Positions 1-35,247 of a DNA stretch of 35,247 nucleotides are shown one piece after another (the first letter of the stretch is position 1; the number at the start of each line of letters is the position of its first letter). The stretch covers positions 1 to 35,247 of the forward strand of contig NZ_CAKJTL010000024.1 in assembly GCF_917627385.1 (NCBI RefSeq), in the 5' to 3' direction. A program made the position numbers and the translations under genes. This DNA comes from Protofrankia sp. CiT1. Its GTDB lineage: Bacteria > Actinomycetota > Actinomycetes > Frankiales > Frankiaceae. The notes under the pieces are model-generated. The model saw nothing but the letters and a program-made list of their open reading frames with translations. It had not been told where the DNA came from and did no database searches.

Positions 1-391
1 GGCCTGCCCCCGGCGGAGTACTCCAGGCCCACCCTGCGCCGGCCGCCGCCAGCCGCTGTAGGGAGGCCCACGGTTGGACCAGCGACGCATCGGCCGGCTG
101 CCAGGACACCGCCAGGGGAGGCCGGGTGAGATCCCGGCGGTTGGCCTCCGCGGACCACTGGGCTTTCAGCTGATCGGCAAGCCGATCGGCGACTGTGGCC
201 ATGTCGATGTCGCCAGCCTGGTTGTCCCTACGAGCAGCGCGGTAGCCCGCCCATGCCAGCGCCAGCGCGGGCACAGCCAGCGCACCAGCCCACTTGCCGC
301 CGCTGGCCAGGGCTACAGCGCTTGCTCCGAGCATCCCCACAATCAGGATCAGCCAGGACAGAATCCGTCCTTTTCCTGTGGTCTCACCCAT
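1..391 (-). CDS. N-terminus of a membrane-anchored NACHT/STAND-type NTPase (partial, runs off the window)
   Basis: An open minus-strand frame starts at ATG 391 and stays open to base 1, giving 130 residues. It begins MGETTGKGRILSWLI and has one strongly hydrophobic helix at about residues 11-50, so the protein is probably anchored by its N-terminus. Next comes a charged segment, ADRLADQLKAQWSAEANRR, then PPLAVSW and QPADASLVQPW. In actinobacterial NACHT NTPases a segment of the type 'LA..L..QW..EA..R.L..P..LPV.W' commonly lies just before the P-loop. The Walker motifs would be beyond base 1 and cannot be seen, so NACHT is an inference from this linker. Proteins of this class act as STAND switches, many of them in phage defence. 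There is no partner gene on this side; the neighbour at 444-569 is a dead SDR scrap on the other strand. Confidence 0.55.
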   Translation of the reverse strand, partial: MGETTGKGRILSWLILIVGMLGASAVALASGGKWAGALAVPALALAWAGYRAARRDNQAGDIDMATVADRLADQLKAQWSAEANRRDLTRPPLAVSWQPADASLVQPWASLQRLAAAGAGWAWSTPPGAG

Positions 392-443
392 AGTGGTCAA
401 TCATCTACGGAGGCGGCTGAGGGGGTGACCGCGGCCTCGCTTT

Positions 444-569
444 CCTCAACAGCGCTGGGGAACGCCCGACGACCCCGCCCGCCTCATCGCCTGGCTGGCC
501 ACCGACGAAGCCGCCTGGATCACCGGCCAAATCATCAGCACCGAAGGCGGCTTCCGCCACTTCAGCTGA
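444..569 (+). pseudogene. 3' remnant of a short-chain dehydrogenase/reductase gene
   Basis: Only the last ~40 codons of an SDR survive, ending at TGA 567-569. The frame reads RWGTPDDPARLIAWLATDEA followed by WITGQIISTEGGFR. This is the family's C-terminal signature (G.PeDvA..v.fLaSdeA..iTGq.i.vdGG). Upstream of about 444 the frame no longer resembles an SDR, and there is no glycine-rich NAD-binding region, catalytic Ser-Tyr-Lys or start codon. It is therefore a decayed gene end, probably left by a deletion or rearrangement between the NACHT-like gene and the catabolic cluster. Confidence 0.75.
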
Positions 570-920
570 CATCCAAGGCGCACCGATCGGTTGGTGCGGT
601 GGTGGGGCTGATGCGCTCCCGGTTGAGGTGGTTCCCGTAGGTGATCTGCGCGTTCCGTGCGCGCCCAGGTCGTTGAGGTGGCTCTGCGGGAAGGCGTCGC
701 CGGACGGGCAGCCGGGAACTATAGTGCAACTCATTAAGCGTATTGCTGTTTGGGTTGGCCTGGTTGTGGTGGCGGTGTGACGGACGAGGAGGCCTGGCTG
801 GCTCCTGTCCGGACGCGATCGGAGGCGATCGCCTGCCCCGCACGACGGCCCTCCCCGGAGCCCGGGTCCTTGGATCGTCGCGAAGCGACCGTCCGGGGGA
901 AGGCCTGACCTGGAGGTGTC
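570..920. other. Non-coding leader upstream of the SnoaL-like gene
   Basis: No convincing gene was found. The stretch contains an AT-rich island at about 718-752 inside G/C-rich DNA, which carries the operator-like site listed separately. The rest is G/C-rich with no hairpin that I could support. It probably holds the promoter and 5' leader of the 921-4053 operon. Confidence 0.4.
732..745 (+). promoter_or_regulatory. Operator-like motif, site 1
   Basis: CATTAAGCGTATTG is an imperfect palindrome (10 of 14 positions match its reverse complement) in an AT-rich island 176 bases before the GTG of the SnoaL-like gene. Close relatives lie at 4237-4250 (+) and 7903-7916 (-), each upstream of other acyl-CoA genes. 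A shared dimeric repressor, for example of the TetR type, is an inference; no such gene is in the window. Confidence 0.35.
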
Positions 921-1535
921 GTGACGACGCACGACGCGGGGTTGCTCGCGCGGTTGGAGCAGGTGGAGGCGCGGCTCGCGATCGAGCAGCTGCCGATCCG
1001 GTACGCGCTCGCGGTCGATGGACGTGACCTCGACGCCTGGGTTTCGCTGTTCGTGCCGGATGTCAACTGCGGGCGGCACGGCCAAGGCCGCGAGGCGCTG
1101 CGGGACTACATCGCGCCCAGCCTGCGGTGGTTCTACCGGTCGGTGCACCAGATCTGCGGCCATCGGGTGGAACTGCTCGACGCGGACAACGCCCGCGGGC
1201 AGGTGTACTGCCGGGCCGAGCACGAGGTCGGCGACCGCTGGATCGTCATGGCCATCTGCTACTTCGACACCTACCGCCGGGTCGACGGGGAGTGGCTGTT
1301 CGACCGCAGGGACGAGCGCCACTGGTATGCCGCCGACGTCAACGAGCGCCCGCAGGCCGTGGGCTTCGACAGCTGGGGCACGTCGCCGACGCCACCCGGT
1401 CTGCCCTGGTCCTTTCAGGCTTGGGCGGGTTTCTGGGAGGGCGTCGACACCACCGGGCTGACCGCGTCCGGGTCGGCTGTGCCTGCGGTGGCCGTATCCG
1501 GGCCAGCCGCTGCCGCCCGGACAACCCGGGCATGA
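921..1535 (+). CDS. SnoaL-like / NTF2-fold family protein
   Basis: This is a 204-residue protein started by GTG 921 with GGAGG at 912-916. The opening helix (LLARLEQVEARLAIEQLPIR) and the following YALAVDGRDLDAWVSLFVPD are typical of the SnoaL-like cone-fold domain, and the domain closes with DGEWLFDRRDERHWYA. The family includes polyketide cyclases, steroid isomerase-like and dehydratase-like enzymes acting on a ligand in a cone-shaped pocket. The core ends at about residue 145. The last ~25 residues are an Ala/Ser/Thr-rich tail that probably has no fold. The stop overlaps the ATG of the next gene (ATGA at 1532-1535), so the two should be translationally coupled. Its substrate cannot be read from sequence; the CoA ligase next door suggests a role in the same catabolic route. 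Confidence 0.8.
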   Translation: MTTHDAGLLARLEQVEARLAIEQLPIRYALAVDGRDLDAWVSLFVPDVNCGRHGQGREALRDYIAPSLRWFYRSVHQICGHRVELLDADNARGQVYCRAEHEVGDRWIVMAICYFDTYRRVDGEWLFDRRDERHWYAADVNERPQAVGFDSWGTSPTPPGLPWSFQAWAGFWEGVDTTGLTASGSAVPAVAVSGPAAAARTTRA

Positions 1536-3049
1536 CCGCCGGGGACGGGACAACCGGGGCCGGAGCCACTGAGGCCGGAGCCATTGAGGCTGGAGCCATC
1601 GGGGCCGGGACGACGTGGACGGCCCAGCTCGCCGAGGCCTGGTCGGGCCCAGGCGCGAGCCGACCGGCCGTGAGCAGCGGGACCGTCCGCTGGTCCGGCG
1701 CTGACCTGCTGCGTTACGCCGCGGGCGCGGCTGACTGGCTGGACAGCCTCGCCGTGGGTGTGGGGACACCGCTGCCGGCCCTGGTCTCGACCACGCTGGA
1801 AGCACTCGCGCTGACCATCGCCGGGGCAGCTACCCGGCGTCCGCTTGCGCCGATCAGCACCAGGCTTACCATCCGGGAGCTCGCCAGCTGCCTGGCCGGC
1901 CTCGCTGGCGATCTGCTCCTGGCTGAACCAGCCGTTGAAGATCTTGGACGCGAGGTGGCTGCGGCAACGGGGCGAAGGCTTGTCGTGCACCCGCCGGCCG
2001 CCGCGTCCGACCGGCCATTGTCCGACCGGCCGGCGGCGGAGCGGCCGGGCCCGGAACAGACCGCGCTGATCCTGCACACATCCGGCACATCCGGAGTACC
2101 CAAGCCGGTGTTCGTGGCTCAGGGCAAGCTCGCGGTGCGGGTCCGGGTCAACGCGGCGATCGTCCACCTCGCACCGGGCAGCGTGTACGCATCCGGTTCG
2201 CCGTACCATCACATCGCCGGTCTCGGCATGATCGCGGTGGCGTTGGGTGCTGGTGCCACGGTCGTCTGTTCGCCGCCGTTCTCGCCGCGGACCTGGCGGG
2301 AGCTGGCCGACCACGGCACGACACACGCCCTGCTGGTGCCAACGATGATCGACCGTCTGCTCGCGGAGAACGCCCTTGCGCTGCCGACGCTGCGGGTGTT
2401 GCAGTATGGCGCATCCCCGATTCATCCGGACACGCTCCGTGAGGCGATGGCCGTTCTCCCGGACGTCGACTTTGTTCAGATCTTCGGGCAGACGGAGGGC
2501 TCTCCGATCACCTGTCTGAGCTTTGAGGATCATCGGCTTGCCGCCACGACCCGGCCTGAGCTGTTGCGTACGGTCGGCCGCGCGGCCCAGGGCGTGGAGC
2601 TGCGGGTGGTCGACCCGGCACCGGACGGCAGCGGCGAGATCCGGGCCCGGGGCGAGCACCTTTTCCGTCCCGCGGCCGACGGCTGGCTCCACACCGGGGA
2701 CCTCGGGCGTATCGATCCCAGCGGCTATGTCACGCTGCTGGGCCGGCGCGGTGATCGCATCGTGCGGGGTGGGGAGAACGTGGATCCGCTGGAGGTGGAA
2801 CAGGTCCTCAGCCTCCATCCGGCGATCCGTGAGGTTGCCGTGGTCGGCCGGGCCGACCGGCGCTGGGGGCAGGTCGTGAAGGCCTTCATCGTTCTGGTGG
2901 ACCCACATGATCCACCGGATGTCGAGGAGCTGCGCCTGTTCGCGCGAGAGTCCCTGAGCGGATTCAAGGTGCCCGCCGAATGGGAGATGATCGATACTCT
3001 GCCGAGGGGCGCGGCCGGCAAGGTGCTGCGCCGCGTGCTGGAATCATGA
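1532..3049 (+). CDS. AMP-forming acyl-CoA synthetase (class I adenylate-forming enzyme)
   Basis: This 505-residue enzyme should activate a carboxylic acid to its CoA thioester through an acyl-AMP intermediate. Family motifs appear in order: LILHTSGTSGVPKP (phosphate-binding loop), YGASPIHP, FGQTEGSP (A5), GWLHTGDLGRID (A7), LGRRGDRIVRGGENVDPLEV (A8, the domain hinge), and LPRGAAGKVLRR with the C-terminal catalytic lysine (A10). I chose ATG 1532 because it overlaps the upstream stop; an open frame continues upstream only as a shadow of the SnoaL gene. The N-terminus has an odd imperfect repeat of the form GA-x-x-EAGA encoded by 15-base units (about 1556-1612), which is not part of the enzyme fold. 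The gene ends in another ATGA overlap with the next one. Substrate unknown. Confidence 0.9.
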   Translation: MTAGDGTTGAGATEAGAIEAGAIGAGTTWTAQLAEAWSGPGASRPAVSSGTVRWSGADLLRYAAGAADWLDSLAVGVGTPLPALVSTTLEALALTIAGAATRRPLAPISTRLTIRELASCLAGLAGDLLLAEPAVEDLGREVAAATGRRLVVHPPAAASDRPLSDRPAAERPGPEQTALILHTSGTSGVPKPVFVAQGKLAVRVRVNAAIVHLAPGSVYASGSPYHHIAGLGMIAVALGAGATVVCSPPFSPRTWRELADHGTTHALLVPTMIDRLLAENALALPTLRVLQYGASPIHPDTLREAMAVLPDVDFVQIFGQTEGSPITCLSFEDHRLAATTRPELLRTVGRAAQGVELRVVDPAPDGSGEIRARGEHLFRPAADGWLHTGDLGRIDPSGYVTLLGRRGDRIVRGGENVDPLEVEQVLSLHPAIREVAVVGRADRRWGQVVKAFIVLVDPHDPPDVEELRLFARESLSGFKVPAEWEMIDTLPRGAAGKVLRRVLES

Positions 3050-4053
3050 CCGCGGCGGGCAGCGGCCCAGCGGTCGTCGACACAGCGACCGTCGGCACAG
3101 TTGGGACGGTGGCGGCCGAGATCCGATCGGTTGGGCCGCGGATCGGGGTCCGGCCACCCTTCGCGCTGCTGCGCAGCGGCACGGAGCGGCTGTTCGACGC
3201 CGCGCGGCAGGTACGGGATCTCGGTTTCGACCATGCCGTCATCGGCGATCACGTGAGCTTTCGCGGTGGCTATGGCTCCGACGGGCTCATCCAGGCCACC
3301 GCGCTGTTGATGGCCGCGCCCGGCGTCGAGGTGCACACCGGGGTGTTCCTGCTCCCGCTGCGGCACCCCGTCCCGGTGGCGCGTCAGGTAGCCACGCTCG
3401 CCGCCCTGGCACCCGGCCGGTTCGTCTTCGGCGTGGGCATCGGAGGCGAGGACCGTGCCGAGATCGAGGCCTGCGGCGTCGACCCCGCCACCCGCGGCCG
3501 CCGGATGGACGAGGCGCTCGTCGTGTTGCGGGCGCTGCTGGCCGGCGAGGCGGTGACGGTCGACGGCGAGCACTTCCGGCTCCGGGACGTGCGGGTGTCG
3601 CCGCCGCCGGCTGTCGCCGTACCGATAGTGATCGGTGGCCGATCGGCCGCGGCGGTCCGGCGCGCGGGCCGGCACGGTGACGGCTGGCTCGGCGTGTGGG
3701 TCTCGCCCGATCGTTACGCCGCGGTCACCGCCGAGATCGACGGCGTCGCGGTCTCAGCCGGGCGGACCGGGATGGCCTGGCGGCACGCGCTGCTCGTCTG
3801 GTGCGGCTTCGGCAGGTCCGTGGAGGACGCGGGCTGCTCGGTCTCGCGGGCGATGGAGAGTTTCTACGGTGTGCCCTTCGACCGTTTCTCGAAGTACGTG
3901 CCCCGGGGAACGCCCCAGGACGTGGCCGAGGCCCTGGTGCCCTACCTTGAGGCGGGCTGCCGCGATGTGCATCTGCTGCCGGTCGCGGGTGATGAGGACG
4001 AGGCGATGGAGTCCGCGGCACAGGTGCGGCGCCTGCTCGTGCGGCGTGGGTGA
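3046..4053 (+). CDS. LLM-class flavin-dependent (probably F420) oxidoreductase
   Basis: The 335-residue product belongs to the bacterial luciferase-like TIM-barrel family. Recognisable stretches are DLGFDHAVIGDHV (strand 2 with the D-H pair), GVFLLPLRHPVPVARQVATL, PGRFVFGVGIGGE and PIVIGGRSAAAVRRAGRHGDGW, which build the flavin or F420 phosphate pocket. In actinobacteria such proteins mostly use F420 or FMN to oxidise or reduce alcohols, enones or hydroxylated acids. ATG 3046 overlaps the ligase stop as ATGA. The first ~35 residues (Ala/Val/Thr-rich) precede the fold and may be an extension. It is the third gene of the 921-4053 operon and presumably does a redox step on the same substrate. 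Confidence 0.85.
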   Translation: MTAAGSGPAVVDTATVGTVGTVAAEIRSVGPRIGVRPPFALLRSGTERLFDAARQVRDLGFDHAVIGDHVSFRGGYGSDGLIQATALLMAAPGVEVHTGVFLLPLRHPVPVARQVATLAALAPGRFVFGVGIGGEDRAEIEACGVDPATRGRRMDEALVVLRALLAGEAVTVDGEHFRLRDVRVSPPPAVAVPIVIGGRSAAAVRRAGRHGDGWLGVWVSPDRYAAVTAEIDGVAVSAGRTGMAWRHALLVWCGFGRSVEDAGCSVSRAMESFYGVPFDRFSKYVPRGTPQDVAEALVPYLEAGCRDVHLLPVAGDEDEAMESAAQVRRLLVRRG

Positions 4054-4066
4054 GCGCCTGGAGGAG

Positions 4067-4234
4067 TAAGAGCGCCCGAGAATAGGACTGTCCGGCTCGC
4101 GGCTCCCCGCATCCCGCCCGGCCGCATTGTCCTCAGTCGGCGCCCACCACCAGGGCGCCTTCCTCCGCCGCCTTGCCGGACCGGGCGCGGATGAGCCGCT
4201 CACTGACCGAACGCCCTATCCTCGGGCGCTCTAA
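4067..4234. mobile_element. MITE-like element 1 (168 bp with flanking TAA)
   Basis: Arms at 4067-4086 and 4215-4234 form an inverted repeat: GAGCGCCCGAGAATAGG at the left is matched at the right by CCTATCCTCGGGCGCTC with one mismatch. Each arm is bordered on its outside by TAA in the same orientation, as a target-site duplication would be. No coding frame lies inside. Two more elements with the same tip sequence are at 19071-19240 and 31607-31813. A 3-bp TNA duplication is known for the IS1031/IS427-type groups of the IS5 family, so a non-autonomous IS5-type element is a reasonable inference. The core differs from the other two copies. Confidence 0.5.
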
Positions 4235-4236
4235 GC

Positions 4237-4250
4237 CGGTAAAAGTATTA
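4237..4250 (+). promoter_or_regulatory. Operator-like motif, site 3
   Basis: CGGTAAAAGTATTA, with the next bases ATG ATTG, resembles the reverse strand at 7903-7916: both contain GTAAnnGTATTAAT. It lies about 70 bases before the GTG of the first MaoC-type gene, directly next to the MITE-like element, in a sharply AT-rich patch (4238-4262). It is probably part of the promoter/operator of the 4321-5228 pair. Confidence 0.35.
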
Positions 4251-4320
4251 ATGATTGCTCTATCTGGTGGCTGGAATCCTCGGCCGCCCGCCTTCAACGA
4301 CGAGGAGTAGAGGAGTATTC

Positions 4321-4809
4321 GTGGGGCAGTTCACGTTCCCGGTGGAGGCCGGTCAGATCATGCTTTTCGCGCGTTCGGTCGGGGATCCCAACCCCGTCTA
4401 CCACGACGCGCGGCGGGCCAGCGAGTCCGAGGCCGCGGGCATCATCGCCCCGCCGACGTTTGTGCAGTCCTCCGCCCAGTACGACCCCGACTACCCGCTG
4501 CGGCCACATGCCGGCGAGCCGTGGTTCGGCTCCGGCCGGGAGCCCACCGGAGTCACCGAGCCCGTCTCCGGCGGTGGCCGGCTGCACGCCGAGCAGCACT
4601 TCGAGTACTTCCGGCAGGTCCGGCCGGGGGACGTGCTCGAGGTGACCACCATCCCGGGCGACACCTGGGAGAAGACGGGCCGGCGCGGCGGCAGGCTGGT
4701 GTTCGAAGAACAGGTCACCGAGTACCGGGACGCCGCCGGTGAGCTGGTGGTCCGGGCCCGCGGTGTGAGCGTACGACCGGAGAAGCCGGTTGAGCAGGGA
4801 GCGAACTGA
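4321..4809 (+). CDS. MaoC-like (R)-hydratase, FAS1-dehydratase-type subunit
   Basis: The 162-residue protein has the N-terminal MaoC-like hot-dog fold: FARSVGDPNPVYHDARRA, IIAPPTFVQS, then HFEYFRQVRPGDVLEVTT and FEEQVTEYRDAAGELVVRAR. GTG 4321 was chosen because GAGGAG lies at 4312-4316 just before it. Such subunits pair with a catalytic partner to hydrate enoyl thioesters, as HadA or HadC pair with HadB in mycobacterial fatty-acid synthesis, and as heterodimeric MaoC hydratases do in steroid side-chain degradation. The partner gene follows with a TGATG overlap (4807-4811), a strong sign of a heterodimer. It could act in beta-oxidation here because the neighbours are catabolic. Confidence 0.85.
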   Translation: MGQFTFPVEAGQIMLFARSVGDPNPVYHDARRASESEAAGIIAPPTFVQSSAQYDPDYPLRPHAGEPWFGSGREPTGVTEPVSGGGRLHAEQHFEYFRQVRPGDVLEVTTIPGDTWEKTGRRGGRLVFEEQVTEYRDAAGELVVRARGVSVRPEKPVEQGAN

Positions 4810-5228
4810 TGGCACTACGTGGGGCTGACGTGAAGGTCGGCGAGGTTCGCGAGCAGGTGCTCGTCGAGGACCTCACCCGGACGCAGATCGTGCAGTACGC
4901 CGGTGCTTCCGGGGACTACAACCCGCTGCACACCGATGGTGTGTACGCGCACGACGCGGCCGGCTACCCGGGTGTGTTCGCGCACGGGATGCTGGCGATG
5001 GGTATGACCGCCCGCGCCGTCACCGATCTGGTGGGCGACGGCCGTCTCACCCGCTACGGCGTCCGGTTCAAAAGCCAGATCTGGCCGGGTGACCGGCTGA
5101 CCGCCCGCGTCGTCATTGCCGGCCTGCGCGACGACGACGGCGTCGCCCTCGTCGACCTCGACGTGGTCACGGTCAACGAGCGGGGCGAGGAGGTCATCGC
5201 CGGCTACGCCACCGCCCGCGTGGACTGA
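4809..5228 (+). CDS. MaoC-like (R)-hydratase, catalytic (HadB-type) subunit
   Basis: This 139-residue single hot-dog protein carries the hydratase 2 signature: YAGASGDYNPLHTD followed by AGYPGVFAHGMLAMG, with the catalytic Asp and His (D and H of GDYNPLH). It ends with the usual FKSQIWPGDRLTARVVI strands. The start overlaps the stop of the preceding subunit gene, so the two products are probably made in equal amounts and form a heterodimeric enoyl-CoA hydratase. A strong convergent terminator follows at 5299-5357. Acyl chain preference is unknown. Confidence 0.88.
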   Translation: MALRGADVKVGEVREQVLVEDLTRTQIVQYAGASGDYNPLHTDGVYAHDAAGYPGVFAHGMLAMGMTARAVTDLVGDGRLTRYGVRFKSQIWPGDRLTARVVIAGLRDDDGVALVDLDVVTVNERGEEVIAGYATARVD

Positions 5229-5298
5229 GCTCCCAGGCTCCCGCCGGTTCCCGGGAACCCGGGAACCCGGGGCGCTTGGGGCGACAACGAGAAAAAAT

Positions 5299-5357
5299 GA
5301 TCGGCGCGAGTGTGTTCCTGCCGGAAACGCGTACCTGACGACACACTCGCGCCGATC
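5299..5357. terminator. Bidirectional terminator between convergent genes
   Basis: A perfect 17-bp inverted repeat (5299-5315 and 5341-5357; arm GATCGGCGCGAGTGTGT) encloses a 25-base loop. It lies between the plus-strand MaoC gene and the minus-strand SDR gene. On the minus strand the stem is followed by a short T-run (complement of AAAAAA at 5292-5297), so it should work best for the SDR transcript. Confidence 0.8.
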
Positions 5358-5407
5358 TTCTGGATGGCCGTTGCTCTTCTGGCCGCCTGGGCCGTCCAGA
5401 GCCGGTT

Positions 5408-6196
5408 TCAGCCGGCCGTCACGGCGGGTTTGCGGCCGAGTTCGTCCAGCAGCGTCTGGCTGTAGGCGATCCGTCCGGTGATGTCTCCCTCGACCAGGGC
5501 CAGTGCGGCTTCGGCCAGCACCGAGGGATCCTCGAGCGGGAAGTCCGCGACGAGGTCGTGCGCGCCCGCTCCGGGTGTCGCGACGTTGTCGAGCGGGGCG
5601 AGCGCGTTGGCGCGGATGCCGTGACGGTACCCCTCGGACGCGACCGCGGTGGTGAAACGCTCCAACGCCGCCTTGCACAGCCCGTATGCGGAGAAACCGC
5701 GTTCGTACACGGCGTCGAACGGTGGGCCCTCGGGGTGCTGCGCGGCCCGGGAGGAGATGTTGAGCAGCCAGCCGGCTCCCCGCGCGCGCATGCCGGGAAG
5801 AACGAGCTGGGTGAGTTCGAACGGCGCCCACACCTGCACTTCGATCATCAGACGGAAACGCTTCTCGCTGAACTCCTCGACTGGCGCGAGAAAGGTGACC
5901 GCGGCGTTGTTCACGAGGATGTCGACCGGGCCGAATGCCTCGACGGTCTCGGCGACGATGCGGCGCCGGTCCTCGGCGGACGAGAGGTCGCCGCGGACGG
6001 CGACGGCCTCGTGACCGGCGGCCCGGATGCCCTCGACCGTTTCCCGCAGGCTTCCGGAGTACCGGGGGTCGGGCTCGAGGGTACGCGCCATGGCCGCGAC
6101 CCGGGCTCCCTCGCTCGCGAGCCGGAGCGCCACTGTCGCTCCGATGCCGCGGCTGGCCCCGGTGACCAGCGCGACCTTTCCGTCCAGCGTCCCCAC
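5408..6196 (-). CDS. Short-chain dehydrogenase/reductase
   Basis: The 262-residue protein is a classical SDR: GKVALVTGASRGIG (TGxxxGxG cofactor loop, residues 7-20), the acidic segment GDLSSAEDRR, DILVNNAAVT (NNA motif), NISSRAA with the catalytic Ser, and YGLCKAALERF with the catalytic Tyr and Lys. It should oxidise a hydroxyacyl-CoA or other secondary alcohol with NAD(P). Start is GTG 6196, preceded on the minus strand by AGGAGG (complement at 6201-6206). The C-terminus lacks the usual iTGq.i.vDGG ending and has ITGRIAYSQTLLDELGRK instead, so the substrate pocket lid is atypical. Upstream lie a hairpin and an 8-bp tandem array; it may be the last gene of the 7785-to-5408 group or have its own promoter. 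Confidence 0.88.
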   Translation of the reverse strand: MGTLDGKVALVTGASRGIGATVALRLASEGARVAAMARTLEPDPRYSGSLRETVEGIRAAGHEAVAVRGDLSSAEDRRRIVAETVEAFGPVDILVNNAAVTFLAPVEEFSEKRFRLMIEVQVWAPFELTQLVLPGMRARGAGWLLNISSRAAQHPEGPPFDAVYERGFSAYGLCKAALERFTTAVASEGYRHGIRANALAPLDNVATPGAGAHDLVADFPLEDPSVLAEAALALVEGDITGRIAYSQTLLDELGRKPAVTAG

Positions 6197-6226
6197 GGAC
6201 CCTCCTACGGTTAGCGACTCCCGGGA

Positions 6227-6268
6227 CCGCTGGGTGCGTGGTAAGAACCGCCACCGCGCACCCAGCGG
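6227..6268. terminator. Hairpin between the MaoC and SDR genes
   Basis: Perfect 12-bp arms (6227-6238 CCGCTGGGTGCG and 6257-6268) with an 18-base loop lie downstream of the minus-strand MaoC gene and upstream of the SDR gene. There is no T-run. It could terminate or attenuate the MaoC transcript, or shield its 3' end. Confidence 0.55.
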
Positions 6269-6290
6269 CCGACCAGGTTGGTCTGATAAT

Positions 6291-6352
6291 GATCAGGCGA
6301 TCAGGCGATCAGGCGATCAGGCGATCAGGCGATCAGGCGATCAGGCGATCAG
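6291..6352. repeat. 8-bp tandem repeat GATCAGGC, 7.75 copies
   Basis: Seven perfect copies of GATCAGGC and a partial eighth lie in tandem. The partial copy contains the stop codon of the minus-strand MaoC gene (TCA at 6349-6351). All copies are identical, so expansion looks recent. An array like this can change copy number by slippage. Because the stop codon is only in its last copy, expansion would affect the intergenic spacing towards the SDR gene rather than the reading frame. Confidence 0.95.
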
Positions 6353-6930
6353 TGGCCGGCGCCGTCGGTCTCGACGAAGTCGCGTCCGCGGATCATGCGG
6401 GTCGGCGTGAAGACCATGACGTCCTTGCCGTGTTGGTTGCGTACCGTTACACGGCTGGCCACGATGCCGCGTCCGGGCTTGCTGGTCGGGCGAGCCGACA
6501 GGGTCTCGACGATCGCGTGCAGCGTGTCGCCGACGTAGGTGGGGCCCTTGACCGCCAGGTCCATCGACAGGAACGCCAGGCCCGTGCCGTGCAGCGCGTT
6601 GGTCTGGAGCACCAGGCCCTCCGCGATGCAGTACACGAAGGCCCCCGGTACCAGCCGGCCGGTGTACCCTCCGGCCGCGGCGTGGGTGGCATCGACGAAC
6701 AGCGGTTCGTTGAAGCCGGCCCATTGGATGAATGTCATGAGGTCGGATTCGGTGATGGTCCGGGCCGAGGTGCGAAACGCCGTTCCCGGGAGCATCTCCT
6801 CCCAGGTCATTCCAGGCGCCAGCAGTGGCACATCGCCGCTCTTCGACGCGGGGGCTTCGGTCCCGGCCGTTGTGCTGTCGGTCGTCGTGCTGTCGGTCGT
6901 CGTGCTGTTGGTCGTCGTGCTGTTGGTCAT
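6349..6930 (-). CDS. MaoC-family dehydratase with an STTT-repeat N-terminus
   Basis: The 193-residue product has a MaoC hot-dog domain from about residue 38: PGTAFRTSARTITESDLMTF, then FNEPLFVDATHAAAGGYTGR, LVPGAFVYCIAEGL and GPTYVGDTLHAIVETL. The family hydrates enoyl-CoA or dehydrates hydroxyacyl-CoA, and some members act on mesaconyl-CoA-like substrates. The first ~25 residues are a low-complexity repeat of the type (N/D)STTT encoded by 15-base units at 6866-6930; this is not part of the fold. ATG 6930 has AGGAG at the right distance upstream. The gene follows the enoyl-CoA hydratase gene by 33 bases on the same strand, so they form one operon. The expected hydratase Asp is replaced by Asn-Glu (FNEP), so catalysis may be altered. 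Confidence 0.82.
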   Translation of the reverse strand: MTNSTTTNSTTTDSTTTDSTTAGTEAPASKSGDVPLLAPGMTWEEMLPGTAFRTSARTITESDLMTFIQWAGFNEPLFVDATHAAAGGYTGRLVPGAFVYCIAEGLVLQTNALHGTGLAFLSMDLAVKGPTYVGDTLHAIVETLSARPTSKPGRGIVASRVTVRNQHGKDVMVFTPTRMIRGRDFVETDGAGH

Positions 6931-6963
6931 GGCTGAGCTCCTGGTCGGACGGCCGGCGGTCGG

Positions 6964-7785
6964 TCAGATGTCGGCGCGGTGCCGCGCCTCGACGGCGATG
7001 AAGTCCGGCCGGCGTTTCTCCCGGATGGCGGTGATCCCCTCCTGCGCGGACGGGCTCGCAAAGCCGTAGAACTCGTGCGCGAGCGAGGCTTCGAACGCGG
7101 GCAGCTGCAGCTGGTACCAGTGGTTGAGGGAGGACTTGGTCGCGCGCAGCGCGTCGGACGAACCGGTCGCGAGTGACGTCGCCACCTCGAGACCGCGGGC
7201 GTGGACTTGGTCGTCGTCCACCGCCAGCGAGACCAGCCCGATGCGCTCGGCCTCCTCGCCGGTGAGGCGTTCGCAGGTGAGCAGGTAGTACTTGGCCTTG
7301 GCCATCCCGCACAGCAGCGGCCAGCACAGCACGGCGTGGTCGCCGGCCGCGACACCGAGGCGGGTGTGGCCGTCGACGATGGTCGCGTGGCGCCCGACCA
7401 CCGAGATGTCGGCCATCATGCCGACGGCGAGACCCGCGCCGACGGCCGGGCCGTGCATGGCCGAGACCACTGGCTTGGACAGGTTGAGCACGCCGAGGAC
7501 CATGGCGCGCGCCTCGTGCAGGACCCTGGTGCGGACTCCGGGGCTGTCGGCCATCTCCTGGAGCAGGTCGAAGGTGCCGCCGGCGGAGAACCCCTTGCCC
7601 TCGCCCTGGACGAGCACGACACGGGTCTCAGGGTCGCGGTCGATGACCGGCCAGACCTCGGCGAGGTCGCGGTGCATGCGGGGGCTGACCGCGTTGAGAT
7701 TGGGTGCGTCGAGCACGATGCGCAGAACGCCGAGCGCGGGTCGCTCGAAACGCAGCGTCGGGAAGTCGTCGTATCGGTCGCTCAC
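6964..7785 (-). CDS. Enoyl-CoA hydratase/isomerase (crotonase family)
   Basis: The product is 273 residues from GTG 7785, which has GGAG eight bases upstream. A longer open frame reaches GTG 7884 but has no ribosome site, and its extra 33 residues look like non-coding sequence. Crotonase features: [40 protein letters not shown] (first oxyanion-hole segment), [19 protein letters not shown] (second oxyanion segment), and [20 protein letters not shown]. In this last block the usual catalytic Glu position of hydratases (GL.PE.G) reads AGD, so a Gly/Asp-type member is likely, as in some dehalogenase or isomerase relatives. The downstream MaoC gene can supply a true hydratase. Confidence 0.85.
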
Positions 7786-7902
7786 ACGTGACTCCAGCGT
7801 TGTCGCGCCGCGGCCCGCGGCAGGGGGATCAGCTGTGGTCGTCTCGTCGATGACGGCTGGTCGGGACGGCTGGTTCCGAAGCACACTACTCGACGAATCG
7901 AT

Positions 7903-7916
7903 TAATACGCTTACTG
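7903..7916 (-). promoter_or_regulatory. Operator-like motif, site 2
   Basis: Read on the minus strand the site is CAGTAAGCGTATTA, 12 of 14 identical to site 1 (732-745). It lies in the divergent region between the enoyl-CoA hydratase start (7785) and the thiolase start (8080), so one bound protein could control both. The surrounding 7895-7925 is strongly AT-rich. Confidence 0.4.
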
Positions 7917-8040
7917 ATTAAGTGTCGCACGTCGAGGCCTGTGGCGACGAGGCTGACGAGGTCAACGGGGTCCGGGGCGCTCGTGGTGGCGGCGGGTGAG
8001 CGCCCGGCTGGACTGTCGCACCTCGGTGTCGCTCATGGCA

Positions 8041-8073
8041 TCGTTTATATAAATATTCCAATATTATCGGAGG
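8041..8073 (+). promoter_or_regulatory. AT-rich promoter region and ribosome site of the thiolase gene
   Basis: Bases 8044-8067 are almost entirely A/T, very unusual in this genome, and include AATATT-CC-AATATT (8052-8065), which is both a direct and an inverted repeat. CGGAGG at 8068-8073 is the ribosome site for GTG 8080. The A/T block is close to the start codon, so it may be an operator or a very short leader promoter. Confidence 0.45.
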
Positions 8074-8079
8074 CTTGCT

Positions 8080-9309
8080 GTGCGCGAGGCGTGGATCATC
8101 GATGGAGTACGGTCACCACGTGGCCGGGGCAAGGTGACCGGATCGCTGCACCCGCTGCACCCGCAGGAGGTGCTGGCGCAGGTTCTCAACGCCCTGCGTG
8201 ACCGCGTCGGCTTCGACCCGCTCGAGGTCGAGGACGTGGTCGCCGGCAACGGGATGCAGACCGGGGAACATGGCGCCGACATCGGTCGGCTCGCGTTGCT
8301 GGCGGCCGGCTGGCCGGTCGAGACACCCGGCTCGAGCCTCAACCGGTACTGCGGATCCGGCCAGCAGGCGGTCAGCTGGGCGGCGATGGGCATCCTGTCC
8401 GGTCACCAGGATCTCGTTGTCGGCTGCGGCGTCGAGTCGATGTCACGCTGGCCGGTGGCCGAGGGCGTGGTGACGCTCGACGCCGGCAACGCCCATCTGC
8501 GGGAGCTCTACCCGATGGTCCCGCAGGGCGTCAGCGCCGACCTCATCGCGACGCTGGAGGGCTTCACCCGCGAGGACGTGGACACCTTCGCAGCCCTAAG
8601 CCAGGAGCGGTGCGCCAAGGCCGTGGCCGAGGGCCGGTTCGACGGCTCGGTCGTGCCGATCAGGCATCTCGACGGCACGCTCGCCCTCGACCGTGATGAG
8701 TTCCCCCGCCCCGATACGACGGTGGCCACGCTCGCGAAGCTGCCGGCGTCGTTCGAGCAGCTGGCGACCCAGGTGCAGCCGGGCTTCGACCGGTCCTTCG
8801 ACGACATGTGCCGCGAGGTCTATCCCCAGGCTGGCGAGATCCGCCACGTCCACCACGCGGGCAACTCCAGCGGCGTCGTCGACGGCGCGTCGGCGATCGT
8901 GCTTGCCTCGCCCGACTACGCCCGCGCCCACGGGCTGACCCCGCGAGCGCGCGTCCGGATGACCGCGGTGGCGGGCGCCGATCCTGTGATCATGTTGACC
9001 GCCCCCGGCCCGGCCAGCCTGCGTTGCCTGGCCAAGGCGGGCATGACCGTGGCCGACATCGATCTCTGGGAGATCAACGAAGCCTTCGCCGCGGTCCCGT
9101 TGAAGACCATCCGCGATCTTGATCTCGACCCGGAGCGGGTCAACGTCAACGGTGGGGCGATCGCGCTGGGCCATCCGATCGGAGCGTCTGGCCCGATGCT
9201 CATCCAGACCGTGCTGGACGAGCTTGAGCGGCGGGACAGCACCGTCGGCCTGGTGACGATGTGCACCGGCGGCGGCATGGGCACGGCGACGATCGTGGAG
9301 CGGATCTGA
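8080..9309 (+). CDS. Acetyl-CoA C-acyltransferase (thiolase)
   Basis: The 409-residue enzyme shows the complete thiolase catalytic set: Cys91 in [11 protein letters not shown] (acyl acceptor), His365 in [14 protein letters not shown], and Cys395 in [10 protein letters not shown], plus [13 protein letters not shown] and [20 protein letters not shown]. It should cleave a 3-ketoacyl-CoA with CoA, the last step of a beta-oxidation round, though biosynthetic use in reverse cannot be excluded. GTG 8080 has CGGAGG upstream. It is transcribed alone, divergent from the enoyl-CoA hydratase group and convergent with the aldehyde dehydrogenase, with a hairpin at 9355-9389 between them. Length and motifs are like FadA5/FadA6-type degradative thiolases. 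Confidence 0.92.
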
Positions 9310-9354
9310 CTCCTGCCGGGCACGCCCGGGAGCGCGTCATCGGACCGGCCGTGG

Positions 9355-9389
9355 TCGGCCGTGGTACCCCCTCGGGACGCCACGGCCGA
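9355..9389. terminator. Hairpin between convergent thiolase and aldehyde dehydrogenase genes
   Basis: Arms TCGGCCGTGG (9355-9364) and CCACGGCCGA (9380-9389) are perfectly complementary with a 15-base loop. The position between two convergent stops (9309 and 9419) supports a bidirectional terminator. No T-run is present. Confidence 0.6.
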
Positions 9390-9418
9390 TCATCGGGTAC
9401 TGGCTCCTCGCGGGGGCC

Positions 9419-10867
9419 TCAGGGTGTGTCAAGAAAGATCGTCTTGTGTTCGAGGTACTCGGCCACGCCCTCCGGGCCGTACTCGCGCCCGTAGCCGGAC
9501 GAGCCGAACCCACCGAAGGGCAGCGCGAAGTCGATCGCGGCCCCCTTGTTGATCGCAACGCTGCCGCTGCGGATGCGGCCGGCGAGCTGGCGGGCCTGGT
9601 CGAGGTCCTGGGAGAAGACGGCACCGGACAGCCCGAACGGGGTGCCGTTGGCGATGGCAACGGCATCGTCGAGGTCACGGTAGGTCAGCACGGTGAGGAC
9701 CGGGCCGAAGATCTCCTCCTGGGCGATCCGCGACGTCGGCGACACAGCGGTGACGAGCGTGGGCGCGAGGTACCAGCCCCGCGTGGTGTGCGGCGGCGGG
9801 CCGCCGCCGGTGACCACCCGTCCGCCGTCCCGCTCGGCGTCCGTTATGTAGCCCAGAACCCGGTCCCGGTGCCGCTGGCTGACCAGCGGGCCAACCGTGG
9901 TGGCGGGATCGCGGGGATCGCCGACGACCAGCGCCTCGAAGGCGGTCCGCAGCGCGTCGATCAGTTCGTCGTGCCGCCGCTCGCTGACGAGGACGCGGCT
10001 GAGCGCGATACAGGCCTGCCCGTTGACAAGAGTGACCGCCGCGACGACCGCGGCCGCGACCGCGTCGAGTGGAGCGTCGTCGCACACGATGCCAGCGGAC
10101 TTGCCGCCCAGTTCGAGACTGACCCGGGCCAGATGGCTCGCGGCGGCAGCGGCGACCGCGCGACCGGTCGCGGTGCTGCCGGTGAAAGCGATCTTGTCGA
10201 CTCCTGGGTGCCGGGCGAGGTGGTCACCGCCGACGCCGTCGCTCGCCACCAGGTTCAGCACACCGGCGGGGATCCCGGCGGCGCGGGCGGCCTCGGCCAC
10301 CGGATAGGTGTCGAGGCAGGTCTCCGGCGCGGGTTTGCAGACGACCGTGCAGCCGGCGAGCATGGCCGGGGCGAACTTGTTGGCGGCCAGCACCAGCGGG
10401 CTGTTCCAGGCGGGGATTGCCGCCACGACACCGACGGGCTCCCGGGTGACGTCCGCCGAGGCGCCGAACAGGCCCGTCCGGCGTTCACTCATGGTCATCT
10501 GCTCGGCCAGACCGGCATGGTAGCGCAGCAGGGCGATCATGCCGACGGGTTCGGCCTGGGCCGCCCGCCGTGGCAGGCCGATTTCGTCGAGGACGAGCTC
10601 GCCTATCTCCTTGCGGCGCGCCGCGAGTTCGTCCGCGAACCCGGTGAGGTGAGCGGCCCGCTCCCCGAGCGTCATCCGGGGCCACGGGCCGGTGTCGAAG
10701 GCCTCCCGGGCCGCGGCGACAGCCGCGTCGACATCGGCGGGCTCGCCGCACGGCGCGCTGCCGACGACATCTTCGGTGGCGGGGCTGACGACCGTGAAAC
10801 GCCGGTCACCGGTGGCCGGGCGGAATTCTCCACCGATGAAGAACGCGTCCTGGCTGCTGGGCCGCAT
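9419..10867 (-). CDS. NAD(P)-dependent aldehyde dehydrogenase
   Basis: The 482-residue enzyme has all catalytic residues of the ALDH superfamily: Asn155 (IPAWNSP), Lys178 (VVCKPAPET), Glu252 (SLELGGKS) and nucleophile Cys286 (NGQACIALSR). FTGSTATGR is the cofactor loop and EEIFGPVLTV follows. It should oxidise an aldehyde to its acid. ATG 10867 overlaps the stop of the alcohol dehydrogenase gene (TGATG at 10865-10869), so the two are translationally coupled: alcohol to aldehyde to acid. The acid could then be activated by the CoA ligase at 1532-3049. A CoA-acylating member is unlikely because Glu252 is present. Substrate unknown. Confidence 0.92.
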   Translation of the reverse strand: MRPSSQDAFFIGGEFRPATGDRRFTVVSPATEDVVGSAPCGEPADVDAAVAAAREAFDTGPWPRMTLGERAAHLTGFADELAARRKEIGELVLDEIGLPRRAAQAEPVGMIALLRYHAGLAEQMTMSERRTGLFGASADVTREPVGVVAAIPAWNSPLVLAANKFAPAMLAGCTVVCKPAPETCLDTYPVAEAARAAGIPAGVLNLVASDGVGGDHLARHPGVDKIAFTGSTATGRAVAAAAASHLARVSLELGGKSAGIVCDDAPLDAVAAAVVAAVTLVNGQACIALSRVLVSERRHDELIDALRTAFEALVVGDPRDPATTVGPLVSQRHRDRVLGYITDAERDGGRVVTGGGPPPHTTRGWYLAPTLVTAVSPTSRIAQEEIFGPVLTVLTYRDLDDAVAIANGTPFGLSGAVFSQDLDQARQLAGRIRSGSVAINKGAAIDFALPFGGFGSSGYGREYGPEGVAEYLEHKTIFLDTP

Positions 10868-11979
10868 CAGCGGCCCAGCTCGATCACACCGCGGATGTTC
10901 CGCCCGTCGGTCATGTCCTGGTATCCCTCATTGACCTCGTCCAGCGAATAGCGGCGGGTGACCATCTCATCGAGTTTCAGCTGGCCGTTGCGATAGAGCT
11001 CCAGGAGCATCGGGATGTCCTGGTGCGGGTTGCAGAAGCCGAACAGGCAGCCGACGACCTTCTTCGCGAACGACGTGAGCATCCCTCCGGGCAGTTTGAT
11101 CGTGATTTCCTCGTAGCGGTCAGCTATGCCGGTGAGGACGAGGGTGCCGCCCTTGCGGGTCATCTCGTAGCACTGGTGGATGACCTCCGGGGTGGCCACG
11201 CCCACGCATTGGATCACGCTGTCGGCCAGGACGCCTCGGGTGAGATTGTGAACGTGGTCGAAGGCCTCGGAATGCTCGGTGAAGCCGGCGTGCGCACCGA
11301 GCTGTTTGGCGAACTCGTTCTTGAAGGGCACCGGATCCACCGTCACGACCGTCGCGGCGCCAGCCAGCAGCGCACCCTGGACCGCGGCGGCTCCGATGCC
11401 GCCGATGCCGTAGACGACCACGACGTCACCTGGGCGGACGTTCGCGGCGTTGACCGCCGAGCCCCAGCCGGTGGGCACCCCGCAGCCGACGAGGGAGGCC
11501 ACATCCAGCGGGGTGTCGTCCGGCACTTTCACGAGCGAGTACTCGTGCGCGACGAAGTGCTCGGAGAAGGTCCCCAGCGTGCAGAAGGCGCCGATGCCGG
11601 TCGTACCCAGCGCGAACCGGTAACTACCGTCGGCAAAAGCCCCGGTGAGGGTAGTGGCACCAGCGTCGCACAGGTAGGAGTGACCGGATGTGCACCAGCG
11701 GCAGTGGCCGCACACGGGAAGAAACGAGGTGACGACCTTGTCACCCGGCCGCAGCCGGGTGACCCCGGCGCCGACCGCCCGCACCACGCCACCGCCTTCG
11801 TGGCCGCCCACCAGCGGGAAGTGGAAGCCCGCGCCCTTGCCGAGGTGATCGTCGGAATGGCATAACCCGGCGAACATGGTCTCCACGAGAACTTCGCCGG
11901 CTCTGGGAGCGTCGAGCGAGAGCTCCTCCACAGACCAGGGCTGGCCTCTGCCGTGCAGAACCGCGGCACGAGTCTTCAT
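10867..11979 (-). CDS. Zinc-containing alcohol dehydrogenase, NDMA/mycofactocin-dependent type
   Basis: The 370-residue medium-chain dehydrogenase starts KTRAAVLHGRGQPWSVEE and has the catalytic zinc set (GLCHSDDHLG, GGHEGGGVV) and the structural zinc cysteines (CGHCRWCTSGHSYLC). The cofactor loop is YGIGGIGAAAVQGALLAGA, and KKVVGCLFGFCNPHQDIPML is typical of the NDMA-dependent (Rxyl_3153-type) family, whose NAD is held tightly and recycled through mycofactocin in actinobacteria. ATG 11979 gives the conserved start MKTRAAV; ATG 11985 and GTG 12006 are possible but less like relatives. It is followed by the aldehyde dehydrogenase with overlapping codons and preceded by an amidohydrolase gene 78 bases away on the same strand. 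Confidence 0.9.
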   Translation of the reverse strand: MKTRAAVLHGRGQPWSVEELSLDAPRAGEVLVETMFAGLCHSDDHLGKGAGFHFPLVGGHEGGGVVRAVGAGVTRLRPGDKVVTSFLPVCGHCRWCTSGHSYLCDAGATTLTGAFADGSYRFALGTTGIGAFCTLGTFSEHFVAHEYSLVKVPDDTPLDVASLVGCGVPTGWGSAVNAANVRPGDVVVVYGIGGIGAAAVQGALLAGAATVVTVDPVPFKNEFAKQLGAHAGFTEHSEAFDHVHNLTRGVLADSVIQCVGVATPEVIHQCYEMTRKGGTLVLTGIADRYEEITIKLPGGMLTSFAKKVVGCLFGFCNPHQDIPMLLELYRNGQLKLDEMVTRRYSLDEVNEGYQDMTDGRNIRGVIELGR

Positions 11980-12057
11980 CGTCATACCCTTCTCGTTACC
12001 GGGCACTTTGTTTTCCGGAGCATCGCCGTTTTCCGGGGCGTCGCCGCTGCCGGGCCA

Positions 12058-13776
12058 TCAGTCGAGGGACGGGGTCTCGGTGTCCCGGCCGGAGCGCAGG
12101 ATCGTCCCGGGGAAGTCCCCGGTGAACGCGCCGTCGTGGGCGATCTCGATGCCGTTGACCAGGACGTGCCGGACACCGTCGGCCTCGCCGTAGAGACGGC
12201 CCGCGCCGGCGGGCAGGTCGAAACGCGTCTCGGTGGGCTGGCGGGCGATGCGCGTCTCATCAAAGATGACGATATCGGCGGCGCCGCCGGCCCGGAGGCG
12301 CCCGCGGTCGCGCAGGCCGTACAGGCGCGCCGGGACGTCGGTGATGAGGCGGACGGCCTCCTCGAGGGTCACGACCTGCTGTTCGCGGACCCCGTGTTGC
12401 AGCAGCATCGTCGAATAGCCGAAGAACTCCACCATGTCCAGGTGTGCCCCGGCGTCGGACGCGCCGACGACGGCCCGGGGGTCGCGCCAGATCTGGGCCC
12501 GGGCCTGCCAGTCCTCCGGCTGTGCCTCCCGGGCGGGGTTGCTGAACGTCGTCTTCAGGTCGTCGGCGACGACGATGTCCATCAGGACGTCGAACGGGTC
12601 GCGGCCCTCCTCAGCGGCGATGTCGCCGACGATCCGTCCGGCATACGGCTTGGTCTGCGGGCTGAACGTCTCGATGATGTGCCGGGAGCCCCAGTCGACG
12701 AGGTGGCTGAAGGCGGAGGGTTCCTCGGCGGCGCGGCGCAGCTCACGCCGGCGGTCGGGATCACGCAGGATCGCCAGGCGCTCGTCCAGCGGCAGGAAGA
12801 GGAAGTCGTGCAGCCCCGGCACCATGTCGAGGACGAAGCCGGCGCGGAAGGAGAACCGGGCCGGTGGGGTGTCCGGCATCGTCAGGGCGATGACCTTCCC
12901 GCCGCGCGCCCGCGCGATGTCGCCGACTTCGAGCCTGGCGAGGGCGTCGGGCAGGGTCTTCGCGGTGACGGTGAGGATGTTCCAGTTCAGCGGCCGGCGG
13001 GCGGCCACCGACATCCCGACCATGACGTCGGTGATCTCCTGGCTGAAACCGCCCCGCTGGGGAAGGACAGGGAGGAACTCCAGCGAGGTGCCCTCGAACT
13101 CACCGGCCACCGCGGCCAGGGCGAACAGTTCCTCCGCGGGGGCGGCGCGGGACGGGACCGGTCGCCCGTCGGCGTCGCTGTGGCTCTGCGACCAAGTGGA
13201 GGAGAAGCCGAGACCGCCGGCGGCGATGCCTGCCCGCAACAGCCGCTTCATTGTCTCGAGCTCGTCGTCGGTCGCCGGCCGTTCGGTGGCCGCCGGCCCC
13301 ATGGCCACCCGGCGGATGGCCGAATGCCCGACCATGAAACCGGCGTTGACGGCGAGCGTCCCGTCGAGCCGGTCGAGGAACTCCGCGGTGCTGCGCCAGT
13401 CCCACGGCACGCCGACCTGTAGCGACTCCAGCGGCATGCCCTCCACCCGGGACAGCATCCGCATGAGATAGTCACCAGCTGTGTCGTCGAGCGGGGCGAC
13501 CGTGAACCCACAGTTACCGCCCAGAACGGTGGTGACCCCGTGCAGGGGTGACGGCGAGAGCGTGGGGTCCCAGAAGCCCTGCACGTCAAGATGGGTGTGG
13601 ATATCGACGAACCCGGGGCTCACGATGAGCCCGTCGGCGTCGATCGTCCGGCGTCCGGCGTCCGGCACGGCACCGATCGCGACGACGCGCCCACCGTCGA
13701 TCGCGATGTCCGCCCGCTGGCGGGGGGCTCCGGTGCCGTCGACGACCTGGCCCCCGCGTATGACGATGTCGTGCAC
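12058..13776 (-). CDS. N-acyl-D-amino-acid deacylase-like amidohydrolase
   Basis: This 572-residue member of the amidohydrolase superfamily starts DIVIRGGQVVDGTGAPRQRA, has the metal motif DIHTHLD (HxH) in GFVDIHTHLD, and closes with LYGLRDRGRLRAGGAADIVI, the strand that folds back on the N-terminal beta domain. This layout (small beta domain, TIM barrel, beta return) is that of D-aminoacylase and dihydropyrimidinase relatives. VVGASDAGAHLDM supplies the late metal Asp. It probably cleaves an amide or a cyclic amide; the natural substrate is not predictable. GTG 13776 has AGGAGG just upstream. Such genes often occur among actinobacterial acyl-CoA clusters, where their job is unclear. Confidence 0.85.
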   Translation of the reverse strand: MHDIVIRGGQVVDGTGAPRQRADIAIDGGRVVAIGAVPDAGRRTIDADGLIVSPGFVDIHTHLDVQGFWDPTLSPSPLHGVTTVLGGNCGFTVAPLDDTAGDYLMRMLSRVEGMPLESLQVGVPWDWRSTAEFLDRLDGTLAVNAGFMVGHSAIRRVAMGPAATERPATDDELETMKRLLRAGIAAGGLGFSSTWSQSHSDADGRPVPSRAAPAEELFALAAVAGEFEGTSLEFLPVLPQRGGFSQEITDVMVGMSVAARRPLNWNILTVTAKTLPDALARLEVGDIARARGGKVIALTMPDTPPARFSFRAGFVLDMVPGLHDFLFLPLDERLAILRDPDRRRELRRAAEEPSAFSHLVDWGSRHIIETFSPQTKPYAGRIVGDIAAEEGRDPFDVLMDIVVADDLKTTFSNPAREAQPEDWQARAQIWRDPRAVVGASDAGAHLDMVEFFGYSTMLLQHGVREQQVVTLEEAVRLITDVPARLYGLRDRGRLRAGGAADIVIFDETRIARQPTETRFDLPAGAGRLYGEADGVRHVLVNGIEIAHDGAFTGDFPGTILRSGRDTETPSLD

Positions 13777-13800
13777 GGTTCCTCCTGGTGAAGCGTGGTG

Positions 13801-13882
13801 CGGTTAGGCGGTTGGCGGTTGGCGGTTGGCGGTTAGGCGGTTGGCGGTTGGCGGTTGGCGGTTAGGCGGTTGGCGGTTAGGC
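13801..13882. repeat. 7-bp tandem repeat GGCGGTT with a higher-order pattern
   Basis: About eleven copies of GGCGGTT run in tandem; after some copies one A is added. The first two blocks each contain three plain units and one A-ended unit, a 29-bp super-period, then the pattern shortens. It lies in the upstream region of the minus-strand amidohydrolase gene, between its ribosome site and the hairpin at 13908-13936. Copy-number change could alter the leader length. Confidence 0.92.
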
Positions 13883-13907
13883 AGCGGTGATGGGTGGGCT
13901 CGCCAGG

Positions 13908-13936
13908 GGCGGCGCGGGGATCTGTCGCGCGCCGCC
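13908..13936. terminator. Hairpin downstream of the second amidohydrolase gene
   Basis: Arms GGCGGCGCG (13908-13916) and CGCGCCGCC (13928-13936) are perfectly complementary with an 11-base loop. It lies 26 bases past the stop of the 15170-to-13962 gene. It may terminate or attenuate transcription into the next gene on the same strand. Confidence 0.55.
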
Positions 13937-13961
13937 GGAGACAGCCATGGAGAGATTGCCC

Positions 13962-15170
13962 CTACTCGGTGATCCCGTACCGGCCGAGGCGGTAGCAGCG
14001 GATGGCGTTGCCGCGGGCCAGCAGGTACGCCTCGTCCGCGTTGAGATCCGCCGCTGCGACGATCTTTTCAAAAACCACCTTCGAGTTCGGCCACGTCGAG
14101 TCGCCGTGCGGGTAGTCGGTCTCGAACATGATCTGTTTCATGCCGATACGGTGGCGCAGGGTGAGACCGATGGCGTCGTCGAACACGCACCCGTAGATCC
14201 GGTCGCGGACGTAGCTGCTCGGGGGGCACGACAGCCGGCCATTCAGGTTGCCGTAGACCGGGCGCTGTTCCCAGATGCTGTCGAGCCGTTCCAGGATGAA
14301 CGGCATCCAGCCGATCTGGCCTTCACTGAGCGCTACACGCAGCTCCTGGAAACGCTCCAGCACGCCGCTGGTGAGCCAGTCCGCGAACGCGTGGGCGGCA
14401 CCTTGGTAGGTCAGGGCGAGCGACACGGCCCGCGGCGCGTCGACCGAGGTCATCGGGAACGTGGAGGACGAGCCGATGTGCAGGTTGAGGACGGTGTCGG
14501 TATCCTCACACGCGGCGAACAACGGATCCCAGTGGTCGGTGTGGATGCTCGGCAGCTTCAGCTTGGCCGGGTTCTCCGAGAAGCAGACCGCGTGTGACCC
14601 CTTGGCCGCGCAGCGGCGGATCTCCGCCGCCGCGAGCTCCGGATCCCACAGCGGGATCAGGGTCAACGGGATCAGCCGGCCGTACGCCTCGTCGGCGCAC
14701 CACTCGTCGATCATCCAGTCGTTGTAGGCCTGTACGCATGCCAGGCCCAGGTCACGGTCGGCACACTCGTGGAACGTCTGTCCGCAGAACCGCGGAAACG
14801 TCGGGAAGCTCAGGCCTGCCTCGGTGTGGTTGGCATCCATGTCGGCCAGCCGCGCCGTCCGGTCGTAACAGCCCGGCCGCATGTCCTCGTAGGTCATGGC
14901 CTCCCAGTGCTCGCCGAGGTAGTCCTGGTCCTTTCCCGCTGCCGCGAAGCCCGGTAGGATCTCCATTTTGACGTCCCCGAACACCCAGACGTCCGCCCAC
15001 TGGCCGTCCTCGTCCTCCCGCCACCTGCTGCGGGCGTGGCTCCCGAAGCGTCCCTTGAGCCGCACCAGACGGGGGCCGTCATCCCGGAATCGTTCGGGCA
15101 GATAGCGCTGCCACAGGTCACCCGGTTCAAGGACGTGGTCGTCAACAGAAATGATCTTTGGTGTGCTCAT
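13962..15170 (-). CDS. Amidohydrolase-2 family (ACMSD-like) TIM-barrel enzyme
   Basis: The 402-residue protein begins IISVDDHVLEPGDLWQRYLP, where one His of the usual metal pair is replaced (VDDH rather than HxH), as in several actinobacterial members. Later features are LTLIPLWDPELAAAEIRRCA, LNLHIGSSSTFP (metal His), ALSEGQIGWMPFILERLD (strand 6) and FETDYPHGDSTWP, which holds the metal Asp of the last strand. The family includes ACMS decarboxylase and other non-oxidative decarboxylases or hydrolases. ATG 15170 has GGAGGAG upstream. It is separated from the next gene on the same strand by a hairpin and a tandem repeat, so it may be regulated apart. Substrate unknown; a hydrolase or a decarboxylase is equally possible. 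Confidence 0.82.
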   Translation of the reverse strand: MSTPKIISVDDHVLEPGDLWQRYLPERFRDDGPRLVRLKGRFGSHARSRWREDEDGQWADVWVFGDVKMEILPGFAAAGKDQDYLGEHWEAMTYEDMRPGCYDRTARLADMDANHTEAGLSFPTFPRFCGQTFHECADRDLGLACVQAYNDWMIDEWCADEAYGRLIPLTLIPLWDPELAAAEIRRCAAKGSHAVCFSENPAKLKLPSIHTDHWDPLFAACEDTDTVLNLHIGSSSTFPMTSVDAPRAVSLALTYQGAAHAFADWLTSGVLERFQELRVALSEGQIGWMPFILERLDSIWEQRPVYGNLNGRLSCPPSSYVRDRIYGCVFDDAIGLTLRHRIGMKQIMFETDYPHGDSTWPNSKVVFEKIVAAADLNADEAYLLARGNAIRCYRLGRYGITE

Positions 15171-15268
15171 CGGGCTCCTCCCACCGGCATCCCGTAAATT
15201 AACGCACGTGTGCCAATCTGGACAACGGCGGGTCCGTGCCGCCGCGCAGCCGCGCCTGCCGGCGCCGT

Positions 15269-16183
15269 CTACCGGTGCTGGTGTGGTGCTGTCGCGGGCG
15301 TGAGGCGCAGGAGCCCCTCCTGGATGACGGACGCCACGAGCTGCCCGGAGCGGTCGAACACGGAGCCCTTCGTCAGCCCCCGTCCGGAGCCCGCCCAGAG
15401 GCTGCCCTTGTCAAAAAGCAGCCATTCATCGGCCCGGAAGGGGCGGTGGAACCACACGCTGTGGTCGAGGCTGGCGCCGACGACGGATCCGGTGCCGAAC
15501 ACCTGGCCGTGCGGGAGCAGCGCCGACGCGAGCAGGAACAGGTCGGAGGCGTAGGTCATGGCGCTCGCATGCACCACCGGGTCGTCACCGAGTGGGTCGC
15601 TGGCACGGATCCAGACCCGCAGCCCGGTGGATGGCTGGCCGCGGCGGGCCGCCAGCGGCGGAGGCTCACCCACGAAGCGGAAGTCCACCGGATGGCTGCC
15701 GAGGTAGATGTTGTACCAGCCGTCGAGCTCGTCGCCGGCCGCGGTGAACCACGACTTTGCCGGCGGGAGCTCATCAGGGCCGGGAACCGCCGGTGGCCGC
15801 GGCGTGTGCTCGTAGCCGTCCTCGCCCACATGGAATGACACCGAGGCATGCAGGATCTCTCCGCTGTCCTGGGTGGCGACCACGCGGCGGGAGCTGAATC
15901 CGCGGCCGTCGCGGAGCCTCTCGACGCTGTACTCGGTGGCCGAGCCGACCGTGCCCGGACGCAGGAAGACAACGTGCAGGCTGTGGGCCCGCCGGTCGTC
16001 GGTGACCGTGCGGCCCGCGGCCGCCAGCGCCTGTGCGGCGAAAAGCCCTCCGAAGGTCCTGGTGGGCTCGTTCTCGCGGCTACGTCCTCGGAAGACGTCC
16101 GCCTGGACGCTCGCCAGCTCGAGCAGGGGTCGCAGCGCGGACGTCAGGGTGACTCCGCCGCTGTCAGCAGCCGGGTGCGTCAC
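15269..16183 (-). CDS. Acyl-CoA thioesterase II (TesB-like, double hot-dog)
   Basis: The 304-residue product has the TesB layout of two hot-dog domains: FRGRSRENEPTRTFGGLFAA with the family's QALAAAGRTV helix, HSLHVVFLRPG, GRGFSSRRVVATQ, and in the second half LDHSVWFHRPFRADEWLLFD and GRGLTKGSVFDRSGQLVASV. The catalytic Asp-Thr-Gln set is represented by the Asp of SLDHSVWF and the late Gln of VIQEGLLRL. It releases CoA from acyl-CoA, perhaps relieving a stalled beta-oxidation. GTG 16183 was chosen because AGAGGTG lies just before it; the frame also offers ATG 16198 with no ribosome site. It is divergent from the acyl-CoA dehydrogenase across an AT-rich region. Confidence 0.9.
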   Translation of the reverse strand: MTHPAADSGGVTLTSALRPLLELASVQADVFRGRSRENEPTRTFGGLFAAQALAAAGRTVTDDRRAHSLHVVFLRPGTVGSATEYSVERLRDGRGFSSRRVVATQDSGEILHASVSFHVGEDGYEHTPRPPAVPGPDELPPAKSWFTAAGDELDGWYNIYLGSHPVDFRFVGEPPPLAARRGQPSTGLRVWIRASDPLGDDPVVHASAMTYASDLFLLASALLPHGQVFGTGSVVGASLDHSVWFHRPFRADEWLLFDKGSLWAGSGRGLTKGSVFDRSGQLVASVIQEGLLRLTPATAPHQHR

Positions 16184-16198
16184 GATCACACCTCTCAT

Positions 16199-16574
16199 CC
16201 TATATATTTTTGAACTTATACTACGTTATGATGATGATGTCGAGCTGATCGTGACGGGATGTCCCGGTCTCCGACGGGTCGATCAAAAATAGTTTTATGA
16301 GAATAATGATTGATGACATCAAGATGATCTTTTGCTGGCGCGGGCATCGGCTCCCGTCGCCCGCGGGCCTGTTGTGAGTGACCGGCAGCAGGGGCGCGGC
16401 GTCGTGGCGCTGGCGCGCGCCCAACCCCGCTTCTTGATCCACACTTCTGGTGCCGGAGCCTCTTGGCCGTCCCGGCCCGGATGGCTTGCGCGCACACACG
16501 ATCTAGTTAGAACATATAGACGATGTTGCGGGGGCTGGTGGCGGGTCCCAGACCCGTCGACGGAGTGGGGTGCG
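16199..16574. promoter_or_regulatory. Divergent promoter region between thioesterase and acyl-CoA dehydrogenase genes
   Basis: This gap holds no gene. Bases 16199-16240 and 16282-16332 are strikingly AT-rich, containing TATATATTTTT next to the thioesterase start and TTTTATGAGAATAATGATTG further right. A third AT patch, CTAGTTAGAACATATAG (16502-16518), lies 57 bases before the acyl-CoA dehydrogenase ATG. These look like promoters and operators for both genes; exact -35/-10 boxes cannot be assigned by eye. ATGATGATGATG at 16227-16236 is a short triplet repeat. Confidence 0.45.
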
Positions 16575-17831
16575 ATGGAGTTCGGGTATCCGCCCGAGGC
16601 GGAGGAGTTCCGGGGCCGCGTCCGCGTGTTTCTGGCGACGAACCTCCCCGAGGGCTGGCGGGGGATCGGCAGTCTTGCCGCCGACGAGGCCGAGGCTTTC
16701 ACTCGTGACTGGCGGGATCGGCTGTTCCGGGCGGGGCTGCTCGGCGTCTCCTGGCCCGCGGAATACGGCGGCGGCGGGCTGACAAAGATCGAACAAGTGG
16801 TCCTCATGGAGGAGCTCGCTCAGGCTGGCGCGCCGTGGGGTATCCGTAACGACACGTTCAGCGTCAAGATGGTCGGCAACACGTTGCTGCGGGCCGGCAC
16901 CGAAGAACAGAAGCACAGGTTTCTCCCGAAGATCCTGTCGGGCGAGGAGAAGTGGTGCCAGGGCTATTCGGAGCCGGGCGCGGGCTCGGACCTTGCGTCC
17001 CTGCGTACCCGAGCCGTCCTCGACGGCGACGAATGGGTTCTCGACGGCCAGAAAATCTGGACGTCGATGGCGCACGAAGCAGACTGGATCTTTGTGCTGG
17101 CCCGCACCGATCCGGACGCGCCACCGCATCGCGGTATCTCCTTCCTGCTGGTCCCCCTGCGGCAGCCGGGGATCGAGGTGCGACCGATCCCGGCGATGAA
17201 CGGCGACAGCGAGTTCAACGAGGTCTTCTTCACCGGGGCGCGCACAGCCGCGGACAACGTGGTAGGGAAGGTCAACGCCGGTTGGCAGGTCGCGATGACC
17301 CTGCTGGGCTACGAGCGTGGTGAGGAAGCCGCGACGAACCCGGTGCTGTTCCGCAACGAGCTCGACCGGCTGCGCGACCTGGTCCGTGAACGAGGGCTCG
17401 ACACCGATCCGCTCGTGCGGCAGCGGCTCGCGGACTGCTATGCCCGTGTGGAGGTCATGCGTTTCCTCGGCTACCGCGTCCTCACGGGTTACCTGCTGGG
17501 CAGGCCCCCCGGCCCCGAGTCATCGATCAGCAAGCTGTACTGGAGCGAATACCACAAGAAGGTCACTGACCTGAGTCTGGACGTGTTCGGCGCGGCGGCC
17601 ATGGTTGCCGAGGGGCGTCGGCCGCCGCGGGCTTACCGCACCGATGACCCGGGCTCTCCGAATTCCACCGCGTCCTGGCTCGGCACCCTGTACAACGCGG
17701 TGGCGGGCACCATCTACGCGGGCTCCTCCCAGGTCCAGCGCAACATTCTCGGTGAAACCGTTCTCGGGCTGCCCAAGGAGCCAGCAGCCGCTGGCCGGGC
17801 CGGGAAAGGTGGGACCACCGGCAGTCGTTGA
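16575..17831 (+). CDS. Acyl-CoA dehydrogenase (FadE-like)
   Basis: The 418-residue flavoprotein shows the ACAD signatures: KWCQGYSEPGAGSDLASL (FAD/substrate loop), GQKIWTSMAHEADW, GISFLLVPL, NEVFFTGARTAADNVVG and GTIYAGSSQVQRNILGE near the end, where the FAD-binding and dimer contacts lie. It should introduce the 2,3 double bond in an acyl-CoA, the first step of beta-oxidation. LLGYERGEEA is the start of the C-terminal helical domain. ATG 16575 fits the family start (MEFGYPPEAEEFRGRVRVFL); longer frames reach 16332 but read as non-coding. The last ~15 residues are an Ala/Gly-rich tail. In actinobacterial steroid and terpene clusters such proteins often work as heterotetramers with a second FadE; none is adjacent here. 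Confidence 0.9.
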   Translation: MEFGYPPEAEEFRGRVRVFLATNLPEGWRGIGSLAADEAEAFTRDWRDRLFRAGLLGVSWPAEYGGGGLTKIEQVVLMEELAQAGAPWGIRNDTFSVKMVGNTLLRAGTEEQKHRFLPKILSGEEKWCQGYSEPGAGSDLASLRTRAVLDGDEWVLDGQKIWTSMAHEADWIFVLARTDPDAPPHRGISFLLVPLRQPGIEVRPIPAMNGDSEFNEVFFTGARTAADNVVGKVNAGWQVAMTLLGYERGEEAATNPVLFRNELDRLRDLVRERGLDTDPLVRQRLADCYARVEVMRFLGYRVLTGYLLGRPPGPESSISKLYWSEYHKKVTDLSLDVFGAAAMVAEGRRPPRAYRTDDPGSPNSTASWLGTLYNAVAGTIYAGSSQVQRNILGETVLGLPKEPAAAGRAGKGGTTGSR

Positions 17832-17836
17832 CAGGC

Positions 17837-17876
17837 GCGGAAACGTGGAAACACGGAAACATGGAAACACGGAAAT
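17837..17876. repeat. 8-bp tandem repeat nnGGAAAC, five copies
   Basis: Units GCGGAAAC, GTGGAAAC, ACGGAAAC, ATGGAAAC and ACGGAAAT run without gaps just after the acyl-CoA dehydrogenase stop. The GGAAAC core is constant and the first two bases vary. It is a third short-period array within this cluster. Confidence 0.9.
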
Positions 17877-17949
17877 GCAGTGCGCGATTGCCGGGCAGCC
17901 GAGGCCCGTCGAGTCACCTCAAGTTGTCGAGTTAGCACGGAGGTGTGTG

Positions 17950-18129
17950 GTGAAGGTACAGGTCGATAGCGACACGGTGCCGCCGGAACTGCTTGTGGAG
18001 GCGGCGATGGATTATTCCTGCCTGTGTTGTGCGGGCGTCATTGAACTGTGGCGGGACGCCGCCGGCTACTGGAACGCGACCCTGGCCCACAACGAGCACT
18101 GCCGGCTGGAACGGATGGCCGCCGCGTAG
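17950..18129 (+). CDS. Small Cys/His-containing protein of unknown function (59 aa)
   Basis: I do not recognise a family. The start is set by GGAGG at 17939-17943, six bases before GTG 17950; a second GTG at 17947 is too close. The protein reads KVQVDSDTVPPELLVEAAMD, then YSCLCCAGVIELWRDAAGYW, and ends HNEHCRLERMAAA. Three Cys in CLCC and a late HxxHC could bind a metal such as zinc, giving a small two-strand ribbon; this is inference. It lies between the acyl-CoA dehydrogenase and enoyl-CoA hydratase genes on the same strand, so it may be co-transcribed. Codon use is G/C-ended like its neighbours, which supports a real gene. Confidence 0.65.
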   Translation: MKVQVDSDTVPPELLVEAAMDYSCLCCAGVIELWRDAAGYWNATLAHNEHCRLERMAAA

Positions 18130-18200
18130 CGGTGGGCGGATCCTGTCGTCGCCGGCTGAAAATTGTTGTTGCCAACTGAAACGTGGATAGGCTGACATTC

Positions 18201-19004
18201 GTGACAATCATCTCGGCGCCCGAGCTCGTGCGCTGTGACGTCGACAGTGGCATCGCCACGCTGACCCTGCACCGGCCCGAGCGGAAGAACGCCTGGACGC
18301 TCGAGATGGAGCGGGCCTTTTTCGACCTGCTCGACGCCTGCGACGACGACCCCGCTGTCCGGGTCGTGCTCGTCACCGGGGCTGGCAACAGCTTCTGCCC
18401 CGGTATGGATATGGGCCATCTTGACAACGTGTCGCAGGGACCGGCCGCGGACAGGCCCGCGTGGCGGACCCGTCCCATGACCCATGCCCGTTCGTTGCGC
18501 AAGCCGACCATCGCGGTCGTCAACGGCGCCTGCGCCGGCATCGGTCTGATCCAGGCCCTGTCGTGCGACCTTCGGTTCGCGGCGGCTGGCATCAAGATCG
18601 CCGCCTCCTTCACCCGCCGGGGGCTGCCGGCCGAGTTCGGCGCCAGCTGGCTGCTGACCCGGATGATCGGACCTGCGCGGGCGGCGGACCTGCTTGTCTC
18701 CAGCCGGGTTGTGGTCGCTGAGGAAGCGTTGGCACTCGGTTTGGTCGACCGGGTGTTTCCGCGGGAGGAGCTCGTGGCGGCCGCGCGGGCGTATGCCGCC
18801 GATCTGGTCGCCAACTGCGCCCCGGTGGCGATGGCCGCGGTCAAGGCGCAGCTGGCGGCGGACTGGGGACGGACGCTTGCGGACGCCCAGCTTGACGCCG
18901 AGGCGTTGGTCCGGGATACCGATCGGCGCATCGACTTCCGCGAGGGGGTTGCCGCCTTCGTGGAACGCCGACCGCCGAATTTCCGCCCGCTCCCGCCCCG
19001 CTGA
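18201..19004 (+). CDS. Enoyl-CoA hydratase/isomerase (crotonase family)
   Basis: The 267-residue product has the crotonase fold: GIATLTLHRPERKNAWTLEM, VVLVTGAGNSFCPGMDMGHL (first oxyanion segment), KPTIAVVNGACAGIGLIQAL (second oxyanion segment), and FTRRGLPAEFGASWLLTRMI, which keeps a Glu at the hydratase-type position (PAE). It could hydrate enoyl-CoA or isomerise it. Start GTG 18201 gives a family-like N-terminus; GTG 18183 is an alternative six codons upstream, and neither has a strong ribosome site. It follows the 59-residue gene by 71 bases. A MITE-like element begins 67 bases after its stop. Confidence 0.88.
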   Translation: MTIISAPELVRCDVDSGIATLTLHRPERKNAWTLEMERAFFDLLDACDDDPAVRVVLVTGAGNSFCPGMDMGHLDNVSQGPAADRPAWRTRPMTHARSLRKPTIAVVNGACAGIGLIQALSCDLRFAAAGIKIAASFTRRGLPAEFGASWLLTRMIGPARAADLLVSSRVVVAEEALALGLVDRVFPREELVAAARAYAADLVANCAPVAMAAVKAQLAADWGRTLADAQLDAEALVRDTDRRIDFREGVAAFVERRPPNFRPLPPR

Positions 19005-19070
19005 CCCTCAACCGGCCGGGGCCGCCGTGGATCGAAGATGGCGCGGATTTATGTGATTTCTCGGGGTCTG

Positions 19071-19240
19071 TAAGAGCACCCGGCAAGAAGGATGTGGATC
19101 AAAGGGTGGGACTGGGGCGCGTGCATCGCGAGACGACGCGGGGAGCCACCGGAGATGTTGGGTGACGACCGACGACAACAACGCGAGGCGCGGGTGCCCC
19201 AGCCCCGCGACGCCACGTCCCGTGTTGCCTGTCACTCTAA
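19071..19240. mobile_element. MITE-like element 2 (170 bp with flanking TAA)
   Basis: The left tip TAAGAGCACCCGGCAAGAAG (19071-) and the right tip CCTGTCACTCTAA (-19240) are imperfect inverted repeats bordered by TAA. About 95 bases of the right half (19146-19240) closely match 31681-31813, including the block CCCCAGCCCCGCGACGCC. It lies between the enoyl-CoA hydratase and WhiB genes and encodes nothing visible. Part of the same sequence occurs in the hairpin after the CoA lyase (22915-22964). Confidence 0.5.
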
Positions 19241-19334
19241 GATCATTTGATGCTTTCTTGTCATACCGGCCTCGAAAGATCGTGGATTTTCGAGCGGGCG
19301 GGCCGATATCGCGGGTGCGCCGGATGGGCCGCGG

Positions 19335-19577
19335 TTATACCGGCATGTGGACCGTGTCGCGCCGGAGCTCGCGCCGTTCATCCGCGCTGAGCCCGCCCCA
19401 GACGCCGCTGTCCTGACGGGCTTCAAGAGCCCACGCCAGGCATTCGCTGGTGACTGCGCATCGCCGGCATACGGCTTTCGCGGTATCGATCTGGCTCGCG
19501 GCCAGTCCGGTCGTTCCGGTCGGAAAGAAGATCTCGGGATCCGTGCCCCGACAGAAGGCTCGGCGGCGCCAGTCCAT
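19335..19577 (-). CDS. WhiB-family iron-sulfur regulator (WblE/WhiB1-like)
   Basis: The 80-residue protein has the four conserved cysteines that hold a [4Fe-4S] cluster (Cys9, Cys37, Cys40, Cys46, the last three in CRRCAVTSEC) and the turn GVWGG at 58-62, followed by a basic tail (DERRELRRD). WhiB proteins bind the principal sigma factor and tune transcription in response to NO or redox state. The opening MDWRRRAFCRGTDPEIFFP and overall length match the WblE/WhiB1 subgroup, which is essential or near-essential in relatives. ATG 19577 has GGGGGT upstream; longer frames to 19685 would include non-coding sequence. A good -35/-10 promoter is at 19653-19682. Confidence 0.93.
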   Translation of the reverse strand: MDWRRRAFCRGTDPEIFFPTGTTGLAASQIDTAKAVCRRCAVTSECLAWALEARQDSGVWGGLSADERRELRRDTVHMPV

Positions 19578-19652
19578 TTTCGTACCCCCTTTTGCCAGGG
19601 CGTCAGCCCGGATGATGGTTGGCCCGGATGATGCTAGGCGCGGAGGCCCGCT

Positions 19653-19682
19653 TATTAAGCACAACATGCTCTCAATTGTCAA
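19653..19682 (-). promoter_or_regulatory. Sigma-70-type promoter of the whiB-like gene
   Basis: On the minus strand TTGACA (complement at 19677-19682) is followed after 18 bases by TTAATA (complement at 19653-19658). This leaves a 5' leader of about 70 bases before ATG 19577. The match to TTGACA is exact and stands in an AT-rich island, so it should be recognised by the housekeeping sigma factor. Confidence 0.6.
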
Positions 19683-19960
19683 CAACAGAGCAGGGGTGCT
19701 CTGGTGGTGGGCTCGGCCGGCGTCTCCAGCGGCGTTTCTCGGGCAGCCGCCTGCTGCATCGCCGATCCCTGCGCACGTACCGGTTGAAGGTCCTCGCGGA
19801 CCAGGCCACCTTCCGGCCGGCGTTCGCCCGTGGCAAGGAACTGTCCATGCGGGATGTCTACGTCCCGCTGCGGGTCTCAGCGCCCTCAGCGGTCTCGGTC
19901 GGGGGATGGAGCCACGTAGCCGTGGCGGCCACGCGATAGCGACGACGACTCGGCACGAGT

Positions 19961-19977
19961 GGTGCCATCATGGCACC
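19961..19977. promoter_or_regulatory. Palindromic operator next to the VapB start
   Basis: GGTGCCAT-C-ATGGCACC is a perfect 8-bp palindrome around one base and ends directly at the base before ATG 19978. Ribbon-helix-helix antitoxins of VapBC pairs repress their own promoter by binding such palindromes. Its position implies either a leaderless transcript or use of the internal ATG 19987. Confidence 0.6.
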
Positions 19978-20208
19978 ATGAGGCGGATGAACCTGCGTGA
20001 CGTACCCGACGAGATCTACACGGCTCTCGCCGACGCAGCGGCGGCAAGCCACCAGTCGCTGAACGCCTTCGTGGTGGAACGGCTCACCGAGGTGGCCCGT
20101 GTGGTCAGGCTGGCCGACTACGTCGCGTCGTACGAACCCCCCCAGGGAACGGGCGTCACCCTTGAGGACGCCGTGGCCGCGGTGCGCGAGGCCCGGGACG
20201 GCTCGTGA
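19978..20208 (+). CDS. VapB/FitA-type ribbon-helix-helix antitoxin
   Basis: The 76-residue protein starts MRRMNLRDVPDEIYTALADA and continues AAASHQSLNAFVVERLTEVA: a beta strand (MNLRDVP) and two helices, the typical RHH fold of FitA/VapB antitoxins. The C-terminus (GVTLEDAVAAVREARDGS) should wrap the toxin. ATG 19978 abuts the palindrome; ATG 19987, preceded by GAGG, is an alternative start that would leave strand residues intact. The stop overlaps the GTG of the VapC gene (GTGA at 20205-20208), so the two are translated as a unit. Confidence 0.82.
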   Translation: MRRMNLRDVPDEIYTALADAAAASHQSLNAFVVERLTEVARVVRLADYVASYEPPQGTGVTLEDAVAAVREARDGS

Positions 20209-20609
20209 GCCTGGTAGTGATCGACGCGTCGGCTCTGGTCGCCTTCTACGCGGTTTCAGATCCCCGGCGTCCGCGTATCGTCGCGCGTTTTTCCGCCGGT
20301 CATGCGCTTTTCGCGCCAGCGCACCTGGACGTGGAGGTGACGTCCGCACTGCGTGGCCTGGCTCGCGGTAATCCGAGCCTACAGGCGGTGGTCCCCCGGG
20401 CGTTACGCCACTTGGCGGGTTTTCCCATCCGCCGCATGCCGATCGCTCCGCTGCTCGAACGGATGTGGCAGCTCCGCGAGAACGTCACCCCCTACGACGC
20501 TGCTTACGTCGCGCTCGCCGAAAGGCTCGACAGCGCGGTCATCACCTGTGACGCCAAACTGGCGGCGGCTTCCGGAATCGGCTGTATCATCGATCTGATC
20601 GCGTATTGA
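20205..20609 (+). CDS. VapC-type PIN-domain ribonuclease toxin
   Basis: The 134-residue product is a PIN nuclease with all four acidic residues: Asp7 (VVIDASAL), Glu44 (HLDVEVTSAL), Asp98 (VTPYDAAYVALAE) and Asp116 (AVITCDAKLA). VapC toxins cut tRNA or rRNA when freed from VapB. It is intact and paired with the antitoxin by start/stop overlap, so the module should be functional. It interrupts the catabolic region between the WhiB gene and the CoA lyases. The pair's G/C-rich codon use does not suggest a recent arrival. Confidence 0.9.
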   Translation: MSLVVIDASALVAFYAVSDPRRPRIVARFSAGHALFAPAHLDVEVTSALRGLARGNPSLQAVVPRALRHLAGFPIRRMPIAPLLERMWQLRENVTPYDAAYVALAERLDSAVITCDAKLAAASGIGCIIDLIAY

Positions 20610-20909
20610 CGGCGCGTCGACGGGCGCGCCCAGGACAGCGTCGTAGTTGTTCTGGCAGGTCCGCCGGGCGGACGGCTGGAACATCCCGGTGAAGGTGCCG
20701 AGCTGAGCGACCGGGCGAGGGGCAGGGCACAGGCCGGCGGTGGGCCGCCCGCGGTTGGCGCTCATCTCCTTTTCCCGCCGATCAGATGCCCGTGAGCGTC
20801 CCGGGCTGGATACTTGCCCCGCGGCTGGCGCGCGACCAGCACGAGGATCTTCCGTCCGGGGCGTGGTTCACAACCCGTACAGGACGGACGCGCCGACAGG
20901 AGTGCTCCC
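20610..20909. other. Non-coding stretch upstream of the first CoA-ester lyase gene
   Basis: No gene was recognised. A short hairpin (GGCGCG at 20611-20616 with CGCGCC at 20625-20630) follows VapC and may end its transcript. AGGAG at 20898-20902 is the ribosome site of the lyase. The promoter of the lyase pair must lie here but is not evident. Confidence 0.4.
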
Positions 20910-21986
20910 ATGCGCAACCCGAAGGACTTCTTCGCTCCGCTTGCGGTGGGCGCGCCGGCGCCGCTGCGGGAGCTCCCACCGCGGCTTTCCCGCGTGATCC
21001 ACTTCTTCGACCCGAGCAACGCGAAGATGGCCTCGAAGGTCCCGGATATCCTGCCCCGCCTGGACGTGGTGCTCGGCAATCTCGAGGACGGTGTCCGGGC
21101 CGACGCGAAGATCGCGGCCAGGGAGGGGCTGGCGAAGCTCGCCGCGGCCACGGACTTCGGTGACACCCAGCTGTGGACGCGGGTGAACAGCCTGGACTCG
21201 CCCTGGGGCCTCGACGACCTGCTGACGCTCGTCCCGGCGATCGGCCACAAGCTGGACGTCATCATGGTGCCCAAGGTCGAGGGGCCGGAGGACATCCACT
21301 ACGTCGATCGCCTGCTTGCCCAGCTTGAGGCGAAGGCGGAGCTCACCCGGCCGCTGCTTGTCCACGCCATCCTGGAGACCGCCCGCGGTGTCGCGAACGT
21401 CGAGGAGATCGCCGGGGCGAGCCCACGCATGCAGGGCCTGTCGCTCGGGCCCGCCGACCTCGCCGCGGACCGGCGGATGAAGACCACCAGGGTGGGCGGC
21501 GGGCATCCGGGGTATCTCGTCCGGCAGGATCCGTCCGCGGCCGACCCGGACGCGCCGCGCGCCATCTATCAGCAGGACCTGTGGCACTACACCCTGGCCA
21601 GGATGGTGGACGCCTGTGCCGCCAACGGGATTCTGCCGTATTACGGGCCGTTCGGCGACATCAAGGACGTCGTGGCCTGCGAGGACCAGTTCCGCAACGC
21701 GTTCCTGCTCGGCTGTGTCGGTGCCTGGAGCCTGCACCCGGTGCAGATCGACATTGCGAAGCGGGTCTTCAGCCCGGAGCCCGCCGAGGTCGCCTGGGCT
21801 CGACATGTGATCGATACAATGGGCGATGGAACTGGGGCGATCATGGTGGACGGCAAGATGCAGGATGACGCCTCGGTCAAACAGTGCAAGGTCGTCCTGA
21901 ACCTCGCGCGGACCCTGGCCGCGCGCGACCCGCATCTGGCCGAGGCCTACGGCTTCACCGATCTGGCCGAGCAGGCCGCCCGATGA
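20910..21986 (+). CDS. HpcH/HpaI aldolase–citrate lyase family CoA-ester lyase (large variant)
   Basis: The 358-residue protein belongs to the CitE/malyl-CoA lyase TIM-barrel superfamily. Signs are [20 protein letters not shown] (the LEDxV metal/substrate strand), [13 protein letters not shown] (RVN motif), [20 protein letters not shown] (VPK motif), [20 protein letters not shown] (catalytic-site Glu), and [15 protein letters not shown]. The family cleaves or forms malyl-CoA, methylmalyl-CoA or citramalyl-CoA. Compared with the second lyase this one has an insert near 190-245 ([15 protein letters not shown]). ATG 20910 has AGGAG upstream. It ends in an ATGA overlap with the next lyase gene, so the pair may form a hetero-complex. 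Confidence 0.85.
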
Positions 21987-22912
21987 GCAGCACCCCGGCC
22001 GGCACCGCGGCGCTCGCGTATCGGCCGCGGCGCTCCGTCCTGTACATGCCCGCCGCGAACGAGCGGGCGTTGGAGAAGGCCCGCGGCATCCCCGCGGACG
22101 CGCTGATTCTCGACCTTGAGGACGCTGTCGCGCCGGACGCCAAGGAGGCCGCCCGTGAGCGGGCCTGCGCGAAGGTCGCTGATCAGGCCTACGGCGGGCG
22201 CGAGGTGACCATCCGGGTGAACGGGCTGGACACCCGCTGGCATACCGATGACCTGCGGGCCGTGGCGGCCGCCGGCCCGGACGGCGTGGTCGTCCCGAAG
22301 ATCTCCTGTGCCCAGGACGTGCACGCCGTCGAAAAGAGCCTCGAGGCCGCGGGCGCGCCCGACCGCACCAGGATCTGGGCGATGGTCGAGACCCCGGTCG
22401 CGATGCTGCATGCCGAGGAGATCGCCCGAGCCTCGCAACGACTTGCCGTTCTGGTGATGGGCACTAACGATCTTGCCAACGAGCTGCACGCTGAGCACGT
22501 TCCCGGCCGGGCACCGCTGCTGCCCGGGCTTGGGCTGTGTCTGCTTGCGGCTCGCGCCGTCGGGGTCGCCATCCTGGACGGGGTCTTCAACGACATCCGT
22601 GACCTCGACGGGTTCGAAGCGGAGTGCGTGCAGGGGCGGCAGCTGGGTTTCGACGGCAAGACGTTGATCCACCCGGGGCAGGTCGAGCCCTGCAACCGGG
22701 TGTTCGCGCCTGCGCCGGCTCAGGTCGAGGAGTCCAAGGAGATCCTCGCGGCCTGGGAGGAGGCGTTGGCCTCGGGCCACGGTGTCGCCACCGTGAACGG
22801 TCGAATGATCGAAAATCTGCATGTGAACAACGCCCGGCGCATCCTCGCGGTCAGCGAGGCCATCGCCGCACTCGACCGGGAGGCGGCGGCTGGCACGGCC
22901 GGGCAACAATGA
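21983..22912 (+). CDS. CitE-like CoA-ester lyase
   Basis: The 309-residue protein is a canonical CitE-like lyase: [39 protein letters not shown] (LEDAV with the metal-binding acid), [41 protein letters not shown] (substrate Glu), [14 protein letters not shown] and [19 protein letters not shown]. It probably splits a 3-hydroxy-acyl-CoA such as malyl-CoA or citramalyl-CoA into acetyl-CoA and an oxo acid. It overlaps the preceding lyase by four bases. A perfect hairpin begins three bases after its stop. Two different CitE-like enzymes side by side suggest a step with a branched or unusual CoA ester. Confidence 0.9.
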
Positions 22913-22914
22913 CC

Positions 22915-22936
22915 GGCGTCGCGAGCCCGCGACGCC
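22915..22936 (+). terminator. Hairpin terminator after the CoA-lyase pair
   Basis: Perfect 9-bp arms GGCGTCGCG (22915-22923) and CGCGACGCC (22928-22936) with an AGCC loop, directly after the stop. The sequence 22917-22964 resembles the inside and right end of MITE-like elements 2 and 3 (…CGCGACGCC…CTGTTGCC…GCTCT), so a shortened copy of that family seems to serve as terminator here. Confidence 0.7.
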
Positions 22937-23047
22937 GCGTCCCCTGTTGCCGGTCGCTCTCAAAGCAGTGATGCCGTACGCTGACGATGTTGTTGGTCGG
23001 GCTGGCATCCATTGCTGACAGCCAGCTGGAAACCCGTCCGGCGGAAC

Positions 23048-23950
23048 ATGGAAGATGCCCTGGTGGCGCACCTCGTTCCCGGATTCACCTTCCGGCCAGT
23101 TCGTAACACCGACGGCGACGCGATCCGTCCGATTGGTCTCGTCCTGCATGTCCAGCAGGGCTATGGAGGCCTGTCGGGCTGGTTCGACAACCCCGTATCC
23201 AGAGCGTCGTCGACACTGTGGGTAGGCAGGACGGGCCAGCGGGAGCAGTACGTGCCTTCGGATGTCCGGGCCTGGGCGCAGGCTGCCGGTAACGCCGACT
23301 ACGACTCGATCGAGACCGAGGGCTTCGACACCGAGGCCCTGACCGACCAGCAGATCGAGAACATCGCACAGGCATACGCGGACGGAGTGCGGACCTTTGG
23401 CTGGGCGCTGGCCGTCACACACACCCCGGGCAACTCTGGATTGATCATGCATTCGGACGGGGGAGCGGTGTGGGGCAATCATCTCGGCTGCCCAGGCACG
23501 CTGCGCGCGGCCGCGGCGGCGCAGATCATCGCCAGGGCTGCGGAGATTGTGCGGGAACCGCGGCTCCTCGCCGGCACGGGCACTGTCAGCACGGGCACTG
23601 CTGGCACAGGCACTGTCAGCACGGGCGCCGGCGGCGGTGCCGACGTGAGCGGACGATCGCGGGCAAAGGCGCAGGCTCTGCAGCGGGCCGTGCATGTGGC
23701 GGTGGACGGGATCTGGGGGCCGGTGACCGACACCGCCCTCCAGGCCGTCCGGGCAAACCGCCATACCCGTGCGGAGCAGGCCGCGGTCGCTACGACTGTG
23801 GACGGGATCTGGGGGCCTCGTTCACAGACCGCCTACATCGCGACTGTGCGGGCGATCCAGGCCGCGCTCGGGGTCGGCGTCGACGGGATCTGGGGGCCAG
23901 TGACCGACCGGGCGTTTGTCGCCGTGCGTGGTGCCAGTTTCACTGGTTAG
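23048..23950 (+). CDS. Amidase_2/PGRP-like N-acetylmuramoyl-L-alanine amidase with three VDGIWGP repeats
   Basis: The 300-residue protein has an N-terminal amidase-like domain: IGLVLHVQQGYGGLSGWFDN (zinc His34), STLWVGRTGQREQYV, then VTHTPGNSGLIMHSDGG and VWGNHLGCPG, where the second zinc ligand and the usual H.GCPG end lie. A Gly/Thr-rich linker (TGTVSTGTAG and similar) follows, then a C-terminal part with the motif VDGIWGP three times (VDGIWGPVTDTAL, VDGIWGPRSQTAY, VDGIWGPVTDRAF), like peptidoglycan-binding repeats. It should cut the muramoyl-alanine bond. No signal peptide is visible from ATG 23048, so export would need a holin-like or other route, as for phage endolysins. An upstream TTG at 23012 is unlikely. 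Confidence 0.78.
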   Translation: MEDALVAHLVPGFTFRPVRNTDGDAIRPIGLVLHVQQGYGGLSGWFDNPVSRASSTLWVGRTGQREQYVPSDVRAWAQAAGNADYDSIETEGFDTEALTDQQIENIAQAYADGVRTFGWALAVTHTPGNSGLIMHSDGGAVWGNHLGCPGTLRAAAAAQIIARAAEIVREPRLLAGTGTVSTGTAGTGTVSTGAGGGADVSGRSRAKAQALQRAVHVAVDGIWGPVTDTALQAVRANRHTRAEQAAVATTVDGIWGPRSQTAYIATVRAIQAALGVGVDGIWGPVTDRAFVAVRGASFTG

Positions 23951-23965
23951 GTGCGGAATCCGCAC
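23951..23965. terminator. Compact palindrome between convergent genes
   Basis: GTGCGGA-A-TCCGCAC starts right after the amidase stop, in the 60-base gap before the convergent 158-residue gene. A second pair GCGTAC/GTACGC (23969-23974, 23992-23997) can extend the structure. No T-run. Confidence 0.4.
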
Positions 23966-24010
23966 TGTGCGTACCCACGGACGGGGGAGCCGTACGCGTC
24001 AGTGGCTTAC

Positions 24011-24487
24011 TCAGGTGTCATCCCGCGCATGCCATTCGGCGATGAGCGCGTCCCAGCTGAGGTAGCGCGCCACCGCGTAGGCGGGCGACACGACGCCGTC
24101 GGGGTCGAAAACGGCCGCCGGGTATCCCAGCTGCGCGCGGTAGCCGCGTTCGGTGACGACAAGCCGTCCGCCGAGCCGTGCCGCGCCTACGACGATGGGC
24201 CGTGAGGTCCAGGTCGGGGCGGCGGCGTCGGCAAGCCCCCGTGGTGACGACCACGCGTACAGTCCGCAGACACAGTTCTCACTGGGTACCCGCGGGTGCG
24301 GAGCCAGGGGGATCCGGAACCTCCGCGTGCTGAGATCATCACGTTGCGCTCGCAGGCACAGGGCTTGGGTAAGGCCGTCAGGACGCCACAGCAGCAGCTC
24401 GGGCGGAAACGGCGACCATGGAGTCCAGGCCGGCCGGAGCCGCCCGTGGGCGTCCACCGCCCACTGACGCCACCCGATGACGCTCAT
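24011..24487 (-). CDS. Conserved-looking protein of unknown function (158 aa)
   Basis: I cannot assign a function. The protein starts SVIGWRQWAVDAHGRLRPAW and has Trp/Pro-rich N-terminal stretches, a middle segment with paired cysteines (ENCVCGLYAW), then VVGAARLGGRLVVTERGYRA and QLGYPAAVFDPDG. The C.CG...W and RGYRA..YPA pattern is one I associate with hypothetical proteins of actinobacteria; the fold is unknown and no signal or membrane segment is seen. ATG 24487 overlaps the stop of the 40-residue gene upstream (ATGA), so the two are co-translated. It converges on the amidase gene. Confidence 0.7.
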   Translation of the reverse strand: MSVIGWRQWAVDAHGRLRPAWTPWSPFPPELLLWRPDGLTQALCLRAQRDDLSTRRFRIPLAPHPRVPSENCVCGLYAWSSPRGLADAAAPTWTSRPIVVGAARLGGRLVVTERGYRAQLGYPAAVFDPDGVVSPAYAVARYLSWDALIAEWHARDDT

Positions 24488-24606
24488 GTGCCTGCCGGCA
24501 CGGGCTCGGGATCGGCCGCCGGTTCGGGGACCGCGAGCGGTTCTTCCTCCGGCCAGGCGATCGGTTCGTCTTCCACGATGCGCACTGGTTCACCCACGTT
24601 TGCCAT
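24484..24606 (-). CDS. Pro/Glu-rich 40-residue protein
   Basis: A short frame on the minus strand from ATG 24606 to TGA 24484-24486 gives MANVGEPVRIVEDEPIAWPE and continues EEPLAVPEPAADPEPVPAGT. It is acidic and proline-rich, probably unfolded. The four-base overlap with the 158-residue gene and matching codon use argue that it is real. Such a peptide may act as a small partner or solubility tag for the following protein; this is a guess. GGAGGG lies about 13 bases upstream, somewhat far. Confidence 0.6.
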   Translation of the reverse strand: MANVGEPVRIVEDEPIAWPEEEPLAVPEPAADPEPVPAGT

Positions 24607-24755
24607 TCATCCACGGTCCCTCCGCCGGACGCGCGGGTCAATCTCCGGTCGAAGTTTGTCCGGGTGGGGCCGGCGGCTGGCTGGAACTTGTTCGATCATA
24701 GATTTTTTCGTGCGGCCCGCGGCCGCGGGTGCCGTGATCGCGGGTGCCGTGGTCG

Positions 24756-26528
24756 TCAACGCAGCCGAAAAATCTGTAGGCCGTGGTCGGCCAGCAGCTC
24801 CGGCAGATGGCGGACGGCCGCGGTGGCCTTGACACGCTGATCGGGCGACAGGTCGCTCCAGTCACGTAGCAGGTCATGGCGTTTGTGGAGGTCGTCGCGA
24901 ACCGGACCGAAGGTCCATCCCCTGCCGCGGCGCTCAACGCACCAGCGCTCATGCTCGAGCCGGGCGAGCATGTCTATCTCGGCGGCGCTGAAGGTGAACC
25001 CGGTCGTCGGATGGGTCATCGGGACGACGACCGCGTTGATCTCGTTCAGTTTGGCGCCGATTCCCTCGGCCTGTCTGCGGTTTGCCGTCTGCAGGTCCGC
25101 GGGCAAGGCCTCCCAGGGCTGCATCGAGTCCCTGTCGCCGAGGGCGCCGCCGGCTGCCTGTTCGTCGATCAGGTACTGGCCGTGAATGGCACGTGCCAGG
25201 ACCGTCAGCGTGTCGTTGTGCAGCTCGGCCGGTTTCGCCGCTTCGTTCATGATTGCGAATATCCGTACTTCACCTGGCCCGGGATCGAGCAGCTGGCGAT
25301 TGAACAGGTCGCCGAGGGCTGTCCGCTGTTGCATACAGACCGTCACGGTCTGGCCGGTACTTGCGGTACCACGAATCGCGTTCAGGCCGCCTCGCAGCGC
25401 AATGTCCTCATCCTGGTCACAGAGAACCAGGTGGCGAATATCTGGTATGCGGATTTCCCACGGAATCGTCATGAGATCCACGCGCTGCGCCGGCTCGTTC
25501 TTCGTCCGGGGCGCACAGTGCGTGTCGACGGACCGGTAGCGATGCCGCAGTTCAGTGAGCTGGGCGGAGGCATCCGTGTCGACGAGAACAAGCGGCAGCG
25601 GCGGAGCGCCGACACGGACCCGCCACAGCCTGGCCAGCTCCACGATGAGCGCACGCCCGAACGGGCCCAGGCCGACGACCGCGACCGACGGCACCGGATC
25701 GTCGGAACCGAGATGGGGCTCCAGGATGTGAGCGGCGAGCGAGCGCGCGGCGATCTCTTCGGGCGTGAAGAAATCCAGCCGGAACCTCGATGCTGATAAC
25801 AGCCCAAGCCGGCGTGCCTTCAGCGCGAGCGCCAGCTCGCCGTCGGCCAGCCGTGCGTAGCAGGCGAGGGGCTCGTCACGCTCGGTTTGCTGCTCGGCGA
25901 GCGCGGCAACGGCTGCCACCGCGGCCGCGTTGGCGGCGCTGTCAGGCAGGCAGGCGTACACGGTGTCGGCTCGGGGCACACCGGCGGCACGCAGCACCGC
26001 TTGGTCCCAGGGGTCGCCCATGACGACGAGTGACGCGACCGCGGCGAGCCCTTCGGCGCCGTCGGGATCCGCGTCGGCGCTGATGACGACCACCTGGACA
26101 CCTTCGGCCCGGAGGTGGCGGATGAGCGTCATCGCGAACGGATCATCGCCGATGACGACCGCGTGCTCGCGCGCTCGACGGGCCGTCCAGCGGCGACGCC
26201 GGTCGGTGAACAGGTCCCACACGGACACGGCCACGCCGTAGGCGGTCGCGAGTGGCGCCAGGAAACGGGCGACCTCCAGCGGCAGCGGGAAGGGGCCGCC
26301 GTCCTGCAGGGGCTCGGCGCCCAGGAGGAACAGCTGCGCGTCGAAGTAGATGATATCTGTGGTGGTGTATCCGCACGGCTGTGCATGCGGCGGTGGACAC
26401 TGGTCGGCGGCTCGGCTCAGCTGCGCCAGGCCCCACGCACCCAGGATCGCGGCCGCCGTGAACAGCACGCAGAAAGCCAGCCATAGGACGCGGCTGGCTT
26501 TCATCCGTTCTGTCCGCGCCGTCCCCAT
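24756..26528 (-). CDS. Two-helix membrane protein with RCK/TrkA-N-like Rossmann domains and a C-terminal RyR domain
   Basis: The 590-residue protein (ATG 26528; MKASR at 26504 is an alternative start) begins with a helix at ~14-36 (VLWLAFCVLFTAAAILGAWG), a loop with QLFLLGAEPLQDGGPFPLPL, and a second helix at ~84-107. This resembles a two-helix channel with a degenerate pore loop. A Rossmann domain follows (HAVVIGDDPFAMTLIRHLR, ~121-240), as in potassium-channel RCK units, then a second one from ~281 (SVAVVGLGPFGRALIVELAR). The C-terminus (~517-590) reads LARLEHERWCVERRGRGWTF and later HKRHDLLRDWSDL and LPELL, the RyR homology domain known from ryanodine receptors and present in bacteria. It may be a ligand-gated ion channel or nucleotide-sensing effector. 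The genes for the 40- and 158-residue proteins follow on the same strand. Confidence 0.75.
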   Translation of the reverse strand: MGTARTERMKASRVLWLAFCVLFTAAAILGAWGLAQLSRAADQCPPPHAQPCGYTTTDIIYFDAQLFLLGAEPLQDGGPFPLPLEVARFLAPLATAYGVAVSVWDLFTDRRRRWTARRAREHAVVIGDDPFAMTLIRHLRAEGVQVVVISADADPDGAEGLAAVASLVVMGDPWDQAVLRAAGVPRADTVYACLPDSAANAAAVAAVAALAEQQTERDEPLACYARLADGELALALKARRLGLLSASRFRLDFFTPEEIAARSLAAHILEPHLGSDDPVPSVAVVGLGPFGRALIVELARLWRVRVGAPPLPLVLVDTDASAQLTELRHRYRSVDTHCAPRTKNEPAQRVDLMTIPWEIRIPDIRHLVLCDQDEDIALRGGLNAIRGTASTGQTVTVCMQQRTALGDLFNRQLLDPGPGEVRIFAIMNEAAKPAELHNDTLTVLARAIHGQYLIDEQAAGGALGDRDSMQPWEALPADLQTANRRQAEGIGAKLNEINAVVVPMTHPTTGFTFSAAEIDMLARLEHERWCVERRGRGWTFGPVRDDLHKRHDLLRDWSDLSPDQRVKATAAVRHLPELLADHGLQIFRLR

Positions 26529-26949
26529 AGCGACACCGTAGCGACACGGGCCGCATCCGTCGTCAGGGCGTGTTGCGAAAGCCGTCTGTCCGGCTCGCCA
26601 CGTCCAGGCGGCCTTGGCCACGTTCTCGGCCACACCGATAGCACGCATCCGGTATCGGTGCGGCCCGCGGCCTTGCCAGGAACCGCCTGAACGCGGCTCC
26701 CTGATCGAACGACGACTTCCGAAACACGCCGTTCGGCAACGTCGCGACGCTCGGTATCTGACGCGGAACCAGTTGACCAGCGCCGACTCCGACTCGCTGC
26801 CGTGGAAGGTCTCGCCCCCCTGTGGGCTTCCAGTGGTCCGCGATGAGCATGTGGAACCTGGGTGGCTGGTTGAGCTCAGCGGGAAACACGAACGCGTGAT
26901 TCCCGCGATGCCAGAAGCACCCCGACAGGATCAACCAGACTCACGGTCC

Positions 26950-27291
26950 CGTCCAAGGTTGAGGCTCTCCAATGCGGCTGCCCAGCGTTTGGTGACAGCA
27001 TTGAACCGCGCGTTCCCCTTCGCCGAGGTCGAGCCCGCCGAGGAAGACTTTCGCGCACTCGCCGGCGTGTGGCTACCAGACGAAGACGACCGGCATGTCC
27101 TGGCCGCGGCCGTCGCCGCGCAGGCAACTGTGCTCTGCACGTGGAACGTCAAGGACTTCCCGGCCGATACTGCGGCGGCCGCCGGCATCGAGGTGCTCAC
27201 CCCCGACGAACTGCTCTGTCGGCTCGTGGCGGAGTACGAGCCACAGATGCTCGCCGCTCACCGAACGGCCGTCGCGTCCCTGACCGGCGGC
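26950..27291 (+). pseudogene. C-terminal remnant of a PIN-family (COG1569-like) toxin
   Basis: The frame reads LSNAAAQRLVTALNRAFPFA, then WLPDEDDRHVLAAAVAAQAT, TWNVKDFPADTAAAAGIEV and TPDELLCRLVAEYEP. This matches the second half of PIN proteins of the type '…DPDDRHVLAAA…a.viVTfNlkDFP…gi…hPdeFL'. The two later acidic residues are present (DDRH and KDFP), but the N-terminal half with the first catalytic Asp and Glu is not: sequence before 26950 in this frame looks unrelated. No antitoxin gene is seen. It is therefore a decayed toxin gene. Confidence 0.72.
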
Positions 27292-28023
27292 CACCGACAG
27301 GTCGACGATCACGGCCCTGCGCCGAGCCGGGGCTTCGACAACCGCCGATCCGATGAATCGCCTCATCGGAGGCTGCTGAACCTCCGTGGGCCAGCGACGC
27401 ACAGAGCGCCATTCCCAGTGAGCCATCACAGTCCGCCAGGCAAGCCGGATGAAACGGTAGGCGCCTCGGAACCCCTGTCTGACCCTCACTCGGAACACCG
27501 TGCCTACGGAACCGTTTGAGAAGTCCGCGTTCATCAAGCTATGGCGACGTGCGCTGGAGCATGCCACCCCAGACACGGGAGCCCTCCATCCGCAGCCTCA
27601 CTCGGCCCGCTACGCCGGTGAACGACTACCGACAGGAGTCGACTGCTGTGGAGCCAAAGGAGACTCGAACCACCTGCCCGGCCCGCCGACCTGCTGCTTC
27701 GACGGGCGCGGAAACGTCCAAGGCGTGAGAACCAACCTGTTTCTGCAGGTCAGGCGGTTCATCACGTTGTGTCGTGGACCATGTGCACCAGCATCCGAAC
27801 CGTTCGATCTTGGTTGTCGGCCCTGAAATCACTGTCCGTCCGGTCGCTACCCGGGCACTGACCAGGGAGGACGCCCAGTGACCGCCGCGATAGAGCCATC
27901 GCCGACCCGATCGAACGGGTGTTCCGTAAACCTAGCGGTTTCAGACATTTCGTCCCGTGCTTGAACATCGAGTAGGGGCCTGATCCGGCCGGCTGCCGCG
28001 GGACGGCGAAGGCGTCGTTCTTG
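27292..28023. other. Degenerate accessory DNA with possible integrase scrap and tRNA-like 3' end
   Basis: No intact gene was found in 730 bases. At 27506-27622 a frame reads EPFEKSAFIKLWRRALEHA followed by LHPQPHSARYAGERL, which recalls the C-terminal part of phage integrases (…F…WRRAL…LHDLRHs…), with the key Arg lost. At 27650-27675 the plus strand reads GGAGCCAAAGGAGACTCGAA, similar to the complement of a tRNA acceptor/T-arm, but the T-stem does not pair well and no anticodon arm is visible. Together they could be the scar of an integrated element; confidence is low. The rest (27730-28023) shows nothing recognisable. Confidence 0.3.
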
Positions 28024-28791
28024 TCAGTCCTGGCCGTCGAAGAGCTGGGCGGCGGCTTTAGGGTCCATGAGGTTGGACCAGGCCTGTTCGGCGGGCAGGA
28101 GGTGGCGTTCGGGGAGGGCGTACTCGGGGAACCAGCCGTCGGCTGCGCATCCCGGGACGCGGGAGAGGATCACGGCCGTCAGCCCGGTCGGGACCGAGCC
28201 GGTGATCCGGACCGCGACGTAGGTCTCGTGGCCGTGGTCGGCACGGACGAGTAGGCCGAGGCGGAAGCCAGGGAGGTCGACCGCGTGCTCGTGGCCGTCG
28301 CGCAGCGAGCCACGAACGAGGTCGCGGACGGCGGTGTCGAGACGTTTCGCGAGCCTGGTCCCAGCTTCCAGGAGGTAGCGGTCCTGGTCGTCCTGCCCCG
28401 GGAGCAGATGCCGGCTGTAGGCGTCGGTGGTCAGCGGCTTGTCCTGCTCGGCGTTGTAGCGCTGCCGGGCGGCGCGGGCCTGGGTGTGCAGGGCTGCGTA
28501 GAAGTCGTCGGCGGCACCGTCCTCGCGTCGGCCGGCGGCGACGAGCCAGTCGCGAGCCTCGTCCGCAGCCTGGTCGACGTAGGTCGCACCACGCCATCGG
28601 CCTATCTTGACTTTGAACAGGACCACGTCGTCGATGCTGCGGATCCGCTCGTGCGGGGTGTCCGGGTCGGCGAACTGCTCGCCGGCTTTGGCCAGCAGCG
28701 GGTGGTCGACCTGGTCAAGGGAAGTGCTGGCCGGCGGGAGCGGCAGGTGCAGGTCCTCACGCAGGCAGCGCAGGGTCGGGCGGACCGGCAT
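28024..28791 (-). CDS. Unrecognised 255-residue protein, second gene of a putative toxin-antitoxin pair
   Basis: I do not recognise a family. Features: IRSIDDVVLFKVKIGRWRGA near residues 50-69, helical Ala/Arg-rich stretches (DEARDWLVAAG, ALHTQARAARQRYNAEQDK), KRLDTAVRDLVRGSLRDG, then a strand-rich end (FRLGLLVRADHGHETYVAVR, LTAVILSRVPG). No signal peptide or membrane helix is seen. ATG 28791 lies three bases after the stop of the ribbon-helix-helix gene (TGACCTATG), so they form a tight operon. In this layout the small DNA-binding protein would be the antitoxin and this protein the toxin, but no catalytic motif supports a toxic activity. It could equally be a partner of the RHH protein in plasmid or phage biology. 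Confidence 0.65.
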   Translation of the reverse strand: MPVRPTLRCLREDLHLPLPPASTSLDQVDHPLLAKAGEQFADPDTPHERIRSIDDVVLFKVKIGRWRGATYVDQAADEARDWLVAAGRREDGAADDFYAALHTQARAARQRYNAEQDKPLTTDAYSRHLLPGQDDQDRYLLEAGTRLAKRLDTAVRDLVRGSLRDGHEHAVDLPGFRLGLLVRADHGHETYVAVRITGSVPTGLTAVILSRVPGCAADGWFPEYALPERHLLPAEQAWSNLMDPKAAAQLFDGQD

Positions 28792-28794
28792 AGG

Positions 28795-29076
28795 TCACGC
28801 TTCCCAGTCGCCTACGCCGCCGAGCTGTTCGATCCGATCCGCCGACAGCCCGGTCAGCGCGGCCACGCTCGCGGACAGGGAGCCGTCGAGAACCTTCATG
28901 GAGGCGACCATGCCTCGGCGGATCTCTTCCCGGCGCTGGTCGAGGTAGGTCTTGACCGCCTCGGCGACGAAGTCCTTCTTCGACATGCCGAGGAAGTGCG
29001 CGGCCTGGGAGATCAGCTCGTCCGTGGCCGGGTCGACTTTCAGGGGGGCCTGGCGACGGGGTCCGACGGTTGTCAT
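28795..29076 (-). CDS. Ribbon-helix-helix-like DNA-binding protein, possible antitoxin (93 aa)
   Basis: The protein reads TTVGPRRQAPLKVDPATDEL, ISQAAHFLGMSKKDFVAEAV, KTYLDQRREEIRRGM. A beta strand (APLKVDP) and two helices with GMSKKDFVAEAV match the RHH fold of antitoxins and regulators. The C-terminus (SLSASVAALTGLSADRIEQL) is predicted helical and may bind the partner. ATG 29076 has AGAGG at a proper distance; a GTG at 29085 is too close to it. The gene is first in a two-gene operon with the 255-residue protein. Its promoter lies in the 73 bases before the neighbouring transposase remnant. Confidence 0.72.
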   Translation of the reverse strand: MTTVGPRRQAPLKVDPATDELISQAAHFLGMSKKDFVAEAVKTYLDQRREEIRRGMVASMKVLDGSLSASVAALTGLSADRIEQLGGVGDWEA

Positions 29077-29149
29077 GGCGCTCACCTCTTGCAGCCATGG
29101 TACCCAAGTACCTCAGCCTGACACTGTGGGTGCCCAAAATCGTGTCTGG

Positions 29150-29656
29150 TCAGGCTGCCTGGTATTCGTGGATCAAGCCTCCGAGTCGGTCACCTCGGAT
29201 CACGGTCACGGTGGGCTTGTGCGGTGCTCCAGCCGCCAGCGGCGGCCGTTGTTGGAGGGCTCGGTGCGGACGGTGGATGTTGTAGTGATCGACGTAGTCG
29301 GTCACTACAGCGGTGAGATGCCGCTGGCCGAGGATGAGCAGGTGGTCGAGGCATTCGCGGCGTACGGTGCTGATCCATCGTTCGGCGTAGGCGTTCGCGA
29401 CTGGAGCTTGTACCGGGGTGCGGACGATCGTGAGGTCGTCGGCCGTGAATACGGCGTCGACTGCTGCGGTGAACTTGTTGTCCCGGTCGCGGATCAGCCA
29501 GCGGAAAGATGAGGCCCCTCCTCGTTCAGCGTCATAAGGAGATTCCGCGCTTGCTGGGTAACCCAGGCGCCGGTCGGATGGCGAGTCACGCCCGCGAGAT
29601 GGACCCGGCGGTGGTCGAGCTCGACGAAGAACAGGACATACAGCCGGGTCAGGAAG
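29150..29656 (-). pseudogene. Integrase-core (rve-type) transposase remnant, frameshifted
   Basis: On the minus strand the DDE core reads [36 protein letters not shown], then after a frameshift near 29512-29520 continues [69 protein letters not shown] and stops at 29150-29152. These are the DDE strands and the HRPHRAL ending common to such integrase-type transposases. The 5' half, with the first catalytic Asp and the HTH, is missing: the IS3 remnant begins where it stops. It is therefore dead. The outer end may be near 29126 (TGTGGGTGCCC), but no inverted repeat partner remains. Confidence 0.8.
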
Positions 29657-31431
<1,775 letters not shown>

Positions 31432-31461
31432 CGGCTGCACGTCAGGGACGGTACCGGACGT

Positions 31462-31606
31462 GTGGGACAGGACCCAGCAGCGGCGGCCTTCGGCGAGTGC
31501 ATCCGGTCTGCACGGTTGGTTTTGGGCCTCTCTCACGAGGAGCTGGCCGACCGGGCGGGCCTACACAGGACATACGCGGGCAGTGCAGAGCGAGGACTAC
31601 GCAATG
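31462..31606 (+). pseudogene. XRE-family regulator gene cut off by a MITE-like element
   Basis: From GTG 31462 the frame reads GQDPAAAAFGECIRSARLVL, GLSHEELADRAGLHRTYAGS and AERGLRNV, a complete HTH_3 (XRE/Cro) domain (compare 'LGLSQEELADRAGLHRTYVSsvERGrRNVS'). It is cut exactly at 31607, where the MITE-like element starts; the frame then runs on into unrelated sequence. In restriction-modification systems such a short HTH gene placed divergently to the methyltransferase is often the controller protein. It would have contributed a regulator for the Dam-type gene. It is probably inactive. Confidence 0.75.
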
Positions 31607-31813
31607 TAAGAGGCTCCGGCAATAGAGCGTTCGATCAGGGAGCGGCGTCCGGGCGGATGGCTCGCAAGGCGGTGGAGAGAGTCACCGGAGGTGTCGGGTG
31701 GCGACTGACGAGCCGGGGTACCCGTGCATCGCGCAGCGATGGACGGGTAGCGATGACGCGAGGTGCGTGCCCCAGCCCCGCGACGCCGCTTTCCCTGTTG
31801 CCGGGCGCTCTAA
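31607..31813. mobile_element. MITE-like element 3 (207 bp with flanking TAA)
   Basis: Left tip TAAGAGGCTCCGGCAATAGA (31607-31626) and right tip CTGTTGCCGGGCGCTCTAA (31795-31813) are imperfect inverted repeats, each bordered by TAA. The right half matches element 2, including CCCCAGCCCCGCGACGCC, and the tips match element 1. It sits inside the XRE-type gene right after codon 48. Confidence 0.55.
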
Positions 31814-32153
31814 CGGCCATCCTGGCCCGTGAGAACTTTCGTCCTGACGGCGGACGCGGACGTCGACGCCTGTCGGCCTTCTGCCGCGGGCACGGGACGC
31901 GATCGCCCTGGCCGTGACCAGCCGTGTCTCGTGTAGCGGTGGACGACTGTCCCCCCGTCATCGGTCCTCCCCGACCGCATGTCCTGCGCGAATCGCAGCG
32001 CACCGCACCCCGATGCCCGACCGAGCATCCGAGCATCCGACAGCGATCATTGGGTCACCGTGGGGAGAACCATATCCGGCTCATGCGACACCCGATATCA
32101 GCGACATGCCCAGCACCGCCGGCAGCGCGGCGACCTGTCCCTCAGCCTGTCCC
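31814..32153. other. Unassigned sequence between MITE-like element and YccF gene
   Basis: No credible gene was found. A 12-bp duplication GCCTGTCCCTCA lies at about 32130-32155, partly over the YccF stop, and a short direct repeat GAGCATCC at 32027-32042. Frames through this part read as low-complexity Arg/Pro-rich sequence, as expected for non-coding G/C-rich DNA. Confidence 0.35.
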
Positions 32154-32561
32154 TCAGCGAAAGACGAAACGGTCGGCGCCGTAGGGGTCGTCAACATTAA
32201 CGATCTTTCGCCCCAGTGGCAGTAGCGAGACCGGGATCAGCTTGAAGTTCGCGATCCCCAGCGGGATACCAATGATCGTGAGGCACAGCAGCAGGCCGGT
32301 CGCCAGGTGGCCGAGCGCCAGCCACCAGCCTGCGAACACGATCCACAGCACGTTTCCGATCAGTGACGGCGCTCCCGCATCGCGGCGATCGACCACTCGG
32401 CGGCCGAACGGCCACAGTGTGAAGTTGGCGATGCGCAGCGAGGCAACCCCGAACGGAATGGTGAAAATCAGAATGAAGCAGATCAGTGCGGCGAGGATGT
32501 AGCCCAGCGCCATCCAGAACCCACACAACACGAGCCAGATCAGGTTCAGTATCACACGCAT
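32154..32561 (-). CDS. YccF-domain inner-membrane protein
   Basis: The 135-residue protein consists of two related halves, each with a hydrophobic helix pair: ILNLIWLVLCGFWMALGYIL then CFILIFTIPFGVASLRIANF, TLWPFGRRVV, and again IGNVLWIVFAGWWLALGHLA, LCLTIIGIPLGIANFKL and LLPLGRKIV. The repeated N.iW.v..G...ALG and IPfG.a..r…lwPFGr motifs define the YccF family (bacterial membrane protein of unknown function). ATG 32561 has GGAAGG upstream. It is a stand-alone gene with housekeeping-like codon use, set between mobile remnants. Confidence 0.9.
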   Translation of the reverse strand: MRVILNLIWLVLCGFWMALGYILAALICFILIFTIPFGVASLRIANFTLWPFGRRVVDRRDAGAPSLIGNVLWIVFAGWWLALGHLATGLLLCLTIIGIPLGIANFKLIPVSLLPLGRKIVNVDDPYGADRFVFR

Positions 32562-32682
32562 ACGGTCAACCTTCCCGCAGGAGCCTCGTATGAACAATCC
32601 CACCAGGGGTGCCTCGCTGCGTAGGATGGTCCTGTTGCGAAGAATCCTGCGGGTGACACATGCGATTGCCTGTGATTCGAAA

Positions 32683-32957
32683 TCAGATGTGGTAAGCGTC
32701 CCTGCGGTGGCGGATCGCGGTGACTTCGACGACGCGGTTGGCGTCGTCAACAAGGTAGATGACCCGGTACGGTCCCCGCCGCGCCGACCACAGTGGCGTG
32801 AGCGGCGGTCGAGGGCTCTGCCAACCCGGTGCGGGGGGCCGAGCAGAGGTCCGGTGACGAACTCGTGGGCAGCGGCGGCGACCTTTTCGGGTAGCACCTC
32901 GGCGAGGGCGTGTGCGGCGGCTCGGGCGATCCGCAGCTGGTAACGGCTTTCCGTCAC
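32683..32957 (-). pseudogene. RelE-type toxin gene with a frameshift
   Basis: From GTG 32957 the frame reads TESRYQLRIARAAAHALAEV, LPEKVAAAAHEFVTGPLLGP and PHRVGRA, then a frameshift (near 32820) moves the correct reading to another frame: PLTPLWSARRGPYRVIYLVD followed by DANRVVEVTAIRHRRDAYHI and stop 32683-32685. This is the RelE/ParE fold (…ARRGdYRViY.vdd…v.v..i.hR.dvY). The frameshift removes the basic catalytic strands, so no active toxin is expected unless the reading is corrected. Its start overlaps the antitoxin stop (GTGA). Confidence 0.8.
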
Positions 32958-33088
32958 TGGCTGCGGCCGAAGCGTCGAAGGTAGTCGGTCAGTTCCTCCC
33001 CGTTGAGGACGTCACCGGTGTGGAGGTGGGCGAGCCCTTCCTGGATGGCCTGCATGAGTTCGCTGTCGGCGAGGGGGAGCATTGTCAT
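32954..33088 (-). pseudogene. C-terminal part of a Phd/RelB-type antitoxin, N-terminus lost
   Basis: The frame reads MTMLPLADSELMQAIQEGLA, HLHTGDVLNGEELTDYLRRF and GRSQ (44 residues), ending at 32954-32956. Full antitoxins of this kind have ~80-90 residues: a DNA-binding N-terminal half, then '…lsDpeam.el.eg.a.ldaGdvvdgeeL', which matches this fragment. The N-terminal half is replaced by the IS256-type sequence that begins at 33087 on the other strand. Thus the operator-binding domain is gone while the toxin-binding tail remains. The available ATG 33088 could still drive a short product. Confidence 0.65.
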
Positions 33089-33718
33089 GTACAGAATTGC
33101 GGAGACGATCGCGGGCGAACCGGCAGCCGCCGGCGCTCAGGGCGCTGCTGCGGTGCTCGACGAGGAACTCGCGCGGCGCCTGGTCGTGCAGGCGAAGGCC
33201 GACGGCGTGTCGCTGAGCGGGCCGGGCGGGATGCTCGGGAAACTGACGAAGATGGCCCTCGAGACCACGCTCGAGGCCGAGAGGACGGCGCATCTCGGCT
33301 ACGAGGCCCACGACCCGGCCGGGCGTGACGGTGGGGATTCCCGTAACGGCACCCGGACGAAGACCGTGGTCACCGAGATCGGACTGCTCCAGGTCGACGT
33401 GCCGCGCGACCGGGACGCCAGCGTCGCCCCGAGGATCGTTGCGAAGCGGCAACGGCGCTTGGACGGGGTCGCCGACCTCGTGGTCTCCCTGGTCGCGAAG
33501 GGACTGACGGCCGGCGAGGTCCAGGCGCATCTCGCCGAGATCTACGGCACCGACCTCTCCCGGTAGACGATCTCGAACATCACCGACAAGGCGATCGAGG
33601 GTATAGAGGCCTGGGACGCCCGACCTTTGGACGCCGTCTACGCGGTCGTGTTCATCGACGCGATCGTCGTGAAGATCCGCGATGGGCAGGTCGCGATCCC
33701 CCGGCCGAACGGGGCAGG
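33087..33718 (+). pseudogene. IS256-family transposase, nonsense-mutated and truncated
   Basis: From ATG 33087 the frame reads VLDEELARRLVVQAKADGVS, LSGPGGMLGKLTKMALETTL, EAERTAHLGYEAHDPAGRD, NGTRTKTVVTEIGLLQVDVP, DRDASVAPRIVAKRQRRLDG, the usual IS256 N-terminal half. An in-frame TAG at 33564-33566 stands where relatives have Glu (SR-E-TIS.ITD); after it the sequence continues TISNITDKAIEGIEAWDARP and VYAVVFIDAIVVKIRDGQVA with the first catalytic Asp. At about 33718 it stops and IS66 sequence begins. It is dead twice over. Confidence 0.85.
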
Positions 33719-34021
33719 AAACAGCCGGTCGGCCGCTGCCTGCTCGAGTGCCTGCGCGACCGGCAGGACGACGTGCTCCGCTTCGTCGTCGATCTTGACG
33801 TGTGGCCGACGAACAACCAGTCGAAGCGTGATCTTCGGCCGTTCAAGACCCAGCAGAAGATCAGCGGACGGCCCACCTCCCAGGCCGCGACCGCCTGCCG
33901 CCTCCAGATCGCGAGTTACGTCTCCACCGCCCGCAAGCACGGTGTGTCCGCGATGCACGCCCTCCGGCTCGCGTTCCGCGGCACTCCCTGGATGCCACCG
34001 GCCGCCGTCGTCCCCACCTGA
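33719..34021 (+). pseudogene. C-terminal fragment of an IS66-family transposase
   Basis: The frame reads KQPVGRCLLECLRDRQDDVL, RFVVDLDVWPTNNQSKRDLR, PFKTQQKISGRPTSQAATA, RLQIASYVSTARKHGVSAMH and ALRLAFRGTPWMPP, ending at TGA 34019-34021. TNNQ..rDLRp.K..QKISG and SY.sTARKHG…al..a..G.PW.P are the C-terminal signatures of IS66 TnpC. Its N-terminal and central parts are absent, replaced by IS256 sequence, so two elements were joined here by deletion or recombination. Confidence 0.85.
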
Positions 34022-34199
34022 CGGGCACTCCACCGACCCCGTCACCTACAGCAAGATCTTTAAACTAGGTGAATTTTTACGAGTGGGCCGACGGGTAATA
34101 CGGTGTCCGTCGTAGGACCTCGATGGCGGTTGGGAGGTTCGCTGTTCCCAGACGCCTGATGGTGGCGAGGTCGTCCGGCAGGGGAAAGGGAGAAACACA

Positions 34200-34775
34200 A
34201 TGGCCTCGCGGAACGTCCGGCGCGGTGTGGTCCTGATGGCCGCGCTGTTGGCTCTGGTTCTTGTCGGTGGCTGCGGCACCGGCACGAGCAAGATTCGATC
34301 TTCCTCGGGAAGCGCGGCGACTACCAGCGCGACCGACGACAGCGATCCGGAGGACAACGCGCCCTGCCCGACGGCCGGTAACACGCGTGCTTTCGCCAAG
34401 ACCCGTTTCGCGTTGCACGCGGGCCTCGGCCTCGGCGCCTTCCACCGGTACATCTACAAGCCGCTGAAGAACGGCGGCTTCAAGGCCGGGGCCGACCAGC
34501 GGAAACGCACCTTCGTCAAAGCCGCGGTGGCGGGCGTCTTCACGGTGCACGAGCTGAAGGTCGCCAAAGGCTTCGCGGAAGCGAACCCCTCGCTCTGCAA
34601 CGCTGTTCAGTCCATCAGTGACAGTTTTTCGAACCTGACCGACAAGCTGAAGAGCGGTACCGCCACCGAGGCGGATATCGACGCCAGCGAGAACAGTTTC
34701 GCCGGTCTGCAGCGAAGCGCCACAAGCAACGGTTTCGGGTTTGACGAGAAAAATGTGACCGTCCCGGGAGCCTGA
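34200..34775 (+). CDS. Putative lipoprotein of unknown function
   Basis: The 191-residue product has a lipoprotein signal: basic start MASRNVRRGVV, hydrophobic LMAALLALVL and lipobox LVGGC with the lipidated Cys at residue 24. After a Ser/Thr-rich linker (TGTSKIRSSSGSAATTSATD) come ARG/LYS-containing helices: FAKTRFALHAGLGLGAFHRY, IYKPLKNGGFKAG, KRTFVKAAVAGVFTVHELKV, and LCNAVQSISDSFSNLTDKLK. Two further cysteines (CPTAG and LCNA) may form a disulfide. The family is unknown to me. It should sit on the outer face of the membrane. ATG 34200 has GGGAG at 34189-34193. A strong hairpin follows at 34800-34841. Confidence 0.85.
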   Translation: MASRNVRRGVVLMAALLALVLVGGCGTGTSKIRSSSGSAATTSATDDSDPEDNAPCPTAGNTRAFAKTRFALHAGLGLGAFHRYIYKPLKNGGFKAGADQRKRTFVKAAVAGVFTVHELKVAKGFAEANPSLCNAVQSISDSFSNLTDKLKSGTATEADIDASENSFAGLQRSATSNGFGFDEKNVTVPGA

Positions 34776-34799
34776 TCCCCGGAGGTACCGAACGGCTGT

Positions 34800-34841
34800 C
34801 GGCGGCCGCTGGGGCGAGCAACCATGAACCAGCGGCCGCCG
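34800..34841 (+). terminator. Hairpin terminator after the lipoprotein gene
   Basis: Perfect 13-bp arms CGGCGGCCGCTGG (34800-34812) and CCAGCGGCCGCCG (34829-34841) with a 16-base loop, 24 bases after the stop. No T-run, as is common for actinobacterial intrinsic terminators. Confidence 0.75.
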
Positions 34842-35247
34842 ATTCGTCGCTCGACGACTCGCGGCGGGCAGCTCGGCGTGACGCCCACAGCCGTCCCCGC
34901 TCTTCGTCATCGCCGGTGGCCTGGCGCGGCCGTCCGGGGAGAACGCCACCTCCGCATGGCTGGTAGCGGCGAGTGCCCGAGCATTGTCTCGCGGCCAGAA
35001 TTTTGATCGTCACATGGTGGTCCGGCCCACGGCAGCGGCCCGCCAACATCAGCCCGAACCCGCCCACCGAGTTGGGCGCCCGGCTTTCACGGGCCAGGCG
35101 ACGCCGTGGCCTCCTCGGGCCGGCGGATGCCGCGGCTGGTCGCCTCCTCGCCGCTGGCGCGTTTTCATCTGATGAAAACAGTTATCTCCCAGAGGCATCA
35201 GCGGCGAACTTGTGGAGCGCCCGGTAACAGGGATGTGCCCCACCCCC
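34842..35247. other. Unassigned right end of the window
   Basis: No credible gene, repeat or RNA was seen. Frames are short and Arg/Pro/Gly-rich on both strands. A gene may enter from beyond the window edge but nothing here shows it. Confidence 0.3.

What the first reader, a model, noticed from the sequence alone, without database searches (positions are those of the whole stretch)
28024..29076. RHH protein plus unrecognised 255-residue partner: possible new toxin-antitoxin type
A 93-residue ribbon-helix-helix protein is followed three bases later by a 255-residue protein with no motif I recognise. The layout is that of a type II toxin-antitoxin pair, and the surrounding DNA is a zone of dead toxin genes and insertion sequences. 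The second protein is larger than usual toxins.
Basis: partly seen in the sequence, partly recalled or inferred. Interest (0 to 1): 0.52.

Follow-up and report, generated by a model that had tools for sequence, protein, structure and literature searches.

The report
Likely toxin-antitoxin pair, unnamed toxin family
Two neighbouring bacterial genes look like a small DNA-binding antidote and a larger, unrecognised poison protein that travel together; the poison family has no name in the libraries searched and its toxicity has not been tested in the lab.

Summary
On the minus strand, a 93-residue ribbon-helix-helix (RHH) protein (28795-29076) is followed after 3 bases by an intact 255-residue protein (28024-28791). 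The genome appears to be of the Frankia family. The pair is conserved: all 17 intact relatives of the large protein that I inspected have a small gene, DNA-binding in 16, directly upstream. Both genes are under purifying selection. In 35 family genomes, 15 RHH copies are full length but only 4 keep an intact partner, and no intact partner lacks its RHH. A palindromic box, GGTACYTNGGTACY, lies upstream of the RHH gene (exact in 19 of 30 upstream regions). Distant relatives of the large protein, some on Rhodococcus plasmids, carry a different DNA-binding gene (excisionase-like HTH) and lack this box; that HTH family precedes PIN-toxin genes in 5 of 5 unrelated plasmids opened. The large protein therefore sits in a toxin slot. 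No Pfam, NCBIfam, PADLOC, PHROG or PDB assignment was found. A RelE-like N-terminal domain is my preferred guess but is statistically unsupported. Verdict: very likely a type II toxin-antitoxin module with an unnamed, probably two-domain toxin family; a new family, not a new TA "type". Toxicity is untested.

The parts
28795..29076 (-). 93-residue RHH protein, proposed antitoxin and autorepressor
   Evidence: ORF; PF07704 E 4.2e-5 below cut-off; 9 of 10 family members match PF07704; present upstream of all intact clade I partners examined
28024..28791 (-). 255-residue partner, proposed toxin; N-terminal part about residues 1-120, C-terminal part about residues 130-252
   Evidence: ORF; intact relatives at 57-83% identity; no library match; residues about 140-250 modelled with pLDDT mostly near 80, N-terminal part not
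29099..29112 (-). palindromic box GGTACTTGGGTACC, proposed operator of the pair, 22 bp upstream of the RHH start
   Evidence: only match in the window with up to 1 mismatch; 2 exact matches to a slightly looser pattern in 5.0 Mb; same box exactly in 19 of 30 upstream regions; absent upstream of HTH-type relatives
29081..29089 (-). AGAGGTGAG, ribosome-binding-site-like sequence before the RHH ATG
   Evidence: read from the sequence; no test made

Best explanation
This is a two-gene type II toxin-antitoxin module. The upstream RHH protein dimerises, binds the GGTAC-NNNN-GTACC box in front of the operon and represses it, and its C-terminal tail (the conserved GG segment) holds the downstream 255-residue protein inactive; free partner would be toxic. 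Shown here: conserved pairing, purifying selection on both genes, a conserved box that goes with the RHH gene, decay of the partner while the RHH gene survives, and replacement of RHH and box by an HTH gene and another repeat in distant relatives whose HTH family also precedes PIN toxins. Inferred: DNA binding, neutralisation, toxicity. Most likely mode of the toxin (inferred, weak, about 0.3): attack on RNA or translation by a RelE-like N-terminal domain (K60, K62, R67, R89, Y98 in the place of the RelE active-site residues), with the C-terminal domain giving target choice or antitoxin binding.
For: Pairing: RHH directly upstream with a 2-15 bp gap in nine of the ten clade I relatives first aligned. 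17 of 17 intact relatives inspected have a small upstream gene on the same strand: RHH in 13, excisionase-like HTH in 3, and one 87-residue ORF that is RHH-like only by eye. Decay in 35 family genomes: 15 full-length RHH, 4 with intact partner, 11 with broken or missing partner, 0 intact partners without full-length RHH. By gene length alone the partner would be the broken one 11 times in 11 with p about 0.03. Selection: dN/dS RHH/partner 0.08/0.17 and 0.06/0.11 in the two pairs of loci compared where both copies are intact. Co-inheritance: distances of RHH and partner correlate, r 0.89, 0 of 20,000 permutations. Operator: 19 of 30 exact, 22 of 30 within 1 mismatch, 0 of 6,000 shuffles exact, including clade II, whose partners are 33% identical; 0 of 7 for HTH-type and L040 loci. 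Toxin slot: clade III relatives on 5 Rhodococcus/Prescottella plasmid records, HTH upstream in the 2 opened; that HTH family lies in front of PIN-domain genes in 5 of 5 other plasmids opened. A MerR-like HTH antitoxin family of PIN toxins is described in PMC2701414, section 9 (read).
Against: No toxicity data. The RHH matches antitoxin models only below curated cut-offs. The box pattern was derived from the same sequences it was counted in. The decay asymmetry is only modestly significant and the loci are not fully independent. Correlated distances also arise from plain vertical descent. The HTH link rests partly on a common HTH domain (32-50% identity in the rows shown). RelE-likeness: profile comparison gave probability of at most 1.2%, the N-terminal domain model failed (pLDDT 45), and of the five residues only R67 stays invariant and K62 nearly so in the wide alignment. 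In a 2026 mycobacterial screen of predicted pairs only 2 of 14 genes were toxic (PMC13284704, section 21), a warning about such predictions.
Confidence: 0.75

Rival explanations
1. A repressor plus a non-toxic accessory protein: the RHH protein only regulates a neighbouring accessory gene (for example a stress or phage-exclusion protein), and the partner is lost often because it is dispensable.
For: Patchy presence: 6 of 396 genomes in a phylum sample and 28 of 393 in a class sample; frequent partner decay; no match to any toxin model.
Against: Exchange of the upstream gene for an HTH family that precedes PIN toxins in 5 of 5 plasmids opened; no intact partner without the RHH gene in 35 family genomes; no PADLOC match for any of 16 members.
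Confidence: 0.2
2. The partner is a diverged RelE/ParE-superfamily (BECR-fold) RNase toxin with an added C-terminal domain (a narrower version of the best explanation).
For: Residues 57-98 read like RelE strands 2-4 and helix 3; K60, K62, R67, R89 and Y98 are invariant in ten relatives; hhalign by itself puts LFKVKIGRWRGATYVD...WLVAAGRRED on VFRLRVGDYRVIYHVED...VVRVAHRRE; the failed N-domain model still shows helix-helix-strand-strand-strand-helix. RelE Arg61, Arg81 and Tyr87 as active residues: PMC4989188 passages; Lys52/Lys54 are recalled. Multidomain BECR toxins are described in PMC11980606 (abstract and sections 20 and 27 read).
Against: Probability 0.3-1.2% in profile comparisons, while the positive control, Gp49 against ParE, gave 88.7%; column-shuffled control mean score 11.1 against 12.7 observed; no Foldseek or VIA support; R89 and Y98 not kept in all distant relatives.
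Confidence: 0.3
3. A dead relic: the window copy is one more decaying remnant in a transposon-rich zone.
For: Most copies in family genomes are broken; transposase pieces lie right upstream at 29150-29305.
Against: The window copy is full length with no internal stop, aligns end to end with intact relatives and shows dN/dS 0.17 against the nearest intact one; its box and ribosome-binding-like site are intact.
Confidence: 0.07

Closest known systems
VapBC and FitAB (RHH antitoxin with PIN-domain toxin)
   Same: Small RHH gene first, toxin second, short gap; RHH related to PF07704/VapB-type models below cut-off.
   Different: The partner has no detectable PIN domain in any of 10 members and is about twice as long.
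HTH (MerR/excisionase-like) antitoxin with PIN toxin, described in PMC2701414
   Same: The clade III relatives of the window protein carry an upstream HTH of this general kind, and its relatives precede PIN genes in 5 of 5 plasmids opened.
   Different: The clade III toxin-slot protein is the window family with a C-terminal DUF3039, not PIN; the window pair itself has an RHH instead.
RelBE / RelE-ParE superfamily, including multidomain BECR toxins (PMC11980606)
   Same: RHH antitoxin partner; motif-level resemblance in residues 57-98.
   Different: No statistical sequence support and no structural support; much longer.
DUF3039 proteins (PF11238)
   Same: Homologous first about 260 residues in clade III (A1 against G009, E 1.5e-11).
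   Different: The window protein lacks the DUF3039 C-terminal segment, which is called possibly metal-binding in PMC9425974 (passage).

Membership tests
Type II toxin-antitoxin system | two adjacent co-directional genes with a small gene for a DNA-binding protein | tested here: met
Type II toxin-antitoxin system | conserved operator in front of the operon for autoregulation | tested here: inconclusive
   box found in 22 of 30 upstream regions within 1 mismatch, but binding was not shown and the pattern came from the same set
Type II toxin-antitoxin system | antitoxin can outlive the toxin, toxin not found without antitoxin | tested here: met
   11 of 15 full-length RHH without intact partner; 0 intact partners without full-length RHH in 35 genomes
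Type II toxin-antitoxin system | toxin inhibits growth and antitoxin rescues by direct binding | not testable with these tools
   needs expression and complex tests
Type II toxin-antitoxin system | mobile, patchy distribution and partner exchange | tested here: met
   6 of 396 and 28 of 393 genomes; plasmid copies of clade III; HTH in place of RHH
VapBC / FitAB | PIN-domain toxin | tested here: not met
   no PIN model at E up to 5 in any of 10 members; sequence level only
RelE/ParE superfamily | profile similarity to PF05016 or PF05973 | tested here: not met
   hhalign probability 0.3-1.2% with a working positive control of 88.7%
RelE/ParE superfamily | BECR fold | tested here: inconclusive
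   N-terminal model failed (pLDDT 45); searches with it uninformative
RelE/ParE superfamily | active-site basic residues and terminal Tyr | tested here: inconclusive
   K60, K62, R67, R89, Y98 invariant in 10 close relatives, but R89 and Y98 not across all 16
DUF3039 (PF11238) | DUF3039 domain | tested here: not met
   absent from the window protein, present in clade III relatives
Known anti-phage defence system | match to a PADLOC model | tested here: not met
   0 of 16 members at E up to 1

The most novel reading that the evidence does not exclude
The 255-residue protein belongs to an actinobacterial toxin superfamily (about 246-334 residues, an N-terminal module with R-P-T-x-R, then K-x-K-x-x-R-W-R-G-A, then D-D-F-Y, plus a variable C-terminal domain) whose fold and target are not among the known toxin families. 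In it, the antitoxin gene together with its operator is exchanged as a cassette (RHH with GGTACYTNGGTACY; excisionase-like HTH with a TGTCATCTGTGACA repeat).
Probability: 0.35. Interest if true: 0.68.

Novelty: new variant of a known kind. Interest (0 to 1): 0.52.

Why it matters
Type II toxins are mostly about 100 residues and fall into a few folds (established knowledge, recalled). A family of about 250-334 residues with no library assignment, paired with at least two unrelated DNA-binding antitoxins in actinomycetes, would add a toxin family and possibly a new target. It also gives a clean natural case of antitoxin and operator being swapped together around a conserved toxin. Clade III members are annotated on plasmids only as 'DUF3039 domain-containing protein', so the finding would let such genes be re-annotated and tested.

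Tried and rejected
RelE/ParE homology by profile: tried with PF05973 and PF05016 alignments gathered from class genomes, whole and cropped, and with a RelE-proper subset; the register came out as I expected from reading, but with probability of at most 1.2%. At least one of 60 column-shuffled controls gave an outlying score (maximum 132.89), which I did not explain. Structure: the whole protein from 7 sequences gave mean pLDDT 60, with residues 43-100 under 50; the N-terminal domain of a relative (L028) from 8 sequences gave pLDDT 45; Foldseek against PDB and viral models gave no match at E up to 0.001; VIA-align best Z was 5.1, rmsd 3.9, over 73 residues (2qzi) for the C-terminal part, not distinctive, and best Z 2.4 for the N-terminal part. 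PDB sequence searches: 4 weak hits at E 0.24-1.6 for A1 and none for A5; for the RHH alignment 7 hits, the best a 'cap repeat' at E 3.8e-4 over residues outside the RHH core, not pursued. PHROGs: only isolated hits at E 0.01 or worse.

No viral-contig relatives, no phage records and no plasmid records for the window protein, its RHH, clade II or clade IV. PD-(D/E)xK nuclease: considered because clade III reads E-x-K; rejected since clade I reads K-x-K. Literature: 'DUF3039' occurs in 6 papers, none of which appears to be about toxin-antitoxin from the listing or from the passages I saw in three of them; searches combining toxin-antitoxin with Frankia, with excisionase/swapping, novel toxin/Actinobacteria, NetFlax and PIN/partner swapping listed no paper that by title, abstract start or the passages seen describes this family; supplements could not be read. 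So 'not described' rests on these searches only. The genome G635 match (E 3.5e-4) lies inside a 318-residue ORF that looks unrelated and was dropped from the intact count (it is one of the 28 of 393). L003/G000:C3, G008, G029, G022 and other fragments were not counted as intact.

Full report
What is there. The two ORFs are as described, both on the minus strand: RHH 28795-29076 (93 aa) and partner 28024-28791 (255 aa), 3 bp apart. GC by codon position is gene-like for both. The window is contig 24 of a 5.02 Mb genome. The record titles of three related loci say Frankia (L029, L032, L034), and their contig lengths equal those of contigs in three genomes of the window's own family, so I take the window to be of the Frankia family.

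The family. One further full-length copy (60% identical) and one remnant lie in the same genome. Intact relatives occur in other genomes of the family and in Actinocrinis, Acrocarpospora, Actinacidiphila, Hamadaea and Phytohabitans. In a phylum sample, 6 of 396 genomes have a match; in a class sample, 28 of 393 (broken copies and distant clades included). The profile of the close relatives also reaches three more distant groups. Clade II has an 84-residue RHH plus 260-279 aa (L038, L135 intact; L133, L142 broken). Clade III has an excisionase-like HTH of 131-133 residues plus 330-334 aa ending in DUF3039 (L132, L137, L138). Clade IV is L040, an 87-residue ORF plus 246 aa. The links are significant: A1 against G393 (clade II) E 3.8e-33 and against G304 (clade IV) E 8.8e-8; A1 against G009 (clade III) E 1.5e-11; in reverse, clade IV against G000 E 8.7e-6 and clade III against the second G000 copy E 4.2e-7.

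Obligate pairing. Of 17 intact partner genes inspected (11 clade I, 2 clade II, 3 clade III, 1 clade IV), all have a small gene directly upstream on the same strand: RHH in 13, HTH_17 in 3, and one ORF (L040) that reads RHH-like by eye but has no significant Pfam match. Gaps in clade I are 2-15 bp. The exception is the second copy of the window's own genome (L002), where no ATG, GTG or TTG lies near the expected start: the GTG of its relative L007 reads GCG there, so that copy may be untranslated or start at CTG. RHH and partner distances correlate over ten loci (r 0.89, 0 of 20,000 permutations reach it); vertical descent would also do this.

Decay pattern. In the 35 genomes of the family that the search drew (150 were asked for), I counted RHH copies covering at least 85 of 92 profile positions in one open frame: 15. 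Their partner is intact in 4 (window, second copy in G000, G013, G028), and broken or missing in 11 (for two of these, downstream reading). No intact partner lacks a full-length RHH. If breakage simply followed gene length (255:93), eleven of eleven would have p about 0.03, so this is supportive rather than decisive, and some loci share ancestry. Both genes are constrained where intact (dN/dS 0.08 and 0.17; 0.06 and 0.11). RHH genes next to broken partners also show low pairwise values (0.07-0.39), though time before breakage contributes.

Operator-like box. Reading the upstream regions showed a repeated GGTACYTNGGTACY. Counted over 30 upstream regions (some from broken loci), it is exact in 19 and within one mismatch in 22; in 6,000 dinucleotide shuffles it was never exact and within one mismatch in 0.03%. 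The pattern was derived from the same set, but clade II, whose partners are about 33% identical to the window protein, shares it in all four loci examined. The L002-like subgroup has a version one base longer in L002 and L112. The window holds one match (29099-29112) and the whole genome two with a slightly looser pattern, the other inside a coding region. HTH-type loci and L040 lack it (0 of 7, best 5 mismatches), and the four chromosomal HTH loci show a different repeat, around TGTCATCTGTGACA, by eye.

Toxin slot. Clade III proteins lie on 5 Rhodococcus/Prescottella plasmid records, annotated only as DUF3039 domain-containing protein; in the two opened, an HTH gene precedes them. The HTH protein of L137 matches 81 plasmid records. 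I opened five outside the actinobacteria, picked for diversity (Bradyrhizobium, Mameliella, Myroides, Sinorhizobium, Flavobacterium): in 5 of 5 the next gene is a PIN-domain protein (in the Sinorhizobium case about 215 bp away; the Myroides and Flavobacterium stretches look like the same region). PIN proteins are established toxins of such pairs (PMC2701414, section 9 read), and exchange of partners is a known habit of type II systems (PMC10440598, passages). So a homologue of the window protein takes the place of a known toxin class beside the same antitoxin family.

Mechanism. No library names the protein. Across 16 diverse members the invariant residues are R4, T6, R8, L10, R67, W82, G87, D96, F97, L130, P131 and D135, with K62 and E142 nearly so. 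That is a basic set, fitting RNA binding or an RNase, mostly in the N-terminal half, so I place the active site there (inference). The stretch 57-98 resembles RelE strands 2-4 and helix 3 in order and in the placing of K60, K62, R67, R89 and Y98, and hhalign chose the same register by itself, but no comparison was significant while a known pair of RelE-superfamily profiles was. AlphaFold2 with the few sequences allowed modelled residues about 140-250 fairly well and the N-terminal part not at all; fold searches gave nothing distinctive. I therefore keep a RelE-like RNase as the leading but weak guess.

Verdict. Growth tests remain decisive. The caution is real: in a 2026 screen only 2 of 14 genes from seven predicted mycobacterial pairs were toxic (PMC13284704, section 21 read).

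Noticed in passing
window 19450-20609 (+): An apparently intact RHH/PIN pair: a FitA-like RHH segment (PF22513 E 2.3e-4, below cut-off) in the C-terminal part of the 19450-20208 frame and a PIN protein at 20205-20609 (PF01850 E 1e-10).
   Followed up: partly
window 32154-32957 (-): One open frame joins a partial ParE-type match (32692-32844) to a YccF inner-membrane domain (PF03733 E 8e-36); perhaps a read-through of a toxin remnant into another gene, but a membrane-fused ParE would be unusual.
   Followed up: no
window 24756-26648 (-): 630-residue protein with TrkA-N (E 1.3e-13) and a RyR domain (E 1.2e-8), an unusual-looking combination.
   Followed up: no
G000:C87, locus L002 around 1463-1530: Second copy of the pair in the same genome: the partner lacks a usual start codon (GTG of relative L007 reads GCG), so it may be silent although otherwise intact.
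   Followed up: partly
L132, L137, L138, L141 upstream of the HTH gene: A repeat around TGTCATCTGTGACA, nearly twice in L137 and L138, looks like the operator of the HTH-type antitoxin (by eye).
   Followed up: no
L125, L126 downstream of the pair: By reading only: after the partner gene, an Xre-like HTH protein reads on within the frames listed, perhaps part of another TA pair stacked behind this one.
   Followed up: no
window 29150-29305 (-), 29864-30532 (-), 33018-33566 (+), 33773-34021 (+): Transposase pieces of several kinds (rve, Mutator, IS66) around the pair.
   Followed up: partly
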